Assembly (NCBI RefSeq): GCF_009767915.1
Contig: NZ_WSRP01000015.1
Coordinates: 1 to 64,000, forward strand
Direction of reading: 5' to 3'
Origin: Parasutterella muris
GTDB lineage: Bacteria > Pseudomonadota > Gammaproteobacteria > Burkholderiales > Burkholderiaceae_F
Length of the DNA stretch: 64,000 nt
Shown: one piece after another, positions 1-64,000 of the stretch
How positions within the stretch are numbered: the first letter of the stretch is position 1
Layout: every line of letters begins with the position of its first letter
Notes under the pieces: model-generated
Databases searched by the model: none
Told to the model about the DNA's origin: nothing
Seen by the model: the letters and a program-made list of their open reading frames with translations, nothing else
Position numbers and translations under genes: made by a program

Positions 1-126
1 TACTACTTCGGTGAAATCGCAGGGAAAAGACGGATGTTATTTGAAGCCCTCGGGGTTCCGGTTCCTGATGCAGAGCCTGAAAAGGCGCAGGTCTACGAAG
101 ACGACGAAGAAGAGACAGACTTCTAA
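1..126 (+). CDS. 3' end of an unidentified gene
   Basis: The first frame is open from the window edge to TAA at 124-126 and gives 41 residues. The visible tail reads ...GEIAGKRRMLFEALGVPVPDAEPEK..., then turns strongly acidic (EDDEEETDF). Acidic C-terminal tails are common on nucleic-acid-binding and ring-forming proteins, but there is too little here to name a family. A stem-loop follows 25 bp downstream. Confidence 0.6.
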   Translation, partial: YYFGEIAGKRRMLFEALGVPVPDAEPEKAQVYEDDEEETDF

Positions 127-151
127 AGAAGATGCCTTCAGATTAAAAGCT

Positions 152-180
152 GAGCCTCTGCTAGAGGCTCTAGATTCTGC
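152..180 (+). terminator. candidate terminator after the first gene
   Basis: GAGCCTCT-GCT-AGAGGCTC forms an 8-bp perfect stem with a 3-nt loop at 152-170. The following tract (tagattctgcaatattt) is only moderately T-rich, so this is a weak intrinsic terminator call. Confidence 0.4.
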
Positions 181-373
181 AATATTTCAGGGCCAAAACG
201 TTTCCGCATCAGAGATTTTTAAATAACGGCCGTATTCAAGATAAACGTCCATAGGAAAAAGTCAGGGGTCATCTTCTGGAAAGAAGAGGGCTTTCTTATG
301 AGGAGAAAAACACGGGACTCGACCCGCACTGGCCGGTGCGGGAAGAGTCCCAGTAAATAAGGAGGATAGTCGT

Positions 374-507
374 ACGACGTTTGAAGAAAAACGACTACTC
401 CCGCTCCTTATCGTGTTAGAGGAATTATCCGTCAATGGTGACATTGTTGTCAACATTGAAGGCTGATAATTGGAGCAGCGGCGCTATTTCGGATTATCAG
501 ACGATAA
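374..507 (+). pseudogene. decayed copy of the 48-aa small hydrophobic ORF
   Basis: Aligned with the intact ORF at 813-959, this copy has ACG where the start ATG should be (374-376) and lacks 13 bp in the middle (134 nt against 147 nt), which shifts the frame. The Shine-Dalgarno, the 3' end through the RIIRR-TAA codons and the terminator are all still recognisable. The start loss and the deletion are independent lesions, so it is unlikely to make the protein. Confidence 0.75.
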
Positions 508-517
508 CGCCGATCGG

Positions 518-556
518 TGCCGGAATGAGTTATTTGTTCCGGCATTTTTTTATTTT
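518..556 (+). terminator. intrinsic terminator of cassette copy 1
   Basis: TGCCGGAA (518-525) pairs with TTCCGGCA (537-544) and is followed by TTTTTTTATTTTATTT. This is a textbook rho-independent terminator directly behind the decayed small ORF. Confidence 0.85.
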
Positions 557-812
557 ATTTTTCAATCTCCGGACACAATCTCAGGCGATTTTTGGATCCA
601 TCATCAGTGGAATAACTTGGTGGGGAAATATTTGTGCAAATATCTCTAAAGTCAAGTACAATTCGCCGATTCTTTATTTGAATTGCTTCTTTTAGAGGCA
701 TAGGCCCTGCAGAAAATGAAAACTTCTAAATTTCCTGCGGGATGAAAAACACGAGACTCGACCCGCACTTGCCGGTGCGGGAAGAGCCCCAGTAAATAAG
801 GAGGATAGTCGT

Positions 813-959
813 ATGACGTTTGAAAATACACGACTACTTCCGCTCCTTATCGTGTTAGAGGAATTATCCGTCAATGGTGACATCGCTGTCAACATTGAAG
901 GCTCTATTTCTCTTGCGATAATTGGAGTAGCGGCGCTATTGCGGATTATCAGACGATAA
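813..959 (+). CDS. 48-aa hydrophobic small protein
   Basis: ATG at 813 sits 8-9 bp behind an AAGGAGGA ribosome-binding site and the frame closes at TAA 957-959. The product starts MTFENTRLLPLLIVLEEL and ends in a hydrophobic helix plus basic tail (SLAIIGVAALLRIIRR). It is therefore a small, probably membrane-associated peptide. It lies between a stem-loop leader and a strong terminator, so it is a self-contained transcription unit. Its size and charge pattern resemble type I toxins or small stress peptides, but I recognise no family. The neighbouring decayed copy shows it has been duplicated. Confidence 0.6.
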   Translation: MTFENTRLLPLLIVLEELSVNGDIAVNIEGSISLAIIGVAALLRIIRR

Positions 960-969
960 CGCCGATCGG

Positions 970-1002
970 TGCCGGAATGAGTTTTTTGTTCCGGCATTTT
1001 TT
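970..1002 (+). terminator. intrinsic terminator of cassette copy 2
   Basis: TGCCGGAA (970-977) pairs with TTCCGGCA (989-996), followed by TTTTTT. It matches the copy 1 terminator apart from loop changes. Confidence 0.85.
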
Positions 1003-1134
1003 ACTGCTTGAAATTAGAGAATACCTCCTTAACGTCATGCATACATCCTACTGCGAACGCCCGGTGCGCCTAAAGACTCGGTTAAGATATCGGAAGCGTA
1101 AAAAAATCAGGATCTCGATTTGAGCCCCTCAAGT

Positions 1135-2262
1135 TTATTTGCGGATTTGATTAGTGACCGCTTTGAACTGCTCTTTAAAGCCGGCATCATAAAGCTGGGA
1201 CAGAGAAGGCGGTTCAAATTCAAAAATCTGTGCCATGTCCTTTTCCGCCTGCGAGATGCAGTCGGCTAACGAAGCGCCGATCTTCATGGTGAGGAAGGTG
1301 TTGAGCGCGATTTCGTAATTAACAGTCGCTTTTGTCTGCAGCTCAATCAGTTCCTTAGCGCGTTTATTCAGATGACGCGTATAGAACTTCACAACTTCAA
1401 GCACCTGACGGTTGATTTCTACGTTGTTCTTTAACGTTGTGCGGGCAGAATCCGCAAGATCGGGCAGGGCAAGCTTTTCCTCGGCCTTGTTGATCTGACG
1501 GAATGCCTGCTGCTCGATGCCGGCGATCTGCTTCAGGTAGACCTTGCCGATTCTGTCGAGTGCGCGATTGATGGCTTCCAGATAAAGTCTGGAACACATC
1601 ATGTAGAAACCGGCGTAGGTTTTGGAGAGTTCCGGAGTTGCGCTGCTTTCAGAGAGCTGCGCTTCCAAACGGCTGAAGATTTGGCTGACCACGTCGGCAA
1701 CCGACAGAACGGATGCAATATCTTCTCCGTCCACGCTTTCAAGCAGACTCTCAAGCTGACCGCTTTCCATCTTTACGCCCCGGGCGTGCAGAGAGCTAAG
1801 CGCTTTCTTGGAAAGTTCGGCAATACGGCTCTCGTCGGATGCGATCTTCGCCTTTCCCTGTGAGATTTTTTCTTTCAGCTTGTTCTGAGAAAAATTAAGC
1901 GGGTTCCAGCTTTTTTTAGGAGCGGCGATTAAATCCTTTTCCCACTCAATGACCTGTTTCTGTCGCTTGCTAATGTCTTTGCGAATTGAGGAAACCTGAG
2001 TAAGAAGCATCATTACTTCGTTGGAAAACATCTCGTGGAAGCATTCGGTGCAGATTCTCTTGATCGCAGGTTCCTGATAGACATAACGTCTGACGAAGCT
2101 TCCGCCCTGCGGATGAACTTCCTGAGCGATCAGATCGACGCCTCTCTCAAGCTTGGGCCTTAAATTAGACCAAGTCTTCTCGAACGTCTGGGAAGAGAAA
2201 ACCGCTCTTTCCAAAGCAAAGTAGAGAGGATATGTAACTATCATTCGAACAGGTGCCAGCAT
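1135..2262 (-). CDS. hypothetical coiled-coil protein
   Basis: About 375 residues with no signal peptide and no clear transmembrane segment. The centre (roughly residues 90-160) is Lys/Glu/Gln-rich heptad-like sequence (SSIRKDISKRQKQVIEWEK), and a second helical stretch precedes the C-terminus. The frame is open upstream to a TTG at 2313. I prefer the ATG at 2262 (MLAPVRMIVTYPLYF), though neither start has a strong ribosome-binding site. One Cys pair (ICTECF) near residue 85 could bind a metal. I do not recognise the family. It stands alone, with the secreted peptidase diverging on the other side. Confidence 0.65.
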   Translation of the reverse strand: MLAPVRMIVTYPLYFALERAVFSSQTFEKTWSNLRPKLERGVDLIAQEVHPQGGSFVRRYVYQEPAIKRICTECFHEMFSNEVMMLLTQVSSIRKDISKRQKQVIEWEKDLIAAPKKSWNPLNFSQNKLKEKISQGKAKIASDESRIAELSKKALSSLHARGVKMESGQLESLLESVDGEDIASVLSVADVVSQIFSRLEAQLSESSATPELSKTYAGFYMMCSRLYLEAINRALDRIGKVYLKQIAGIEQQAFRQINKAEEKLALPDLADSARTTLKNNVEINRQVLEVVKFYTRHLNKRAKELIELQTKATVNYEIALNTFLTMKIGASLADCISQAEKDMAQIFEFEPPSLSQLYDAGFKEQFKAVTNQIRK

Positions 2263-2524
2263 CGTTATTCTTTCATCATTTGCTCGAGACTCAATCAGTC
2301 CCGATACCAACAATATGCCTATCTTAACTGATCGTCAGCTTAAAAAACTTCAGGCGAGTGGAATTTGCATTGATACCGGAGAAGTTTCATAAGACAAACT
2401 TTTGAGCTTACATAGCCTTTAAATAATAAGAGCATTAAAAGAAGTATGTGCATGCCAGGGGGTTTAGCTTTATTTACAAGCCAAGTAGAATGCCTGCATA
2501 ACCGGTATTTACTAAGGAGGAACA

Positions 2525-4219
2525 ATGCCGATGAAATATACATTATTGGCCTCGCTGCTGGCGGCCGCGTGTGCGGTTCAGGCCGCCGTGCCTGAGGTGA
2601 GCTCCCAGGCCGAGCAGTCAGCCGCTCAGATCAGCTCTGATCCGATTATGCAGAAAATATTAATAGAGGCGATGAGCCCCGAGGGTCAGAAGTGGCGCTT
2701 TAACACGCAGATGGAAATTACGCGAATTGCTTCTCCTTCACGCAGCGAAATGCGTCGCCAGAAAGAAATCATGCGCCGCTTTGTTGAGGAGTGGGGCTTT
2801 ACGCCTGAGGAAGTTGTCACACGCCTTGACGGTGTATTGCCAGGCGCGGGACTTCAAAAGGTTGACGGGCTTCCTGTGTACAACGCCTGTGTCCGTATCC
2901 CGGGTACCTACGCCTTTCAAAAGGATGCGCAGTCCTATAAAGGACAATTTCCGAAAGTTCTTCTTGAAGGCCACATTGATACGGTAAATCCGCCGGTTCT
3001 TCCGCCGGAGTCCTCGCCTTATATGCCGGTAAAGCTTCAGCCTTCTGCTCAGCAGCTCGTTAAGACACCCAAAGAGCTTGAAGCGCTTGCGGATGAACTG
3101 CACTTTGATGAGAAGGGCAGAATCATTGAAGATGAAAACTACCGCAAAGCCTATAAGCGCTATCAGGATTACGAATCAGCTCAGAAAGAGGGCGCCTACA
3201 GAATTTATGTGCCGGGCTATAACGACGCGATGATCAACACCGCCGCTGTCATGCAGATGGCGTATCTCATGCACAAATACGGTGTTAAGCCGGTTTATGA
3301 CGTTTGGGTCTGCGGGACCGTGGGTGAAGAAGGCAAAGGCAATCTTGCGGGCATGAAGCAGCTCTACGGCTATAACCAGGACACGGGCAAAGGCAATAAT
3401 GCCCTTAACTTTGTAGCGAACGTGGGTGCGGACAGCACTTCTCCAAAATCGGGTACGGTCAATTATCTCGGTTCTTACCGTTTTGAAATCAAGTACACGG
3501 AACCGGCAGGCCTCAAAATTGACGCAAAAGGTCCTTCGGCAATGATGGCGATGTCACGTGCGATTGAGAGAATTTCGAATCTCAAAACACCGTGGGATGC
3601 CGATAAGAAAGCGGAAAGAACAACCTACACCGTGGGTGTCGGCAGCTGCGAACAGGCAAAACCCGGCGAGCGCAGTCAGTCCTGCACGCTGCTTGTGGAT
3701 ATGAGAAGCCCGACACCTGGACCGTTAAACGACATTCGCGCCAAGATCGAACCTGTCTTCCAAAAAGCGATGGACGAGGAAAACGCTAAATTCGGGTTGA
3801 AGAATACGGATCCGAAAGCGGTGAAGATGGAACTGGTCTGGTTCGGAGATCGTCCCGCGCATCAGAGAAAGAACTACAACGACGGTGTAATGCAGGCGTA
3901 TTGGCAGTCAGCTAAAACGGTCGGCATTGATGAAAGAAAAAAACTCAACGAGAGAGCTTCTTCTTTGAATGACAACGTTCCGGCCGCGGTCGGCGTACCC
4001 ACCGTTAATATCAACGTCGGCACGAACGCAGGCGGTGGCGGCGGGCATGCCTGGTACGAATGGGGAATCCCCGGAAACGGCGAAGATGAAGGCAAACGTG
4101 TTTACCGCATGATTCTGATGGGACTGATGAACGCGGGCTTTAATACTTCTGACGGTAAAGTGGTTCAGCCGCTTGTCGGACCGGTCGGAAACAGAACAAC
4201 CGAAGACATTTATAAGTAG
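2525..4219 (+). CDS. secreted M20-family metallopeptidase
   Basis: A 564-residue exported zinc amidohydrolase/peptidase. Residues 1-20 form a signal peptide (hydrophobic core LLASLLAAACAV, likely cleavage after VQA). M20 metal-site motifs are in order: GHIDTV (H150, D152), GYNDAM (D234), GEEGKG (E268/E269) and a late His in GGGGHAWYEWG near residue 508. The internal lid/dimerisation region (about 325-440) lacks the GGHS signature typical of the family. AAGGAGG at 2514-2520 suits either ATG 2525 or ATG 2531 (MKYTLL). The next gene encodes a separate lid-like domain, suggesting the two act together in the periplasm. The substrate, probably peptides, is not predictable. Confidence 0.85.
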   Translation: MPMKYTLLASLLAAACAVQAAVPEVSSQAEQSAAQISSDPIMQKILIEAMSPEGQKWRFNTQMEITRIASPSRSEMRRQKEIMRRFVEEWGFTPEEVVTRLDGVLPGAGLQKVDGLPVYNACVRIPGTYAFQKDAQSYKGQFPKVLLEGHIDTVNPPVLPPESSPYMPVKLQPSAQQLVKTPKELEALADELHFDEKGRIIEDENYRKAYKRYQDYESAQKEGAYRIYVPGYNDAMINTAAVMQMAYLMHKYGVKPVYDVWVCGTVGEEGKGNLAGMKQLYGYNQDTGKGNNALNFVANVGADSTSPKSGTVNYLGSYRFEIKYTEPAGLKIDAKGPSAMMAMSRAIERISNLKTPWDADKKAERTTYTVGVGSCEQAKPGERSQSCTLLVDMRSPTPGPLNDIRAKIEPVFQKAMDEENAKFGLKNTDPKAVKMELVWFGDRPAHQRKNYNDGVMQAYWQSAKTVGIDERKKLNERASSLNDNVPAAVGVPTVNINVGTNAGGGGGHAWYEWGIPGNGEDEGKRVYRMILMGLMNAGFNTSDGKVVQPLVGPVGNRTTEDIYK

Positions 4220-4228
4220 GAGACAGTT

Positions 4229-4630
4229 ATGAAAAAATCTCTCATTCTTATCGCGCTCGGACTTTTTAGCGCGGGCGCTTCGGCTGCGACCTACGAAGTC
4301 TCGATCACAGGCCCCGGCGGACACTCCAACGGAAATTACGGCAACACAAATGCAGTCCATGCGGGCAGCAGAGCCGTTCTGCAGATAGAAAAACTGCTTC
4401 CGTGCGCGTCGATGAGCAGCTTTAAAGGCGGCGCGACCGTAAACGCGATCGCTGCCGACGCCGCTTTTTTAGTGAACACCGACGGCTGCGGCGCAAACGC
4501 GCTTGAGACACTGACTCAGGCGGTTAAAGCGGGCGTTGATCTCGAAAACAATTTCCGAGGTGTTAAACTGGGCGACATGGTCCGCGGATTCCCTGCCGAC
4601 ATCAAGTTCAGCATTAAAGAGCTGAAGTAA
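4229..4630 (+). CDS. secreted stand-alone M20 dimerisation-domain protein
   Basis: 133 residues with a signal peptide (MKKSLILIALGLFSAGASA). The mature part reads YEVSITGPGGHSNG, then AVHAGSRAV and GGATVNAIAADA. This is the pattern of the M20 peptidase lid/dimerisation domain, including the GGHS histidine that contributes to the partner active site in that family. The catalytic domain is missing altogether. It begins 9 bp after the M20 peptidase stop, in the same operon. I infer it is a detached lid or a binding subunit for that peptidase; a duplicated and truncated peptidase gene is the alternative. Confidence 0.75.
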   Translation: MKKSLILIALGLFSAGASAATYEVSITGPGGHSNGNYGNTNAVHAGSRAVLQIEKLLPCASMSSFKGGATVNAIAADAAFLVNTDGCGANALETLTQAVKAGVDLENNFRGVKLGDMVRGFPADIKFSIKELK

Positions 4631-4656
4631 GACCTTTAAAAGTCTTGCTGACGAAA

Positions 4657-4697
4657 GGCGAAGGCCCTAAAAAAGTGGGCTTTCGCCTATTTAGTTT
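4657..4697 (+). terminator. terminator of the M20 operon
   Basis: GGCGAAGGCCC (4657-4667) pairs with GGGCTTTCGCC (4677-4687) with one G-T wobble, followed by tatttagttt. Confidence 0.75.
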
Positions 4698-4745
4698 GTA
4701 ATGAAGGTCTAAAATTTCCGCTGAGTTTCATAGGAGTATTTCATC

Positions 4746-5441
4746 GTGAAAGCAGTAGTTCTGAGCAGCGGCGGAGTGGACAGCACAACATGCGTCGCAA
4801 TGGCGGTCAACGAACTCGGTTCCGCAAATGTCGTCACACTTTCCTTCAAGTACGGTCAAAGGCACGAGAAGGAGCTGGAAAGTGCGCAAAAGATTGCCGA
4901 CTTCTACGGTTTGGCGCATTACGTATACGATTTAACGTCCATTTTTGCTTACAGCGACTGCTCGCTGCTTTCTTCGAGCAAAGAGAAGCCGGAGCATATG
5001 AGTTACGCCGATCAGATCGCGCGTGACGGAGAAGGCAAAGTCTCGACTTATGTACCGTTTAGAAACGGACTGATGCTGTCGGCGGCAGCCGCGCTGGCCC
5101 AGTCGCTCTATCCGGAAGAAGAATGCGGCATCTGGATCGGCGCGCATGCCGATGATGCGGCGGGCAACGCATATGCGGACTGCTCTGTCGCCTTTAACGA
5201 GTCCATGGGACGCGCGATCAGCATCGGCACCTATGAGCTGGTGAAGCTTCATGCGCCGCTTAATCGTCTGAACAAAGCTCAGGTGGTCGCTGAGGGCTTA
5301 AAACTCGGCGTTCCGTATGATCTTACCTGGTCCTGTTATGAAGGCGGGGAGAAGGCGTGCGGCAAATGCGCGACCTGTATTGATCGTCTTGCCGCGTTCC
5401 GTGCCAACGGATGTGAAGATCCGATTGACTATGAGGACTGA
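4746..5441 (+). CDS. queC: 7-cyano-7-deazaguanine synthase QueC
   Basis: A 231-residue cytoplasmic ATP-dependent enzyme. It converts 7-carboxy-7-deazaguanine to preQ0 in queuosine tRNA modification. The ATP-pyrophosphatase loop is at the N-terminus (SSGGVDSTT, residues 7-15) and the zinc-binding cysteines sit near the C-terminus (SCYEGGEKACGKCATCID). Length is normal for QueC. It starts at GTG 4746 behind AGGAGT. Its stop overlaps the ATG of a decayed EamA transporter (TGATG). No preQ1 riboswitch could be made out in the 50-bp leader. No other queuosine genes are in view. Confidence 0.93.
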   Translation: MKAVVLSSGGVDSTTCVAMAVNELGSANVVTLSFKYGQRHEKELESAQKIADFYGLAHYVYDLTSIFAYSDCSLLSSSKEKPEHMSYADQIARDGEGKVSTYVPFRNGLMLSAAAALAQSLYPEEECGIWIGAHADDAAGNAYADCSVAFNESMGRAISIGTYELVKLHAPLNRLNKAQVVAEGLKLGVPYDLTWSCYEGGEKACGKCATCIDRLAAFRANGCEDPIDYED

Positions 5442-6314
5442 TGAGTTCAGCAGCGCTTGCCTTGGTGGTCCTGGCCGCGGTGCTTCACGCGCTGGAACTT
5501 CGTTTCTAAAAAGAGCGCAGCCGGCTCTGAATTTGTTCTTCTGTACGAAATCTTTGCGCTTCTGATTTACTTTCCGCTTTTGTTTTTTGCGGACTTCAAT
5601 AAGCTCACACGCCTGCCGATCGAAGGGTGACTGCTGATTGTATTAAGCGCTTTGCTGCATGTCATATACACGGTTGTGCTGCAGACCGGCTACCGAAAGG
5701 CGGATTACTTCGTGGTGTATCCGACCGCGAGAGGGACGGGACCCGCGCTGACGGCTTTAGTGGCGGTCTGTGTTTTTGGAGAGGAGCTTTCCGCGCTCGG
5801 CGTCATCGGGATTTGCGCAGTCCTTGCCGGTATTGTGTTTTTAGCGATGCCGAACAGGGACAAGACGATTAAAGGCGGTTTGGGAAGCGGTGTGTTCTGG
5901 GGGCTTTTAACCGGATTCTTCATCGCTTCTTATTCCAGTCTGGACGGGTTTGCGATTCAGCTTCTCGGAATGGCGCCCCTTATCCATTACGAGCCCGGAA
6001 TGTTTGTCCGTCTGCTTTTTCTTGGGCCGCCGGTTTTACTGCGCCCGTTCGCTCGAGCGGCCTTTAAGGAAGATCTGCAGAAGCGCTGGAAATACGCGCT
6101 CTTTATTGGCGCGGCTCATCCTGCCGCATACCTGCTGGTACTCTTTGCGCTGCTGTATGCGCCGTTGGCTTATGTCGCACCGACTCGAGAGATTTCGATG
6201 CTGCTTGCGCTTTTCATTGGCGCGGCGGCCTTAAAAGAAAAAGTCACCTCGCATAAGATTTTCGGGGTGGTCTGTATGCTTGCGGGCGTCATTCTGCTCG
6301 CGCTCGCGAAGTGA
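5441..6314 (+). pseudogene. EamA-family transporter, two lesions
   Basis: ATG at 5441 opens MSSAALALVVLAAVLHAL. The frame is then lost where family members usually read HALWNFVSKKS: a 2-nt loss near 5500 sends it into an early TAA. The correct frame continues FVSKKSAAGSEFVLLYE to a TGA at about 5628 (LPIEG-stop-LLIVLS), where TGG (Trp) is expected. It then stays open from 5652 to 6314 through the remaining membrane segments. One frameshift plus one nonsense change indicates a pseudogene; sequencing error at two separate sites is less likely. It would have been a ten-helix drug/metabolite transporter, apparently co-transcribed with queC. Confidence 0.8.
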
Positions 6315-6629
6315 GCGGCTCCGGGAGCGCCGATAGACGCTTAGAAGGACGATTATTTTTTTGTTGTCCTGTTCCCTGATTGTCTGCGAGATAACTGAGC
6401 CAATTTTTTGCAGGTCGAATGAGCGGCTGACAGACTTTGAATCGGCAAAGATCTGCGGTGTGAACTGATAGAAAAAAGTTAAGGAGCTCAGCGGATTTGA
6501 ATGATTAAGGGCGAGTCAAACTCGGATAAACGCTCATACACTTGTAAATAAAGTGATTCGGTGTGTACCATAACGCAGGTAGATTGATGAAAATCCAATA
6601 CCTCAAACGCATGGGAAAAGGAGCAGCGG
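6315..6629 (+). other. intergenic region upstream of the FGGY kinase
   Basis: 315 bp without a supported gene. There is a GC-rich stretch just after the EamA pseudogene and an AT-rich run before the kinase ribosome-binding site. I see no recognisable riboswitch or operator. It presumably carries the kinase promoter. Confidence 0.4.
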
Positions 6630-8189
6630 ATGCCAAAGCTTTATCTCGGATTTGACGCCGGTACACAGAGTGTCAAAGTCTCGGTGTATGACGAAAACCT
6701 CAATAATCTGACCTCCCAGAGTCTTCCTACGATTCTTCGCTATCCGAATCCCGGCTGGGTAGAAATGGATCTGGATGAATTTCTGGATATCACCATTCGA
6801 TGCATCAAGCGCTGTATGGAAGACATTAAGGCGCTCGGCTACGATCCCAAAGACATTCGGGCCGTGATGGGCGACGGCATTATCTGCGGTATTGCGGGCG
6901 TTAATGAAGAGGGCGACGCGATTACGCCTTACGTGAACTATCTGGATACCAGAACCGAAGAGGACGTTCGCTATATCAATTCTCTGGACTTGGATATTTG
7001 GAATAAAGAAACCGGCAACCCTCAGGCCTCGACTATGTTCCCGGCAATGTTTGCGCGCTGGTTCCTGAAAAACAGCACCAAGTTCCAGCAACAGGGCGTT
7101 AAGTTCATGCACAACGCGCCGTATATCCTCGCGCATCTCGCGGGGCTTAAGGGCAAGGACGCGTTTATTGACTGGGGCGCCATGTCCGGCTGGGGTATGG
7201 GCTACAACGTTATGAAAAAAGAGTGGTCGGACGAGCAGCTTGAGATTCTCGGCATTGATAAGCGCTATATGCCGCGTATTGTGAAGCCCTGGGACATCAT
7301 CGGGCATCTGTCGCCCGAGATGGCAGAAAGAACCGGTCTTGCCGCGGGTACACCGATTTGCGGCGGCGCGGGCGACACCATGCAGTCCATGATCGGCTCC
7401 GGCAACTACGAAGCAGGCAAGGGCGTGGACGTCGCAGGTACCTGCGCGATGTTCTGTGTCTCTACAAAAGGGATTATTCCGGAGCTCAGCCAAAAGGGTA
7501 TGAATCTCATCTTTAATTCCGGATCTCTTCCCGATACCTATTTCTATTGGGGCATGATCCGCACCGGCGGTCTTGCGCTCAGATGGTTTAAGGATTCGGT
7601 CTGCCACAAGGCGAACGACGCGGTCTATTACACGGATTTGAGCGAGCGGGCAGCTAAAGTCCCCGCCGGTTCCAACGGTGTACTCTTTGTTCCATATCTG
7701 ACGGGCGGACAGGATGAGAACGCGAAGAAGTGCGGATGTTTTCTCGGACTGACGCTTGAAGACGATCAGGCGGTGATGTGGCGCTCTGTTCTGGAGTCCA
7801 TCGGATACGACTACATGGAGATCTGCGACTATTACAGAGCGGCCGGTGTCAATCTTGACCGTATTACCGTGACGGAAGGCGGAAGCCGCGACTCGCTGTG
7901 GAATCAGATTAAATCCGACATGCTGGACGCGGAAGTCGTGCGCTATAAGAACAAAGGCGGCGCGGTCGTGACGAACTGCCTCTTTGCCGCTTATGCCGCC
8001 GGAGACGTGAAGGAGATTATTCCGGAACTTGAGAAGATTCTGGTGGTTGATGAAGAATATGCGCCGCGCGAAGAAAAAACCAAGCTTTACAGAGAAGTTT
8101 ACGGCGTTCAGAAAAAGCTCATTAAGGAAGAAATGAATGAAGCTTTTGCTGAGCTGTGGCGCGTTAAGAAGATTCTGAAACCGGAATAA
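6630..8189 (+). CDS. FGGY-family carbohydrate kinase (xylulokinase-like)
   Basis: A 519-residue cytoplasmic sugar kinase that phosphorylates a sugar or polyol with ATP. The N-terminal phosphate-binding motif is DAGTQSVKVSVYD (residues 8-20). The second actin-fold domain contains PYLTGGQDENAKKCGCFLGL and the TEGGSRDSLWNQIKSD adenosine-site region. Length is typical for the family. ATG 6630 follows AAGGAGC. The sugar cannot be told from sequence; xylulose-type substrates are the default. No transporter or isomerase sits beside it, so it is a single-gene unit ending at the terminator at 8214. Confidence 0.85.
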   Translation: MPKLYLGFDAGTQSVKVSVYDENLNNLTSQSLPTILRYPNPGWVEMDLDEFLDITIRCIKRCMEDIKALGYDPKDIRAVMGDGIICGIAGVNEEGDAITPYVNYLDTRTEEDVRYINSLDLDIWNKETGNPQASTMFPAMFARWFLKNSTKFQQQGVKFMHNAPYILAHLAGLKGKDAFIDWGAMSGWGMGYNVMKKEWSDEQLEILGIDKRYMPRIVKPWDIIGHLSPEMAERTGLAAGTPICGGAGDTMQSMIGSGNYEAGKGVDVAGTCAMFCVSTKGIIPELSQKGMNLIFNSGSLPDTYFYWGMIRTGGLALRWFKDSVCHKANDAVYYTDLSERAAKVPAGSNGVLFVPYLTGGQDENAKKCGCFLGLTLEDDQAVMWRSVLESIGYDYMEICDYYRAAGVNLDRITVTEGGSRDSLWNQIKSDMLDAEVVRYKNKGGAVVTNCLFAAYAAGDVKEIIPELEKILVVDEEYAPREEKTKLYREVYGVQKKLIKEEMNEAFAELWRVKKILKPE

Positions 8190-8213
8190 CCGCTTTTTTG
8201 AATTTCTGATTAG

Positions 8214-8252
8214 AATCCCGCCGAGATGAAAGTCTTTGGCGGGATTGTCTTA
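8214..8252 (+). terminator. terminator between convergent genes
   Basis: AATCCCGCC (8214-8222) pairs perfectly with GGCGGGATT (8238-8246), followed by GTCTTATTCTTCTT. It lies between the kinase and the opposing YolD-like gene. Confidence 0.85.
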
Positions 8253-8666
8253 TTCTTCTTCAGGACTTTTAAGGATTTCGATTGCGCGGATATGCTGCGC
8301 GTAAATCTTTAGTCCGCTCTGCAGTGTGACGACGCCTGTGTATTCATCAAACTTTTTGATTTGCCCGATGAGTTCTTCGGTGACGCCGCCTTCTTTCAGG
8401 GGGTCAGGCCTAAAGATAGTGAAGCGCACACGGCAGCTCGGATCGGAAAGCGCGTCGCTCAGGCGCTGATTCAGCTCTTCCAACGCCTGCTCATCGAGTT
8501 CGAGCGGTTTATCGACAAATCTGGACGCTTCGGTGATGCAGTCATCGTACCCGGTCAGAGCCGCAAACGGCGCGAACTGTGCCGCGCGTTTGGCGCGTTC
8601 CATCGGCCGATGACGTTTAGAGACAGGCCGATCAAGATGAATGATGTCGTCGTAGGGTCCGCTCAC
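8250..8666 (-). CDS. YolD-like protein
   Basis: 138 residues. The core matches the YolD-like family: PVSKRHRPMERAKRAAQFAPFAAL, a helical centre, and a C-terminal IKKFDEYTGVVTL...IRAIEIL segment that resembles a small beta-barrel/WYL-like fold. In Firmicutes such proteins are encoded beside UvrX/DinB-type Y-family polymerases. Here the start overlaps the polymerase stop by 4 nt (8663-8666), so the two are translationally coupled. The precise role is unknown; a regulator or accessory factor of the polymerase is likely. Confidence 0.8.
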   Translation of the reverse strand: MSGPYDDIIHLDRPVSKRHRPMERAKRAAQFAPFAALTGYDDCITEASRFVDKPLELDEQALEELNQRLSDALSDPSCRVRFTIFRPDPLKEGGVTEELIGQIKKFDEYTGVVTLQSGLKIYAQHIRAIEILKSPEEE

Positions 8667-10171
8667 GCTTTATGTCCTCCGATTTGGTTGTTGCGCAGCT
8701 GTCCGGTCGCGCCTTCTTCGAGGTTCATGCCCTTAATCAGCGCGTTTTTACCGAACTTCTCCCGCACAGCGAGGATGGCTTTGCGGACTTTATCTTCTTT
8801 TTCTTCCTGAGCACTGGTCTTTTGCGGCGCCGGTCCTTCGCCGAAACTTCCGAAAAGATCGAGCTGAGCTTCCGAGTCCTGTGTTTTTTGTTCCGACTCT
8901 TCCGTGATGACAGCCGACATGTTGATTCTGCGCACCAGGAGGATCGGATTGACAATACGATTAAAGAGATCTTCGGCCGCTTTACGGATGAGAACCGAGG
9001 AAGAGGTCGCATGGTCCAAATTAATGGTTCCGTGCGCAGCCTTCGGGACACTCCTTCCATAGTTATCGGTTTTAATTTCTCCGTGATAGCGGGAGCGGAT
9101 GCTCGGATTGGTCAGATTTTCGATATCGTAGCCGACGGTTAAGACGAGCTTTGCCGTTTTAAGGTTTTTGGCGAGAAGATCGAATCCGAGCGAATCAGCC
9201 ATTTCCCTTGTGACAAGGAGCGCTTTTTCGTTCGTATAAGGGTCTTGGAGCACTTGCCCCGAGCCCACGCTTTTTCCCTCAGGCCGATACGCTTTGATTT
9301 CCGCGATCGTGCACGGTTCATAACCCCAGGCATGATCAATGAGAAGTTCGGCGTTAACGCCGAAGAGCCGGTAGAGGAGTTCTTCATTTGCGAGAGAGCA
9401 GCGCGCGATATCGCCCATCGTGAAGATGCCGTATTTTTCGAGCGATCGGGCGTAGCCCGCGCCGACGCGCCAAAAATCTCTCAGCGGCCGATGAGACCAG
9501 AGGTTTTGTCTGTAGCTCTCAACCGTGAGTTCCGCGATACGCACTCCGTCCTTATCCGCTTCGATATGCTTTGCCATGATATCCATCGCGATCTTAGCGA
9601 GATAGAGATTGGGGCCGATGCCGCCCGTCGCGGTGATCCCGGTACGGGCAAGCACACGCCGGATAAGTTTCATTGTGAGGTCGTGTGCGCTCAGGGCATA
9701 GGTTTCCAAGTACGGCGTAATGTCGATAAACACTTCGTCAATAGAGTACACATGGATATCTTCGGCCGCGATCAGTTCAAGGTAGGTCTCATAGATTTTT
9801 GTACTGGTTTTAATGTACTGCGCCATTTGCGGCGGTGCGATCACAAATGAGAGTTCCTTTGTCGGGTCGGAGGCGTACTCTTTAAAGCTTTCGGTTTTGC
9901 CGCTGAAAGGTTTGCCTTTAAGCGCGGCTCTGCGCTGAGCGTTAATGGCTTTGACTCTGGCTTCTACTTCAAAGAGGCGGGGCCTGCCGCTGACGCCTAA
10001 TGATTTTAGGGCCGGTGAGACAGCCAGGCAGATAGTTTTAGAAGTGCGGGTCGGATCCGCGACAACCAGCATCGCATCCAGCGGATTTAAGTTTCTTTGG
10101 AAACACTCGACGGAGGCGTAAAAGGACTTCAAGTCAATGGCGGCATAGACCTTTTGGCTGTGTTCCTTCAT
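8663..10171 (-). CDS. Y-family translesion DNA polymerase
   Basis: 502 residues in the UmuC/DinB superfamily, synthesising DNA across lesions. Catalytic motifs are visible: AAIDLKSFYASVE near the N-terminus and YSIDEVFIDI near residue 143, supplying the acidic metal ligands. They are followed by the GIGPNLYLAKIAMD helix-hairpin region and a little-finger domain. The C-terminus ends in a linker with a possible clamp-binding segment (QLDLFGSF). The architecture and the overlapping YolD gene match the UvrX-type pairs common in Clostridia rather than proteobacterial umuDC, so I suspect acquisition by transfer. No LexA box was identified in the short upstream region. Confidence 0.9.
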   Translation of the reverse strand: MKEHSQKVYAAIDLKSFYASVECFQRNLNPLDAMLVVADPTRTSKTICLAVSPALKSLGVSGRPRLFEVEARVKAINAQRRAALKGKPFSGKTESFKEYASDPTKELSFVIAPPQMAQYIKTSTKIYETYLELIAAEDIHVYSIDEVFIDITPYLETYALSAHDLTMKLIRRVLARTGITATGGIGPNLYLAKIAMDIMAKHIEADKDGVRIAELTVESYRQNLWSHRPLRDFWRVGAGYARSLEKYGIFTMGDIARCSLANEELLYRLFGVNAELLIDHAWGYEPCTIAEIKAYRPEGKSVGSGQVLQDPYTNEKALLVTREMADSLGFDLLAKNLKTAKLVLTVGYDIENLTNPSIRSRYHGEIKTDNYGRSVPKAAHGTINLDHATSSSVLIRKAAEDLFNRIVNPILLVRRINMSAVITEESEQKTQDSEAQLDLFGSFGEGPAPQKTSAQEEKEDKVRKAILAVREKFGKNALIKGMNLEEGATGQLRNNQIGGHKA

Positions 10172-10234
10172 TTTCTGCTCCGATAGTGGTTTGAATTGAT
10201 TATATCTGCGGAGCAGAAAAAGGCGATTAGGGAA

Positions 10235-10819
10235 TTAGATCCAAAGGCATACCGCGCAGAAGATTAAAGATACTGCGAGGACGGTGTTGATGAGTTTGGT
10301 GTATTTGGCGAAAAGGGAGGCCGCGATTGAGCCGAATCCCGACCACACCAAGTTGCAGCTTGTTCCGCAGATTGCGATGAATGTCGCGAAGAAAACCAAA
10401 GCTTCCCAGGACTGGTAATAGGGCAGAACAAACATCTGCAGCGACATAATGGCAGAGACAAAGACCTTCACGTTAACGAACTGCAGGAAGAGGCCGGAGA
10501 AGTAAGCCTGTCCTTTTTTGGGTTCTACGGCGTTGGTGTTATAGGTTGCCTGACAGATTTTCCAAGCGAGCCAAAGCAGGTACAGAGTACCGAGGATCAG
10601 CATCGGCATCATGATGCCCGGGATCAGCTCATTGAGTTTTGCGCAGAAAAAAGCGCACAGGTTGGTAATGATGCAGAAGCCTGTGAGTACGCCCGCATTA
10701 AAGAAAAGCGTCTTCTTAAAGCCAACTCTAAGTCCGAGCGACATCGACATGATGTTGTTCGGTCCGGGCGTGATAGAAGTCACGAACGTATAAAGAAGAA
10801 AAGAGGCCCAAGGGAACAT
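10235..10819 (-). CDS. LysE/RhtB-family amino-acid exporter
   Basis: A 194-residue inner-membrane protein with six predicted hydrophobic segments. The family signature TSITPGPNNIMSMSLGLRVGFKKTL lies in the first 35 residues. Members export amino acids or small metabolites in exchange for protons. The length is slightly short but complete (family about 200-210). It is monocistronic and reads toward the polymerase gene with a 60-bp gap. The substrate is unknown. Confidence 0.88.
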   Translation of the reverse strand: MFPWASFLLYTFVTSITPGPNNIMSMSLGLRVGFKKTLFFNAGVLTGFCIITNLCAFFCAKLNELIPGIMMPMLILGTLYLLWLAWKICQATYNTNAVEPKKGQAYFSGLFLQFVNVKVFVSAIMSLQMFVLPYYQSWEALVFFATFIAICGTSCNLVWSGFGSIAASLFAKYTKLINTVLAVSLIFCAVCLWI

Positions 10820-10943
10820 GGCAATGAGGTTTTAAAAGTCTGTAGTTTAATTAGCGGGCTTTATGCCCATTTCTGTCGAAAATTATACGGGCTCCAATCT
10901 CAGATTTTTTATACTTCGAAGAATCAATTAAGGAGCTTTAACG

Positions 10944-11183
10944 ATGAGCGACAGAATCAGTTATAAGGAAAAGGAAGAGCTTCCGGACTCTGTTTTCGGG
11001 CTTCCGGAAAGAAGAGAATATCCGATGCCGGATGCGGCGCATGTACGCGCCGCGGAAGCGTATTTCAGATATTGTCCCGAGGAGCTTAAGCCTAAGCTTG
11101 CCAAAGCGATTCTCAAGCGTGCCAAACAGTTTGGCGTCGACATTGAAAGTCCGACAGTTCTGAGTTACGCCTCTGAAGCCTGA
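10944..11183 (+). CDS. small DUF6582-like protein
   Basis: 79 residues with the pattern ELPDSVFGLPERREYPMPDAAHVR followed by a helical YCPEELKPKLAKAILKRAKQFG. This order (LPDS-FGLP-R-YP-PD-HV, then helices) recalls DUF6582-like proteins found in Firmicutes and phage genomes, where some are head-proximal or of unknown role. AAGGAGCTTTAACG precedes ATG 10944. It stands alone and ends at a strong terminator. Confidence 0.75.
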   Translation: MSDRISYKEKEELPDSVFGLPERREYPMPDAAHVRAAEAYFRYCPEELKPKLAKAILKRAKQFGVDIESPTVLSYASEA

Positions 11184-11188
11184 TGAAA

Positions 11189-11217
11189 GGGCCGCATAAG
11201 TGCGGCCCGAATCGTTT
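11189..11217 (+). terminator. intrinsic terminator
   Basis: GGGCCGCA (11189-11196), loop TAAG, TGCGGCCC (11201-11208), then gaatcgtttt. It can serve both the upstream small gene and the converging NUDIX operon. Confidence 0.85.
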
Positions 11218-11618
11218 TAGTGATTTTTTCCTGCAAGGTACTCTTTGAGTTTTTCCGCGACTTCGACGTCAGCGGGGAGCCAATCCACGGTTTCCAGTTC
11301 ACTAGGCAGCAGCCACTTAGCCGCTTCATGCTCGGTGAGGAGGATGTGTCCAGAGACGATAGACGAGATAAAGCAGTGCATGGTTAAGTGGAATTTCGGG
11401 TAATCGTAATCCACGGTGACCAGCAGTTTTTCGGGTTTGATTTCTACCTCGAGTTCTTCTTTGATTTCGCGGATGATTGCGTCTTCAGCGGTTTCGCCCG
11501 GTTCCATTTTGCCGCCGGGGAACTCCCAGCCGTCTTTGAATTCACCATAGCCACGTTGTGTGGCTAGAATCTTGCCATCGTGATGGATGATCGCGGCAAC
11601 TACTTCAATTGTCTTCAA
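11217..11618 (-). CDS. NUDIX hydrolase (MutT-like)
   Basis: 133 residues, the size of MutT. The NUDIX box is complete: GGKMEPGETAEDAIIREIKEEL, residues about 36-57 (GX5EX7REUXEE). It begins KTIEVVAAIIHHDGKILATQRG as in (deoxy)nucleoside triphosphate pyrophosphohydrolases. It starts 2 bp after the stop of the large PLD-helicase, so the two form one operon. That pairing recurs in bacterial defence-type neighbourhoods, so a job in nucleotide-signal clearance or nucleotide depletion is possible alongside ordinary 8-oxo-dGTP cleaning. Confidence 0.9.
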   Translation of the reverse strand: MKTIEVVAAIIHHDGKILATQRGYGEFKDGWEFPGGKMEPGETAEDAIIREIKEELEVEIKPEKLLVTVDYDYPKFHLTMHCFISSIVSGHILLTEHEAAKWLLPSELETVDWLPADVEVAEKLKEYLAGKNH

Positions 11619-11620
11619 AA

Positions 11621-14600
11621 CTATTCTCCAGTGATGTAGTCGTAGATATCACTTCTTACGGCTGTCTCTAACTTGTACCTGATTTTAAACGCATTGTCCT
11701 TTTTTTCTGGTTGAGATTTGCTTTGAAGTAGGATCTTCTCAGGTTGACCTTCAGCTTCAATTTCACCAAGGAAATAGAACAATTTTGCCTCTTGATCTTC
11801 TTTGTTCTTCCTAACGAACAAGAAAATCCGATTATCCTTGTTTTCTGGCTTTCTCTTGTAAATGCGATCCGCATCTGGGGAGTCTACCGATCGTTTTGTC
11901 TTGGAGATCGCTACCAGTAGCCGATCGGATTCGAAATGATCTTCGTAGGCGATTGCATCGTCATCTTTGCGATAGTTGACGAATACGGGGAAAGTTTTAG
12001 TGGCGGCATCGTACTTATAGCCACCGATGTTTTGACCATTTAGGTTCTTTGGCCAATTTAACAAGCGGCAAGTATCTGCATATGAATAGGTTTCATAGAG
12101 GACCAGACTTGTATCTTTGTAGCGATACTTAAATTTAGCCAAATAACGTTGCTTGGCAAAGTCGATTATCTGCTGGATTTGATCATTAAACTCTTTACTT
12201 TGCTCTAAGGCTCGCCTGAATTTCTCAGTTACAGAAAAATCATCAGAACCCGTTCGTTCAACGACAGCCCAATTAACAGTTTGGTTTCTTTCGGCTTCTG
12301 TAATCGCAAACTGACCAGAGAGCACAAGAAATACGTTGTTGATTAGATCGTCGGATGCGTCAATTTTCCAGAGATCTTTTAGCTTAGACGTTAATCCTGA
12401 GCGTAACTTCTCTCCTGGCTTGGCTTCAACTACAAGTTCAAGAAGAACAGCTTCGGCGATGCGTTTTGCGTCGGCTACACGGATGGACAAGAAATTTAAG
12501 AACTCGATTTGTTCCTGATCCAGCACAAAAGGAAGATTTTCTTTCGCTGCGTGGACAAGGAAGTTGTAATAAGACAGCAACTGCTTATTTTGAAAGATTT
12601 TTAATGGAGTGATTGCGTTATGCTCGGCAAATTCAACAAGACGAGGAATTCGACCGAGCTTATGGCGCAGAATGTTGTAGGATTCTTTTATCAATCCAAT
12701 TGAATTTGTTTTGGCTCTATCAATTGAATTGAGAATTTGTTGTTTGACTTGCTCTTCGAATTCTACGGTTGAGGCACCAGGGATGATCTTTGTACCACTA
12801 CCAATGTATTTGCGCATTGACTCTTTCTGATAAGAGTTATCACCAGAAAGTGCGATGGGAATGAGGTAGTTCTTTTCGTAGTTTGCGATGAAGTCGATAA
12901 CGACAACATAATCTTTATCTTTCGCCTTTCTCAATCCACGACCTAATTGCTGGATGAAGATAATTGAACTTTCGGTCGGGCGTAACAGCAAAACTTGGTT
13001 GATTTCAGGAATGTCGATACCTTCGTTGAAAATATCGACAGTAATAATGTAATCCAGCGCTAACTGGTCATCTACATCACTTACCAGTCTCTGAATAGCA
13101 ATATCGCGTTCTTGCTGCGAGTTTTTCCCCGAGAGTGCAAGGGTTCGTTTCCCTTGTTTATTCAGTCCAATTTCTAGGGCTTTTGCTTCATCGTTTCTGG
13201 AACAGAAAATTAGCCCTTTAACTCGTTTTCCGGAGAATCCGTAGTCGTGCGCAGCTCGTAGAACATGCTTAACTCGCTCCTTAAATTCGAGACAATTAAA
13301 TTCGGAGAGCTCTGAGAAAGGTTTGTTATTAACTGTGAGATCCGATATTCCGTAGTAGTGAAAGGGACATAGGAGATCTTCGTTCAAGGCATCTTGCAGA
13401 CGAATTTCATAGGCGATGTTGTGATCAAACAGACTGTAAATATCTTCACCATCAGTTCTATCAGGACTTGCAGTCATGCCTAACCAAAATTCGGGCTTAA
13501 AGTGCTCCATGATTTTTTTGTAGGACTTAGCGCCAGCTCTGTGAACCTCATCAATGATGATGACGTCAAAATAGTTAGCATCGATATTTTTATAAACAAT
13601 ATCCTGACTTATTGTTTGGATGGTAGCGAACGTGAAATCGTTGTCTAGCTTTTTCCCATTGCCGGTTAACAAGCCATATGTCTTATTGGCACCGTTTATT
13701 CTTTTGAAGCTCCGCAACGCTTGCTTTGCAATTTGTTCTCTATGCACGACAAACAATATTTTTTTGGGAGACTTACGGATAACGGAATCTTTTGGCCAAT
13801 CTGAAGGTTTCAAGTTCATTAAATGGCGAATCGCAAATGCCGCTGCAAAGGTTTTACCCGTGCCTGTGGCAGAAATGAGCATGGCTCTGGTTTCGCCGTG
13901 GATGTAGTAGTTGGTTAGGTTCTTAATGAAAGGCTTCTGCATTGTATTTGGATAAAGCCGAGTCGTAGGCTCAGCATTTCCAGAATTTTTCAGCAATTCG
14001 CGAGCTGCGCGTTCGTCCTTTTTCTTTTTTTCGTATTCGACCGTGTAGTCGTCTAACACCTTTTCAAGGTCATGGCTTTGGGAACAGTTCCATAACTCAT
14101 TAAATTCGTGCTCCAAGCTGCTGATAAACTCGCCGTCCTTTTTAGATACCAGTCGAACGTTCCATTCTTTTGTTGAAGATAAAGCGTCCTGGGTAAGGTT
14201 GGAGCTTCCAATAATGGCTGTGGTTTTATCTTTATGGTGGAAGATAAAGCCTTTTGTATGGAACTTTTGTTGCTCCTCGCATCGGAACATTTTTATTTTT
14301 ATATTCTTGAATTCGGATAGCCTGCCTAGGGCGGATGGTTGTGTAAAGAGGTTATAGTCCGTTGTGAGAATTCTCCCAGGCACTCCCTTTTCTTCAAGAG
14401 TTCTCAGAGTTTTATAAAGAAGTTGCCTTCCGGCATCCGTGATGAACGCTACGCTGAAGTCAAAAGACTCGCAGCCCTCAAGTTCTTTAATGATTTCAGA
14501 AACTATTTTTTTTACAGAATGAGTCTGATCACCTTTTTGGTTAAACAGTAATTGAACGCGTAAAAGGGGATCGGAATCAATAAATCCCTTTGAGATAAAA

Positions 14601-14653
14601 GAGGTCTTAAGTGCCTCTACTAAATCATTGTCGGATAGTTTGATTTTTGGCAT
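11621..14653 (-). CDS. PLD nuclease - SF2 helicase - DUF3427 protein
   Basis: 1010 residues. Domain order: a PLD-type nuclease region (about 40-195) with one HxK motif (FHTKGFIFHHKD, H132/K134) and GSSNL; a superfamily 2 helicase with Walker A SATGTGKT (261-268), DEVH box (IIDEVHRAG), MTASPDRTD and arginine-finger motif QQLGRGLRKA; then a long DUF3427-type C-terminus. Such fusions are predicted anti-phage or restriction-like enzymes that translocate on and nick foreign DNA. The gene is AT-richer than its flanks, is co-transcribed with a NUDIX hydrolase and lies beside a broken HNH endonuclease. This fits a defence patch. Confidence 0.9.
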   Translation of the reverse strand: MPKIKLSDNDLVEALKTSFISKGFIDSDPLLRVQLLFNQKGDQTHSVKKIVSEIIKELEGCESFDFSVAFITDAGRQLLYKTLRTLEEKGVPGRILTTDYNLFTQPSALGRLSEFKNIKIKMFRCEEQQKFHTKGFIFHHKDKTTAIIGSSNLTQDALSSTKEWNVRLVSKKDGEFISSLEHEFNELWNCSQSHDLEKVLDDYTVEYEKKKKDERAARELLKNSGNAEPTTRLYPNTMQKPFIKNLTNYYIHGETRAMLISATGTGKTFAAAFAIRHLMNLKPSDWPKDSVIRKSPKKILFVVHREQIAKQALRSFKRINGANKTYGLLTGNGKKLDNDFTFATIQTISQDIVYKNIDANYFDVIIIDEVHRAGAKSYKKIMEHFKPEFWLGMTASPDRTDGEDIYSLFDHNIAYEIRLQDALNEDLLCPFHYYGISDLTVNNKPFSELSEFNCLEFKERVKHVLRAAHDYGFSGKRVKGLIFCSRNDEAKALEIGLNKQGKRTLALSGKNSQQERDIAIQRLVSDVDDQLALDYIITVDIFNEGIDIPEINQVLLLRPTESSIIFIQQLGRGLRKAKDKDYVVVIDFIANYEKNYLIPIALSGDNSYQKESMRKYIGSGTKIIPGASTVEFEEQVKQQILNSIDRAKTNSIGLIKESYNILRHKLGRIPRLVEFAEHNAITPLKIFQNKQLLSYYNFLVHAAKENLPFVLDQEQIEFLNFLSIRVADAKRIAEAVLLELVVEAKPGEKLRSGLTSKLKDLWKIDASDDLINNVFLVLSGQFAITEAERNQTVNWAVVERTGSDDFSVTEKFRRALEQSKEFNDQIQQIIDFAKQRYLAKFKYRYKDTSLVLYETYSYADTCRLLNWPKNLNGQNIGGYKYDAATKTFPVFVNYRKDDDAIAYEDHFESDRLLVAISKTKRSVDSPDADRIYKRKPENKDNRIFLFVRKNKEDQEAKLFYFLGEIEAEGQPEKILLQSKSQPEKKDNAFKIRYKLETAVRSDIYDYITGE

Positions 14654-14985
14654 ACGAAGGTCTTTCAGCTTTTTTCATATCTTAACCGGAAAGAGGTGGT
14701 AAAACCCCGATGACAAGGTTATTGGTGGCTTTTTAATTGGATAAAATGAAGTCGCCTTAATAGTCTAAAAAAGCTATGAGACTAGAATTGTATGATCCGC
14801 TGGGTGGGATATTTTGCATATAAGATCCTTGAGGAGAGCCTTTTAACAGAGGTGTTTTGCATTGAAATAAAAGAGATACTCTCAAATTCCTGTTGAATGG
14901 TTCGACGTGAGAAGTGTATCTAAAGATGCAAATCTTAAAATGTAACGGAACGATTTATATTGGTCCCTTAAATTGGAGAAAGAAT
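14654..14985 (+). other. AT-rich divergent intergenic region
   Basis: 332 bp between the leftward helicase start and the rightward HNH pseudogene. It is AT-rich with several TATAAT-like hexamers and no supported gene. It probably holds divergent promoters for both. Confidence 0.4.
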
Positions 14986-15876
14986 ATGAAGAGGTTTACT
15001 GGTAGAAGAACTCTCACTATTTTGGAAGGGGAGCAAATTGTTGAATTCCTCTATAAGAGGGATACTCTTTAGAGAACTTAACAAATTATCAGAGTTTAGA
15101 GGGAAAGGTCTCCCATCGTTGTCGATTGAAAACAATGGGAAAAAAGCAGCCCCGTATGTAGGAAAGTGGCAAAAAAATCGTAACGCTAAGATTGTGTTTG
15201 AATTTTTAACTAATTCAGTCTATTTTCAACCAATTTTTTTGATATAAGAAATGAGTTAAATACCTTGCAGTTCGTAGATGAGCTGCGCTTGAACTCTAAC
15301 CTTGTGGATTTTCCTGTCAAACCTGGGCACTCATCAAATTGTGGTGCAAAAGCTAAATTTTCAGATGTCGAAGCTTTTACACGAGGACTGGATAAATCAC
15401 TTGAATTATTTTGTCATCAAGCTGAAAAATCCAGTCAAGAGAAAAATACAAGAAATGTAGTTAATGGGAACGTTACTTCTGGAAGCAAAGGAATCGAAGA
15501 AAAAGAAGATTTAAACTTAAACCCCAGCGACGACTATGTGACAGCAGTAGTAGAAGGAGGAAAAAAGAAGCTATTCACTTATAGTTATGAAAGGAATAAC
15601 CAGCTTCGAAAGCAAGCGCTGAGAAAGTATGGCTATAAGTGTGCAGCCTGCGGTTTTAGTTTTGAATCGTTTTACGGACCAGAGCTCGGCGAAAACTTCA
15701 TTGAGGTTCATCACATTGTTCCGGTGTCAGAAGGTGAACGTGAAAATGACTACACAAATCTGAGACCTATGTGTTCGAACTGCCACCGAATGATTCATCG
15801 CCTTTATCGTGAACTTGAGCCTAAGGACTATAAGCGCGCAATTGAAATCCTGACTTCAAAAATTAAGAAACCTTAA
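14986..15876 (+). pseudogene. HNH endonuclease, frameshifted twice
   Basis: ATG 14986 follows GGAGAAAG and gives MKRFTGRRTLTILEGEQIVE, ending at a TAG after 28 codons. One base into the next frame (near 15070), the sequence continues RELNKLSEFRGKGLPSLSI to about 15240. There a run of seven Ts is one base short, and the third frame goes on FDIRNELNTLQFVDELRLN to 15876. The intact C-terminus (residues from 15600) has Cys pairs (CAACGF, CSNCH) and the HNH core FIEVHHIVPVS...NLRPMCSNCHRMIH. It was a ~297-residue restriction-type nuclease. The HNH half could still be expressed from an internal start near 15265. Confidence 0.7.
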
Positions 15877-15932
15877 TAGTCTCAATTAAATAGAGTACAT
15901 CGGCAGATATATTCAATTTGTCGACAGAAGAT

Positions 15933-15966
15933 GTGCGTCAGAGGCCGTAGTGCCTTTCCGACGCAC
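15933..15966 (+). other. stem-loop downstream of the HNH gene
   Basis: GTGCGTC (15933-15939) pairs with GACGCAC (15960-15966), with an inner AGGC/GCCT stem. No clear T-run follows on the plus strand, so I cannot tell a terminator from another structured element. Confidence 0.35.
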
Positions 15967-16161
15967 TCGCTTATCAGAGTAGATTCAGCACAGCCGGTCG
16001 GTTTGCCGCATATCGCACATCGGGTCTTTGAACACATTAAAGCCCGCTTTAACCGATCAAAAAATACAAGAAGAAACTGCGTGACCAAAACGGTAAATTC
16101 CAAATCTGAGAGCCTCGGATTCCTGTAAAAATAAAACAGCAATATTGGAGGTAGGAAGAAC

Positions 16162-16710
16162 ATGAGTAATGCCTTAATTGTTATTGGTCATCCGTATTGG
16201 AAGGATTCTGTTGCCAACCGTGCCATTCTTGAAGAACTTCAAAAGCTTCGTCCGCAAATTAAACTCTCGAACCTGATTGAACTTTATCCGGATTTCGATA
16301 TCGATATAGAGGCGGAACAACGCAAGCTCATTGAGGCGGATACGGTGGTCTGGCAGTTCCCGCTCATGTGGTACAGCTGTCCGTCCATTATGCGCAGATA
16401 CCTCGAAGGCGTGCTTAGTTACGGCTTTGCTTATGGTTCCTCCGGTTCAAAGCTTGAGAATAAACGTCTTATCGCATCGATCACGACCGGAGTAAAACAA
16501 TCGGTGTACGAGGGCGGAATACTTGGATTCAGCGCAGAGGATTTATTTAAGCCGCTGGCGCAGGTCGTAAAAATGTGCTCTATGCTCTGGGAACCGCCTC
16601 AGGTCACTTTTGGTTTAAATTCAGCCGGAGCCAAAGGCGACGAAATCAAGCTCGAAGAGATTCGAATCAGGTGTCGGGAACACGCTCGCCTGCTGAGTGA
16701 GCGTCTCTGA
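16162..16710 (+). CDS. NAD(P)H-dependent flavin oxidoreductase (flavodoxin-like fold)
   Basis: 182 residues. N-terminal ALIVIGHPYWKDSVANRAI forms the phosphate-binding turn. WQFPLMWYSCPSIMRRYLEGVLSYGFAYG is the hallmark of the MdaB/KefF/quinone-reductase group, which transfers two electrons from NAD(P)H to quinones or electrophiles through FMN or FAD. Its cytoplasmic role is likely quinone or electrophile detoxification. GGAGGTAGG precedes ATG 16162. It is followed 98 bp later by a C45-type hydrolase in the same direction. Confidence 0.88.
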   Translation: MSNALIVIGHPYWKDSVANRAILEELQKLRPQIKLSNLIELYPDFDIDIEAEQRKLIEADTVVWQFPLMWYSCPSIMRRYLEGVLSYGFAYGSSGSKLENKRLIASITTGVKQSVYEGGILGFSAEDLFKPLAQVVKMCSMLWEPPQVTFGLNSAGAKGDEIKLEEIRIRCREHARLLSERL

Positions 16711-16808
16711 CAGGGTCTCCCGGTGCTCACACTGCGCAAGTGGGATATTTACTTGCGGGGTGTTTGAGCCTAGCATGGTTAAGTATAAAAACACCCGATG
16801 GAAGCGCT

Positions 16809-17879
16809 ATGAAGCCTCAGCATATATACATCGAACTCTCCGGAACATCCCGGGAAATCGGACTGAAATACGGTCGTGAAGCCAAGGAAATGATTCACCG
16901 TAATTTGGCTTTCTACAGAACATTTTTTAAAGAATATGCTCGAATGGAATGGATTGAAGCGAAGCAGCTTGCTCAGAGTTTCATCTTTCTGATCCAGAAC
17001 AGCGCACCTGATTTGCTTGATGAAATGCATGCCGTGGCAGAGGGCGCCGGCGTATCTTTTGAAGACATTCTCACGCTTAACTGCCGAAGCGAGGTGATTT
17101 TTGCAAGACCGGACGGCTGCAGTTTCGTCGGCTTCCTTAGCGAACACGGAAAAGACGGCCATGTATACATGGGTCAGACATGGGACTGGCTGATTCCTGC
17201 CGTTGAAAATGTTTGCGTTTTAAAAATCCAAAAAGAGGGCAAACCTGATCAGTTGATTGCGGTTGAAGCGGGCATGATTGGCGGTAAAGGCCTTAACTCT
17301 CATGGAATCGGTGTTTGTTTAAACGCCCTGAGTGTGGGCAAAGGCAAAATCGGTATGCCGCTTCCTGTTCTGTATCGAATGATTCTCAATACGAATAAAG
17401 CGAGCGACGCTATCGAAGCCGTTGCACAGTGCGATAGGGCAGGCGCCGGTAATTTTGATATCGGTACGGCCTCGGACTATCTATTTGCGCTGGAATACAC
17501 ACCGGATAATTTCGATGTGATCATGAGCGAGGGAGAGCCGCTCTGCCATACGAATCACTATCTTTCTCCGCTCTTTGCGGCGCAGGATACATTCAAGCGT
17601 GACTTGACCGATACCTTCATGCGCTACAACACGCTGAGAAGAGAAGTAAAAAAAGTGAACTATCCGGTGGACGAGAAGACCTTATTTGGAATTCTTTCGT
17701 CTCACCAGAATTTCCCGGATTCAGTTTGCTCTCATGAAGATCCGAGAGATCCGAAGTACAAACGCTTCTGCACAATTTACGGCATCGTCATGGACTTAAC
17801 CGCCCGCAGAATTTGGATTACGGACGGCCGTCCCTGTGAAGGCAAAATCGCTACATACGCACTGACAAAAGAAGTCTGA
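16809..17879 (+). CDS. C45 / penicillin-acyltransferase-like N-terminal nucleophile hydrolase
   Basis: About 356 residues from ATG 16809 (MKPQHIYIELSGTSREIGLKYG). The frame is open from a GTG at 16740, but those extra 23 codons look non-coding. The family pattern is present: helical N-terminus, LTLNCRSEV, then PDGCSFVGF. The Cys of DGCS is the expected autoproteolytic N-terminal nucleophile, followed by YMGQTWDW. Members hydrolyse or transfer amide-linked acyl groups, including beta-lactam side chains, bile-acid-type or N-acyl conjugates. No signal peptide is visible, so it is probably cytoplasmic. The substrate is unknown. Confidence 0.85.
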   Translation: MKPQHIYIELSGTSREIGLKYGREAKEMIHRNLAFYRTFFKEYARMEWIEAKQLAQSFIFLIQNSAPDLLDEMHAVAEGAGVSFEDILTLNCRSEVIFARPDGCSFVGFLSEHGKDGHVYMGQTWDWLIPAVENVCVLKIQKEGKPDQLIAVEAGMIGGKGLNSHGIGVCLNALSVGKGKIGMPLPVLYRMILNTNKASDAIEAVAQCDRAGAGNFDIGTASDYLFALEYTPDNFDVIMSEGEPLCHTNHYLSPLFAAQDTFKRDLTDTFMRYNTLRREVKKVNYPVDEKTLFGILSSHQNFPDSVCSHEDPRDPKYKRFCTIYGIVMDLTARRIWITDGRPCEGKIATYALTKEV

Positions 17880-17900
17880 TCCTTTGTTGTCAGAAGTAAA

Positions 17901-17925
17901 AAGCCGGGCTCGTCCCGGTTTTTTA
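17901..17925 (+). terminator. intrinsic terminator
   Basis: CCGGG (17904-17908) and CCCGG (17914-17918) with loop ctcgt, followed by TTTTTT. Ends the C45-hydrolase transcript. Confidence 0.85.
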
Positions 17926-17937
17926 TTAGGGCAGAGG

Positions 17938-17969
17938 TTGACAACTAATTGATTATGATTATCATTTGA
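17938..17969 (+). promoter_or_regulatory. promoter with overlapping Fur box
   Basis: TTGACA (17938-17943), a 16-bp spacer and TATCAT (17960-17965) make a good sigma70 promoter. The 19-mer at 17951-17969 (gattatgattatcatttga) agrees with the Fur consensus GATAATGATAATCATTATC at 14 of 19 positions. It covers the -10, so iron-loaded Fur should block transcription of the HMA gene at 17996. Confidence 0.75.
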
Positions 17970-17995
17970 TAAATATTCAGTCAAATGAGGCGGTT

Positions 17996-18271
17996 ATGTA
18001 TAGAACAACGGTAATCATCGACGGCATGCATTGCCCTATGTGTGAGTCACAAGTTAAGGGCCTGATTAGAAAGCTCTATCCCAATGCCTCTCTTTCTGCC
18101 GCTCATAAAAAAGGACTGCTTAGTATCGAATATCCGTTTATTCCGAGTCAGGCGGAAATTAAGAAAGCTTTGGAATCAGGAGGTTACCAAGTAAAGAGCT
18201 TCAGTACGGAGAAATTTGAGAAAAAGCCGAGTTTGTTCGCAAGACTGTTCCATTCATTTAAAACGGCCTGA
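17996..18271 (+). CDS. heavy-metal-associated (HMA) domain protein, Fur-regulated
   Basis: 91 residues from ATG 17996 behind TGAGGCGG. An in-frame upstream start at 17966 would fall inside the Fur-controlled -10 and is unlikely. The ferredoxin-like HMA fold is seen: YRTTVIIDGMHCPMCESQVKGLIRKLYP, with metal ligands in GMHCPMC (CxxC) and a second half IKKALESGGYQVKSF. A basic tail (FARLFHSFK) follows. Stand-alone HMA proteins usually carry copper or zinc. Control by Fur is odd for copper and hints at a role in iron, haem or metal balance under iron limitation. Confidence 0.82.
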   Translation: MYRTTVIIDGMHCPMCESQVKGLIRKLYPNASLSAAHKKGLLSIEYPFIPSQAEIKKALESGGYQVKSFSTEKFEKKPSLFARLFHSFKTA

Positions 18272-18285
18272 TCTTTAATTTTCAG

Positions 18286-18308
18286 TCCTCTTTCGGGAGG
18301 ATTTTTGA
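18286..18308 (+). terminator. intrinsic terminator
   Basis: TCCTC (18286-18290) pairs with GAGGA (18297-18301), then TTTTTG. A short but well-placed stem just after the HMA gene. Confidence 0.65.
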
Positions 18309-18427
18309 TGTTTGACTATAACAAGGGGGTGTTCTTTTTCTTTATTGAGTGTCCTTATTAGAAACCTATGTAATTATCTAAATGAGTTGTTAGTCCACTC
18401 AATAGGGTGGTGGTATTTACTCTCGAC

Positions 18428-18685
18428 TCATTTAGAGCAGGGATGATGTTTCAGCTTTAAACCCCATACAGAAGTCAGCTCAGCGACACAAACACCGCGA
18501 AGGATCAAGTAAAAAACGGACCCAACAAAAAGACTTGAGATCACTTCAAAAATGAATTCCCCGATGTTGAATGGCTTTCCTTCAATGAGCTTCTGAGCAT
18601 GCCGAAGAACACCGCCGATCCCAAAGAGAACAAGGGATAGCACAGTGTGAAATACACTTAGGTTGTGAGGATCTTTTTCAGGCAT
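18428..18685 (-). CDS. orphan phage-holin-like membrane protein
   Basis: 85 residues starting MPEKDPHNLSVFHTVLSLVLFGIGGVLRHAQ. The MPEKDP start, a first hydrophobic helix, a short polar loop (EGKPFNIGEF) and a second helix (SLFVGSVFYLILRGVCVAEL) match LydA-type holins. The C-terminus ends abruptly in a basic stretch (KLKHHPCSK) instead of the usual third helix, so it is probably truncated. No endolysin or other phage gene is nearby. A 10-bp inverted repeat CTAAATGAGT/ACTCATTTAG (18378-18387, 18426-18435) lies at its 3' end. I read it as a prophage relic. Confidence 0.6.
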   Translation of the reverse strand: MPEKDPHNLSVFHTVLSLVLFGIGGVLRHAQKLIEGKPFNIGEFIFEVISSLFVGSVFYLILRGVCVAELTSVWGLKLKHHPCSK

Positions 18686-18944
18686 TTTTTACCCATTAGT
18701 GCGTTTAATTGATAATTTTACGACATGTAATTACTTAAATATATTGATAAGTAAACGCCTGCATACATCTAAGGGAAAACAATGAGATTAACTATTTTGA
18801 TAAAATGCTTGCCGCTTACAGGAGAAGGTTACGAGCAAAGAGATTTTAGGTTTTGCTGGCGCAGTTTCTATGAAAGCAGAAAACTACCCTTTAAACACCT
18901 CAGTGTTATACTGAGGATGAATAATATTGTGAAGGCGTTGAACA

Positions 18945-19490
18945 ATGTATGATAAGGAGCTCACCACTCAAATAATCGGCTACTTCCTCTGGAAGGCCGG
19001 TGGAGCAATGCCTTATTTGAAGATCCTAAAATTGGTGTACCTTGCAGATAGAAAAGCACTTCTGGATATTGGAGAAACGCTTACAGGCGATGCTTACTCT
19101 GCAATGAAATTAGGACCGGCTCCTTACTATACCTATAACAGCCTAAAGCAGGATAAATTTGACAGCCAGTGGCTCGAACATAAAAAATTCGATGTTCGTT
19201 TAAAAAAGGAAGTAAACTCCAACGACCCTTTGGATACATTTGAACTTTTGAGCCCGATAATGCAAAGCATTCTTGACAGCATTTGGGATCAGTATGGAAA
19301 TAAAAGGAAATACGATCTTGCCAAGCTTACGCACACCATCTGCCCCGAATGGGAAGCTTGTAAGGATGACTCTATTGAATTAGCTGATATTTTGAAAGCA
19401 GAGGGATATACATCAGCTCAAATTCATGCAACCTTGGAACGAGTCGCTGAACTTAATCGGCTCAAAGAATTCTCGAAGGAAATGCAATGA
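18945..19490 (+). CDS. Panacea/SocA-like (DUF4065) antitoxin
   Basis: 181 residues. It begins YDKELTTQIIGYFLWKAGGAMPYLKILKLVYLADRKAL, then GDAYSAMKLGPAPYYTYNS. This is the signature of the Panacea/DUF4065 domain, a promiscuous antitoxin fold that neutralises many unrelated toxins. A helical C-terminal arm (ATLERVAELNRLKEFSKEMQ) would extend toward the partner. Its stop overlaps the next gene start (ATGA), the usual antitoxin-first arrangement. Acidic, cytoplasmic. DUF4065 proteins can also be proteolytic adaptors (SocA), but the tight pair favours an antitoxin. Confidence 0.85.
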   Translation: MYDKELTTQIIGYFLWKAGGAMPYLKILKLVYLADRKALLDIGETLTGDAYSAMKLGPAPYYTYNSLKQDKFDSQWLEHKKFDVRLKKEVNSNDPLDTFELLSPIMQSILDSIWDQYGNKRKYDLAKLTHTICPEWEACKDDSIELADILKAEGYTSAQIHATLERVAELNRLKEFSKEMQ

Positions 19491-19888
19491 CACTGTCCCT
19501 CTTGCGGGGAGGAACAGTTCTTGCGTCCACTGGTTCTATCAATCATCTTCACATAATCTGCTCTGCTCCTCGCTTTTATCCCCAGATCGGCGGACTAGGG
19601 GTTCTGGTTGTAAACATAAGTTCTGTCAAACCCGGCACCACCTACGACTCTACTGTCATTCTTCACCAAGGAGAGCACCCCTTCATAACTCATGATAGTT
19701 ATGTTTTATATGCACAAGCTGTAGTTTGGAAACTTGAATCTATTGAGAGAAGAATTGAGTCTGGAGAAATACTCCCGCAAGACCCTTTGGCCGAGCCATA
19801 TATTTCCAATGTAATCGGCGGCTTTTTCAAATCTCCTTATGTCCCTCGTAAGATTCTAAAATTTTGTGAGAAGTCAAATCTCTCCTAA
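19487..19888 (+). CDS. putative toxin paired with the Panacea antitoxin
   Basis: 133 residues starting MTLSLLRGGTVLASTG. The N-terminal half is beta-rich (HLHIICSAPR, VLVVNISSVKPGTTYDSTVIL, GEHPFITHDSYVLYAQAV), reminiscent of a small SH3/PemK-like barrel. The C-terminal part is helical with basic residues. The GxHPFI-H-SYV-Y pattern recurs in small proteins that sit behind DUF4065 genes, as far as I can recall. Translation is coupled to the antitoxin by a 4-nt overlap. The target is unknown; an RNase or translation inhibitor is the natural guess for this fold. Confidence 0.65.
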   Translation: MTLSLLRGGTVLASTGSINHLHIICSAPRFYPQIGGLGVLVVNISSVKPGTTYDSTVILHQGEHPFITHDSYVLYAQAVVWKLESIERRIESGEILPQDPLAEPYISNVIGGFFKSPYVPRKILKFCEKSNLS

Positions 19889-20076
19889 GCGCTGCGTTTT
19901 CTATATACCTTCCCAGGAAAGCCCGTAAAACGTCCTGCCGTTTCCTGTTATATCAGCCGGATGCTATAAATTTGGTAGATGAAATTAGTTATCTACACCA
20001 CGTTTATCCCCATTGATTTTGCTAGGGCCAAAAACAGTAGACTATTCTTATAAGCAATTTTTACAAGAAGATAAAG

Positions 20077-20484
20077 ATGAACGCCGCCCCCATTACTTTT
20101 GAGGACCTTTCTCATTTACCAAGAGAAGTTATTCTCAGACGAGCTGAGCGATACTATAAAGTCGCAATAAAAACAAGAATAAACTGTCAAGAATCTTCTC
20201 GACATTCTGTCAGAGCCAGCCCTCTTCCAAATCAGGGATTTCCGCCCGTCCTCAATGTTTGCTGTGGTACTACCCTTAGGGAGTCAAACCCTCCGGGGTC
20301 TGTTTTTATAGTATGGGCAAAACTTTGCTTTGATGAAAGAAACGACGCATATTATTTATTTACAGACTATCGATGGAAAGTAGAGCGTACAGATGAGGAA
20401 ACCGCAAAGGAGCTTATAAATCAAAAGAAAATTGGGATTACTAACTACTACCCAAAGTCAGCAATTCCTAAGGCCTCCAAATGA
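20077..20484 (+). CDS. hypothetical protein of the AT-rich island
   Basis: 135 residues starting MNAAPITFEDLSHLPREVILRRAERYYKVA. No signal peptide or membrane segment. The middle is Cys/Pro-containing (NVCCGTTLRESNPPG), followed by a beta-like stretch (FIVWAKLCFDERNDAYYLFTDYRW) and a helical end. Its stop overlaps the start of the next gene by 4 nt. I do not recognise it. It may belong with the toxin-antitoxin pair 190 bp upstream or be a separate two-gene unit. Confidence 0.55.
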   Translation: MNAAPITFEDLSHLPREVILRRAERYYKVAIKTRINCQESSRHSVRASPLPNQGFPPVLNVCCGTTLRESNPPGSVFIVWAKLCFDERNDAYYLFTDYRWKVERTDEETAKELINQKKIGITNYYPKSAIPKASK

Positions 20485-21455
20485 AAACTCAGGGATTTTT
20501 TAAAAACCAAAGAAAAAGCTATTCGCAACCATTCAACTACTACGAAAGAAACATGACTAATAAAATTCCTGGAGCCGCTCAAACTATTTCCCCCGGAAGC
20601 CAAAGAGGATTTAGGGCTGACTCAAGTCTTACTGATCCACTAGACGAGTGGATGGCGAAAAATATTAAAAGCAAAAAGACAGCAACCCAAAACTCAAAAT
20701 CTGAGGAGGCGCCTCAAACTCAGCCTGACAAATCTGTATGCCATATGAGTTTGCCTACAGAACTAGACTCCATAAATGCTAGATTAAAAAAACTTGAAGA
20801 CCTCCCTCCAGGCCAAATAATAAACAAAACAGTCTATAAGGCTGACTATGATAAGGGAACTCTTAGTGCGATCGAAGCATTTAATAACTACCAAAATGTG
20901 GTTAATAAATATCATTATGAATCAGAAAAATACTTTCGTGAAACAAAAAGAATCCAAAAACTCCTGAGCACACTTACCAAAAGGGTACGGGAACTGGAAA
21001 GACGGCCCGTCGTAGAGCGATCTGTTATAGACGCCCTAATGTATAGGGTACAACAACTGGAACAGCAGATACTCCAGGGGAAGGTATATTCTGAACACTC
21101 AACAGCCTCAGACAAAAAGTATCTAGATGATGCAATTAACCAATTTAATTCCAAAATTGCAGCATTAGATGCAGAGCAATTAAAACTAGAGAAAAATGTT
21201 AAATCTGTTCAGGACAGCCTCGAACCTTTTGTGACTCAAGTTGCGAACATCATAGAAGAAAAGATAAATGAAAAAGCTTCCATAGGAGATTTAGACGTTG
21301 TGTTATCTTCTATTTCAAACATAGAATCATCCGTCCAGACACTAACTGATAAGCTCAATACTTCTTTGGAAAACCTTCCAAAAGAAGTACAAAACAATAT
21401 AAAAACAGAACTTAAAGAGAATATATCCTCTCTCGTTTCCAAACTCCTCGGATAG
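20481..21455 (+). CDS. hypothetical long coiled-coil protein
   Basis: 324 residues. The N-terminus (about 1-85) is disordered, rich in Gln/Ser/Lys. From about residue 88 to the end it is almost all heptad-like helix (LDSINARLKKLEDL, RIQKLLSTLTKRVRELE, LDAEQLKLEKNVKSVQDSL). No signal peptide or membrane span is visible. The pattern resembles structural, tethering or tail-fibre-shaft-like proteins, but there is no specific match. It overlaps the preceding 135-aa gene by 4 nt and ends at a strong terminator, so the pair is one operon. Confidence 0.6.
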   Translation: MKTQGFFKNQRKSYSQPFNYYERNMTNKIPGAAQTISPGSQRGFRADSSLTDPLDEWMAKNIKSKKTATQNSKSEEAPQTQPDKSVCHMSLPTELDSINARLKKLEDLPPGQIINKTVYKADYDKGTLSAIEAFNNYQNVVNKYHYESEKYFRETKRIQKLLSTLTKRVRELERRPVVERSVIDALMYRVQQLEQQILQGKVYSEHSTASDKKYLDDAINQFNSKIAALDAEQLKLEKNVKSVQDSLEPFVTQVANIIEEKINEKASIGDLDVVLSSISNIESSVQTLTDKLNTSLENLPKEVQNNIKTELKENISSLVSKLLG

Positions 21456-21460
21456 TTTTC

Positions 21461-21490
21461 AGCCCGCTTCTTACAGCGGGCTTTTTGTTG
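21461..21490 (+). terminator. intrinsic terminator
   Basis: AGCCCGC (21461-21467), 8-nt loop, GCGGGCT (21476-21482), then TTTTG. Closes the unknown two-gene operon. Confidence 0.85.
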
Positions 21491-22228
21491 GGTTAAAGAA
21501 GAGGCGTAAGTTCAGTATAAGTCTGACCTCCAAACGAGCCATAACCTTCAAAACTAACCCAGAACACTGTCTTCTCTTTCGTTATAACTAAGGTTTTACA
21601 TGTCTTAATCCCTTCAAAACAGGGAAGATATTCTGACTATCTTATGTGATTTTATAACATAAATTCAAAAAGTTAAAAATGAATAAATTTAAAAAAAATA
21701 ATACACGATTTTGCTGATTTAACCCACCTTTTAGGAAGGAAAATAAGTTTTCCATCTCCTAATCTCCGTTTAGAAAGTTTTATCCGAAAAATTGTTAAAG
21801 AACAGTAAGAGGTAACAATGGATAAGTCTATCTCGCAGTGTGCAGTCCCTCGGATATTGAGAAGTTTAGCGAAAAGTTTGTAAGTTAGTTGAAGGTAATG
21901 TTGCTAGTGACGAGAACATTTAAATTGAAAACCTTTTCTTGAAATATCTTGTCTGGCTTGTTGGTTTCGAAGTACTGAAGGTCTGTAGAACAGAAAATCT
22001 CTGAATTAAGTTTGCAGCTCTCATGCAGCTGTTGCGAATTACGTCCCGCAGCAGTGCAGGTCGAGACCAAAATGATTACGCTTCAAGCAGGTTTCTTTAC
22101 AACGAATATTTCTATCTCGAATAATGTCGGATCAAGACTATCGGAATTCAGCGATTTCGGTTAAAGTGGTGACCTATCCGTTTAACTCAGGAAAGTCCGA
22201 TTGACCAAAAGTTAAGAGGCCTAACAAT
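21491..22228 (+). other. gene-poor AT-rich stretch before cyuA
   Basis: About 740 bp with no convincing coding region. A 21-codon ATG frame at about 21818 with a weak Shine-Dalgarno is the longest hint of a gene relic. The last 150 bp presumably contain the desulfidase promoter. I saw no riboswitch, tRNA or repeat array. Confidence 0.4.
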
Positions 22229-23512
22229 ATGCTGAATCCGTCTGTACGTCGTCAAATCATTAAGCTGATTAAAAGAGAAGTTGTTCCCGCACTTGGCTGC
22301 ACTGAACCGATTGCTGTTGCGCTGGCAGTAACAAAAGCACGGGAAATTCTGGGAGCGCTTCCCGATAAGATTGAACTCGGATTAAGCGGCAATATTATTA
22401 AGAATGCCATGGGCGTCGGTATCCCGGGGACCGGGATGATCGGTTTGCCGATTGCGGTAGCGCTTGGCGCTTTAATCGGTCGCTCAGAGCTGGAACTTGA
22501 AGTGCTGAGAGATGTCTCTGAAGAGTCGGTCGCTGCCGGTAAAGCTTATATTGACGAGGACAGGATTGAAATCCTTCTTGATGAAAATGCGCCTTCCAAT
22601 CTTTACGTAGACGCCAAAGTCTTTAAAGACGGCCATACCGCAAGAGCCATTATCTCCAGAGAGCACACAAAATTTATTTATCTTGAAAAGGACGATGAAG
22701 TTCTTTATCAGGAAGCTGAACAGCAGGGCGATGAGGAAGAGGGCGATGATGATATCAAGCTCGATATGAAAACCGTCTATGAATTCGCTATTGAGAGCCC
22801 TCTGGATGAAATCGCTTTTATTCTGCAAGCAAGAGATCTTAATAAGCGCGCTGCGGAACTGGCGCTTTCAGGAGACTATGGTCATTCATTAGGTGCCATG
22901 ATTAAAAATCGCGGAGCCCGATATTTCGGCGATACAACGGTTGCCCATATGATTGCTTACACTTCTGCGGCATGCGACGCACGTATGGGCGGTGCGACGA
23001 TCGCGGTTATGTCAAATTCCGGAAGCGGAAATCAAGGGATTACCGCGACGCTTCCTGTGGTCTCCTATGCGGAAGACTGTGACGCTTCAGAAGAACAATT
23101 GATCCGAGCGCTTACGCTGAGTCACCTCACCAGTATTTACATCAAGCAGAATCTCGGAAGGCTTTCCGCTTTATGCGGATGCGTCGTGGCATCCACCGGC
23201 GCTTCTTCCGGCATTACTTGGCTGATGGGCGGCAAGTTCCCGGAGGTCTGCGCAGCAATTAAAAACATGATCGCTAACTTGGCAGGAATGCTTTGCGACG
23301 GAGCAAAGCCCGCATGTTCACTTAAAATTTCTTCCGGCGTATCAACGGCAATGATGTCTGCGCTGCTCGCCATGAATGAACACTGCGTTTCCGAGATGGA
23401 AGGCATCGTGAGTGACGACATTGATCAGACCATTAGGAATCTGACATCCATTGGCAAAGAATCCATGATGGAAACAGATAAGCAGGTTCTGCAGATCATG
23501 ATCTGTAAATAG
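22229..23512 (+). CDS. cyuA: L-cysteine desulfidase (UPF0597, CyuA-like)
   Basis: A 427-residue cytoplasmic Fe-S enzyme that converts L-cysteine to pyruvate, ammonia and sulfide. N-terminal VVPALGCTEPIAVALA contains the first cluster cysteine. Further cysteines are in ALCGCVVASTGAS and MLCDGAKPACSLKISSG. The serine-dehydratase-like fold is shown by NSGSGNQGITATLPVV. An acidic insert (QQGDEEEGDDD) near residue 170 is unusual. Full length. Oxygen-sensitive [4Fe-4S] chemistry fits an anaerobic amino-acid-fermenting host. No cysteine permease or CyuR regulator is adjacent. Confidence 0.9.
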   Translation: MLNPSVRRQIIKLIKREVVPALGCTEPIAVALAVTKAREILGALPDKIELGLSGNIIKNAMGVGIPGTGMIGLPIAVALGALIGRSELELEVLRDVSEESVAAGKAYIDEDRIEILLDENAPSNLYVDAKVFKDGHTARAIISREHTKFIYLEKDDEVLYQEAEQQGDEEEGDDDIKLDMKTVYEFAIESPLDEIAFILQARDLNKRAAELALSGDYGHSLGAMIKNRGARYFGDTTVAHMIAYTSAACDARMGGATIAVMSNSGSGNQGITATLPVVSYAEDCDASEEQLIRALTLSHLTSIYIKQNLGRLSALCGCVVASTGASSGITWLMGGKFPEVCAAIKNMIANLAGMLCDGAKPACSLKISSGVSTAMMSALLAMNEHCVSEMEGIVSDDIDQTIRNLTSIGKESMMETDKQVLQIMICK

Positions 23513-23670
23513 CTGACTTATTTTCCACTATTAATAGAGCGAATAGACTGGAATCCGCCGTTGCGTTTCCGGTCTTTCTGATTATTTCCATCCTTATCGC
23601 TGATGAATTTAAGGAGCCCGCTTTTAATTAAGCCGATTGTTTTGCTGCGCACTATCTTGAGCAGTGATCT

Positions 23671-24441
23671 CTATATGCTGGAAACCGCGGCGCTGAGGTA
23701 GCTTTTTAGCGCTTTTGAAGTTATTGCAAAATTTTCGAGCAGCTCGGCGTCTTTTTCATCTTCGTATAAATCTCTTCTGGTCTCAATCATGACTGAAGAA
23801 ACTCTCGGATCGCTTAGATAGAAGGCCTGCGGTACCAATGCTCCGCTAAAAGGTGCATTTAGCCCGGTATCAAAGGTTTTATTAAAGGATTGATAAAACG
23901 CTTCAGAGATTTCGGAAGATGTGTGATAGGGGTCTGTACCGATACACACTTCCGGACGATCTTTTAACAAGGGACCTTCATAAGGAAGCTGCTCAGAGGA
24001 AAAACTATGTAGATCGATGATGAGGGCCTTCCCGTAACGGCTCAGCGCGTCTTTAACTTTACGCGTTAGCGTGTAGTGATGCGGATAGTAGTACTCTCTC
24101 AAAAGACGACTTCTTTCAGCCGCAGAGAGTTCCCGCCTTAATGTCTTGAGATCGTGAGTTTTTTGATAGATGACGCCCATACCAATGCCGGACATGCTTT
24201 CCAGGCTGTCGTCAGCGAAGCGCTCAACATCTACCACTAAACGACTGATCGGACTGACAACTGTTTGTTCGACAGGTATTCCGTTTGAGTATAGTGCGAG
24301 GGTCCAAAAATCAGTCATCTTGACGAACTCTTTCTGGAGCGACTCCGTACTTAATATAAACTGGTTCCGGATGTCATATGGAATATGAGTTGAATCATGC
24401 GGAACATGGAAAATAACCCATTTGGGAAAATTAAATTTCAT
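23671..24441 (-). CDS. N-formylglutamate amidohydrolase family protein
   Basis: About 256 residues from ATG 24441 (MKFNFPKWVIFHVPHDSTHIP); an in-frame TTG lies 15 bp upstream. Family motifs are in order: VPHDSTHIP, PISRLVVDVERF, IDLHSFSS and MIETRRDLYEDE, which supply the metal ligands and catalytic Glu. The family removes formyl or acyl groups from N-acyl-glutamate in histidine degradation (HutG type). No other hut histidine-catabolism genes are in view, so the true substrate is open. It faces cyuA tail to tail. Confidence 0.82.
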   Translation of the reverse strand: MKFNFPKWVIFHVPHDSTHIPYDIRNQFILSTESLQKEFVKMTDFWTLALYSNGIPVEQTVVSPISRLVVDVERFADDSLESMSGIGMGVIYQKTHDLKTLRRELSAAERSRLLREYYYPHHYTLTRKVKDALSRYGKALIIDLHSFSSEQLPYEGPLLKDRPEVCIGTDPYHTSSEISEAFYQSFNKTFDTGLNAPFSGALVPQAFYLSDPRVSSVMIETRRDLYEDEKDAELLENFAITSKALKSYLSAAVSSI

Positions 24442-24456
24442 TTTTTTTCGAATCAA

Positions 24457-24912
24457 AAATAAAACTTATGGGTCTAGAGTGTAGATGCCGCTGATGAAAT
24501 GATGATTAATAATGCTGAGTTTTAATATATTGAAGAAAGGCGATATCTGAAGCTTGAAGTCCGTAACGGATTGGAGAAACTTACTTAGAGAAAGAAGTTT
24601 AGTGTTTCAAATACAGCGAAGGCTGGGATGCATATTCCCGTCAATGGTTTGGTAAGGCCGGGATATGCTGCAGATAAGTGCAGAGATTAAATATTTTGGG
24701 CTTTTATGAGAATTCAGGCAGGCTAAAGAAGATAGATCGGTATCAAAGACGTGAAGTACTGATTTATAAAGCGCTGATGTGATTATTCGACAGCTTTTAA
24801 TTCTCAAAGTTTATTTTGTAGTACTTAGAGGCAGACTCTAAGGCAGACTCTACATCAAGTTTAATTAGGCACTATATTTTCTACCGCTGCGATTGAATGA
24901 AATCGCAGACCG
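24457..24912 (-). other. intergenic region without supported genes
   Basis: About 460 bp holding only low-quality frames. A short tandem duplication (gcagactctaaggcagactct) lies near 24831-24851. The sequence looks like decayed or spacer DNA between the amidohydrolase promoter and the ABC-operon terminator. Confidence 0.35.
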
Positions 24913-24936
24913 ATAAAAATCCCGCCGAAGCGGGAC
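24913..24936 (-). terminator. terminator of the ABC exporter operon
   Basis: Read leftward: TCCCGC-TTCG-GCGGGA followed by TTTTTATCGG. A compact tetraloop terminator 15 bp after the permease stop. Confidence 0.85.
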
Positions 24937-24950
24937 GAAACGAGGGCCTT

Positions 24951-25745
24951 CTACTTTCGAATTTTATATCCGATCTGCATTAGGTACGTCGCAAAGCCCG
25001 CGGATAAGATGCCGAAAAAACTGACGATAAAAAGACTGACCCAAGGATTAAAGTCGCTCTGCGAGAAAAATCCATATCGGAACCCGTCAATGATGTAGAA
25101 AAACGGATTGAATCTAGAAAGCGTCTGGAAAATCGGCGGCAGCTGGTGAATCGAGTAAAACACTCCGGAAAGAAATGTCAGCGGCAGAATCACAAAACTC
25201 TGGAACGCTCCGATCTGATCAAATTTGTCTGCCCATAATCCTGCGATCAGTCCGAGAGAACCCATCAGCATCGCGCCCATAAACGCAAAAATTAAAATCC
25301 ATAAAACATGCTGCATGGGAGGCGCTGACCAAAACACCGAAGCCAGCAGCACGCCGCCGCCCACGATCAGCCCTCGCACCACAGAAGCGCCGATCATCGC
25401 AAGAGAAAGCTCCCAGCCGGAAAAGGGCGGAAGCTGAATAAATATCAGACTTCCCATGATCTTCGACGACAGCATCGAAGAGGAACTGTTGCCGAATGCG
25501 TTCTGCAGGAGCGTCATCATGACGAGACCCGGAACTAAAAAGTGCAGATAATTGACGCCGTCAAAGGTCGGCATGCGGCCGGATAAGACCTGACCGAATA
25601 CCGTCAGATACAAAACGCCCATCAGTACCGGCGCAAAAATCGTCTGCAGCGCAATCTTCTTAAACCGCAGTATCTCCTTTTCCAGCAATGTCAGGAAAGA
25701 GGCGCCGGGACGATACGGCTGCGGTTCGATCTTGTATTGGGTCAT
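24951..25745 (-). CDS. ABC-2 type exporter permease
   Basis: A 264-residue inner-membrane protein with six hydrophobic segments. It resembles the YadH group: LLEKEILRFKKIALQTIFAPVLMGVLYLTVFG at the start and NPFFYIIDGFRYGFF near the end. It overlaps the ATPase gene by 4 nt (25742-25745), so the two form one transporter. Such pairs export small molecules, lipids or drugs. Because the operon trails a hutW-type gene by 100 bp, export of a haem breakdown product or haem detoxification is conceivable but unproven. Confidence 0.88.
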   Translation of the reverse strand: MTQYKIEPQPYRPGASFLTLLEKEILRFKKIALQTIFAPVLMGVLYLTVFGQVLSGRMPTFDGVNYLHFLVPGLVMMTLLQNAFGNSSSSMLSSKIMGSLIFIQLPPFSGWELSLAMIGASVVRGLIVGGGVLLASVFWSAPPMQHVLWILIFAFMGAMLMGSLGLIAGLWADKFDQIGAFQSFVILPLTFLSGVFYSIHQLPPIFQTLSRFNPFFYIIDGFRYGFFSQSDFNPWVSLFIVSFFGILSAGFATYLMQIGYKIRK

Positions 25746-26659
25746 TCGTCGGTAATCCTCAAAAATACTTCTTCTAAGTTCGCTTTTCCCAGCTCCAGAC
25801 CTTCGGGCTTGAGGTCGACAGCTTCCAGAGCCTCTAAAAGACGGCGAAGCTCTTCAGGTCCGCTATAGGACATGGAGTAAAACCCGTTAGGGAGCTTCTC
25901 GCAACGGAAGGGAAAATCTTTTGGCAGCGGTGCGGAAAGCGCGAATATCACACGATCTTTGGAATATTCTTTTAAAAGTACCTGTGTATCTTCAAGCGCT
26001 GCGACCTGCCCGTGATTAAGGAGCGCGACTCTTCGGCAAAGCCGCTCGGCTTCCTCCAGGTAATGCGTTGTCAAGATAATCGTGTGCCCCTTGCGGTTGA
26101 GATCTTCCATAAACTCCCAAAGACGGTGACGCAGCGCAATATCAACGCCCGCGGTCGGTTCATCAAGAACAATAAGAGGAGGGCGGTGCACCAGCGCCTG
26201 AGCGATCAGCACGCGACGCTTCATGCCGCCCGAAAGCCGCATCACGCTGTCTTTCTTTTTATCCGAAAGATCGAGAACCTCTAAAAGTTCATCAATCCAT
26301 TTGTTGTTGTCCCTCAGACCAAAGTAGCCGCTCTGCAGCCGCAGCGTCTCATAAACAGACAGGAAGGGATCAAAAGTGATCTCCTGAGGAACAATACCGA
26401 CGCACATTTTAAAGTTTCGCCAGTCCCGATTAATGTCATTGCCAAGAATGGATATTTCTCCGCAATCCGGGTTAACCGTCTTGGCTAATACGCCGATAAG
26501 CGTGCTCTTGCCGGCTCCGTTCGGGCCGAGCAGACCAAAGAAATCTCCTTGTTCGATGGAAAAGGAAATATCGGTCAGAGCTTTTTTCTCACGGCCGCCC
26601 TGATGAAAGGATTTTGAAAGGCCCTTGATACAGAGAGCCGCCGGGTTGCTGGTTGCCAA
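25742..26659 (-). CDS. ABC exporter ATP-binding protein
   Basis: 305 residues in the CcmA/YadG group. Walker [11 protein letters not shown] (about residues 43-52), signature RLSGGMKRR, Walker [13 protein letters not shown] and an H-loop TTHYLEE are all intact. A C-terminal extension (about 80 residues) ends [16 protein letters not shown], as in drug/lipid exporters. It starts at TTG 26659 with GGAGG 7 bp upstream; no better ATG is in frame. It powers the permease encoded next. Confidence 0.9.
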
Positions 26660-26758
26660 ATTAAACCTCCGCGTCGTTCAGCTAAAAGGTTGAAGAGAGT
26701 GGGACAGAAGCGGGAAGAAGCTCTGCATCCGTCCCAAGCGTTTCAATTAAAGAAGATG

Positions 26759-28222
26759 CTATTTCCTCAGAACGCCGTCAAGCCACGCCTGACCCTGATT
26801 GGGCGAATACACACTCTGCTCAATCAGATCTTCCGTACGCACAGATCCTTTAGAGAGCACTCCTGTCAGCGCTTCCGTGAGAAGCTGCGCCATCGTGACG
26901 TACCAGAACTGACCCGCGACAGTCGGAATAAAGAGATCGTCTTTCTTCTCTAAAAGTCCGGCTCTAATCCATTGATCGGTAACGGGTTTCAGAGGTTTTT
27001 CGATTTCGGCTCCGAACGCTTCTCCGATCGCTTTGAGAGAGAACGGACCGGATTCAACGCTCGAAGCCAGTGTGCGGAGCAGATACCAATTTTCCTGCGG
27101 TTTCATCATCACAAAGACCGGTTTCTGATCTTTCTCAATCATTTCGTTCCACTTGGAAAGTTTGCGTTCCTGCATCCAGCTGTGTCCGCTGAGTTTTCCG
27201 CCCGCGCCACACCCAAACGGCAGACAGTCCATAGAGCCTTTCGCTAACGAGTTGTAGATATTGCGCTCTCTCCGGGTTCTTGCCCAATGCGTGTTGGTAA
27301 GGCGGCGCCAATCGCTGTGCGAGGAAAACACTTCCACGCTGCGCGCAAACATATCGGCGGCTTCCGCAAGCGTTGCAGCGGGCTCCAGCAGCCCCGCCTG
27401 AATTCTCTTATTCAGGGGAGACTTTTCAAACACATTGAGCTGATAGCAGTCGACGCCGTCGATTGGAAGTTCAGAAGCGATCTTCAGATCGTTCTCCCAA
27501 GCAGTGCCTTTTTGTCCGGGGAACCCAAAGAGCAGGTCGATGACGACCGCGGCCTGCTTATTCGCGGCAATTTCTTCGAGTCTGCGGATGACGCGTTCCG
27601 GCGTATCGATGCGCTGCATTTCTTTGCGAATCTTCGCGTCAAAGCTCTGCACGCCGAGAGAAAACCGGGTGACGCCTCCCTCGAGCGACGCTTCGAGCAT
27701 TTCGTCCGTCATGTTATGGACTCGTCCTTCGACAGTAATTTCGCAGTCATCGGAGAGGGGAAGATATTTTTTTGCAGCGATGAGCAGCTCTTTTAATTGT
27801 TGGGGAGGAAGAGCGGTCGGAGTTCCGCCGCCAAAATATAAGGCTTTGATCGGCGCGGAGTCCTGAGCGGGGCGCCCGCTCCAAAGTGCGAATTCGCGAA
27901 TGAGGTTGCGGCAGTAGCGCTCTGATTCTTCCGCGGTCCAGGGATTCTGATAGAACATGCAGAATAAGCAGCGGCTTTCGCAGAAAGGAATATGCACGTA
28001 GGCAAGTGCTTCTTTTCTGCGGGGCTCATGCGACTTCTTCTCCAGATAGTTTCGAGCAGTGCTCCAAAGCATCGGAATACCGAAAGGTCCTGAGTGGACA
28101 GTAGCCTTTGCCGGGAATGCGTGGTGCAGCGCGTCCTCTTCATTGGCAAAGTACGCATCCATATTTTTCTGCTTCATCAGAAGTTTTTTAAATAACTGAA
28201 CTCCGGTTTCAAACGAGGACAT
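26759..28222 (-). CDS. hutW: radical-SAM anaerobic haem-degradation enzyme, paralogue 1
   Basis: 487 residues. Radical-SAM cluster motif CESRCLFC (C81, C85, C88), GGGTPTAL, SLGVQSFD and a HemN-like C-terminal half identify a HutW/ChuW-type enzyme. These open the haem ring without oxygen, giving anaerobilin and free iron. GGAG 7 bp before ATG 28222 supports this start. It carries a longer C-terminus than the paralogue at 29017. It reads away from the shared 800-bp control region and may be co-transcribed with the ABC exporter. Two copies in one locus is unusual; they may act on different tetrapyrroles or form a pair. Confidence 0.88.
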   Translation of the reverse strand: MSSFETGVQLFKKLLMKQKNMDAYFANEEDALHHAFPAKATVHSGPFGIPMLWSTARNYLEKKSHEPRRKEALAYVHIPFCESRCLFCMFYQNPWTAEESERYCRNLIREFALWSGRPAQDSAPIKALYFGGGTPTALPPQQLKELLIAAKKYLPLSDDCEITVEGRVHNMTDEMLEASLEGGVTRFSLGVQSFDAKIRKEMQRIDTPERVIRRLEEIAANKQAAVVIDLLFGFPGQKGTAWENDLKIASELPIDGVDCYQLNVFEKSPLNKRIQAGLLEPAATLAEAADMFARSVEVFSSHSDWRRLTNTHWARTRRERNIYNSLAKGSMDCLPFGCGAGGKLSGHSWMQERKLSKWNEMIEKDQKPVFVMMKPQENWYLLRTLASSVESGPFSLKAIGEAFGAEIEKPLKPVTDQWIRAGLLEKKDDLFIPTVAGQFWYVTMAQLLTEALTGVLSKGSVRTEDLIEQSVYSPNQGQAWLDGVLRK

Positions 28223-28531
28223 CGAGCACTCCTGTTAAAGAAGCCATAAGCCGTCTGATACGGCGGTAATGACCGTTGTTTAATGCTCAGGGACCTTTAT
28301 CAAGGTCCCCAAAAAAAATTTGCATTCGGCAAAGGCGTTTTCCCTCGTAATCTCAGTGAGAGTCTCGGGCCGTACGCGGATTGCCTGACAATTTAGAAAT
28401 TCATTCTAACGAACAAAAATCGATGCAATCGTGTATGAACTTAGGGCGGAAATAGAGCGCTATTTAGTAAAAAAATTGATAAAACAGGAGGTTATAAGAC
28501 ATACGGTTCAATATCTTAGGGAATACGATAA

Positions 28532-28546
28532 TGAGAATTAATCTCA
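28532..28546 (+). promoter_or_regulatory. possible Fur box (leftward hutW side)
   Basis: TGAGAATTAATCTCA fits the 7-1-7 Fur pattern TGATAATnATTATCA at 11 of 14 positions and is flanked by AT-rich sequence. It lies about 310 bp upstream of the leftward hutW start, so its role is uncertain. Confidence 0.45.
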
Positions 28547-28969
28547 ATGATGTAAATAAGTTAAACAGAAAGGCAGAAAATTGTACGTTTTTAATCACTT
28601 TTTCTAAGAATTCCCTAAGCTTGAATCTTTTTAGACGCTGCAAAGGATGGTCTTAGGGCTTTTGCTGAGAACAGGATCAAAATAAAATTATCACGTATAT
28701 ACAATTAGATAAATAAATTTTGTTTTATCCTGAAATGATCCGTTTCTTGGAATAACAGATGTGAAGAAAGAACGTTTGATCACCGGAACAATCGCTTTAG
28801 TTTAAGTTTTATTGGATAAATGTTTCATATTTATCCTTAAAATGTTAATAAAAGTTATATCAAATAATCAAATAGATAAATAGATGATTCGCAAATGCGC
28901 CTGAGGCGGATCAGGGTTTTTGCTAATGAGAATAAGAAGCATTCAAGTAAATTTTTAGAATATGATTTG

Positions 28970-28988
28970 ATAAATGATAATCATTATC
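28970..28988 (+). promoter_or_regulatory. Fur box of the haem operon
   Basis: ataaatgataatcattatc matches the 19-bp Fur consensus at 16 positions and contains the full core ATGATAATCATTATC. It sits 28-46 bp upstream of the ATG of the rightward hutW, where bound Fur would cover the promoter. Iron-replete repression of the whole operon to tonB is the expected result. Confidence 0.88.
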
Positions 28989-29016
28989 GATTGAATATTT
29001 AAGTTTTTGATAAGTT

Positions 29017-30411
29017 ATGAATGCGAAAGAAGAGACGCCTCAGGTGAAACAGAAAACCGTCATCGATTTTCGTAAACCTTTCAACGCGCCGCAGGAACAG
29101 CCTTGGCTGGCCCGCGTTACCGACAACCCGATAACGGATGCTTTCCCGGAATCTATCGATATCCATCCCGGACTCGACGCTTCACCGGTTTTACCGACGG
29201 AACTTCCTTCCGTTCTCAACAGACTGACCGAGCAGCCGAGAAAACGCAGAACCGTTGCATATATCAATGTGCCTTACTGCGAAACACGCTGCCTGTACTG
29301 CCTTTTCTATATCAAGCCTTACCGCACGAAAGAGGAAAGCGCGGCATACGCGGACACCTTAATTAAAGAGATGCAGCTCTGGGCGGATAAACCCGTTCAG
29401 AATAAAGAACCGGTGCACGCCGTCTACTTCGGAGGCGGTACGCCGACCGCGCTCGAAGCATCTGATATTCGACGCGTGCTTGAAGCCGTCAGAAAGTACC
29501 TGCCGCTCGCAAACGATTGCGAAATCACCTACGAAGGCAGATTGTCCGGATTCGGTGACGACAAGATGGAAGCTGCGATCGAAGGCGGAGCAAACCGCTT
29601 CTCGCTCGGCGTGCAGACGTTTGATACCAAAGTGCGTCAGGCGGTCGGTCGCCGCTCTTCTAAAGAAGAACTCATCCAAAGACTCACACGCCTGATGAGC
29701 TATAGCCAGGCCGCTGTCGTGATCGACCTGATATACGGCTTCCCGTATCAAACATTGGAAACCTGGCTTGAAGATCTTCAGATTTCTAAAGATCTGGGTC
29801 TGGATGGAGTTGACTGCTATCAGCTCCGAGTCTTTGAGCGTTCTCCTCTCCACAAATACATCGCCAACGGCAAACTGCCCGCAGGTCCGGATCACGCGAT
29901 GCGCGCGCGTATGTTCCGTGAGGCGGTCTTTCAGATGCGTGAAGCCGGATGGAGCCGCCTTTCAATCAGTCACTGGGCATCCAATACACGCGAAAGAAAT
30001 TTCTATAACTATTACGCTAAAACCCGTACCGACTGTCTCGCTTATGGTCCCGGGGCGGGCGGAGTGATCGACGGATTCAGTTACATGCAGCATCGCGCGC
30101 CTGATGCATGGATAAAGAGCGTCGAAGAGGGCGTAAAGCCGATCGCGATGATGATGCGGCCCTCCAAAAACTGGGAACTGGGTCGAGCGGTTGCCGAGCA
30201 GATGGAGCTGAATTACTTCAACCCCTCTGCGCTTGCAAAAGAATTCTCCCCGCAGCTTAGCAAAGCTTTCGAACCGATCACAGAAAATTGGACGGAAGCC
30301 GGACTGCTGCTGCCGTTTTCTGAAAGATACGAACTGACCGTGGCCGGCCAGTTCTGGCAGGGACGGATGACGCAGCACATTCTCAACCATATCAAAAATA
30401 CCAACTTATGA
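29017..30411 (+). CDS. hutW: radical-SAM anaerobic haem-degradation enzyme, paralogue 2
   Basis: 464 residues. CETRCLYC (C88, C92, C95) binds the [4Fe-4S] cluster; GGGTPTAL, SLGVQTFD and IDLIYGFPYQT follow in the same order as in paralogue 1 (26759-28222). Overall similarity along the length, but with a different N-terminus, marks old divergence. It opens the haem uptake operon: its stop overlaps the receptor start by 4 nt. Expected reaction: SAM-dependent opening of haem to a linear tetrapyrrole with iron release, using electrons from a flavodoxin, which this operon also encodes. Confidence 0.88.
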   Translation: MNAKEETPQVKQKTVIDFRKPFNAPQEQPWLARVTDNPITDAFPESIDIHPGLDASPVLPTELPSVLNRLTEQPRKRRTVAYINVPYCETRCLYCLFYIKPYRTKEESAAYADTLIKEMQLWADKPVQNKEPVHAVYFGGGTPTALEASDIRRVLEAVRKYLPLANDCEITYEGRLSGFGDDKMEAAIEGGANRFSLGVQTFDTKVRQAVGRRSSKEELIQRLTRLMSYSQAAVVIDLIYGFPYQTLETWLEDLQISKDLGLDGVDCYQLRVFERSPLHKYIANGKLPAGPDHAMRARMFREAVFQMREAGWSRLSISHWASNTRERNFYNYYAKTRTDCLAYGPGAGGVIDGFSYMQHRAPDAWIKSVEEGVKPIAMMMRPSKNWELGRAVAEQMELNYFNPSALAKEFSPQLSKAFEPITENWTEAGLLLPFSERYELTVAGQFWQGRMTQHILNHIKNTNL

Positions 30412-32546
30412 CCTCTAAAATCCAAACTATTAAATATTCAGCGGCAGCAGCGGCGCTGATTGCAGCATTTTCCTCGCAGGCCCAGGAAGTTCAGAAAGCG
30501 GCCGAAGTGACCGTAACCGCCGGACGCATAGAGCAGCAGCTCCTAGATGTGCCGATGAGCGTATCGGTGCTCACGCAGGAAGAAATTCGCAATTCTTCTG
30601 CGAGAAATATCGGGGAGCTCCTTTCCGATGTTCCCGGTGTTGAAGTAACCGGCGACGGCTCTCAGGGTTTAAAGCGCGTTCAGATCCGAGGTGAAGACGC
30701 GTTTCGAAGCCTAATCCTTATTGACGGACAGCGTGTCTCGGAACATAAGTCGATGTCCGGCCCGGCGCTTTTAATTGATCCTTCATCGGTTGAACGCATC
30801 GAAGTCATCAAGGGGCCGGCCTCCGTGCTCTATGGCTCAGATGCTATTGGCGGGGTGATTAATATCATCACAAAGAAGGGAGGTAAAAAGCCCTTTGAAG
30901 CAGAAGCTTCTGTCGGCTGGAATGGCGCAGGCCATGGCTGGGAAGAGTCAATTTCTCTCGGCGGAGACTATAAAGGTCTTAAGTACCGACTGAATGCCGG
31001 CTATCAGAGCCACGGCGATATCAAGACGCCGCTTGGATACCAGAACGGAACGGATTTTCGGCAGAAAAACTTAGGTGCTTTCCTGAGCTACGACTTTAAT
31101 GAGCATTTTACTGTCGGCATGAGTGCTGATACCTTTGACTCCGATATTAATTCTTCCAGCTGGGACTATGAGCAGGATCCGGATAATGAATTCTTCGTCC
31201 GTATTCCTAAGTGGAAACGCGATAAAGTCGCGCTCTTTGCCGAAGGCAAAGATCTGACAAGCTATCTCACCCGAGTTCGCTGGGACGGCTTCTGGCAGAA
31301 CAACCATAAGCAAATGCGAAATTACGTCGGAGCCTCGGTTAGAACACCGATGTACAACATGAATGTGGTGACCGATTCCGTCGCAAATAACAAGATTCGT
31401 ACGCTCGGAACAAGTCTGCAGGCGGATTGGCAGCTCGGCGATAACAATACGCTTATCACCGGCTACGAATTTACTCAGGACACGTTAAAGGCTTCAACGG
31501 ATGCCGCCTTCACCCAGAAAATGAAGATGGGTCCCATGACAATGCTGGACACAGACTACGTCACCAACCGTTATGTAGAAGGCAAGGAAATTACTAACGC
31601 CGTGTTCGCCGCCATGGAAACCGAGTTACCCATGGATTTCACAATGAACTACGGTGTGCGCTACACATTCGTGAATTCTAAACTGACCAATGCAAGCGCT
31701 CTGCGCAACGGACACAGAACGACACCCGCGGGAACAACTAATTACGTGAATACCCCCGTGGATGATGCGGGCTCGGTCGGCAGCAACAATGAAAGCCGCC
31801 CGGTCTTCAATTTAGGCTTTATCTGGAAAGGAATTGAAGATACGTCGATTCGCGCTCAGTGGTCTCAGGGCTTCCGTGTCCCGAATCTGCAGGAGAAATT
31901 CCTGATTAACAGTATGGGCGGCGGAACGGTCTACGGCAACCCCAATCTGAAGCCGGAGAAATCCAACAATTTCGAAATCGGTGCACGCTACAGCGGCACT
32001 TATGTCGATGCCGACTTCTCAGTTTTCTATAACCTTGCGGACGACTACATCTCGACAGAAATCCTCAGCGGCTCAGGCTCTGACGTCTATCGCTATGTGA
32101 ATGCTGATAAGGCAAAAACATTCGGTACGGAACTTTCTCTGAACTTCAAGGTTAACGAGTACATCAATCCGTATGCGTTCTTCTCTGTGATCAGAAGAAA
32201 AACAGAGTGGGCAAACGGCGTTTCTACTTATGATTCGGGAACACCTGCCTTTACTGCGCGCTACGGCTTGCGGACCGATGTTCCGCTCTTTAACGGCCGC
32301 TGGACTACAGACACTTATCTGAGAAGTTCGACCGCCAAGAAAACTTACTCGGTTTCGAGCGATGAGACAACGCGTATCGCAGGCTACACCACGTTTAACT
32401 TCGCGACCGCCTATCACTTCGGACCGAAGAAAGCCTACAGCGCTAACTTTGAAGTGCTGAACATTACTAATCAGCTCTACGGCTATGAGACTTCTATTTA
32501 TGAGCCCGGACGCCGTGTGAACTTCAAACTCAGCGCTAAGTACTAA
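30408..32546 (+). CDS. TonB-dependent haem receptor
   Basis: A 712-residue outer-membrane barrel with plug. A signal-peptide-like N-terminus (AAAALIAAFSSQAQ) is followed by a TonB-box-like EVTVTAGR. The plug has PGVEVTGDG, RVQIRGED and VERIEVIKGPASVLYGSDAIGGVINI. The barrel contains FRVPNLQEKF and GNPNLKPE, resembling the FRAP/NPNL boxes of haem receptors, though no His lies between them. It ends in an aromatic-rich beta strand (VNFKLSAKY). Operon position between hutW and the ECF genes supports haem as cargo. NPNLKPE alone is common in other receptors. Confidence 0.88.
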   Translation: MTSKIQTIKYSAAAAALIAAFSSQAQEVQKAAEVTVTAGRIEQQLLDVPMSVSVLTQEEIRNSSARNIGELLSDVPGVEVTGDGSQGLKRVQIRGEDAFRSLILIDGQRVSEHKSMSGPALLIDPSSVERIEVIKGPASVLYGSDAIGGVINIITKKGGKKPFEAEASVGWNGAGHGWEESISLGGDYKGLKYRLNAGYQSHGDIKTPLGYQNGTDFRQKNLGAFLSYDFNEHFTVGMSADTFDSDINSSSWDYEQDPDNEFFVRIPKWKRDKVALFAEGKDLTSYLTRVRWDGFWQNNHKQMRNYVGASVRTPMYNMNVVTDSVANNKIRTLGTSLQADWQLGDNNTLITGYEFTQDTLKASTDAAFTQKMKMGPMTMLDTDYVTNRYVEGKEITNAVFAAMETELPMDFTMNYGVRYTFVNSKLTNASALRNGHRTTPAGTTNYVNTPVDDAGSVGSNNESRPVFNLGFIWKGIEDTSIRAQWSQGFRVPNLQEKFLINSMGGGTVYGNPNLKPEKSNNFEIGARYSGTYVDADFSVFYNLADDYISTEILSGSGSDVYRYVNADKAKTFGTELSLNFKVNEYINPYAFFSVIRRKTEWANGVSTYDSGTPAFTARYGLRTDVPLFNGRWTTDTYLRSSTAKKTYSVSSDETTRIAGYTTFNFATAYHFGPKKAYSANFEVLNITNQLYGYETSIYEPGRRVNFKLSAKY

Positions 32547-32574
32547 CCTGAACCGGATTCATCCTGTAACTGAC

Positions 32575-33159
32575 ATGACTGATGAAATGACGTTAAACGC
32601 CGCGGCAGTCGGCCGTAAAACAAGATTTTCCGACCGCTGGTCCGCTAAAGATCTGGTCGTTATCGGAATCTTTGCGGCTGCCGCCAAAATTTCTACTGTT
32701 TTAATCGCCATGGTGGGAGGAGGGATGAATCCTGTTTCGCTTCTGCTTAAAAACATGGTGTTCACGACACTCTTGGTCGTGATGCTCTTCAAAGTGAAAC
32801 AGAGCGGAACGTTGACGCTCTTTGTGATCGTGAGCACTCTCGTGAATTTCCTTCTTCTCGGAGGAAACATTACGCTTATCGTCCCGATGCTTTTTGCGGC
32901 GCTTCTCAGCGAACTCCTTATGGCCTCGGTACGTAAAGCAGGACTGCCGGGCAGTGTTTACTGGGGCGTCGGCTGCTTTGATCTGATCTGCAAATTCGGC
33001 TCTCTCGGCATTTCATACCTGATGATGCGCGAGTCGCCCTCGCTGATGGCTGTGGTGATCCCGATTGTGATCATCGGCTATGTCGGCTCACTGATCGGTC
33101 TTTGGACCGGCTATCGTTCAACTAAGGAATTAAGACATGCGGGCATCATTCGCTTCTAA
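32575..33159 (+). CDS. ECF transporter S component (substrate-binding)
   Basis: A 194-residue integral membrane protein with about five to six hydrophobic helices (DLVVIGIFAAAAKISTVLIAM, LFVIVSTLVNFLLLG, LTLIVPMLFAALLSELL). It looks like the MptD/Trep_Strep-type S components of energy-coupling-factor importers, whose ligand is set by this subunit. It overlaps the T-component gene by 23 bp. In this operon the ligand is most simply haem or a tetrapyrrole delivered by the upstream receptor. Vitamin- or metal-type ligands cannot be excluded from sequence. Confidence 0.78.
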   Translation: MTDEMTLNAAAVGRKTRFSDRWSAKDLVVIGIFAAAAKISTVLIAMVGGGMNPVSLLLKNMVFTTLLVVMLFKVKQSGTLTLFVIVSTLVNFLLLGGNITLIVPMLFAALLSELLMASVRKAGLPGSVYWGVGCFDLICKFGSLGISYLMMRESPSLMAVVIPIVIIGYVGSLIGLWTGYRSTKELRHAGIIRF

Positions 33160-33910
33160 CCCGACATCTCCGCTCAATCGGATAGACGTGCGCGTCAAAA
33201 TGCTGATCGCGGCCGCTGCCTCGATTATGACGGTGGCGATTTCTTCTGAAGTCGCTCAGTACCTGCTTTTTGCAAGTTCTTTTGTATATCTGCTGTTATT
33301 GAAACGCCCGAAGATTATCGCGGTGAGCTATTGCGTCTGTATTCTGATGATAGCGCTGTCCGTGGGTTTCGGGTATCTGATTTCCATTTGGTTTCCGGCA
33401 ATGGGCAAAAGCATGTCGCTTGCCTCCATGCTGGTTCCGTTTCTTCGCGGTTTTACCATGCTTAACGTGGTGCTTCCGCTTGCTTTTACCGGAAGACTCC
33501 AGACCATTCTCAGCGGACTGCAGAAACTGAGACTGCCGTTTGTGATTTATCTTCCCTCGGCAGTCATCATCCGGTTTATTCCGACGTTTATGAATGACAT
33601 CCGTCAGATTTGGGAGTCGCTTAAAATTCGCGGCTATAAGATCAATCCGTGGACGTGCACCATTCATCCGCTTCAAACCACGCGTCTCTTATTTACGCCG
33701 CTTCTTTTCCGCGCGCTTAAAACCAGCGATGAGCTCGGCATCGCCGCCGAGCTTAAAGGTTTAAATTCCGGCTCTTCCGCGGGAAGGGCGAACGCGGCTT
33801 CGTTCTCGCGGAATGATTACCTGATTATTCTTTTAATCGTCCTGATCTGCGCGGCTGCCGCGGTTCTTCAGTTCTATTTCCCTAACTCCGCGCCGGCGGC
33901 AATGAAGTAA
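33137..33910 (+). CDS. ECF transporter T component (CbiQ-like)
   Basis: A 257-residue transmembrane coupling protein. N-terminal NRIDVRVKMLIAAAASIM is the usual CbiQ-like opening. The coupling helices that contact the ATPases carry ESLKIRGYK and AAELKGL, the positions of the Ala-Arg-Gly motifs, with the second degenerate. It starts at ATG 33137 inside the S gene, with AAGGA 8 bp upstream, and its last base is shared with the ATPase start. This is one complete T subunit for the adjacent S and A components. Confidence 0.85.
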   Translation: MRASFASNPTSPLNRIDVRVKMLIAAAASIMTVAISSEVAQYLLFASSFVYLLLLKRPKIIAVSYCVCILMIALSVGFGYLISIWFPAMGKSMSLASMLVPFLRGFTMLNVVLPLAFTGRLQTILSGLQKLRLPFVIYLPSAVIIRFIPTFMNDIRQIWESLKIRGYKINPWTCTIHPLQTTRLLFTPLLFRALKTSDELGIAAELKGLNSGSSAGRANAASFSRNDYLIILLIVLICAAAAVLQFYFPNSAPAAMK

Positions 33911-35325
33911 TGATTAATTTAGACCATGTTACCTATCAGTATCCTTTCAGCTCGCGCTGCGCGCTTGAGGATATTTCTCTTAATGTCTCTGCGGGAGAAG
34001 TGGTGCTCGTGACCGGTGTTTCTGGCTGCGGCAAATCCACCCTGATTCGGCTTATTAACGGTCTTTGTCCGCATTATTACGGAGGCTCGCTCAAGGGCAG
34101 CGTCAGAGTGTGCGGGAGAGACAATAAAACGGAGAAACTCAGCGACATCTCACATCGGGTCGGAACGCTTTTTCAAAATCCGGAAAGTCAGTTCTTCGCG
34201 CTTGGCGTGGAGGAGGAAATGGCTTTTATGTCTGAGTGCCGGGGCACTGATCCCAACGAAATTGACCGAAAGATCGCTGACGCCGCAAACCGCTTCGGAC
34301 TGAACTCAGTACTGAAGAACACGATTCACGAGCTTTCTCAGGGCCAGAAGCAGAAAGTTGGTTTGGCTTCTCTGATGATGGAACCTTTAAAAGTGCTGAT
34401 TCTGGATGAACCGACCGGAAATCTGGATCCGGAATCGACGGAAGATTTAGCCCGAGAAGTTCAAAAGCTGAAAGAGCAGGGTACCGCGATTCTCGTTGTC
34501 GACCATCGCCTGTATTGGCTCAAGGATGTCGCAGACCGAGTGATTGTTCTTGAAAAGGGAAGAATCATCCGGGCGGGAACGTTTAATGATCTTGATACGG
34601 AATTCCGATCGAAAGTCGGTCTTCGAGAAATCTCCGTCACGGACTGCAGAGATACGCTTCCCGTGCCCATGAGCGCAAGCCACCCGATCCTCAGTGTGCG
34701 GGATCTGACTTTTGAGTATCCCGGAAGGGCTGTCATGCGGCACTTTAATATGGAGCTGCCCAAAGGGATCTGCGGCGTTTTCGGAGAAAACGGCGCGGGT
34801 AAAACCACCTTGGCCCGCCTGCTCACCGGTCTTAATAAAGCCAAGGAAGGATCGTTCGCGATCCGAGGACAAAAACTTAATCAAAAAGAATGCCTCAGGC
34901 ATGTCGCCGTAGTGCTGCAGAATGCCGATCATCAGCTATACATGCGTACGGTTTTTGAAGAACTTCAGACGAGTCTGGAGGCTGCGGGCTGCAAAGGAGG
35001 TTCTCGTGCCGCCGAAGAGTTGCTCGGCTTATTTGATCTGCAGGATCTGAAGGACAGACACCCGCATTCGCTCTCGGGCGGACAAAAGCAGCGACTTGTG
35101 ATCGCCTGTGCTTTTGCCAAAAATCCGGATGTGATTATTCTGGATGAACCGACAAGCGGGCTGGACGGTGCAAATCTGAAACGCATTGCTTCAGCTCTGA
35201 AGAGACTCTCCGACGAAGGCAAGGCGGTACTTGTGATTACGCATGACCTTGAACTGATTCAGATGGTCTGCCAAAGCGCGGTGACCTTGAAAAAACTCCC
35301 GACAACCCAAAACACGATTAATTAA
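33910..35325 (+). CDS. ECF transporter ATPase, fused A1-A2
   Basis: 471 residues with two complete ABC ATPase domains in one chain. Domain 1: Walker A GVSGCGKSTL (about 37-46), signature ELSQGQKQK, Walker B VLILDEPTGNLD. Domain 2: Walker A GENGAGKTTL (about 294-303), signature SLSGGQKQR, Walker B VIILDEPTSGLD. Fusions of the two ECF ATPases occur in group I ECF systems. With its own S and T genes just upstream, this is a dedicated ECF importer. Confidence 0.9.
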   Translation: MINLDHVTYQYPFSSRCALEDISLNVSAGEVVLVTGVSGCGKSTLIRLINGLCPHYYGGSLKGSVRVCGRDNKTEKLSDISHRVGTLFQNPESQFFALGVEEEMAFMSECRGTDPNEIDRKIADAANRFGLNSVLKNTIHELSQGQKQKVGLASLMMEPLKVLILDEPTGNLDPESTEDLAREVQKLKEQGTAILVVDHRLYWLKDVADRVIVLEKGRIIRAGTFNDLDTEFRSKVGLREISVTDCRDTLPVPMSASHPILSVRDLTFEYPGRAVMRHFNMELPKGICGVFGENGAGKTTLARLLTGLNKAKEGSFAIRGQKLNQKECLRHVAVVLQNADHQLYMRTVFEELQTSLEAAGCKGGSRAAEELLGLFDLQDLKDRHPHSLSGGQKQRLVIACAFAKNPDVIILDEPTSGLDGANLKRIASALKRLSDEGKAVLVITHDLELIQMVCQSAVTLKKLPTTQNTIN

Positions 35326-35346
35326 CTTTTTAAATTGGAAAGAAAA

Positions 35347-35850
35347 ATGACAGAAACAGAAAAACAGGCAAAGATTCAGGAAGTGATCCATTCGGGCCGT
35401 CCCGTCACGCTTGACACGCTTGCGGCCGCCATCGGGGCCACTGCGCTTGAGGCCGCGCACGCTCTGCCGGAAGGTATGTGCACTTTCGCGCCGGGCAGCG
35501 ATTTCGAAAAAGTCTGGCAGCGCATCAGTCAGTGGGAAAAGGCGACCTTTATCGTGATCGCAGGCGGGAACGTCATTGAAGTGGAATCCAAGGTCGCGGT
35601 CGGCAAATGTGCCAAGGGCTACTACAACCTGATGGGCGGAAAGGCGCCGCTTCAAGGACACTTTAAGTATGAGAATATTGCGGAGATCGGTTTTGTGACC
35701 ATGCCGTTCATGGGTCGGGAAAGCCATTTTGCCGCCTTCTTTGATAAAGAAGGCCGCTGCGCCTACAGTTTCTATGTCGGCCGTGAAAAACATCAGCTGA
35801 TCGAGTCGGCCAAGGAGCAGTTCCTCGCGCTCCAGGCTGAATACAAATAA
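35347..35850 (+). CDS. hutX: HutX/ChuX-family cytosolic haem carrier
   Basis: About 167 residues from ATG 35347 (MTETEKQAKIQE) behind GGAAAG; the TTG at 35335 is a poorer start. The HutX/ChuX pattern is present: ATALEAAHALPEGMCTFAPGSDFEKVW, FIVIAGGNVIEVESKVAVGKCAKGYYNL and ESHFAAFFDKEGRCAYSFYVGR. The family binds haem in the cytoplasm, and members are linked to the radical-SAM haem-degradation pathway. Its place right after the ECF importer suggests it receives imported haem and passes it to the HutW enzymes. Confidence 0.88.
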   Translation: MTETEKQAKIQEVIHSGRPVTLDTLAAAIGATALEAAHALPEGMCTFAPGSDFEKVWQRISQWEKATFIVIAGGNVIEVESKVAVGKCAKGYYNLMGGKAPLQGHFKYENIAEIGFVTMPFMGRESHFAAFFDKEGRCAYSFYVGREKHQLIESAKEQFLALQAEYK

Positions 35851-35866
35851 CGGATTAGGAGCAAAA

Positions 35867-36367
35867 ATGAAAATCTTGACTGTCTACTCGTCCCTGACAG
35901 GCAACACTGAGAAGATTGCCAAAGCGATTTCCGAAGCGCTGCCGGGTTCGCAGCTGAAGAAACTTCCGACGGATGTTAATCCTCAGGAATATGACCTGAT
36001 CTTCTGCGGATTTTGGTGTGACAAAGGTCATCCGGATGAACTGTGGGAAGAGTTTTTTAAAAACATCGGCTCGGTGCCTACAGCGGTCTTCGGAACGCTT
36101 GGCGGAGATCCTAATAGCGAGCGCGGCCGCGCGTTCGCCTCTAAAGTTTTAGAGCGTATTTCTGCGCCCAACATTCTCGGTCTCAGCTTATGGCAGGGCA
36201 AGGTTGATCCCAAGATTTTGGAAATGATGGCCAAGATGCCGGGCGCAAAACCGATGACGCCGGAGCGTAAGGCAAAACTTGCTGAAGCCGCAAAGCATCC
36301 CACGCCGCAGGATCTCGGCGAAGCTGCCGAATGGGCGCTTTGCATGCGGAAAGCTGTTGAAAAATAA
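35867..36367 (+). CDS. flavodoxin-family electron carrier (BilS/HmuF-like)
   Basis: 166 residues. The FMN phosphate loop is SLTGNTEKIAKAI (residues 9-21). Further flavin contacts are in FCGFWCDKGHPDELWEEFF and FGTLGGDPNSE. The C-terminal third is Lys/Pro-rich. Small flavodoxins of this type are encoded with haem- and bilin-reducing enzymes and donate electrons to radical-SAM enzymes such as ChuW/HmuW. GGAG precedes ATG 35867, 16 bp after hutX. It is the likely reductant for the two HutW paralogues. Confidence 0.85.
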   Translation: MKILTVYSSLTGNTEKIAKAISEALPGSQLKKLPTDVNPQEYDLIFCGFWCDKGHPDELWEEFFKNIGSVPTAVFGTLGGDPNSERGRAFASKVLERISAPNILGLSLWQGKVDPKILEMMAKMPGAKPMTPERKAKLAEAAKHPTPQDLGEAAEWALCMRKAVEK

Positions 36368-36382
36368 TAAAAATCAAGCGTC

Positions 36383-37009
36383 ATGAACTTTACACAGATA
36401 TACGATCTTATCGGATGTGCCGGCGTTGTCCTCTTTATCGTCGGTATCGCGGCGGTGTACATCACCGTCTGGAATATTATTTATTTAAGAGGTGTACTGA
36501 GGAGCTTCAAACAGAGTTTCCGCGGAATGGAAAACACAACCGCGGAACGGATTCGCCGCGCGTACGGCAAGAGCACCAATCCGCTTATCTGTATTGTTCG
36601 CGATGTGGTGACGACGCACGCGGCTCACTCTGAAGATATTCGAGCGGAGGTCGCATATCTGTTTCATAAGAACTTCAAGCCGGTCAACAACGCGCTGACT
36701 TGGCTGAAACTGATTGCCGCGGTTTCCCCGCTGCTCGGACTGCTTGGCACCGTTCTTGGTATGGTTCGTGTATTCAGAGCGATTGCGGAGAACGTTTCTC
36801 CTGATCCGACCATGCTCGCGGCCGGCATTTGGACGGCGCTTGTGACAACAGTCATGGGTCTTGTGGTTGCGATTCCTGCTCTGATGGCCTATTACTATCT
36901 GACGCTGCGCATTAAGGAGCTCAGAATCGAAGCGGTCGAATACAGCTACCGTTCTCTCGAATCCGCAAGGGTCGCGGCTAAGTATGAGGCGGAGCAGGCT
37001 GCAGCCTAG
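36383..37009 (+). CDS. exbB: biopolymer transport protein ExbB
   Basis: A 208-residue inner-membrane proton channel subunit of the TonB motor. Three transmembrane segments: residues about 10-32, 105-130 (LKLIAAVSPLLGLLGTVLGMVRVF, the MotA/TolQ/ExbB signature) and 150-175. Length is typical of short ExbB proteins. It is followed after 9 bp by exbD and then tonB, so the motor is dedicated to the haem receptor in this operon. Confidence 0.92.
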   Translation: MNFTQIYDLIGCAGVVLFIVGIAAVYITVWNIIYLRGVLRSFKQSFRGMENTTAERIRRAYGKSTNPLICIVRDVVTTHAAHSEDIRAEVAYLFHKNFKPVNNALTWLKLIAAVSPLLGLLGTVLGMVRVFRAIAENVSPDPTMLAAGIWTALVTTVMGLVVAIPALMAYYYLTLRIKELRIEAVEYSYRSLESARVAAKYEAEQAAA

Positions 37010-37018
37010 GAGCACCGG

Positions 37019-37411
37019 ATGTTTGATGAATTCGATGAAGAACCCAGAATCGACCTGACGCCTCTGATTGACGTGATTTTCATGCTGGTGATTTTCTTTG
37101 TCATGACGATGACGTTCAGCAAACCGGTGCTCGACCTTGTGCTTCCGTCCGCGGACAATTCGGTTGTGCGCAAGAAAGAGGCCGAGCTGGTATTAAATGT
37201 TAAATCCGACGGGTCGATTTATCACGAAGGCGTTCTTGTCACGAAAGAGGATCTGCCGCAGTTCCTCGACGAACACCCGGACGGGATGCTGAACCTTATG
37301 ATTGACGAGAAGGCGCCCTTCGAGTCATTCGTTTCTATTGTTGATGTGGCAAAGCACAAGCGAGGGGGCCGCTTTGTCATCAGCACCAGAGCCGCGGAGT
37401 CGGTTAAATGA
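37019..37411 (+). CDS. exbD: biopolymer transport protein ExbD
   Basis: 130 residues: a cytoplasmic stub, one membrane anchor (LTPLIDVIFMLVIFFVMTMTF, with the conserved membrane Asp in LIDV) and a periplasmic domain. GGAG lies 7 bp before ATG 37019. The stop overlaps the tonB start by 4 nt (ATGA), showing translational coupling. It is the proton-path partner of ExbB. Confidence 0.92.
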   Translation: MFDEFDEEPRIDLTPLIDVIFMLVIFFVMTMTFSKPVLDLVLPSADNSVVRKKEAELVLNVKSDGSIYHEGVLVTKEDLPQFLDEHPDGMLNLMIDEKAPFESFVSIVDVAKHKRGGRFVISTRAAESVK

Positions 37412-38175
37412 GATCAGTGCCGCGGGAGGATAAAAATGTCCGCAAAGCCAAACGAATTGCAAAGGTCTTAGTTCTTTGCGCGCTGGTGCTTCTTTTTTTA
37501 TGGCTGATCAGAGGGCATAAGGAGGATACAGTTGTTCCGGTTCAGCCGATGCAGCTGATTGAGCTTTCCTTTGAGCAGTTTGTGCCTCCGCAGCCGACGG
37601 CCGCGCCTCAGCCGGAAGAAAACCGGCTGCTAGCGGAGGACTCAGATATAAAAACCGCTCCGGAACCGGAGCCTAAACCCGAACCTGAACCGGAACCCGT
37701 CAAGGAACCTGAGCCGATACGCGAACCGGTAAAACCGCCGGAACCGGTGAAGCCGGAGCCCGTGAAGCCTAAAAAGGCAGTGAAAAAAGAAATTCAAAAG
37801 ACAGTTAAGAAGACTGTGACTCAGGCTCCTCCTACTCAGTCGACGTCCGCAGCTAAAACCGAAGGCAATGAGAGTGTCAATGAGTTTAAAACCCGCAACA
37901 CCATTGCTTCTATGCTGGTAGCGCTCGTGGAAAAGCGCAAACGTTACCCGAAAGCGGCGAGAAGGGCCGCGATGGAAGGCGTGACGGAGGTTCTTTTTAT
38001 CGTCGATAAAACCGGGAAGATAACGGCCGCTTCAGTGAGCAAGGCGAGTGGAAAAGGCCCTCTGGACCGCGAATGCGAGAGTTTGGCCGCCCGTCTCGTC
38101 GGCACTGAGCTTGGCGTACTTAATCCAGGCCTAAAGCTTACCGTTCCGATTCGTTTCACACTGAGCGACAGTTAA
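37408..38175 (+). CDS. tonB: TonB energy transducer
   Basis: 255 residues. A single N-terminal anchor (KVLVLCALVLLFLWLI) is followed by a periplasm-spanning Pro-rich arm with Glu-Pro and Lys-Pro repeats (about 88-130). The C-terminal TonB domain includes RYPKAARRAAMEGVTEVLFIVDKTGKI and ends VPIRFTLSDS. It carries the proton-motive force from ExbBD to the haem receptor. It is the last gene of the long operon that starts at the Fur-boxed hutW. Confidence 0.92.
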   Translation: MRSVPREDKNVRKAKRIAKVLVLCALVLLFLWLIRGHKEDTVVPVQPMQLIELSFEQFVPPQPTAAPQPEENRLLAEDSDIKTAPEPEPKPEPEPEPVKEPEPIREPVKPPEPVKPEPVKPKKAVKKEIQKTVKKTVTQAPPTQSTSAAKTEGNESVNEFKTRNTIASMLVALVEKRKRYPKAARRAAMEGVTEVLFIVDKTGKITAASVSKASGKGPLDRECESLAARLVGTELGVLNPGLKLTVPIRFTLSDS

Positions 38176-38346
38176 TTTGCTTGTGAGAGGTCACAGTTAG
38201 ACCGAAGACTTTCTCTCGGAGTGGTTGGGATAAGTCGGTCCCGGACAGTCGGGGCAGTTTTGGATTTGATTAGCGGAGTTTGGAGGCGCAATCCCTGAAA
38301 CGGACTTGCTTTGTTAAACTGTCAAAAATTTTTCGTAGGGTGCGCT

Positions 38347-38799
38347 ATGGATAGAATTACCATCTCTCTGGATGAAGAACTTTCTCAGGCCTTTGATAAA
38401 TATGTCACTTCAGAGGAATATAAAAACCGTTCGGAAGCCATTCGGGATTTGATTCAGGAAAAGCTTCTTGAAGTTCAGCTGGATGCGGACAAGGGACGGT
38501 GCGCTGCGGTTGTCTCCTACGGTTACAACCACGAAGAGCGCAATCTGGCTCAGAGAATGGTTAAGCATCAGCACCTGCATACCGAACTTGTGGTTTCTTC
38601 TATGCACGTTCACTTAGACGAGCACAATTGCGTCGAAACGGTCGTGCTGCGCGGAGCAACGGCCGATGTTAAGGAGCTCGCAAAGAAAATGCTGTCTGAA
38701 ACACACGTTGCGCACGGCGCGGTCAACTATTTAGTCGCGGACAACTCAGGCCATGTTCACGGGCATCATCACGAAGGCGAGGGCCATTCGCATTCTTAA
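38347..38799 (+). CDS. nikR: nickel-responsive regulator NikR
   Basis: 150 residues from ATG 38347; an upstream in-frame start at 38311 adds 12 unlikely codons. The N-terminal ribbon-helix-helix is DRITISLDEELSQAFDKYV...SEAIRDLI. The C-terminal ACT-like domain holds the nickel ligands in KHQHLHTELVVSSMHVHLDEHNCVE. An extra His-rich tail (HVHGHHHEGEGHSHS) may store or sense metal. NikR represses nickel uptake genes when nickel is high. It lies 170 bp after tonB on the same strand. No nickel transporter is in view, so its target is unknown; the TonB/ECF operon is a possible one. Confidence 0.9.
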   Translation: MDRITISLDEELSQAFDKYVTSEEYKNRSEAIRDLIQEKLLEVQLDADKGRCAAVVSYGYNHEERNLAQRMVKHQHLHTELVVSSMHVHLDEHNCVETVVLRGATADVKELAKKMLSETHVAHGAVNYLVADNSGHVHGHHHEGEGHSHS

Positions 38800-38820
38800 T
38801 TGTCTTTTTTTCTAAAACGA

Positions 38821-38850
38821 AGAGGAGCGGTTTGCGCTCCTCTTTAGTCC
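38821..38850 (+). terminator. terminator between nikR and the antiporter
   Basis: AGAGGAGCG (38821-38829) pairs perfectly with CGCTCCTCT (38835-38843). A short T stretch follows on the plus strand and a T-rich stretch on the minus strand, so it is probably bidirectional. Confidence 0.75.
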
Positions 38851-38856
38851 CGAGTT

Positions 38857-39813
38857 TTAAATACGTGAACAGGTAAGCGTGATGTAGCCGGCGTATACGA
38901 GCAGTAGAAGAATTCCTTGCCAGCGTGAGAATTTGGAAAGGATCATTGCCGGCACAATAGCGATTAATCCGACAAAGAGGCAGGCGGGAAGGTCGATCAT
39001 GGCCATGGAAGGCGAAATCGGCAGCGGTTTTCCTGCGATAAGGGAGGAGAGCGGCATGATGAGTGTCAGATCAATAATGTTGGCGCCTAAGATATTGCCG
39101 ATAGAAAGCGCTGACTGACGCTTGATAATTGCTGTAATTGTCGTGATCAGTTCGGGTAGCGATGTGCCTACCGCGACCAGAGTCACGCCGATGACACGTT
39201 CGGGGATCCCGATATGCTGAGCGATCAGGCTTCCGTTATCGACAAGGAGCTGAGCGCCGACGATTATGCCGGCAGCTCCGAAGATGAATTTTGCAGCGAT
39301 GACTCCTTTACGGACATTTTCTATTTCATCTTCGCTGCGGTCTTTTTTCTGCCGCATATGATGAAGGGCGTCTCGGATATTTTCCCAGATAAAGAGAGCG
39401 AATATTGCGATTAAGGCGCAGGATATCGGGATAGAAACCTGACCGAAGAAACCGCAGAGCGCGATCAGAGCTGCGGCAGTGAGCATCAGGATCGACTTCA
39501 AAAGGTAAGTTTTACGATTAATGGCGCCCGGCATAAAGATAATAGCGAGAGCCATGATGAGTCCGATGTTCGCAGTTACACTGCCGACAGCATTTCCGAT
39601 AGAAAGATCTACTTTCCCCTGAGCTGCGGCCATGCAGGATACGAGCATTTCCGGGAGGGTGGTGGCGACACTGACGATAGTCGCACCCACAATAAGTTTA
39701 GGAACACCGGTTTTTTCCGCGATCCAAGATGCGGCATCCACAAAATAGTCTCCGCCCTTGATCACAAAGATCAGGCCGAGAACGAATAGGGCGATTGTTA
39801 TAGCTAATTCCAT
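38857..39813 (-). CDS. CaCA-family cation/sodium (calcium) antiporter
   Basis: A 318-residue inner-membrane protein of about ten helices with an internal duplication. The two alpha-repeats are GATIVSVATTLPEMLVSCMAA (near residue 43) and GVTLVAVGTSLPELITTITAI (near 210), each with the catalytic acidic residue. E. coli YrbG is a relative. Several CaCA members are controlled by yybP-ykoY riboswitches, and one is visible in this leader, so manganese or calcium efflux is the likely job. Confidence 0.9.
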   Translation of the reverse strand: MELAITIALFVLGLIFVIKGGDYFVDAASWIAEKTGVPKLIVGATIVSVATTLPEMLVSCMAAAQGKVDLSIGNAVGSVTANIGLIMALAIIFMPGAINRKTYLLKSILMLTAAALIALCGFFGQVSIPISCALIAIFALFIWENIRDALHHMRQKKDRSEDEIENVRKGVIAAKFIFGAAGIIVGAQLLVDNGSLIAQHIGIPERVIGVTLVAVGTSLPELITTITAIIKRQSALSIGNILGANIIDLTLIMPLSSLIAGKPLPISPSMAMIDLPACLFVGLIAIVPAMILSKFSRWQGILLLLVYAGYITLTCSRI

Positions 39814-39850
39814 GTTATTTCAGCTTTTATGTTTATCTATTAACCGTCGG

Positions 39851-39991
39851 GGTGCTGAACATGGATGAAATAGACACGACCCATGAACAGCCTCCGGCCA
39901 TCATGAGTCTCGTAAATTAAAGCAAGCCAGGTCTAAGACCAGGATGTTGACTTGCTGCGCAGTGCGCATACTACTCCCTCACGGAAGTGGG
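39851..39991 (-). ncRNA. yybP-ykoY-like manganese riboswitch
   Basis: Read on the minus strand, the leader starts GAGGGAGTAGTATGCGCAC, contains AGTCAACATCC and ends in an arm with ACGA...CTCATGA / TCATGGGTCGT closing a loop TGGCCGGAGGCTGT. GGGAGTAG and a GCCGGAG-type loop are the two conserved loops that dock to form the Mn2+ site in this class. The element ends about 40 bp before the antiporter start, in the expected place. Identified by eye; a covariance search is the proper test. Confidence 0.72.
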
Positions 39992-40405
39992 AATGATATA
40001 TCAAAAAATAAACCGTCGTCAAAGATTTGGGGTTCAGATTTTGGTTTTCCTGACGGACTGTCAATTGTGAGTTAGCAAACGGTAGGAAAGTTTGATTACG
40101 GAAAAGATGAAGAATTTGTGCCGGAAGAGGGGGATTGATTTGAGAAGAGAGGGTGAGGCGCATCATATTTTTTTAATTTAGGCGTCAGCAAGCGGATAAT
40201 TTCCGAACTTACGGCTTAAATGTTGAAAATACTGCGCACTGAAGATAATTAAACAAGCACATAGCCCCATTAAATTCAGCAAACAAAAGTTCCAAAGAAT
40301 AAACGAGCCTGTCGTGCGGTAAAAAGTTTAGCCGGGGATTTTTGATGAACGTTTTCTTCGCCCTCTGGAACAGGCGGATATATATAGGTTTTAGCGGAAG
40401 AGGAA
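39992..40405 (+). other. spacer before the phage attachment region
   Basis: About 415 bp with no supported gene. The first part would hold the antiporter promoter; the rest is AT-rich and shows only short frames. Confidence 0.35.
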
Positions 40406-40540
40406 GATTTGGCGGAAGAGGGTTTTATTCACGATGTGCCGGCGGAAAACAGTTGATGCATCCGCTTATTCGCGAGCTAATTTGTTTGAGAAAAAGTTCC
40501 CTCTGAGAGGGGATACTGAAAATCATACTTATTTTTCTAT
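40406..40540 (+). pseudogene. relic of a tyrosine integrase C-terminus
   Basis: The stretch starting gatttggcggaagag aligns with the intact integrase at about 42070-42225: DLAEEGFIHDVPAE matches DWAAENLIHDVLAE. After a 1-nt loss, QLMHPL matches QLMHAT, and the end matches EKRRPMMEQWDSYLF with many changes. Only about 45 codons remain. It shows that an older, related element inserted here before the current prophage. Confidence 0.7.
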
Positions 40541-40595
40541 TAAAACTCGTATCTTAACGTCGCGCGTGGATTATCCCTCTCTCCGCAACGTTGGT

Positions 40596-40633
40596 ACGAG
40601 GATGATCTTGTAATCAATATACAAGTCTCCTGT
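40596..40633 (+). repeat. 38-bp direct repeat R1 (candidate attachment site)
   Basis: Begins acgaggatgat and contains ttgtaatcaatatacaa, a TTGTA/TACAA inverted repeat. It matches R2 at 42324-42361 in 35 of 38 bases. R1 follows the relic integrase by 56 bp. Such repeats beside integrases are usually attachment sites or integrase-binding arms. Confidence 0.65.
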
Positions 40634-41066
40634 GTCTGCTCAGCCCTGTATAGTTTTACGCCGATCGGGAGCGTAATCGATGTCTCCGATTGGCTGTCGA
40701 GGGTCGAGAGTTACTAGGCCGAGCTGAACAAGCAATTAAATTCTGCGAGCAGAACCACAAATGAACAGCAATCTTGAATTTCGGATGTAGGCCAATCTGT
40801 GGGCCATTTTGTTTTGATCTTTGGAAACCCACATGGATATTGAGGTATTGGCGGAAGAGGTGTCTGCCGTTATCTGTTCTCATATGTTCTCCCAAACCTA
40901 TGACATTTGTATGTCAAATCTATGACAATATCCCGTAAATAAAGAGGTTTGGCGGTTGCTCTATTTTTTTATTTGGCTCATAGTGTGGACAAAGTAGGTC
41001 ATTCATAGGACAATTTTATTAAAATTGTGGGGGTCCCGTTGGGGTACGAAGTGAAGGACTTTGATA
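40634..41066 (+). other. integrase upstream region
   Basis: About 430 bp with no supported gene. It contains the perfect palindrome TGACAT-TTGT-ATGTCA at 40901-40916 followed by another TATGACA, which could bind a regulator, and the integrase ribosome-binding site. Confidence 0.45.
40901..40916. promoter_or_regulatory. palindrome, possible operator
   Basis: TGACATTTGTATGTCA is a 6-bp perfect inverted repeat with a 4-bp centre, 150 bp upstream of the integrase; a half-site TATGACA follows at about 40920. Confidence 0.4.
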
Positions 41067-42233
41067 ATGGCACCGAAATTTACTCTGAAGAAAATTTTAT
41101 CGTTGGCTGATGGTCGTTATTCTACGGACGAGAAGGGGCTATCGCTGAAAGTGCATGGTGTTCGGCGATCTTGGATATACCGCTACACGTTTGCCGGAAA
41201 ACGTCAGGAGGTTAATATCGGAAACGCTAGGGATGTTTCTCACCAAAAAGCGATTGAGCGGGTAACGAAAATAAAATTAGATTTAATTGACGGTAAAGAC
41301 CCGAAAGCAAAGTGCGAGTCATTCCAGGCAGGCAGCGCAATTAAATTTGAGGATTTTTACGAATCGGCGATCAATGAAATTGCCTCGGTGAAATTGTGGA
41401 GGAATAAAAAACACGCGCAGCAGTGGCTCAATACCGTTCGAGATTATGCGGTTCCTGGATTATCAGGGATCGAAGTTCGCAACATTACAGTGAATGATAT
41501 CGCTCGTGTATTAAAGCCCATTTGGACAACTAAAACCGAAACCGCAAGCAGAGTGCGAGGCCGTCTTGAAAGTATTTTTTCTTATGCCATCCTGACTGGC
41601 GTTTATACGCAGGCTAATCCTGCTGTATGGAAGGGGGCGTTAGAAATGCTGTTGCCGCCTGTTTCTAAGGTGAAGCGCGTTGTTCATCATGAATCGATGT
41701 CCCACGCAGAATTAAGGGGAAAAATAGGGCTGTTGTATCCACCAACAGGGCCGGCAAGAGCGTTGATTGTATTTACAATTTTAGCGGCTTGCCGTATTGG
41801 AGAATCGGCGCCGGCTAAATGGGACGAAATTGACTTTGAAAAGAAGATTTGGACAGTGCCGCCCGAAAGAAGAAAAGACGGGAAGAGCGAGGGGCACCGG
41901 GTGCCGTTGACGGCGCATATGATTGATCTGCTGAATAGATTGCCCAGAAAAAGCGAATATATATTTGCCTCTCATGAGGGCCATGTGAGCAGAGAAAGCC
42001 CTCGCGTACTGATTCAAAGATTGTTGAAAACCAATGCTACCATGCACGGCATGAGGTCAACATTCAGGGATTGGGCGGCAGAGAATTTAATTCATGACGT
42101 GCTAGCGGAAAAACAATTGATGCACGCAACAGGGAGCGAGGTCGTCCAAGCATATCAACGATCTGATCTATTAGAGAAACGGCGTCCTATGATGGAGCAG
42201 TGGGATTCATATCTATTTTCCAGCTCAGAATAG
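41067..42233 (+). CDS. prophage tyrosine integrase (P4/DUF4102 type)
   Basis: 388 residues from ATG 41067 behind AAGGA. N-terminal arm-binding domain: SLADGRYSTDEKGLSLKVHG...SWIYRYTFAGKRQEVNIG. The catalytic domain shows ACRIGESAPAKWDEID (first Arg), MHGMRSTFRDWAAE (HxxR) and QRSDLLEKRRPMMEQW with the nucleophilic Tyr in AYQRSD. It integrates and, with an excisionase, excises the prophage. Located at the left prophage end with a 38-bp repeat on each side. A decayed relative lies 530 bp upstream. Confidence 0.93.
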   Translation: MAPKFTLKKILSLADGRYSTDEKGLSLKVHGVRRSWIYRYTFAGKRQEVNIGNARDVSHQKAIERVTKIKLDLIDGKDPKAKCESFQAGSAIKFEDFYESAINEIASVKLWRNKKHAQQWLNTVRDYAVPGLSGIEVRNITVNDIARVLKPIWTTKTETASRVRGRLESIFSYAILTGVYTQANPAVWKGALEMLLPPVSKVKRVVHHESMSHAELRGKIGLLYPPTGPARALIVFTILAACRIGESAPAKWDEIDFEKKIWTVPPERRKDGKSEGHRVPLTAHMIDLLNRLPRKSEYIFASHEGHVSRESPRVLIQRLLKTNATMHGMRSTFRDWAAENLIHDVLAEKQLMHATGSEVVQAYQRSDLLEKRRPMMEQWDSYLFSSSE

Positions 42234-42323
42234 ATCTCAACAAACGCACAAGGCCGGCTCCTTGCGGATACCGGCCAATTTTCAGCTTACAGCTTCGTGC
42301 GGATTAACTCCCATAACACCAGA

Positions 42324-42361
42324 ACGAGGATGATTTTGTAATCAATATACAAATCACCTGT
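42324..42361 (+). repeat. 38-bp direct repeat R2
   Basis: Differs from R1 (40596-40633) at three bases. It lies 90 bp behind the intact integrase, as R1 lies 56 bp behind the relic integrase, so the repeat travels with the integrase 3' end. Confidence 0.65.
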
Positions 42362-42445
42362 CCATATTATCGTGTTATGTGCGATAATCTCCCACGAGGA
42401 ATTAAATGGTGTTAGCATTTACGAACCTCATGAAAAATTGACTCT

Positions 42446-42477
42446 GCCCGTGCTGGTAACACGGGCTTTGTCGTTTC
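42446..42477 (+). terminator. intrinsic terminator
   Basis: GCCCGTG (42446-42452), 7-nt loop, CACGGGC (42460-42466), then TTTGTCGTTTC. Confidence 0.65.
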
Positions 42478-42699
42478 TACACCCTTTCGGGACCCTTACG
42501 GCTTGCGCCGCAATCCTTTGCTAATTCCTGAAATTAAGGGATTGGCGCAGGTTTCAGGGCTGAGATTTCAACGCCTTTGCATTTATTCTTTGTGGTTCGA
42601 TGATTGTAACCCGGTTTCTTCTGCAGCCGTTTCCTGCTCCTAAAAAACTAATGAGAGCATCGCTCTCACTAGTTATATTGCTCGCTGCGTTATCTGCCA

Positions 42700-42936
42700 C
42701 TAAACAGGCGCTCCCATCCTGTCGATAATTGCCTTGATGTCACGAGATCTCCAAAGTTTTTCTTGACGGAATCCGCGGCCTGGAGCGGGTAGGATGCCGT
42801 CCTTTGTCCATCGTGAAATTGTTTTCAACGAAACACCAAAGAACTCTGCGAGCTGATGCTTATCTAATAACAGGTGATTTTTCAGAATCTCGTTGTTGTA
42901 TCGGTTTTTGTTTCTTTCAACTTGTGCCGGTGTCAT
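42700..42936 (-). CDS. excisionase/AlpA-like DNA-binding protein
   Basis: 78 residues with a winged helix-turn-helix: LLLDKHQLAEFFGVSLKTISRWTKDGILPAPGRG, then LWRSRDIKAIIDRM. This is the MerR-like layout of phage excisionases and AlpA regulators (HTH plus a beta wing with GRG). It is the last gene of the leftward early operon and lies nearest the integrase, the usual place for a recombination directionality factor. Confidence 0.75.
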   Translation of the reverse strand: MTPAQVERNKNRYNNEILKNHLLLDKHQLAEFFGVSLKTISRWTKDGILPAPGRGFRQEKLWRSRDIKAIIDRMGAPV

Positions 42937-42938
42937 GA

Positions 42939-43139
42939 TTAGTCCTGTTTAGTTGATTTACTGACTTGTTCCTTAGACTCATCGATAGCCATGATCTGCC
43001 GGAAGAGAGTATTTTTTAGATCCTTGGCGCCGGCTACGTCGCTCTTATGAGTCGCGTTGTTTGACTGCGCAATCAGAAAGTAATTGAGCATGCGCATAAC
43101 CAGAAGCGCCTCCTGTTTGGTTAACTCAACTTTTTGCAT
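42939..43139 (-). CDS. small phage protein, unknown
   Basis: 66 residues, helical (VELTKQEALLVMRMLNYFLIAQSN), with a Lys/Ser-rich tail. It starts within the end of the 170-aa gene upstream (overlap of about 19 bp) and is followed after 2 bp by the excisionase-like gene. Compact packing in the operon supports it as real. No family recognised. Confidence 0.6.
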   Translation of the reverse strand: MQKVELTKQEALLVMRMLNYFLIAQSNNATHKSDVAGAKDLKNTLFRQIMAIDESKEQVSKSTKQD

Positions 43140-43633
43140 TTTTCTCTCTCCGTTTTCTTTAGATTTTCGAGCGCTTTTCTATGCGCCCAATCGAATTCAT
43201 TCATCGTCCGTCTCGGCGATAACGTCATAGCCTCTTTGAGCATCGGGATGATAATTGCGAATGCAGCGCTGATTGCCTTCAATTCGTCACCCGTGGCGAT
43301 GAATCTTGTGGTCTTTTTCTCATACTTTCGATCAATCAGTGCGTCGAGTGCGTGCTTCCCATTGGTGAGTATCGGGAGAACCTCTGAGAGCTCCAGCTGA
43401 TCCAGCGTCTCAAATCTCTGATGGACGAGGCCGATCGCCCAAATCAGAACATCCTCGATCCAGTCGATTTCATGATTTGTGGCGTTACCCGTGGGAAGCG
43501 TGCACTCAACATAGAGCGCAACGTCGTTCAGCTGAGCTTCGCACTGGCGCCGTTGCTCTTCCGAGTAGTAAGGACCGACGCGGACGGTTATCGGTTTGTA
43601 TTTCTTGTCACGTTTTTTCTTGCTCTTTGGCAT
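43121..43633 (-). CDS. hypothetical phage protein
   Basis: About 170 residues from ATG 43633 (MPKSKKKRDKKYKPITVRVGPYYSEEQ) with AGGA upstream; the frame is open to 43675 but the extra codons fall in a repeated intergenic element. A basic N-terminus is followed by an alpha/beta body. No recognised domain. The start MPKxKK is shared in style with the next leftward gene at 44311 (MPKNKEKSRIDL), hinting at a related small family. Confidence 0.55.
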   Translation of the reverse strand: MPKSKKKRDKKYKPITVRVGPYYSEEQRRQCEAQLNDVALYVECTLPTGNATNHEIDWIEDVLIWAIGLVHQRFETLDQLELSEVLPILTNGKHALDALIDRKYEKKTTRFIATGDELKAISAAFAIIIPMLKEAMTLSPRRTMNEFDWAHRKALENLKKTEREKCKKLS

Positions 43634-43732
43634 GGTAGATATTCCTAAGGAGTGCCGGTCTTTCCCGGCTGCCACCTCCGCGAGATAATTAAGTTGCGAA
43701 CTTTTTTTTGTAACTATCCCTACGGAGGAAAT
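43634..43732. repeat. divergent intergenic element, copy 1
   Basis: Between a leftward and a rightward start. It carries tgccggtctttcccggctg (hairpin GCCGG/CCGGC), CCTCCG...CGGAGG and gataattaagttg, and recurs at 47459-47555 in the same order and orientation. Probably a bidirectional promoter or operator with an RNA hairpin that could also mask the GGAGG ribosome-binding site. Confidence 0.65.
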
Positions 43733-44071
43733 ATGAGTGAAAATTCAAAGTCGGCAGCGTTTTCGATGTCTTCTGAGCAAGCGGTTCAAGTCCTTTGCGC
43801 AGCGCTTCAGGGCGGAGCGATTAAACTCCCCTTTGGCGGCGTGATTGACCAAGAGACACTGAATAAGTATTTGGACAGCGGAGATTACCGAAGTGCCGTT
43901 GTCCATCATGGCAAGGATGGGCAACACATCGCTTCCTGTTTTGTTTCTCGCCATCTTTCTATTTATTCTCAGGCCGATGTCGTCTACTTGACGATGCTTT
44001 TTATCGGACTTCAGCGAGGGCTTACGGATAAGGAATTGTCCGAGTTTTTCATCTCGGCCGCCCAAAAATGA
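43733..44071 (+). CDS. small rightward phage protein overlapping a leftward gene
   Basis: 112 residues from ATG 43733, right behind GGAGGAA. Reads MSENSKSAAFSMSSEQAVQVLCAALQGGAIKLPFGG, a regular soluble alpha/beta pattern. It runs against the leftward early operon and fully overlaps the 3' half of the leftward frame 43745-44311. The ribosome-binding site and the repeated upstream element argue it is expressed. Function unknown. Confidence 0.55.
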   Translation: MSENSKSAAFSMSSEQAVQVLCAALQGGAIKLPFGGVIDQETLNKYLDSGDYRSAVVHHGKDGQHIASCFVSRHLSIYSQADVVYLTMLFIGLQRGLTDKELSEFFISAAQK

Positions 44072-44311
44072 CCTAAGATTAATCAGTATGCGAATGAGAA
44101 ATCTAATCTGATCTTGATATTCTAGTTTTGAGTCAATGCTTTTCTCGAGTGCGGCCTGCCAAATCATCCGGGCCGCTTCCTTGCTGATCAGGATCGGGTG
44201 AGATTCTCCACCAGCAGCGGATATCCCCGGGTAGCCTCCAATGCTTAACGATCTAACGGTTTCTTCAATTAAGCACAGATCAATGCGGGATTTTTCTTTG
44301 TTTTTTGGCAT
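43745..44311 (-). CDS. leftward phage frame, second half antisense to another gene
   Basis: 188 residues starting MPKNKEKSRIDLCLIEETVRSLSIGG with GGAGA before ATG 44311. The first ~80 residues look protein-like (KEAARMIWQAALEKSIDSKLEYQDQIRFLIRILI). The remainder is Arg/Lys-rich and lies opposite the rightward gene 43733-44071, so it may be an antisense artefact that has stayed open. The N-terminal half is the safer claim. Confidence 0.4.
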   Translation of the reverse strand: MPKNKEKSRIDLCLIEETVRSLSIGGYPGISAAGGESHPILISKEAARMIWQAALEKSIDSKLEYQDQIRFLIRILINLRSFLGGRDEKLGQFLIRKPSLKSDKKHRQVDDIGLRINRKMARNKTGSDVLPILAMMDNGTSVISAVQILIQCLLVNHAAKGEFNRSALKRCAKDLNRLLRRHRKRCRL

Positions 44312-44325
44312 GATTGTCTCCTCTG

Positions 44326-45231
44326 TCAGATACCGAGATCGTTCTGCTGCGCAGCGTATTCCATTTCCGCCATACGCATGTTCTTTACGGCCTGAGCGAA
44401 ATACGACTTCTTCAATTCAATGCCGATCGCCTTGCGGCCCATCTTCACCGCCTGATATGCCTCGGAGCCGATGCCTAAAAATGGCGTAAAGACCACATCG
44501 CCGGGGTTGCTCCACATGGTGATGGAGCGTTCGATTACGTCCAACTGGAGAGGACAGATGTGTCGTTCGTCGTCGCTGTCTCGTGCAGAAAGTCGCTGCA
44601 GAGTGTTTGAGGGGTTTATGTCATGCCACACGCATTCTGCCCATCGCTGCCATTGAGAAACAGGGAAGTCCTCCGGCAGGTGAGAAACCGCCTCGGGGTT
44701 GTCTCCGGGTTTTCTCATGACGATTAGATAATCAGGTACTCCCATGCGGGAGAGGCAAGAATCCTTTTTAAGCTGCTTATAGAGTAGGCCGATCGCTTTC
44801 GTGCGCTGCATAGCAGTAACCGGATCCTTTCTGATTGTGATTCTGGGGCAGTGCAGCACAAAGCCGACTTCCTCAAACATGCGGATCAGTTGGCCGGAGA
44901 AATCTCTCAGTCCGATGATGCCGTCTCGCTGTTTGCTCATTGGCAGGTCCATGCAATGAAATGCCATGATGCGGCCCGGCATAAGAATGCGGTAGAGATC
45001 AGCCGCCAGAAACGAGAAATGTTTGAAGAATTCCTCGGAGTTTTTAGAGTTGCCAAGATCACGCTCGCTGTTGGAATACGTGTAGAGGCTCTCAAAAGGA
45101 GGACTGTAGACAATGTGATGGATGGAGTTGTCAGGGATGCCCTTGACGATCTCGCAGCTGTCTCCGTTGTAGACTTCCCATCCGTTTCCGGATGCCTGTT
45201 CGATCACGTTGATCTTATTTGTCATGTTCAT
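44326..45231 (-). CDS. phage DNA methyltransferase (N4/N6 type)
   Basis: 301 residues. Catalytic motif IV is SPPF (IHHIVYSPPFESLYTYSNS, residues about 33-51). The SAM-binding motif I comes late: FTPFLGIGSEAYQAVKMGRKAIGIELKKSY, so it has the beta-class order (IV before I). It methylates an amino group of A or C in phage DNA, likely to evade host restriction. No cognate restriction gene is next to it. It follows the SF2 helicase in one operon, with a 3-bp gap. Confidence 0.85.
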   Translation of the reverse strand: MNMTNKINVIEQASGNGWEVYNGDSCEIVKGIPDNSIHHIVYSPPFESLYTYSNSERDLGNSKNSEEFFKHFSFLAADLYRILMPGRIMAFHCMDLPMSKQRDGIIGLRDFSGQLIRMFEEVGFVLHCPRITIRKDPVTAMQRTKAIGLLYKQLKKDSCLSRMGVPDYLIVMRKPGDNPEAVSHLPEDFPVSQWQRWAECVWHDINPSNTLQRLSARDSDDERHICPLQLDVIERSITMWSNPGDVVFTPFLGIGSEAYQAVKMGRKAIGIELKKSYFAQAVKNMRMAEMEYAAQQNDLGI

Positions 45232-45234
45232 CTC

Positions 45235-46617
45235 CTACGCTGCCGGTGTTAACCAGCTCGGTGTGGTCATAGTTGTTTTCGGTTTGTAGTCGTCTAAATC
45301 CCGCTTAGCGGATTTGATGTTTGCTTTATTGGTTTCTTGGCATGAGGCGATCATGCCCGCGAGCATTTCCTGAAATTGAGCCTCTTTGCGGCGGATGTTC
45401 TCTACGACGGCGCCCTCGCGTTCATCGGTGATGATGTGGACATTGACGGATTGAGTCTGTCCGAATCTCCAGCAGCGGCGTACAGCTTGGTAGTACTGCT
45501 CAAACGAATCGGACAGCCCTAAAAAGGCCATGTTGTGGCATCGTTGGAAATTGAGGCCCATGCCAAAAATTAGTGGTTTACTGATGAGCACCTTGATCTC
45601 ACCGGAGGCAAAACCAAGCGCCGCAGATTCTTTTCGCTCTGAAGAATCGCTTCCTCTGATCTCGACGGCGCCGGGGATGAGTTTTCTGATCGCCTCGGCC
45701 TCGTCGTTGAGATTGCACCAGATAAGCCATTGAGAATTTTCCTTATCGTTCATGACAACTTCAGCGCATTTCTCCGAGCGTTCTTTGATGGAGTCACGGC
45801 GGGCCTGCTGACGCTCCTGGAGTGTTTCAGCCGCCATCGGAAACAGGAAACCGGAACAATCATCCGAGTGGACTACATGCTCATGCATCCGCAGCGGCGG
45901 CAGAATGTAGCGTTTGCCGTCCTCGACATATCCAATGTCGGCAGGATTCGTGAGCATGACAGCCCAAGACGCGACCCAATCCCAAAATTTCATAACGGCA
46001 TGTTTTTTAAGACGCCATTTACTGGTATCGCCGCCGTCATGTGTGAAAAACGTTGCGAGCATCTCGGTTGCGGTCATGATGCCGAGAAACTCAGAGTGAT
46101 TACAGAGTTCCATGAGATCGTTCGGCGCCGGTGTAGCGGTGCACGCCAAACGATACGGAACACGAGCGCAGCTATCGATCAGTTTGGTTCTCAGTTTGCC
46201 GCTCATGTTTTTGAGGATGGACGATTCATCGAGTACAACGGCGTTGAAGTCTCGAATATCGAATTTTTCCAGTCGCTCGTAATTGGTGATGTTGATACCG
46301 TCGCAAGCGTCTGCGGCTTCCGCGCAGTAATGAACAGTGATGCCGAATTTAGCGGCCTCGGTCACTGTCTGTCTAGAGACCGCCAGTGGAGCAAAAATGA
46401 TGACTCGACCGCCGACAAGCCGCGCCCATTCGCACTGCATGAGCGTTTTACCGAGTCCGGTGCCGGCAAATATGGCAGCACGTCCCTTCTGCAGCGCCCA
46501 CAGGACGATATCCCGCTGAAATTGGAAGAGCTGAGGATTCACGAGAGACGGATCGACTCGCTTCCCTACCGGAGGAATTGAGAAGATTTTTGTCTTGAGA
46601 AATTGTTTATAGTTCAT
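45235..46617 (-). CDS. phage SF2/SNF2-like helicase
   Basis: About 460 residues from ATG 46617 (MNYKQFLKTKIFSIPPVG) with AGGAAGC upstream; the frame is open to 46677 but overlaps the previous gene. Walker A AGTGLGKT, Walker B variant VVLDESS, ACTATPAPND and RRCWRFGQTQSVNVHII (arginine finger) mark a SNF2-like DNA translocase. Phages of this sort use them in DNA replication, recombination or restriction escape. It overlaps the preceding gene by 11 bp and precedes the methyltransferase. Confidence 0.85.
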   Translation of the reverse strand: MNYKQFLKTKIFSIPPVGKRVDPSLVNPQLFQFQRDIVLWALQKGRAAIFAGTGLGKTLMQCEWARLVGGRVIIFAPLAVSRQTVTEAAKFGITVHYCAEAADACDGINITNYERLEKFDIRDFNAVVLDESSILKNMSGKLRTKLIDSCARVPYRLACTATPAPNDLMELCNHSEFLGIMTATEMLATFFTHDGGDTSKWRLKKHAVMKFWDWVASWAVMLTNPADIGYVEDGKRYILPPLRMHEHVVHSDDCSGFLFPMAAETLQERQQARRDSIKERSEKCAEVVMNDKENSQWLIWCNLNDEAEAIRKLIPGAVEIRGSDSSERKESAALGFASGEIKVLISKPLIFGMGLNFQRCHNMAFLGLSDSFEQYYQAVRRCWRFGQTQSVNVHIITDEREGAVVENIRRKEAQFQEMLAGMIASCQETNKANIKSAKRDLDDYKPKTTMTTPSWLTPAA

Positions 46618-47116
46618 CGAGCAGCTTCCTAAGTTTTTCGCTTTCATTGCCGATTTGGCGGATTTTGTAAATCTCAACTAAGCCGTCCGAATTGGAGATT
46701 TTGGACATAGTCGCCTCGAAAACATCCCCGAACCCAACTAATAGCTTCGGGTCAGTAAAAAAATCTTGGTTGAACTGAGGATCTCTGATCCATGTGCTTA
46801 TACGTTCCCGTGGGTCTTCATACAATCTAAAAACCCAGTTTTTAGAGCCGGATAGACAGGGTGTTTCCAGCCATAGTCTTCTGGTGATCAGCGTGGGCGA
46901 GGGCAGATTAAGAGAAACGGGCTCCCACGCTAGAAATTCCTCGCGTCCGTGAATGTGTAGAATGTGTAAATTGCTGTCGCCGACGATTCGGAAATAGGAA
47001 CTTTTTTTGCAGATAAACATCGGAGCGAGCTCGTTGTTTCGAATGACGATGAATTCTTGATCGTCCGGGTATTCATTGATCGGTATGGCGCCGGTGTGTG
47101 TGAGTTTGATTTTCAT
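46607..47116 (-). CDS. hypothetical phage protein
   Basis: 169 residues, acidic and soluble, starting MKIKLTHTGAIPINEYPDDQEFIVI. The first third looks beta-rich, the rest mixed. It is packed tightly between a 109-aa gene (12-bp gap) and the helicase (11-bp overlap). No family recognised. Confidence 0.6.
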   Translation of the reverse strand: MKIKLTHTGAIPINEYPDDQEFIVIRNNELAPMFICKKSSYFRIVGDSNLHILHIHGREEFLAWEPVSLNLPSPTLITRRLWLETPCLSGSKNWVFRLYEDPRERISTWIRDPQFNQDFFTDPKLLVGFGDVFEATMSKISNSDGLVEIYKIRQIGNESEKLRKLLDEL

Positions 47117-47128
47117 GCTGCTGTTCCT

Positions 47129-47458
47129 TCAGTTGAGCGCCGTTTTTTCTTGGATGCCGCTTTGACGGTCGATTTCGCGGTTTCTCTCTCGAACCTTAGC
47201 GGCCGCGTCCAATAGATCAGCGGCAAGATCTTCTGCGCCTTCCGGCGATAGAAGCGCAATGAGTTTTGTTTCGGGGGTGTCCGCTAATTCAGCATTGATT
47301 CTGATTAGAGGAATTTCGACGATTCCGTCATTGGTTAAAGCCGCTTGAGCATTTATTACTCCGGCGTCCGTGATGTCAATCAGTCTCAATCCTGCTTTGA
47401 TGGTTGCTTTATCAAGCTGTTCTTTGACCTGATCAGCTGTGAGTGTTTCGTTGTTCAT
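47129..47458 (-). CDS. hypothetical phage protein
   Basis: 109 residues starting MNNETLTADQVKEQLDKATIKAGLRL. A helical start, then a beta-like middle (IVEIPLIRINAEL) and a helical, charged end (AAAKVRERNREIDRQ). It heads the leftward operon segment to the right of the repeated intergenic element copy 2. No family recognised. Confidence 0.6.
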   Translation of the reverse strand: MNNETLTADQVKEQLDKATIKAGLRLIDITDAGVINAQAALTNDGIVEIPLIRINAELADTPETKLIALLSPEGAEDLAADLLDAAAKVRERNREIDRQSGIQEKTALN

Positions 47459-47555
47459 GCTGGTTTTCCTTTTTGGAGATGCCGGTCTTTCCCGGCTGTC
47501 ATCCTCCGTCGGATAATTAGGTTGTTCAATCTGTAATTAACCTATGGAGGAAAAG
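47459..47555. repeat. divergent intergenic element, copy 2
   Basis: Matches 43634-43732: tgccggtctttcccggctgtc, CCTCC...GGAGG and ggataattaggttg. Here TAGGTT also pairs with AACCTA just before the GGAGG of the rightward gene. The two copies sit between equivalent divergent gene pairs. Confidence 0.65.
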
Positions 47556-47807
47556 ATGGACGAAAATTTTCAAAAACGAGTTGATTTTTATTTGGAACTC
47601 TTAGTTAAAACAGGGCTTGTTAAACCTATGGATTTTGAATTTCCGGAGAGTTCAAATCAGAATCCTTATCGTCAGTGGGCTGAGACTTACGGGGATGAGA
47701 TGCTGACTCGTTTGCTATATCTTCGGCGGATGATTGAGGAGAGACTCGAGAGTATTGAGTACGATGTTGATAAAAATTATCCATTGCCTCGGAAATTTGG
47801 CGAATAG
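47556..47807 (+). CDS. small rightward phage protein
   Basis: 83 residues from ATG 47556 behind GGAGGAAAAG (the earlier ATG 47544 overlaps that site). Reads MDENFQKRVDFYLELLVKTGLVKP, acidic and helical. Like 43733-44071 it is the rightward partner of the repeated divergent element and converges on and overlaps a leftward gene (47626-48012). Function unknown. Confidence 0.5.
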   Translation: MDENFQKRVDFYLELLVKTGLVKPMDFEFPESSNQNPYRQWAETYGDEMLTRLLYLRRMIEERLESIEYDVDKNYPLPRKFGE

Positions 47808-48012
47808 CCTCTTGATTCGCAGGTTTCAGTTCTACCCCTAAGACCTCGGCCGCATTTTTGAGGTCTTCTGCAGTTTTCACGGGGTCTTTAATGGCCCCGT
47901 TCTTGACACCTTCAAGAATAGTATTGAAAGCGGAAGCGCCGAAGTTTGTTTTTAAAATGTTGATAGCGATCAGCGCGGCTTCTAACATTCGTGATCTTTC
48001 ATTGAGATACAT
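47626..48012 (-). CDS. hypothetical phage protein
   Basis: 128 residues starting MYLNERSRMLEAALIAINILKTNFGAS. The first ~90 residues are clearly helical and protein-like (AEDLKNAAEVLGVELKPANQEAIRQIS). The last ~40 residues lie opposite the rightward small gene and are Ser/Asp-rich. It follows the 102-aa gene within 4 bp. No family recognised. Confidence 0.55.
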   Translation of the reverse strand: MYLNERSRMLEAALIAINILKTNFGASAFNTILEGVKNGAIKDPVKTAEDLKNAAEVLGVELKPANQEAIRQISEAMDNFYQHRTQYSRVSPQSSAEDIANESASHPRKSQPTDDKDSDLNSPEIQNP

Positions 48013-48015
48013 TTG

Positions 48016-48324
48016 CTACTCCGGAATGTCGTTGATCTTCTTGGACAGGATCCGCACGCAGTCGTGCCAGAGCGTTCTGGTTGGCTGATCGTGCTGAGTA
48101 GTCATGCAGCAGGTACCGAGCAGAGCCAGTAAATCCTGAGCATCTTCCAGCGGGATTTTGTGATCCGCAGATTCGATTCTGGCGATGTACTCGCGGGCGA
48201 GTCTGAAAAATGTTTCGGGGTAGTTGGCGCCGGCCCATGTCAGAAGAGTGCGGGCGGCTTCAGAAAACGCAATGGCCTGCGCTTCTGAGAAGAAGATGAA
48301 TGTTGTGAATTGTGAAGTTTGCAT
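48016..48324 (-). CDS. hypothetical phage protein
   Basis: 102 residues starting MQTSQFTTFIFFSEAQAIAFSEAARTLL. Helical, soluble, with a Cys pair (GTCCMTT). First gene of the leftward operon downstream of the repressor. No family recognised. Confidence 0.55.
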   Translation of the reverse strand: MQTSQFTTFIFFSEAQAIAFSEAARTLLTWAGANYPETFFRLAREYIARIESADHKIPLEDAQDLLALLGTCCMTTQHDQPTRTLWHDCVRILSKKINDIPE

Positions 48325-48391
48325 AACGCACCTCGTTTGGAGATGCGTCTAGTATCCTATACAAAATATTTAATGTCAAGCGCACTCGACA

Positions 48392-48727
48392 TTAGCTAGC
48401 AGGTTTGATTTGATTTAGAAGTCGAATTGCAAGATCCTGATCAGAATCGTTAAGTCTGTTAACAGCTTCAACTAGCTCCAGCGCTTTGGGCTCTAGTTTC
48501 GCCTCAAGTAATGGTTCCATCGATCCCTCTCCAAACACGAGCCAGTAGGGATTGATTTGCAAAACCTTCGCGATTTTCAAAGCGTTAGGCGCGGATAGCT
48601 CTTTCGTTGTTGAGTTGCACCATAAATGAACAGCTCCCCTGGTGACGCCTAAACGACGTGCCAGTTCCGATTGGCTGATTTTTCTGGCTGCCATTGCCGT
48701 CTTTAGTCTTTCGGTAAAGGTATTCAT
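48392..48727 (-). CDS. CI-like phage repressor (short XRE type)
   Basis: About 111 residues from ATG 48727 (MNTFTERLKTAMAARKISQSELARRLGVTRGAVHLW); the frame is open up to 48781 across the operator region. The HTH is residues 16-37 (ISQSELARRLGVTRGAVHLW). There is no LexA-like protease domain, so induction may differ from lambda. The C-terminus is helical (LELVEAVNRLNDSDQDLAIRLL), likely for dimerisation. It is divergent from cro, the standard lysogeny switch. Confidence 0.85.
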   Translation of the reverse strand: MNTFTERLKTAMAARKISQSELARRLGVTRGAVHLWCNSTTKELSAPNALKIAKVLQINPYWLVFGEGSMEPLLEAKLEPKALELVEAVNRLNDSDQDLAIRLLNQIKPAS

Positions 48728-48810
48728 AAGAGAAAGTGTAGAGATGCATTCGTAGAGACTGCTTGACGTATAACTTGACATTTATGTATAGCTTGCTCGA
48801 CAATGTCGAT
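48728..48810. promoter_or_regulatory. lysogeny switch: operator/promoter region
   Basis: Between the repressor and cro starts. It has TTGACA (48775-48780), an 18-bp spacer and GACAAT (48799-48804) reading toward cro, and CGACA-a-TGTCG as an operator-like palindrome overlapping that -10. The predicted cro transcript would start at or next to the ATG at 48811, so cro may be leaderless. Confidence 0.65.
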
Positions 48811-49041
48811 ATGCAAAAGAAAACAGCTATTGAGATATTTGGTTCAGGGGCGGCTTTGGCGCGAGCTGTCGGTGTAACGCGAGGAGCGGTTTGGCTATGG
48901 CCTGATGTGCTGACAATCCGCCAGCAGGACGAGGTCATCGGTGCAGCTATTCGCCTCGGAAAAATCACGCCTGAGCAGGCCAAGGAGTTGGTAAACGATG
49001 AGAGACAAAGGAACGAACGAAGTGCGGGCGATGCTCACTGA
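48811..49041 (+). CDS. Cro-like regulator
   Basis: 76 residues from ATG 48811 (MQKKTAIEIFGSGAALARAVGVTRGAVWLWPDVL). The sequence is the short Cro/YdaS type: a 5-helix HTH with VTRGAVWLW as recognition helix, nearly the same as the repressor recognition segment VTRGAVHLW, so both should read the same operators. No Shine-Dalgarno is visible. It heads the rightward (lytic) operon. Confidence 0.85.
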   Translation: MQKKTAIEIFGSGAALARAVGVTRGAVWLWPDVLTIRQQDEVIGAAIRLGKITPEQAKELVNDERQRNERSAGDAH

Positions 49042-49324
49042 CGTGACGATGTCGGTCATCCGCCAGATCGTTTCAGACGATCCGGACAGATCGCAGAACT
49101 CGATCATTCGGGACGTAATGGATGCGTGGGCAAAAAAGCGAGTCATGAGAGACCTCCGTAAACGAGATGCGCTTAATTTACGGATTCAGGACTACGAACT
49201 CCACGGCGTCGATACGGCAACGTTACGGCATTCGCTGGACGATTCCGGCAGAGGTCGGGAGAGTTGCCGGAGTTTGCCGGAGAGTGCCGCAACAGTGCCG
49301 TTGAATACGGCACATCGTCAGTGA
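48998..49324 (+). CDS. hypothetical early phage protein
   Basis: 108 residues starting MRDKGTNEVRAMLTDVTMSVIRQIVSDDP, helical, then a polar Ser/Arg-rich tail with repeated GCCG-type codons. It overlaps the end of cro by 44 bp in another frame, with GGAG upstream. Position just after cro is that of a CII-like or early regulatory gene, but no HTH is obvious. Confidence 0.5.
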   Translation: MRDKGTNEVRAMLTDVTMSVIRQIVSDDPDRSQNSIIRDVMDAWAKKRVMRDLRKRDALNLRIQDYELHGVDTATLRHSLDDSGRGRESCRSLPESAATVPLNTAHRQ

Positions 49325-49367
49325 TAAGAAAAACAACTCAATAACCCGATCATGCAAAGGATAAGAA

Positions 49368-49895
49368 ATGAAATCCGCAAAAACACCTCCGATCTTGGAC
49401 CCGATGAGCGGCGCCAGAATGTTCTATTTCGACAAAGATCATCAAAGTGTCCTGTTTGGTGACATTCGAGATGAAGATCACTGGATGACGAACTACAAAA
49501 AACTGGAGATTCATCCGGACGAGGTGATGGATGCGAGGTCGATCCCGTATCCGGACAACTCATTTTATTTGGTCGTTCTCGATCCACCGCATCTGATTTA
49601 CTGCGGGAAAACGTCTGATATGGCTAAGGCCTATGGCGTATTGGACAAGAAGTGGCACGAGGACATGCGCCGTATTTTCAATGAAGCATGGCGCGTTTTA
49701 AAGCCCAACGGGACGTTGATTTTTAAATGGGCGGACAAAGACGTTTCCTTGGCAGAGCTCCTTTATGTGCTGCCGCAGGCGCCGGTATTTGGAGATAAAA
49801 AACAGGCCAATAACAAATCAGGCACTAATCGCTATTGGCTCGTGTTTTTCAAACATGAGGATGACAAAAAACAAAACCCAGAGGAGGCTAAATGA
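49368..49895 (+). CDS. phage SAM-dependent methyltransferase
   Basis: 175 residues. Contains LDPMSGARMFYFDKD at the start and the catalytic-type motif LDPPHLIY (D-P-P-H) at about residue 71, then NEAWRVLKPNGTLIFKWADK, a class I methyltransferase strand. Probably a small DNA (adenine/cytosine) methyltransferase; a different type from the leftward one at 44326. It is translated with the next gene through a 4-nt overlap. Confidence 0.75.
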   Translation: MKSAKTPPILDPMSGARMFYFDKDHQSVLFGDIRDEDHWMTNYKKLEIHPDEVMDARSIPYPDNSFYLVVLDPPHLIYCGKTSDMAKAYGVLDKKWHEDMRRIFNEAWRVLKPNGTLIFKWADKDVSLAELLYVLPQAPVFGDKKQANNKSGTNRYWLVFFKHEDDKKQNPEEAK

Positions 49896-50083
49896 GACGC
49901 TTCGACCATTTTTTAAAAGATCTAGCGTGTGCGATCGGTTCTGTTTTGTTTTTCTTTTTTGTCTACGTTCCTCTGCTGGTTTCCAGTTCTCTGCCGCATT
50001 GGCTGATCTTGATACTCATCCTTTTGGGAGCTGTTGTTGCGGCGCTTATCGTCACTTACTTCAATTACAAGGAGCGTAAATAA
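49892..50083 (+). CDS. small two-helix membrane protein
   Basis: 63 residues with two hydrophobic helices (ACAIGSVLFFFFVYVPLLV and ILILILLGAVVAALIVTYF) and a basic end (NYKERK). Starts inside the end of the methyltransferase (ATGA) and its stop shares a base with the SPFH gene start. It is likely a membrane partner of the SPFH protein. Confidence 0.65.
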   Translation: MRRFDHFLKDLACAIGSVLFFFFVYVPLLVSSSLPHWLILILILLGAVVAALIVTYFNYKERK

Positions 50084-50937
50084 TGAAACCTTCTACCTTT
50101 CTCATGTCTTCAGGAATCCTCACAGCAATAGTCGCTGGCGGCATCTATACCGCATGCAACCTGCAAACAGTCCCTGCCGGTTATGTCGGTGTTAAGGTTA
50201 ATCTTTACGGATCGGACAAAGGCGTGCAGCAGGAGGAGCTCGGGGTTGGGCGTTACCTGCTCACATGGAATGAACAGGCCTATCTTTTCCCAACCTTCAA
50301 CCAACTGCACACATATGCGCAGCCTTTCACGTTTCAAACCTCGGATGCTATGGCGGTCAACGCTCGCATCGGAGTTGAGTATCAGGTTAAGCCGTCTATG
50401 GCTACGAAAGTATTCCAAACGTACCGTAAGGGCGTTGACGAGATCACCGATGTTAACCTGCGCCAGAACGTTTCTGATGCCCTGATCAAATACGCCTCTC
50501 TTATGGACGTAAATGAGCTCACGGCAAGCGGGAAATCCAAGCTACTGGATAACGTTACTGAAGAATTGCGGCATCAGTTGGAAGACGTGGGTATTCACAT
50601 TATCCGCGTCTCGTGGGCCTCTGATATTGAGTATCCGCCGCAGGTAAGGGAATCCATTAACGCCAAGATTGAAGCCACTCAGAGGGCAATGCTTCGTGAG
50701 AATGAAGTCGCTCAGTCAAAAGCAGAGGCAGAAAAAGCTCGTGTTGCGGCTCAAGGTGAAGCTGACGCCCAGCTCACGAAAGCCAAAGCAGAAGCTGAAT
50801 CAATTGCGATTCGGGCTAAAGCGCTTCGTGACAACCCGCAAGTTTTAACACTTGAAGCCATTTCCAGATGGGACGGGAAGCTGCCGGTTTATCTGGGAGG
50901 CGACTCTTTGCCGTCAATTTTTATGCAGTCGAAATAG
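50083..50937 (+). CDS. phage-encoded SPFH/band-7 (prohibitin-like) protein
   Basis: 284 residues. One N-terminal anchor (LMSSGILTAIVAGGIYTACNL) is followed by the SPFH fold: VPAGYVGVKVNLYGSDKG, FNQLHTYAQPFTFQTSDAMAVNARIGVEYQV and LRQNVSDALIKYASL. A long Ala/Glu/Lys coiled coil follows (MLRENEVAQSKAEAEKARVAAQGEADAQ). Prohibitin-like proteins form membrane microdomains and modulate proteases. In a phage they may alter the membrane, regulate FtsH/CII stability or exclude other phages. It overlaps the small membrane protein by one base. Confidence 0.85.
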   Translation: MKPSTFLMSSGILTAIVAGGIYTACNLQTVPAGYVGVKVNLYGSDKGVQQEELGVGRYLLTWNEQAYLFPTFNQLHTYAQPFTFQTSDAMAVNARIGVEYQVKPSMATKVFQTYRKGVDEITDVNLRQNVSDALIKYASLMDVNELTASGKSKLLDNVTEELRHQLEDVGIHIIRVSWASDIEYPPQVRESINAKIEATQRAMLRENEVAQSKAEAEKARVAAQGEADAQLTKAKAEAESIAIRAKALRDNPQVLTLEAISRWDGKLPVYLGGDSLPSIFMQSK

Positions 50938-50960
50938 ACCGCTGAAGGAAGAGGTCGGAA

Positions 50961-51029
50961 ATGATCAGACCGATTTCCAAGGCCTTCTCCTCCTGGAGAA
51001 GGCTCCTATTCGATCCCTCGGATGGTTAG
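50961..51029 (+). CDS. possible 22-aa peptide
   Basis: ATG 50961 behind GAGGTCGGAA gives MIRPISKAFSSWRRLLFDPS and closes at TAG. An 8-bp stem CCTTCTCC/GGAGAAGG (50983-51002) lies inside it. The ribosome-binding site is fair but the size makes it doubtful. Confidence 0.3.
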   Translation: MIRPISKAFSSWRRLLFDPSDG

Positions 51030-51050
51030 GCGTGTTTTAAATGGTGAACT

Positions 51051-51599
51051 ATGACAGAAATCGAACTCTCAATCACTCGGCTAGCCGCCTTAGGGCGATC
51101 CCCGTATCAAATTGAGGTGGAGCTGGGGTTTCCTCCCTACACGATTCATCAGAAATACCACGCCGCATTGCAAGAAGGGTATGCAAGAATGGCGCGCCTT
51201 GAGGATTCCAAATCTAATGAATCAATGACGGCGCCGGCTGAACCGATTGAACGCCAAGAAAAAACAACGGAAGAGATGAGCCAGCGGGAGAAACTCGCGG
51301 AAACTCGGCGGCTTTACTACCAGAGCCACAGATCAGAGATCAGGGAGAAGCAGCGTCGGTATTACCAGGCAAATAAGGAGAAGGTTGCTCAATATCAGCG
51401 CCAGTATCAGCAGGCGAACAAGAGAAAAATCGCCGAATCCAGGCGCGAATACTACCGAGCGAATAAAGAAAAATTCGCCGAGTGGTCTCGCCAATACAAA
51501 GCGCGCAAGCGCCGGGAAAAGATAACACAACAAGGAGAATCAGCATGGCCAGAAAATCAGATGCCTACGGGCGACCAAAACGGCGCCGGTCTCAAATAA
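51051..51599 (+). CDS. phage protein with tandem 14-aa repeats
   Basis: 182 residues. N-terminal ~55 residues are a small helical domain (MTEIELSITRLAALGRSPYQ, HTH-like). From about residue 88 four imperfect repeats of YYQANKEKxAxxxRR type follow (RRLYYQSHRSEIREK, RRYYQANKEKVAQY, RQYQQANKRKIAES, REYYRANKEKFAEW). The result is a highly basic, aromatic helix likely to bind nucleic acid. The N-terminus resembles a small phage regulator. The role is unknown. Confidence 0.6.
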   Translation: MTEIELSITRLAALGRSPYQIEVELGFPPYTIHQKYHAALQEGYARMARLEDSKSNESMTAPAEPIERQEKTTEEMSQREKLAETRRLYYQSHRSEIREKQRRYYQANKEKVAQYQRQYQQANKRKIAESRREYYRANKEKFAEWSRQYKARKRREKITQQGESAWPENQMPTGDQNGAGLK

Positions 51600-51769
51600 A
51601 GCTGCCTCGGTATCGTCGCCAGGCGACGCAGGAGGCGCCGGATGAGTATGAAACCGTGGAACTCAGTAAACCCGTGAACGGGTCTATTGAGCCGTGGGAA
51701 ATCCTACTGCTGCTATTTATAGCTGTAGGGATTGTGTGGGGATTGATAGACGTTTTTATGCCTGGTTAG
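51545..51769 (+). CDS. small phage membrane protein
   Basis: 74 residues from ATG 51545 with AAGGAG upstream. A very basic N-terminus (ARKSDAYGRPKRRRSQIKLPRYRR) is followed by one C-terminal helix (EILLLLFIAVGIVWGLIDVF). It overlaps the end of the repeat protein by 55 bp in another frame. Confidence 0.55.
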   Translation: MARKSDAYGRPKRRRSQIKLPRYRRQATQEAPDEYETVELSKPVNGSIEPWEILLLLFIAVGIVWGLIDVFMPG

Positions 51770-51785
51770 GCAATAGGAGTGAACG

Positions 51786-52196
51786 ATGACTAAATACCGA
51801 TTTAAATCAGAAGCGCTCGATGCGGCAATGAGGCTGATATTCAGCGATGAGGAAATCGATCGGGTTCTCGATGAACGGTGGAATCAAGACGGCGCTTCCA
51901 GTTTTTTCTTTTGGGGGCCTGGCGGTTTGATGATCTCTGTTGATCGCAATGCTGTTATTGGCAATCCCGTCTATGTCCGCAATGTGTGGAATTGTTATCC
52001 GCAAATTGTCCCGCCCACTGAAGATCTCTGGCTTACTCAGACAACGGACAACGATTATCGAATTCTCTACTGGCGTAAGGATGCAGCAAGTGGATCAGGG
52101 CGCTGGATTGATCCGAACTCATCTAGAGAGGCGCTTGATTCGCATGTGGCTGCATTCCGTGAATTGCCAGCCCAAATGCCGGAGGGAAACAAATGA
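51786..52196 (+). CDS. hypothetical phage protein
   Basis: 136 residues starting MTKYRFKSEALDAAMRLIFSDEEIDRVLD, with FFFWGPGGLMISVDRNAVI and several Trp residues. GGAG lies 8 bp upstream. The stop overlaps the following mini-gene (ATGA). No family recognised. Confidence 0.6.
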   Translation: MTKYRFKSEALDAAMRLIFSDEEIDRVLDERWNQDGASSFFFWGPGGLMISVDRNAVIGNPVYVRNVWNCYPQIVPPTEDLWLTQTTDNDYRILYWRKDAASGSGRWIDPNSSREALDSHVAAFRELPAQMPEGNK

Positions 52197-52351
52197 ACGA
52201 TGCAGAAACCAGGCGGCAGCTGAATATGGAGCGCCGTATGAGAGAGTGGGATGAACTCCGTTTTAATCGCCGCAGCTCAGCACTGCTTCCGGTTATCACG
52301 ATGGTGCTCATCTCTTTTCTACTGATGGCGCTGTATGGAGTGTTGCAGTGA
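52193..52351 (+). CDS. 52-aa membrane-anchored phage protein
   Basis: ATG 52193 overlaps the preceding stop (ATGA). The product is MNDAETRRQLNMERRMREWD, a short basic link, then one helix LLPVITMVLISFLLMALYGV. Its TGA (52349-52351) overlaps the GTG start of the next gene. Coupling at both ends supports it. Confidence 0.6.
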   Translation: MNDAETRRQLNMERRMREWDELRFNRRSSALLPVITMVLISFLLMALYGVLQ

Positions 52352-52602
52352 ACAGACTGGAAATATTGGAATTCTCGCTAGAGGAGCTTAAAGAAATTGG
52401 CCGAGAAAACATCACGCCGAAGAATTTTCTGAGAGCGCGCAGCGCAGTGACGGACATCGCATTACAGGTGCGCTGCACTATGCCGTTCTCAGGCGTCGGT
52501 ACGACATTCGCGCTCCATATGAATATGGCGTATCTGCGCGGCTGGATTGAAGGCCGAATATGTGAAATAAACGTGCGGCAGAAATACCGTCGAGCCAAAT
52601 AA
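52348..52602 (+). CDS. hypothetical phage protein
   Basis: 84 residues starting at GTG 52348, coupled to the previous stop (GTGA). Reads NRLEILEFSLEELKEIGRENITPKNFLRARSA and ends MNMAYLRGWIEGRICEINVRQKYRR. Helical and soluble. No family recognised. Confidence 0.55.
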   Translation: MNRLEILEFSLEELKEIGRENITPKNFLRARSAVTDIALQVRCTMPFSGVGTTFALHMNMAYLRGWIEGRICEINVRQKYRRAK

Positions 52603-52638
52603 GGACATCCCTATCAAACAACCCATCAAGGAACCATC

Positions 52639-52716
52639 ATGAGATCAGAGTATGAATTCAAGCAAGCGGGAATTCCGTATTTATTGGGGACGAAATACAG
52701 TCCTGTTATATCCTGA
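52639..52716 (+). CDS. possible 25-aa peptide ahead of the replication gene
   Basis: ATG 52639 has AAGGA 7 bp upstream, a better ribosome-binding site than many accepted genes here. The frame MRSEYEFKQAGIPYLLGTKY closes at TGA 52714-52716, 20 bp before the replication gene start. Could be a leader peptide or a small phage protein. Confidence 0.35.
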   Translation: MRSEYEFKQAGIPYLLGTKYSPVIS

Positions 52717-52735
52717 TAACGGCGCAGAGGTCATT

Positions 52736-53698
52736 ATGGCTAGATACAGAAAGATTGACGTGCGCATGTGGAATGATGCCAAAGTCGCCAAGTTGAGCGA
52801 TGAAGGCAAACTGATATTCTTCTTTTTGCTTACAGCTCCACAGACAACTATGATCGGAGCTGTCCCGATTGATAAATATACCGTATGCAGATATTTAAAT
52901 ATGGATGCTAAACGGTATGACATAGGGTATCAGCAACTAAAAAATATGGGTATGGTTGAGTATGACGAGAGAGGGCTTTTCTTCATTCGCAACTTCCTTA
53001 AATACAATCCGCCTGACAATCCTAAAGTGGTCTCCGGGTGGTCTTCGTTCCTTGATGTCTTTCCGGAATGCGAATTACTGGAAACTATCGCAAAGTCCGT
53101 AATTACGGCATGTCTCGCCAGGGGTGATAAATATATTGATGCGCTCGGTAAAGAGTATAAGGAACTCGCTGGATACGGTATCGGTAACGGTATGGCATTC
53201 CAGAGAACAGAGAACAGAGAACAGGAATTAATTAATGTTGCTACGCAACATATGTCCGCAGAGGAAAAAACGCCCTCTGCTGACCTTCCGCCGGAGCCGC
53301 CGCAGGAAGAAACTCTGACACTCAACTCGGACGCCTCCGCAGAGTTGACGCCTGTTCAGCGAGCGGTCAGGGTAGGAAAGCATTGCCCTCAGCAAAAGAT
53401 CATCGATCTTTATCACGAGGTTCTGCCAGCTCTGCCTCGGGTGCGAATTTGGAATACGGCTAAACGCAAGCAAATGATGGCTGCTCGATGGCGTGAGATG
53501 GCAAGTGATCAGGAGTTTCAAAGCGAAGCTGAAGGGCTGGATTTTTTCAGACGTTTTTTCGAGTTTGTCAGTCATTCCCCGTTTCTCATGGGACAGTCAA
53601 AAAACGCCGACGGCCGATCTTGGTGCGCTGATCTTGAATGGCTGCTGAAGGCTGAGAACTTTACGAAGGTTTGTGAGAGGAAGTATCACCGTGACTAA
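52736..53698 (+). CDS. phage replication-type DNA-binding protein
   Basis: About 320 residues from ATG 52736 (MARYRKIDVRMWNDAKVAKLSDEGKLIFFFLLTAPQTTMIGAV) behind GAGG. This opening is the winged-helix domain seen in phage replication initiators and DnaD-like helicase loaders: KIDVRMWND, LTAPQTTMIG, YDERGLFFIRNFLKYNPPDN. A Pro/Glu-rich linker (about 195-215) precedes a C-terminal helical part (IIDLYHEVLPALPRVRIWNTAKR) also found in phage replication proteins. It sits in the rightward operon before RusA. Confidence 0.75.
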   Translation: MARYRKIDVRMWNDAKVAKLSDEGKLIFFFLLTAPQTTMIGAVPIDKYTVCRYLNMDAKRYDIGYQQLKNMGMVEYDERGLFFIRNFLKYNPPDNPKVVSGWSSFLDVFPECELLETIAKSVITACLARGDKYIDALGKEYKELAGYGIGNGMAFQRTENREQELINVATQHMSAEEKTPSADLPPEPPQEETLTLNSDASAELTPVQRAVRVGKHCPQQKIIDLYHEVLPALPRVRIWNTAKRKQMMAARWREMASDQEFQSEAEGLDFFRRFFEFVSHSPFLMGQSKNADGRSWCADLEWLLKAENFTKVCERKYHRD

Positions 53699-54260
53699 AA
53701 AAAGTTCATTTGATTTCTCGGTAGAGAGTCCGCAAAAGAGTCCAAAATATTCTCCGATTGGCTGCGCAGCTCATGGATGTCCGTGTTTCATCGATGGCGC
53801 CGGTATTGCTCAGCGGAAAAATGTATGCTGGTTTCATGATGGGATAGACCCGCGAGATTGGGGCAACGTGACCTTCAAGGTGCGACGCTATGAGCCGCTG
53901 ATTCGGCTGGCTAATGCGATGCTGTACGAGCCGCAGAAATACAATTTTTTGGCTCATGATGGAAACGCTCGGATCGAAAAGGTTAATCGGTTTCTTGATC
54001 GGTTTGGATTGGACTTTCTCCACATTCGGGATGATCTGATCGGATGCAACAAGCAGGGGCAGCGGGTTTATCGATCTGAGTCTGCTTACGAATTTGCCTA
54101 TCGTCTGAATCGGTGGATCACGGATGAAGTTCGCAAAGGTGCCGCATTAGCCGGTAGTCAAAGCGGAGCCGATGGAGACGATCCGGAGCTAGACCCGTTT
54201 TCTCGTTTAATTTATTCACTCAAAACGCCGAAGTCTGCCTTTACAGATAAATTCGCATAA
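53691..54260 (+). CDS. hypothetical phage protein with Cys/His cluster
   Basis: About 189 residues from GTG 53691 with GAGGAAG upstream (another GTG lies at 53673). Residues about 24-46 hold CAAHGCPCF...CWFHDG, a likely zinc-binding site. The rest is helical (YEPLIRLANAMLYEPQKYNFLAHDG). It overlaps the replication gene by 8 bp. Found between the replication protein and RusA, so a replication accessory role is plausible. Confidence 0.6.
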   Translation: MTKKSSFDFSVESPQKSPKYSPIGCAAHGCPCFIDGAGIAQRKNVCWFHDGIDPRDWGNVTFKVRRYEPLIRLANAMLYEPQKYNFLAHDGNARIEKVNRFLDRFGLDFLHIRDDLIGCNKQGQRVYRSESAYEFAYRLNRWITDEVRKGAALAGSQSGADGDDPELDPFSRLIYSLKTPKSAFTDKFA

Positions 54261-54276
54261 GAATAAGGATGCCCGT

Positions 54277-54675
54277 ATGACAGTCATTGACGTAACAATA
54301 CCCATGAAACCGGTTCCTAAGGAGCGCCCGAGGACAGGAATCGGTCATGTCTATACGCCGAGGAAGACAAAAATCGCAGAGACGGCAATTAGCTACGCAG
54401 TGAATGCTGAAATGAAGAAGAGGAGAATCCCGCCATTTAGAAACGAGGCTCTCAGAGTGACGGTTCTATTCTCATTTTCTACAGCGGATAAGAAAAGAAT
54501 TAACACGCCGAAGAAGACACGGCCAGATATTGACAATTTAGGTAAGACCGTACTGGATGCACTAAACGGAGTGGCATTTAAGGACGATGGTCAGGTGGCA
54601 GATTTTATCTGTAGGAAAGAATTCTCAGCAAACGATTCGATAACAATCTCAATTGAACCAATCCAGGCGGCTTAA
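54277..54675 (+). CDS. rusA: RusA-family Holliday junction resolvase
   Basis: 132 residues. N-terminal MKPVPKERPRTGIGHVYTPRKT and the catalytic core RPDIDNLGKTVLDALNGVAFKDDGQV contain the conserved Asp triad (D-x-D and DD). Cleaves four-way DNA junctions during phage recombination and before packaging. Its stop overlaps the next gene by one base. Confidence 0.92.
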   Translation: MTVIDVTIPMKPVPKERPRTGIGHVYTPRKTKIAETAISYAVNAEMKKRRIPPFRNEALRVTVLFSFSTADKKRINTPKKTRPDIDNLGKTVLDALNGVAFKDDGQVADFICRKEFSANDSITISIEPIQAA

Positions 54676-55151
54676 TGGAAGAAAAGAAATACAACCGAGA
54701 GGATATGCTGTACAGGCTGAGTAACTGGAGGCGCGTTTATGGAGATCGGCGCCGGCAGGGAGTGTCTATTACAGAAATCTGCTGCAGATATGCCAGAGCA
54801 AATATTAAACGCAGAAGAGAGACGCCAGAGGAGAGAGAGGCAAGGGAGCGCGAAGAACTGCAATACAGAGATCCGGTTTTACCGCCGCCGGATTTCCGAG
54901 ATGCGAACGTTCTGCAGTCTGTTTGGATGTGGCTGCCGGAGAAAATAAATGAGGTTCCGGTTAAGTCGATTGTTAAGCTGCTGGCATTCGGAACATGGAA
55001 AGAGTACAGAAATCACCTCAGAAGTTTAGGGGCCAAGAGAATGGATCGATTTATTGATTTTTCTTTGAGAGTGTTTTTTGAAAGGATTTGCCGCTATGAA
55101 CAAAAGATCAATTCTCCAGTGGCTAACGATGATAGTTTTAAAGTGGAATAG
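54675..55151 (+). CDS. hypothetical late-regulator-position phage protein
   Basis: 158 residues, basic and helical: EDMLYRLSNWRRVYGDRRRQGVSITEICCRYARANI, then a Glu/Arg-rich linker and VWMWLPEKINEVPVKSIVKLLAFG. It lies directly after rusA at the end of the replication operon, where many phages encode an antiterminator (Q-type) or other late regulator. The WRRVY.D start is compatible with that, but there is no firm motif. Confidence 0.5.
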   Translation: MEEKKYNREDMLYRLSNWRRVYGDRRRQGVSITEICCRYARANIKRRRETPEEREAREREELQYRDPVLPPPDFRDANVLQSVWMWLPEKINEVPVKSIVKLLAFGTWKEYRNHLRSLGAKRMDRFIDFSLRVFFERICRYEQKINSPVANDDSFKVE

Positions 55152-55248
55152 TCGCTAGAGACCTAAGTCTGCCATTTACTCTCTAAAAGGTCATTAGAAA
55201 GAATCAAGCGTTCTGCGGAGCTTCCTTGACTATTTTCGAGGAAAACTC

Positions 55249-55285
55249 TTGGCATTATGAATTAGCGTGTGTATAATGCGCATTA
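55249..55285 (+). promoter_or_regulatory. hicAB promoter and operator
   Basis: TTGGCA (55249-55254), 17-bp spacer, TATAAT (55272-55277): a near-consensus sigma70 promoter. The perfect 12-bp palindrome TAATGCGCATTA (55274-55285) overlaps the -10 and is a good candidate site for HicB autorepression. Confidence 0.8.
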
Positions 55286-55297
55286 AAGAGAGGTTTT

Positions 55298-55483
55298 ATG
55301 AAATTCAGCGAGCTTGAAAAGATATTAAAAAATGATGGATGGGCTTTAAAGAGTGTTCGCGGATCTCATCATCATTACGTTCATCCGTCTAAGCCTGGAA
55401 AAGTAACGGTTCCTTTTCATGCCGGGGATTTGAAACCTAAAACAGTTAAGTCAATACTGAAACAAGCGGGGTTAATGCAATGA
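55298..55483 (+). CDS. hicA: HicA mRNA-interferase toxin
   Basis: 61 residues, the normal size. FSELEKILKNDGWALKSVRGSHHHYVHPSKPGKVTVPFHAGDLKPKTVKSILKQAGL has the double-stranded-RNA-binding-like fold and the catalytic His in GSHHHY. It cleaves mRNA when HicB is lost. Overlaps hicB by 4 nt. Toxin-first order is typical for hicAB. Confidence 0.93.
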   Translation: MKFSELEKILKNDGWALKSVRGSHHHYVHPSKPGKVTVPFHAGDLKPKTVKSILKQAGLMQ

Positions 55484-55887
55484 AACTAATTTATCCTGCG
55501 ATTTTTTACGCAGACGAAAACTCGAATGGCTATACCGTCGAGGTGCCGGATTTGCCTGGTTGTGTTACGGAAGGAGATTCCCTTGAAGAGGCTTTAGAAA
55601 TGGGAGTTGATGCCGCCAGCGGTTGGATCCTGGACGAACTTGAGGAGGGAAGAGTAGCTCCTCCAGCTTCTTCTCCGCTCGAACTAAAACCTGAAGAAGG
55701 AGGGTTCGTCAGCCTTCTGACATTAGATATAGATTCTTATGCTGAGAAATATGGGGATAAGGCTGTACGCAAAAATCTCACTATTCCTGCATGGCTCAAT
55801 ACGTTTGCCGAATCCAGACATATCAACTTCTCAGATGTACTTCAAAACTCTCTTAAAGCTTTGTATAGAAAAGAGCAAGGAGTTTAA
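55480..55887 (+). CDS. hicB: HicB antitoxin
   Basis: 135 residues. The partial RNase H-like domain reads YPAIFYADENSNGYTVEVPDLPGCVTEGDSLEEALEMG. The C-terminal half (NLTIPAWLNTFAESRHINFSDVLQNSLKAL) is a ribbon-helix-helix DNA-binding domain for autoregulation. Pairs with the HicA toxin upstream. In the prophage it likely stabilises the element or guards against superinfection. Confidence 0.93.
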   Translation: MKLIYPAIFYADENSNGYTVEVPDLPGCVTEGDSLEEALEMGVDAASGWILDELEEGRVAPPASSPLELKPEEGGFVSLLTLDIDSYAEKYGDKAVRKNLTIPAWLNTFAESRHINFSDVLQNSLKALYRKEQGV

Positions 55888-56006
55888 TAAACAGGAGTTT
55901 CCGAGAGGTCTATGACTAAATTGTTGCAAATGATAGTAGATATAAGCTAAAATAGCTCCGACAATTCAGTCCAATGGACACCACTGGCCATACGGTTTCA
56001 GATAAT

Positions 56007-56033
56007 CTAAGAGCGCTCGAAAGGCGCTCTTAG
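56007..56033 (+). terminator. stem-loop after hicB
   Basis: CTAAGAGCGC pairs perfectly with GCGCTCTTAG over 10 bp, but the 3' tail (cgtgccc) lacks T residues. Confidence 0.5.
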
Positions 56034-56053
56034 CGTGCCCGAAAGAAATGTAG

Positions 56054-56085
56054 AACCCCGATCGAGAGACGGGGTTTTAGTGTTT
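56054..56085 (+). terminator. intrinsic terminator
   Basis: AACCCCG (56054-56060) with CGGGGTT (56070-56076), followed by TTAGTGTTT. Confidence 0.7.
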
Positions 56086-56157
56086 CCGGATACAGAGTTC
56101 ATTTGTGAATCGAGCCCCGTCTCGTTAAAACGGTCTCCTTGATTGGGATGTTTGAGG

Positions 56158-56195
56158 GTTGCAGTCGGCGCATCGGCGCCGGCTGTTTTTTCTCT
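56158..56195 (+). terminator. 25-bp repeat acting as a terminator (copy 1)
   Basis: The 25-mer gttgcagtcggcgcatcggc + gccgg (56158-56182) contains CGGCGC-atcg-GCGCCG and here is followed by GCTGTTTTTTCTCTC, so it looks like a terminator. The identical 25-mer recurs at 56508-56532 without a T-tract. Confidence 0.6.
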
Positions 56196-56219
56196 CTGAG
56201 AAGCAAAGGGAAGGTCAAG

Positions 56220-56429
56220 ATGAAAATAGATACCGCTTTTTTATTTACGACCATGTTTGCGTCTGCGGTTTTTACGATTGACGGCGGAAGATATGAAGAA
56301 CTTTTTGTTAAATCCCTTGCCTATGGATGGATTCTGTTGTGTTTTCTCAATGCCTTGTATTGGGTGTTGAAAAATTACTACTACAAACTCTTGAAAGGTT
56401 GTCGGAAGAGGGACTCCAATGAAAAATAG
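56220..56429 (+). CDS. small phage membrane protein
   Basis: 69 residues from ATG 56220 (GGAAGG upstream). Two helices (FLFTTMFASAVFTI and SLAYGWILLCFLNALYWVL) and a basic C-terminus. Located between the two 25-bp repeats. No recognised family. Confidence 0.55.
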   Translation: MKIDTAFLFTTMFASAVFTIDGGRYEELFVKSLAYGWILLCFLNALYWVLKNYYYKLLKGCRKRDSNEK

Positions 56430-56507
56430 TCTCGATGGAGTTAACAAATGACTCAATTTGAATCACCTTCTCGCTTGAGCGGTATCAAACGAGCCATTCA
56501 ATTAAGT

Positions 56508-56532
56508 GTTGCAGTCGGCGCATCGGCGCCGG
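56508..56532 (+). repeat. 25-bp repeat, copy 2
   Basis: Identical to 56158-56182. Both copies lie 50-60 bp upstream of a gene start and contain the GGCGCCGG octamer. Confidence 0.75.
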
Positions 56533-56551
56533 TTGATTCAGCCTCTAAATA

Positions 56552-56584
56552 GAGCTCAGGTTAATTCCTGAGCTTTTCTGTTTT
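56552..56584 (+). terminator. terminator abutting the HNH start
   Basis: AGCTCAGG (56553-56560), loop ttaatt, CCTGAGCT (56567-56574), then TTTCTGTTTT directly up to the ATG of the HNH gene at 56585. The gene has no separate ribosome-binding site, so the hairpin may regulate read-through and initiation. Confidence 0.7.
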
Positions 56585-56956
56585 ATGAAAGCGATAAAAA
56601 CGATTTGTTCATGGCCTGGCTGCCACTGTGTAGTAGATATGCCGGAGCGATACTGCTTAAAGCATAAGAAAAAGGCGGCGCAGCGCAGAGAGGTTAATAG
56701 GCTGACTGCTCACCAGAGAGGATATAACTCAGAATGGCGCCGGGCAAGGGCGCTGTTCTTAGCGGATCATCCGATATGTGAAGAGTGCAAGAGGCAAGGA
56801 AAGGCCAGTGCCGCTACTGTTGTCGATCACATCATCCCGCACAAAGGTAACCGTGAATTGTTTTGGAATGAATCAAATTGGCAGGCGCTATGTAAACGCT
56901 GCCACGATAGGAAGACGGTCAAAGAAGACGGAGGATTTGGTAATGGAAAGAAATAA
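56585..56956 (+). CDS. phage HNH endonuclease (packaging-associated)
   Basis: 123 residues. Two zinc Cys/His pairs at the N-terminus (CSWPGCHC, YCLKHK), then YNSEWRRARALFLADHPICEECKRQGK and the HNH core VVDHIIPHKGNRELFWNESNWQALCKRCHDRKT. HNH proteins beside terminase genes take part in cos cleavage and packaging in HK97-type phages, which fits its place upstream of TerS/TerL and a cos-like region. Confidence 0.88.
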   Translation: MKAIKTICSWPGCHCVVDMPERYCLKHKKKAAQRREVNRLTAHQRGYNSEWRRARALFLADHPICEECKRQGKASAATVVDHIIPHKGNRELFWNESNWQALCKRCHDRKTVKEDGGFGNGKK

Positions 56957-57221
56957 GACGACAAATATATGGGAGCGGGTCGTGGCGCACGCATGGCTCA
57001 GTGACGAACTAAATAAAGGCAACGTGGAGTATAGGTATGCTGATCGCCCTATCGGTATCGTCTGCGCATTGATGAATTTAATCTCAGATAGAGAAAGAAG
57101 CACAAGGGGTAAATTTGGGATTTTAATTACCTCCCTTATTCTATGGGTACTTATTCGGGCACTGTATTTTTTCTGCGCGACTTGCGTCGTTGTTCTGACG
57201 CTCCGATGGCTTGCAGGATAG
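56943..57221 (+). CDS. small phage membrane protein
   Basis: 92 residues from ATG 56943 (GGAGG 7 bp upstream), overlapping the HNH stop. A soluble N-terminal half (ERNKTTNIWERVVAHAWLSDELNKG) is followed by one or two helices (FGILITSLILWVLIRALYFFCATCVVVLTL). Unknown role. Confidence 0.6.
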   Translation: MERNKTTNIWERVVAHAWLSDELNKGNVEYRYADRPIGIVCALMNLISDRERSTRGKFGILITSLILWVLIRALYFFCATCVVVLTLRWLAG

Positions 57222-57235
57222 GAGCCAAAAAATAA

Positions 57236-57287
57236 TCAGGCATAGAATTAAAGAACTACCACATTCTTTAATTAAGACTATGCCTGA
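57236..57287 (+). other. long imperfect hairpin
   Basis: TCAGGCATAG (57236-57245) pairs with CTATGCCTGA (57278-57287), and AATTAAAGAA (57246-57255) with TTCTTTAATT (57264-57273), separated by a 4-nt bulge. Twenty base pairs in all. A T-rich tail follows loosely, so a terminator is possible. Confidence 0.6.
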
Positions 57288-57316
57288 CTTCTGTTTTACC
57301 TTTTATCGTTAAGAAC

Positions 57317-57793
57317 GTGATCTCTATTACTGTCGGAATTGGGGTGTTCCTTTTGGCCTATAGCTATCTCGGACATCTGGAAGTATTCAAAGAGGTTTGG
57401 ATTTCATATGTAGTGCTAGCCTTTTGCATCCTGCTCTCGATATCGGTATTTGTTCTTGTAAAAGGAGTTCTACGATTCATTGCGCAAGCGTTCCGGCTTG
57501 CTTTAAACGTGCGTGAAACGAATCGGCAGAGATCGTATGAGGAAAGCTATCGAAACAGACAATGGGAGGATGCGGTGATTTCCAGAGTTCGAGCATTGCC
57601 TACACCGACTCAGCTCAGATTTAAATCAGCGGGTAGCGAAAGTTTTGAAGTTATTGGTCACGATCTAACAATCAATGAACTCAGCGAACTAGGAGCGGTC
57701 AAGGTCATAAATCGAACCGCTCGCGGTCTCTGGATTATTTTGACGGAGAAAGGGATAGCCGCAGTCAGAAAGAAGAGCGATTTGATCTATTGA
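57317..57793 (+). CDS. hypothetical phage membrane protein
   Basis: 158 residues from GTG 57317 (no strong ribosome-binding site). Two N-terminal helices (VGIGVFLLAYSYLG and ISYVVLAFCILLSISVFVL) and a cytoplasmic part. The latter ends in a winged-helix-like INELSELGAVKVINRTARGLWIILTEKGIAAVR. No family recognised. Confidence 0.55.
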   Translation: MISITVGIGVFLLAYSYLGHLEVFKEVWISYVVLAFCILLSISVFVLVKGVLRFIAQAFRLALNVRETNRQRSYEESYRNRQWEDAVISRVRALPTPTQLRFKSAGSESFEVIGHDLTINELSELGAVKVINRTARGLWIILTEKGIAAVRKKSDLIY

Positions 57794-57796
57794 GGT

Positions 57797-57844
57797 AGGG
57801 GCGGGTCAAAAGTAAAACGCGGACCCGTCCGAGACCGCGCCCCC
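57797..57844 (+). other. candidate cos (packaging) site
   Basis: ggggcgggtc (57798-57807), 14 bp, ggacccgtcc, then gagaccgcgcccc. It is a GC-rich nested quasi-palindrome in AT-richer sequence, directly before the terminase genes and after the HNH gene. That is the usual place and look of cos sites in HK97/P27-type phages. A second GC palindrome CGCGCGCA/TGCGCGCG lies at 57933-57950. Confidence 0.6.
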
Positions 57845-57974
57845 AGCTAAATTTTTGTGCGTGCAAAATGGGAATTTTAAAAAGAAATTGACAGAAAGCG
57901 CCGTCCGCTTTGGGTTTATCAAAAAAGCCTCGCGCGCGCATGTGCGCGCGGGTGAGAGACGGAAATAAAAAATT

Positions 57975-58009
57975 AAACCCCGTTCAGTAGTGAGCTGAGC
58001 GGGGTTTTT
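57975..58009 (+). terminator. terminator, copy 1 of an identical pair
   Basis: AAACCCCGTTCAG-tagtgag-CTGAGCGGGGT followed by TTTTA. The same 34-bp unit recurs at 58215. Confidence 0.85.
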
Positions 58010-58034
58010 AGTCGGAATTAGAAGAGGTAATTCC

Positions 58035-58205
58035 ATGGATAAAATTATACGTGATATAGGAGACTTAATCACTATGAGTTTGAGTCTGCCACTGTTTTTA
58101 GCTATCCCGATTTGGATGGTTTTTTATAGTTTTTGTATCTCGTTTTCTTTGATCTTGATTTTCAAGGCGATCAAGGTGATAAGAGAGGTATTTAAGAATT
58201 GGTAA
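58035..58205 (+). CDS. 56-aa membrane protein between twin terminators
   Basis: ATG 58035 behind AGAGGT gives MDKIIRDIGDLITMSLSLPL, then two helices (LPLFLAIPIWMVFYSFCISF and SLILIFKAIKVI) and a basic end, closing at TAA 58203-58205. It lies exactly between two identical terminators. Unknown; holin-like size, but without lysis neighbours. Confidence 0.55.
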   Translation: MDKIIRDIGDLITMSLSLPLFLAIPIWMVFYSFCISFSLILIFKAIKVIREVFKNW

Positions 58206-58214
58206 AAGATAAGT

Positions 58215-58249
58215 AAACCCCGTTCAGTAGTGAGCTGAGCGGGGTTTTT
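58215..58249 (+). terminator. terminator, copy 2 of an identical pair
   Basis: Same sequence as 57975-58009 through the T-tract (TTTTTG). Two such units flank the 56-aa gene. Confidence 0.85.
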
Positions 58250-58305
58250 GTTGGTTGACTAGGAAGATGTCAACCTTAGTAAAGCTATCTTTGAGGATTA
58301 TAACA

Positions 58306-58455
58306 ATGAACATGGAAGAAGAGATTATGTTCTTGAAAGAAAGACAGGCTTTCTGGAAAGGTGTAGTCGCTGGGGTTATTGCTTCGGCTGCGTTCTTTTC
58401 GGGACTGGTGGCGCTAATTTATTACATGGTGCAAATTGTCCAGGCAATTAAATAG
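58306..58455 (+). CDS. 49-aa single-helix membrane protein
   Basis: ATG 58306 behind GAGGA gives MNMEEEIMFLKERQAFWKGV followed by a helix (VAGVIASAAFFSGLVALIYYMV). An acidic start and a hydrophobic C-terminus. Directly upstream of the small terminase gene. Confidence 0.55.
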   Translation: MNMEEEIMFLKERQAFWKGVVAGVIASAAFFSGLVALIYYMVQIVQAIK

Positions 58456-58507
58456 GTAATTCTAGCGAGCTGATCGAGTTTTACCTGAAGATTCAACAGA
58501 GGCAGCT

Positions 58508-58960
58508 ATGGCCGGAAGACCACGAAAAAGCGACGAAGTCAAAAAAGCGCAAGGTACTCTCCAGCGCTGCAGGATTAACCGGAAACAGTTCGATGTTGAA
58601 GGAGAACTGCCGGCAGCTCCCCCGCCATCGCTTACTGAAGAAGCCAGATCGGCATGGTCAATGGCAGTGCGATGCGCTCCGAAGGGACTGCTTACTGTTC
58701 TTGACCACGGAGTTCTGGAAAGATGGTGCCGCAGCTATGCGCTCTATCGGAAGTATGCGAAGAAGGTAGAAGCGGGCGACGTTGAGCAGTGTCATCCGGA
58801 ATCAGGGATGCGTTCTCTTACGCCTACGGTAACGATGATGATTCAGGCTCATAAGATGATGCTGCAGTGCGAAAAGGAGCTCGGTTTTTCTCCGTCCGCA
58901 AGAAATAAAGTCAAGGTTGAAGTGAAAGATGATGAAGAAGCAAATGCCTTCCTTGAGTAG
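58508..58960 (+). CDS. terminase small subunit (P27 family)
   Basis: 150 residues. Starts AGRPRKSDEVKKAQGTLQRCRINRKQ and continues LTEEARSAWSMAV, LTVLDHGVLERWCRSYALY: the P27/phage_term_small layout. It recognises the packaging site and loads the large subunit. Overlaps the large-subunit gene by 32 bp. Confidence 0.9.
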   Translation: MAGRPRKSDEVKKAQGTLQRCRINRKQFDVEGELPAAPPPSLTEEARSAWSMAVRCAPKGLLTVLDHGVLERWCRSYALYRKYAKKVEAGDVEQCHPESGMRSLTPTVTMMIQAHKMMLQCEKELGFSPSARNKVKVEVKDDEEANAFLE

Positions 58961-60650
58961 GCCGAATTATTTTGAGATTGCAAAGAAGTACGCAAACGAC
59001 GTGGTTCAGGGCCGATTACCGGCTTGCGATCTCGTTAAAAAGGCGTGCCAAAGACAGCTAAACGACTTAATCAGGTACGGAGACGGTCATAAATTTATCT
59101 TTGATAGTGCGTCCGGAGATCGTATCTGTTGGTTTATTGAACACCTGACGCACGTTAAAGGGGAACTTGCGGGAAAGGAAATCAGGCTCGAGCCGTGGCA
59201 GGTTTTTATTCTTCATACAGTCTTTTCGTGGAAAACCCCTGCCGGTACAAGACGATTTAGGCGCGTCTATATTGAAGTTCCGAGGGGCAACGGAAAATCA
59301 AGCCTTTCAAGCGGAGTCGCTCTGTTTTGTCTTTGCGCAGATCGGGAGCCTGGCGCAGAGGTATATTCGTTTGCGACGACTCGGGACCAAGCCAAGATCG
59401 TGTTTGGGGACGCAAAGGAGATGGCAAAGCAGAACTCGAAACTGCGCAACGCCTTTAATCTTCAGACGCTGGCTAATGCGCTCTATGTTCCGAAGACAAA
59501 CAGCTACTTCCAGGCAAAGTCCGCTGAAGGCTCAACACTGGACGGCTTGAATACGCATCTGGCTGTCATTGACGAACTGCATGCGCATAAAACCCGGGCG
59601 GTCTACGACGTTGTAGAGACATCGCTGGGCAAGCGGCGTAACTCACTGATGTGGGTGATCACGACCGCTGGCTTTGATACGGCAGGAGTCTGCTATGAGG
59701 TCCGGTCATTTGTGCGGCAGGTCCTGAATAAAGAGGTCGAGGATGAAAGCCAGTTTGGAATTATCTACGGCCTGGATGAAGGCGATGACTGGACAAGCGA
59801 GGCTGCGCTGCAAAAAGCGAATCCGAATTGGGGCGTCAGTGTTCGGCCTGAGATTATTAAGTCTTTGCAGTCTAAAGCGATAGCCAGACCGAGCGCAGCA
59901 AATAACTTCAAGACCAAACACTTAAATGTTTGGTGTTCTGCCGCTTCCAGCTGGATGGATATGATCGCTTGGAATTCTTGCGAGGCAGGGATAACGCTCG
60001 ATGATTTTGAAGGGTGCGAGTGTTATATGGGCTTGGACTTAGGCGCTAAGAATGACTTGACGGCAAAGGTGCTTGTATTTCCTCGCGAGAATGAAGCAGG
60101 GCGCCGAATTTATTATGTGTTTGGCCAGTATTACGCACCCCGGGCGGCGCTGTTAAAGTCCGGTAACTCTCAGTATGACGGTTGGGAGACGCTCGGTTAT
60201 CTGCGGGTGAGCGACGGCGCTGTAACCGACTTTGATCAGATCGAAGAGGAGATACTGGAGGACTGCCGGCGGTTTCAGGTTACGGCTGTCGCATATGACC
60301 CGTGGCAGGCGACTCAGCTAGCCGGGCGCCTCTCAGATAAAGACATTCCTATGGTCGAGTATCGCAATACAGTACAAAACATGAGCGATCCGATGAAGTG
60401 GCTTGAGGCTTTGGTTCAGGATAGACGTATTGCTCATGACGGCGATCCAGCGCTCGCTTGGATGATGGGGAATGTTGTCGCTAAACGAGACTTCAAAGAT
60501 AACATTTTCCCTAGAAAAGAGGTCTACGAGAACAAAATTGACGGCGCTGTAGCGTTGATTATGGCGTTAGGGATGTGCGTAAACGAGGAAACAGCAGGGG
60601 CTTTTGAGGAATATGAAAGCGACTCTGAAGTCCCGTTCTTCAGTTGGTAA
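58929..60650 (+). CDS. terminase large subunit
   Basis: 573 residues (ATPase plus nuclease). Walker A-like PRGNGKSSLS (about residues 119-128), Walker B LAVIDELHAH, coupling motif ITTAGFDT. The nuclease domain has YMGLDLGAKNDLTA, VAYDPWQATQL and later acidic residues for RNase H-like cleavage. Belongs to the TerL group of HK97/P27 phages. The start overlaps TerS; its stop lies within the portal start region. Confidence 0.94.
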   Translation: MMKKQMPSLSRPNYFEIAKKYANDVVQGRLPACDLVKKACQRQLNDLIRYGDGHKFIFDSASGDRICWFIEHLTHVKGELAGKEIRLEPWQVFILHTVFSWKTPAGTRRFRRVYIEVPRGNGKSSLSSGVALFCLCADREPGAEVYSFATTRDQAKIVFGDAKEMAKQNSKLRNAFNLQTLANALYVPKTNSYFQAKSAEGSTLDGLNTHLAVIDELHAHKTRAVYDVVETSLGKRRNSLMWVITTAGFDTAGVCYEVRSFVRQVLNKEVEDESQFGIIYGLDEGDDWTSEAALQKANPNWGVSVRPEIIKSLQSKAIARPSAANNFKTKHLNVWCSAASSWMDMIAWNSCEAGITLDDFEGCECYMGLDLGAKNDLTAKVLVFPRENEAGRRIYYVFGQYYAPRAALLKSGNSQYDGWETLGYLRVSDGAVTDFDQIEEEILEDCRRFQVTAVAYDPWQATQLAGRLSDKDIPMVEYRNTVQNMSDPMKWLEALVQDRRIAHDGDPALAWMMGNVVAKRDFKDNIFPRKEVYENKIDGAVALIMALGMCVNEETAGAFEEYESDSEVPFFSW

Positions 60651-61894
60651 AGATCATGATAGTAAAGAGGCTTATAAATTGGGTGTCCGGATGGGGAGGA
60701 CCTCTCGGGTTCTCATCCGGTGAGCAGATAGCGGTTCCGGTGGAGCCGCTTTTTTCTGACCTAAAAGAGATTGAAGAGTCAAAGGCGCTGCAGATATCGA
60801 CTATTTTTGCCTGTACTGAGCTGCTGGCTAATACGATGTCCACCTTTCCGATATTTATATACAAAGGAAGCAAAGACAAAGGGAGAGCTCCGGATAGAAA
60901 CAGCAACATCTTCACTCTGCTTCATGACAAGCCGAATGATTGGATGACGCCTTCGGAGTTTGTATCGGCAATGGTGATCAATAGGATGCTGCGAGGCAAC
61001 GCCTACGCGTTGATCCAGAGAGGCGCCGACGATGAACCGGTTGCACTGATTCCGCTGCCGGCCGAGCAGGTAGAAATGACAGTTATAGGGAATCGGGAGA
61101 CGTATATCTACTACTTAGACGGTCAGGTAAATGTCTATTCCGGCGACAATATTATTCACTGGAAAGGGGTCGGCAACGGGTATAAAGGGCTGTCAAAGAT
61201 CAGATTCATGAGTGCGACAGCGAACGAGGCAGTGAATGCGCAGAGTAATGCGACTAAGTTTTTCGGGGAACGATCTAAACCCACCGGCGTATTGTGTACC
61301 GATCAGAAACTGGGAGATTCGCAGTTTAAAGAGGTCTTGAAACGATTCTCAGGGATGGCAAAAGGAGATGGGTCGGGCCTATTCCTGGTTGACCGCGGAT
61401 TTAATTACTCTTCTATGTCGCTTTCTCCGCAGGATGCTCAGCTTCTGGAGACAAGAAAATACAACGTTGAAGAGATTTGTCGGTGGTTTGGTGTGCCGCC
61501 GGTTCTTATTGGAGCTTCCGGTGTGACCACATGGGGATCCGGAATTGCCGAGATCGTTTCCGGTTTCCATAAATTTACGCTGGCGCCGTTGTGTACTCAG
61601 TTTCAGCAGGCGTTAACTCGCAAACTGATTCCTGTATGGGACCGAGATAAATACACAATTGAAATGAAGTTGGATGCGCTGCTGAGATCAAATCCGCAGG
61701 AGCGGGCGGCGTACTACTCCCAGATGGCGCAAAACGGGATGATGACAAGAAACGAGGTTAGAGGGCTCGAAAATCTGCCGCCGGCGGAGGGTGGCGATGA
61801 GTTGACCGCTCAATCGAACTTAGTACCGCTAAAGAATCTTGGTCAGGTAAAAACTACTTCTAATCCGCCGGATGGATCACTAGTGAGGCAATAA
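60644..61894 (+). CDS. HK97-family portal protein
   Basis: 416 residues. Typical blocks: LQISTIFACTELLANTMSTFPIFIY, NDWMTPSEFVSAMVINRMLRGNAYALI, GDNIIHWKGVG, RKYNVEEICRWFGVPPVLIGA, and GMMTRNEVRGLENLPPAEGGDEL at the end. Twelve copies form the DNA entry channel. Starts 7 bp inside the end of terL and is followed directly by the protease. Confidence 0.93.
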   Translation: MVKIMIVKRLINWVSGWGGPLGFSSGEQIAVPVEPLFSDLKEIEESKALQISTIFACTELLANTMSTFPIFIYKGSKDKGRAPDRNSNIFTLLHDKPNDWMTPSEFVSAMVINRMLRGNAYALIQRGADDEPVALIPLPAEQVEMTVIGNRETYIYYLDGQVNVYSGDNIIHWKGVGNGYKGLSKIRFMSATANEAVNAQSNATKFFGERSKPTGVLCTDQKLGDSQFKEVLKRFSGMAKGDGSGLFLVDRGFNYSSMSLSPQDAQLLETRKYNVEEICRWFGVPPVLIGASGVTTWGSGIAEIVSGFHKFTLAPLCTQFQQALTRKLIPVWDRDKYTIEMKLDALLRSNPQERAAYYSQMAQNGMMTRNEVRGLENLPPAEGGDELTAQSNLVPLKNLGQVKTTSNPPDGSLVRQ

Positions 61895-62566
61895 ATGACA
61901 AAACTGCAATATAAAACCATTGAACTAAAAGATGTTGAATTGAAGTCCGAAGAGGATGGAGCAACTTTTTCCGGATACGCATCAGTCTTTAACGGCAATG
62001 ATTTAGTGGGTGACACGATCCTTCCGGGGGCGTACAAGGATGCGATTGAAAACTTCACTCCGAAAATGTTTTTTAACCATGATTCTTACAGTCTTCCAAT
62101 CGGTAAGTGGATCAAAGTCGAAGAGGATGAGAAAGGACTGAAGGTTATCGGAGAGCTGACTCCCGGGAATCCTCAGTCAGAAGCAGTCAAAGCGGCTTTA
62201 AAGCACGGTACTGTTGACGGTCTTTCCATTGGTTATAAACTGGTAGCATCAGGCTACAAGCGTAAAAAAGACGGCGGCAGAACGATTGAAAAAATCGAGG
62301 CTCTTCCCGAGATTTCGATCGTTACTTTTCCATGCGATCAATCGGCAAGGATTGATTCAAAGAGCGAAGACATTGACGAACTAAAGACAGTAAGAGATTT
62401 TGAAAACTACCTGCGGGATGCAGGCGGTTTCTCCAAAGCTGAGGCCACAGCGCTGTGTGCCAAAGCACGGGCCGTATTTTCGGATCAGGGGGAGCCTGAT
62501 GGCGAAGAAAAGGCGCAAAAAGAAGTCTGCGAGCGCATCAAGGCGCTGGCGGAGCGTTTTAACTAA
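61895..62566 (+). CDS. HK97-family prohead protease
   Basis: 223 residues of the U35/S78 type. DGATFSGYASVFNGNDLVGDTILPGAY, MFFNHDSYSLPIGKW (catalytic His in FNHD) and GTVDGLSIGYKLV (catalytic Ser in GLSIGY) are in place. It matures the capsid by removing the delta domain of the major capsid protein. No gap to the portal gene. Confidence 0.92.
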   Translation: MTKLQYKTIELKDVELKSEEDGATFSGYASVFNGNDLVGDTILPGAYKDAIENFTPKMFFNHDSYSLPIGKWIKVEEDEKGLKVIGELTPGNPQSEAVKAALKHGTVDGLSIGYKLVASGYKRKKDGGRTIEKIEALPEISIVTFPCDQSARIDSKSEDIDELKTVRDFENYLRDAGGFSKAEATALCAKARAVFSDQGEPDGEEKAQKEVCERIKALAERFN

Positions 62567-62584
62567 ACCAAAAGGAAACTCTAA

Positions 62585-63751
62585 ATGAATGAAGAAATGA
62601 AAACGGTAATGGCTGCACTTGAGACCATTGAAAAGAAGATGAGTACTCAAGTATCAGCTGAACGATTCGACGAACTGGCAGAACAGCAGGCAAAACTGGC
62701 AAAACAGCTTCTTGATCTGCAGCAGAAGGGGCTGAATCTTAATATTCCTCAGAAGAAAGCTGTGAAAAGCATTGGCGAGCAGGTGGTAGATAACAGCGCG
62801 TTCAAGTCCTATCTCGCAGGAAGCGCAACGAAATGCCGCTTTGAGATCACCGAGGCGAAAGCAGACGATCAGGGCGCAACTGTTGAGCTTGAAAATCCCA
62901 TGCTCACTCCCGGGGATGGCGTTTTACCGACGTACAGACGACCGGGGATTTTGCCGAAAAGTGTACGTCCGCTGTCCATCGAGGCGCTATTCCCGAGTTC
63001 TCCTATCTCCGGCAATTCGTTTGAATATGTTCAGGAGAAGGGCTTCTACAATGGAGCAAATATAGTCAAGGAAGGCAGCCAGAAGCCGTTTTCTTCGATT
63101 AAATTTGAAGTTAAGACCGGGAAAGTGCACACCGTCGCTCATCTGGCCAAGGTGTCCAAACAGATGCTTGAGGACGCTCCCGCCCTGATTTCCTATCTGA
63201 ATAATCGCATGACTTACGGCGTTGATCTGGTTGTGGAGGATATGCTGATTAGCGGCGAAGGCGGCGAAAATGAGCTTTCAGGCATCTTTACAGAAGGCAA
63301 TTACACGCCGGTTAACGCAACAGCCGGAGATTTAGGCAGCGCTCCTAATCTCTACGATTTAATCCTGTTTGCAAAGTCCAAGATTCAGCAGGCTTATTTC
63401 CGCCCGAACATGATTCTTTTGAATCCGGCAGACTGGGTGAAGATGCTCTTTGTCAAAAATAGTTCCGGAGATTATTACCTCAGCGGTCCCGTCAATGTAG
63501 CTGCTAAGACGCTGTGGGGGCTTCCTGTACTTGACTCTCAGGCAATCCCTGAAGGCAAGTTCATGGTAGTAGACACGACTCAGGCGGCTACTGTTTGGCA
63601 TCGTTCGGGTCTGACGCTGGAGATGTTCGAGCAGGATGCGGATAACGTTCAGAAGAACTTAGTCACCATCCGCGCTGAACGCCGCCTTGGTTTCAGCATC
63701 GAGCGTCCGGAGGCGTTGGTTGGAGGAACTTTAGCTATTCCGACAGCATAA
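62585..63751 (+). CDS. HK97-family major capsid protein
   Basis: 388 residues. The first ~100 are a coiled-coil delta/scaffold domain (METIEKKMSTQVSAERFDEL-like heptads, KLAKQLLDLQQKG) expected to be cut by the protease. The HK97 fold follows: NSFEYVQEKGFYNGANIVKEGSQKP, HLAKVSKQMLEDAPALISYLNNRMTYGVD, MILNPADWVKMLF-like and LGFSIERPEALVGGTL at the end. AAAGGAAAC precedes ATG 62585. Confidence 0.94.
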   Translation: MNEEMKTVMAALETIEKKMSTQVSAERFDELAEQQAKLAKQLLDLQQKGLNLNIPQKKAVKSIGEQVVDNSAFKSYLAGSATKCRFEITEAKADDQGATVELENPMLTPGDGVLPTYRRPGILPKSVRPLSIEALFPSSPISGNSFEYVQEKGFYNGANIVKEGSQKPFSSIKFEVKTGKVHTVAHLAKVSKQMLEDAPALISYLNNRMTYGVDLVVEDMLISGEGGENELSGIFTEGNYTPVNATAGDLGSAPNLYDLILFAKSKIQQAYFRPNMILLNPADWVKMLFVKNSSGDYYLSGPVNVAAKTLWGLPVLDSQAIPEGKFMVVDTTQAATVWHRSGLTLEMFEQDADNVQKNLVTIRAERRLGFSIERPEALVGGTLAIPTA

Positions 63752-63774
63752 TCAGGGCATTTTCTCTGCGATAT

Positions 63775-63798
63775 AGGGCCTTCGGGCCCTTATTTTTT
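63775..63798 (+). terminator. intrinsic terminator after the capsid gene
   Basis: AGGGCC-TTCG-GGCCCT followed by TATTTTTT. It probably tunes expression of the downstream head-tail genes. Confidence 0.85.
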
Positions 63799-63808
63799 GG
63801 AGTTTGAT

Positions 63809-64000
63809 ATGCAGATTGAATTTACAAAAAGCGCCGTAACGCTATTTGGAGCGGTAGAAAAAGGCGATATTCTCAATATTTCGGATAAAAGCGCGCTCGC
63901 TTTTATCCAGGCGGGGATCGCAAAGATTCCGAGCAAAAAGAGAGAGGGTAAAGCCAAAAAAACACCGGCAGAAGAGAAAAATCTGAAACCGCAGGATTCT
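63809..64000 (+). CDS. phage head-region protein, partial at window end
   Basis: ATG 63809 with GGAG upstream; open to the window end (64 codons). MQIEFTKSAVTLFGAVEKGDILNISDKSALAFIQAGIA is followed by a Lys/Glu-rich stretch. Short proteins of this type follow the capsid gene in HK97-type phages (before the head-tail connector). Incomplete. Confidence 0.7.
   Translation, partial: MQIEFTKSAVTLFGAVEKGDILNISDKSALAFIQAGIAKIPSKKREGKAKKTPAEEKNLKPQDS

What the first reader, a model, noticed from the sequence alone, without database searches (positions are those of the whole stretch)
26759..30411. Two divergent HutW/ChuW radical-SAM paralogues sharing one control region
Both proteins have intact CxxxCxxC motifs (CESRCLFC and CETRCLYC) and the same motif order, but differ at N- and C-termini. 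Most haem-degrading loci carry one such enzyme. Duplication within one locus suggests split substrates (haem versus another porphyrin or linear intermediate), sequential steps, or one acting as a haem chaperone.
Basis: partly seen in the sequence, partly recalled or inferred. Interest (0 to 1): 0.65.

Follow-up and report, generated by a model that had tools for sequence, protein, structure and literature searches.

The report
Two old haem-opening enzymes side by side
A gut bacterium carries two distantly related copies of a known enzyme that breaks open haem without oxygen to release its iron; both copies look intact, but having them next to each other is peculiar to this genome, so this is an unusual arrangement of a known system rather than a new one.

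Summary
ChuW-A (26759-28222, minus, 487 aa) and ChuW-B (29017-30411, plus, 464 aa) both pass the curated ChuW/HutW model (482 and 492 bits, cut-off 400), keep the CxxxCxxC cluster and every column invariant in the family sample, and fold like HemN. They are 44% identical. They are not a recent duplication: A and B form separate, well-supported clades within the Sutterella-like family, and grouping them as sisters is rejected (p-AU 0.0014). B heads a haem-uptake operon (TonB receptor, ECF importer, HutX, HmuF/FldH-like flavodoxin, ExbBD-TonB) whose order is kept in relatives. A-type genes occur in seven other genomes of the family, never seen next to the haem operon; in a same-genus relative A lies about 41 kb away. 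The adjacency is therefore lineage-specific, probably from A moving in between the operon and a conserved ABC exporter. The spacer is 794 bp with two Fur-like boxes, each over a promoter-like site facing one gene, so 'one shared control region' is an overstatement. Most likely both are anaerobilin synthases acting as isozymes. A split in substrate is possible but unsupported; a HemW-like chaperone role for one is unlikely.

The parts
26759..28222 (-). ChuW-A: ChuW/HutW radical SAM methyltransferase, orphan-type clade (CESRCLFC)
   Evidence: TIGR04107 482.4 bits vs cut-off 400; A clade of 8 rows, support 100/100; AlphaFold2 pLDDT 91.3, best PDB match HemN 1olt
29017..30411 (+). ChuW-B: ChuW/HutW radical SAM methyltransferase heading the haem operon (CETRCLYC)
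   Evidence: TIGR04107 492.3 bits; B clade of 6 rows, support 100/99; pLDDT 92.4, best PDB match 1olt; overlaps the start of the receptor gene by 4 bases
28970..28991 (+). Fur-like box in front of ChuW-B, overlapping a promoter-like site 28954-28981
   Evidence: 16 of 19 matches to GATAATGATAATCATTATC; a box of 16 or more also lies in front of ChuW-B in L124, L128 and L051, 0 of 100 shuffles of each as good
28527..28545 (-). Second Fur-like box, on the ChuW-A side, overlapping a promoter-like site 28556-28528 facing ChuW-A
   Evidence: 15 of 19 matches; 0.5% of shuffles of the A-proximal part as good
25742..26659 (-). ABC exporter ATPase, downstream of ChuW-A
   Evidence: ABC ATPase of DrrA type; directly divergent from ChuW-B in L124, L128, L051
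24951..25745 (-). ABC-2 type exporter permease
   Evidence: NF011648 201.9 bits, just under its cut-off of 225; 80-87% identical and in the same place in relatives
30408..32546 (+). TonB-dependent haem receptor
   Evidence: Best matches are the haem receptor models TIGR01786/TIGR01785, E about 1e-66, though under their cut-offs
32575..33159 (+). ECF-type importer S component (Trep_Strep)
   Evidence: PF09605 over cut-off; conserved position in relatives
33137..33910 (+). ECF T component
   Evidence: PF02361 CbiQ
33910..35325 (+). ECF ATPase, two domains
   Evidence: TIGR04520 over cut-off, two stretches
35335..35850 (+). HutX cytosolic haem carrier
   Evidence: TIGR04108 141.6 bits vs cut-off 110; single copy in the genome
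35867..36367 (+). HmuF/FldH-like haem flavodoxin
   Evidence: PF12641; PDB 8g64 at E 1.9e-9, conserved A-H-P-D linker, His134 replaced
36383..37009 (+). ExbB
   Evidence: Named from sequence and place in the operon; conserved in relatives
37019..37411 (+). ExbD
   Evidence: As for ExbB
37408..38175 (+). TonB
   Evidence: As for ExbB

Best explanation
Both genes encode working anaerobilin synthases (class C radical SAM methyltransferases that add a SAM-derived methylene to a haem meso carbon, open the ring and release iron). ChuW-B is the core enzyme of the haem operon and receives haem through the receptor, ECF importer, HutX and the HmuF-like flavodoxin. ChuW-A is an old accessory isozyme of the family that is normally encoded elsewhere and in this lineage came to lie between the operon and its ABC exporter. 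The pair most likely gives higher or differently tuned capacity (expression, electron donor, turnover) for the same reaction, each from its own Fur-type promoter in a long divergent spacer. Shown: family membership, retained catalytic residues, predicted fold, gene context, separate ancestry. Inferred: activity, substrate, regulation, and the direction of A's move.
For: Both pass the ChuW/HutW equivalog model by more than 80 bits and fall far below the HemN and HemW cut-offs. All columns invariant across 34 ChuW proteins of several phyla are kept in both. Separate HemN (572 bits), HemW (336 bits) and ferrochelatase exist in the genome, so neither copy is needed for those jobs. Amino-acid change is low against saturated synonymous change in both (dN 0.22-0.24 with pS about 0.8 between window and relatives), so both are under purifying selection. 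A-type genes co-occur with an operon-type ChuW in six genomes. One HutX in each genome that has one fits a single shared haem supply. Fur-like boxes face both genes.
Against: I found no assay of any Sutterella-family ChuW. The A/B split is old enough (44% identity, 20 fixed alignment differences counting gaps) that function could have diverged. The B clade has Asn where nearly all others have His, four residues before the first cluster Cys, and mostly Tyr for Phe next to that Cys. The window is a draft contig, so the adjacency rests on one assembly.
Confidence: 0.62

Rival explanations
1. Split substrates: B opens imported haem, A opens another metalloporphyrin or recycles endogenous haem, which would explain A's usual life as an orphan gene.
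For: A is an orphan without conserved neighbours in seven genomes; fixed differences lie near the cluster (H77/N84, Q92/I99, N93/K100) and in other conserved columns (N263/R271, N310/I317). A comparable monocistronic, Fur-independent enzyme is known in Enterococcus faecalis (PMC12077173), although it acts on haem.
Against: At most of these fixed differences A has the residue of the operon-type ChuW of Sutterella and Duodenibacillus, so A looks ordinary and B is the changed one. No invariant residue is altered in either.
Confidence: 0.17
2. B is a weakened enzyme in this lineage and A is kept, or was brought next to the operon, to make up for it.
For: The B clade replaces a near-universal His by Asn, and in five of six rows Phe by Tyr, in the cluster segment. 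In Turicimonas muris the B gene has an in-frame TGA while A is intact. That stop is not explained by selenocysteine: the tRNA-Sec hits are tRNA-Ser.
Against: Three genomes (G045, G046, G064) have only a B-type enzyme over the cut-off, with HutX and the ECF S component. The same Asn occurs in single-copy L028 and in L054. The T. muris stop rests on one assembly.
Confidence: 0.13
3. One copy is a haem chaperone of HemW type rather than an enzyme.
For: HemW and ChuW are related families; a diverged ChuW-like type with lost SAM-site residues does exist in Sutterella.
Against: Both window copies keep all catalytic columns, score far below the HemW cut-off (143 and 142 bits vs 205.4), and the genome has a true HemW.
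Confidence: 0.03
4. The adjacency is an assembly artefact: A and B are separate genes in this genome too.
For: Draft genome of 135 contigs; in relatives the genes are apart.
Against: The A-proximal spacer is unique in the genome and the region contains no long repeat at which contigs would be misjoined.
Confidence: 0.04

Closest known systems
ChuW (Escherichia coli O157:H7) / HutW (Vibrio cholerae), NCBIfam TIGR04107
   Same: Same protein family over full length, same cluster and SAM-site residues, next to haem uptake genes and HutX; Fur-type boxes
   Different: E. coli has one copy, with ChuY as anaerobilin reductase; here two copies, no ChuY seen in the locus, an HmuF-like flavodoxin and an ECF importer in place of ChuTU-HmuV
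HmuW-HmuF of Fusobacterium nucleatum (PMC10404700)
   Same: Anaerobilin synthase together with a haem-binding flavodoxin of the FldH/HmuF kind in one uptake operon
   Different: Fusobacterial and Campylobacter relatives form a distant branch; the window flavodoxin lacks the His134 haem ligand, as do some Campylobacter and Leptotrichia homologues according to that paper
HemN (1olt)
   Same: Fold and cluster motif; best structural match of both models
   Different: Only 20% identity in the structural alignment; falls outside the ChuW clade; the genome has its own HemN

Membership tests
ChuW/HutW anaerobilin synthase (TIGR04107) | Full-length match over the curated cut-off of 400 bits | tested here: met
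   482.4 (A) and 492.3 (B) bits, model positions 2-418 of 419
ChuW/HutW anaerobilin synthase (TIGR04107) | CxxxCxxC cluster, GGGTP, and other residues invariant across the family | tested here: met
   All invariant columns of a 34-protein alignment kept in both
ChuW/HutW anaerobilin synthase (TIGR04107) | Phylogenetic position inside ChuW/HutW, apart from HemN | tested here: met
   Trees of 74 and 54 rows
ChuW/HutW anaerobilin synthase (TIGR04107) | SAM-dependent anaerobic conversion of haem to anaerobilin with iron release | not testable with these tools
   Needs an anaerobic assay
HemN | Match over TIGR00538 cut-off (324.95 bits) | tested here: not met
   116.9 and 141.3 bits
HemW | Match over TIGR00539 cut-off (205.4 bits) | tested here: not met
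   143.1 and 141.9 bits
Recent tandem duplication | A and B are each other's closest relatives | tested here: not met
   A+B clade 50.8 log units worse, p-AU 0.0014
HmuF/FldH flavodoxin (35867-36367) | Flavodoxin with haem-binding cap and axial His134 | tested here: inconclusive
   Matches FldH 8g64 over residues 1-149 and keeps the Ala-His-Pro-Asp linker, but His134 aligns with Lys

The most novel reading that the evidence does not exclude
The A clade is a separate functional subfamily of anaerobilin synthases, specialised for a different tetrapyrrole or for endogenous haem turnover, and this genome has linked the two activities in one locus.
Probability: 0.12. Interest if true: 0.6.

Novelty: new member of a known kind. 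Interest (0 to 1): 0.33.

Why it matters
Anaerobic haem opening has been studied in organisms described with a single ChuW-type enzyme. The Sutterella-like gut commensals hold up to three ChuW-type lineages between them, often two in one genome, which gives natural pairs for asking what limits this reaction (electron donor, carrier, product) and whether the family has more than one substrate. Taken alone, the window finding is an unusual gene arrangement of a known system.

Tried and rejected
Recent duplication: rejected by tree and AU test. Selenocysteine at the T. muris in-frame TGA: the tRNA-Sec hits just over threshold are tRNA-Ser by ARAGORN. Rfam families in the locus and in the spacer: none. 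Insertion-sequence traces around ChuW-A: no long repeats, A-proximal spacer unique in the genome. Conserved partner genes of orphan A copies: none found; neighbours differ in each genome. Timing by synonymous change: saturated, so no dating. Literature on duplicated chuW/hutW in one genome: no relevant open-access paper found. The mutational papers on ChuW and HutW (PMC7189753, PMC8672366) are not held.

Full report
Observation. They are 44% identical over 419 residues, carry CESRCLFC and CETRCLYC, and align nearly end to end. Both exceed the curated ChuW/HutW cut-off of 400 bits (482.4 and 492.3) and lie far below the HemN and HemW cut-offs. AlphaFold2 models are confident (mean pLDDT 91.3 and 92.4) and for both the best solved structure is E. 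coli HemN, 1olt. The PDB holds no ChuW by sequence; HemN and NocN are the only matches.

Catalytic residues. In an alignment of ChuW proteins from several phyla every invariant column is kept in both copies. Fixed differences between the A and B clades are few (20 alignment positions, gaps counted), and at most of them A has the state of the ordinary operon-type enzymes while B is changed. The most striking is Asn84 in B for a His found in nearly all others, four residues before the first cluster Cys. It corresponds to His58 of HemN by alignment; that this His is essential in HemN is my recollection, not tested here. The same Asn occurs in one single-copy relative (L028) and in L054, so it seems tolerated.

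Ancestry. Trees of 74 and 54 proteins put A with seven orphan-type copies from other genomes of the same family (support 100/100), and B with five operon-type copies (100/99). A nests with the operon-type enzymes of Sutterella and Duodenibacillus; B branches outside. Forcing A and B together costs 50.8 log units (p-AU 0.0014); the two groups were named after a first tree had been seen, so the p-value is somewhat generous. They are therefore old paralogues, or a paralogue plus a gene from a relative, not a local tandem duplication. The A genes of G049 and Turicimonas muris are 88% identical although the other haem-locus genes compared are 65-80% between those two, which hints at transfer of A or unequal rates; saturated synonymous change prevents a decision.

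Copy number. In E. coli 2192 of 5426 genomes have a match and none has two places. In a sample of 398 genomes of the phylum 14 carry ChuW and only this genome has two over the cut-off; in 300 genomes of the order the same holds (which did not draw the other two-copy members of the family). In the family, 22 of 67 genomes carry an over-cut-off copy and six carry two. Three further Sutterella genomes carry a diverged third type.

Context. B heads an operon: TonB haem receptor, ECF S, T and A components, HutX, a flavodoxin, ExbB, ExbD, TonB. The order is kept in L124, L128 and L051, where a two-gene ABC exporter lies directly divergent from B. In the window ChuW-A lies between exporter and B, on the exporter's strand. 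In the same-genus relative G049, A lies about 41 kb from B; in the other genomes A is on another contig, with neighbours that differ from genome to genome. HutX is single in every genome of the twelve examined that has it. The flavodoxin matches F. nucleatum FldH, 8g64, at 1.9e-9 and keeps the Ala-His-Pro-Asp linker described for that group, but not the haem ligand His134. PMC10404700 shows that HmuF/FldH hand haem to HmuW and then reduce anaerobilin, and notes homologues without His134. A HmuF-like role for the window protein is inferred.

Control region. The spacer is 794 bp. A Fur-like box (16 of 19) begins at 28970, about 30-47 bp before B, with a box as good or better in front of B in three relatives (0 of 100 shuffles as good). 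A second (15 of 19) begins at 28527, about 300 bp before A. Each overlaps a promoter-like hexamer pair facing its own gene; promoter-like hits as such are no more frequent than in shuffles, and the shuffles used for the Fur boxes keep base composition only. Two iron-responsive promoters in a long divergent spacer is the most economical reading. The relatives' spacers (about 0.2-0.4 kb) align mainly with the B-proximal part, so the A-proximal stretch probably arrived with A.

Mechanism. From published work on ChuW, HutW and HmuW (PMC10035031, PMC10404700, PMC12670364) the family reaction is SAM-radical methylation of a haem meso carbon, ring opening and iron release. Nothing in either sequence argues against that reaction. 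I take the pair as isozymes (0.62), with split substrates (0.17) and a weakened B (0.13) as rivals. Functional steps are inferred, not shown.

Verdict.

Noticed in passing
L133:2364-3929, L134:9725-11194, L135:15909-17315 (Sutterella-type genomes G051, G061, G054): A third ChuW-like type with CxxxCxGCGC at the cluster (HemN-like CGC) and loss of several otherwise invariant ChuW residues (Tyr75, Thr163, Glu165, Gln192, Asp229, His312 in ChuW-A numbering); 270-300 bits, under the ChuW cut-off. Candidate non-catalytic or re-purposed haem protein on the same contig as the main ChuW; perhaps more novel than the window pair.
   Followed up: partly
L128:9423-10811 (Turicimonas muris ChuW-B): In-frame TGA in place of the Cys codon of NDCEIT in the B gene, A gene intact on another contig; no tRNA-Sec found. 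Either a real nonsense mutation or an assembly error.
   Followed up: partly
28223-28525, minus strand: The presumed ChuW-A leader folds better than shuffles (z -3.0); the predicted fold pairs the ribosome-binding site with an upstream CCUCCUGUU and holds a strong hairpin after a run of U. No relatives with this leader were found to test it.
   Followed up: partly
24951-26659: ABC-2 exporter conserved next to the haem operon in the family; possible exporter of anaerobilin or excess haem, untested.
   Followed up: no
32575-35325: An ECF-type importer, not a ChuTU-HmuV type ABC importer, is the only candidate inner-membrane haem importer seen in the operon.
   Followed up: no
about 41061-64000: Phage-like genes to the right of the haem locus by inspection of the translations (integrase, methyltransferase, terminase, portal, capsid): probably a prophage.
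   Followed up: no
17948-17966: A further Fur-like site just before a small heavy-metal-associated domain protein (17966-18271).
   Followed up: no
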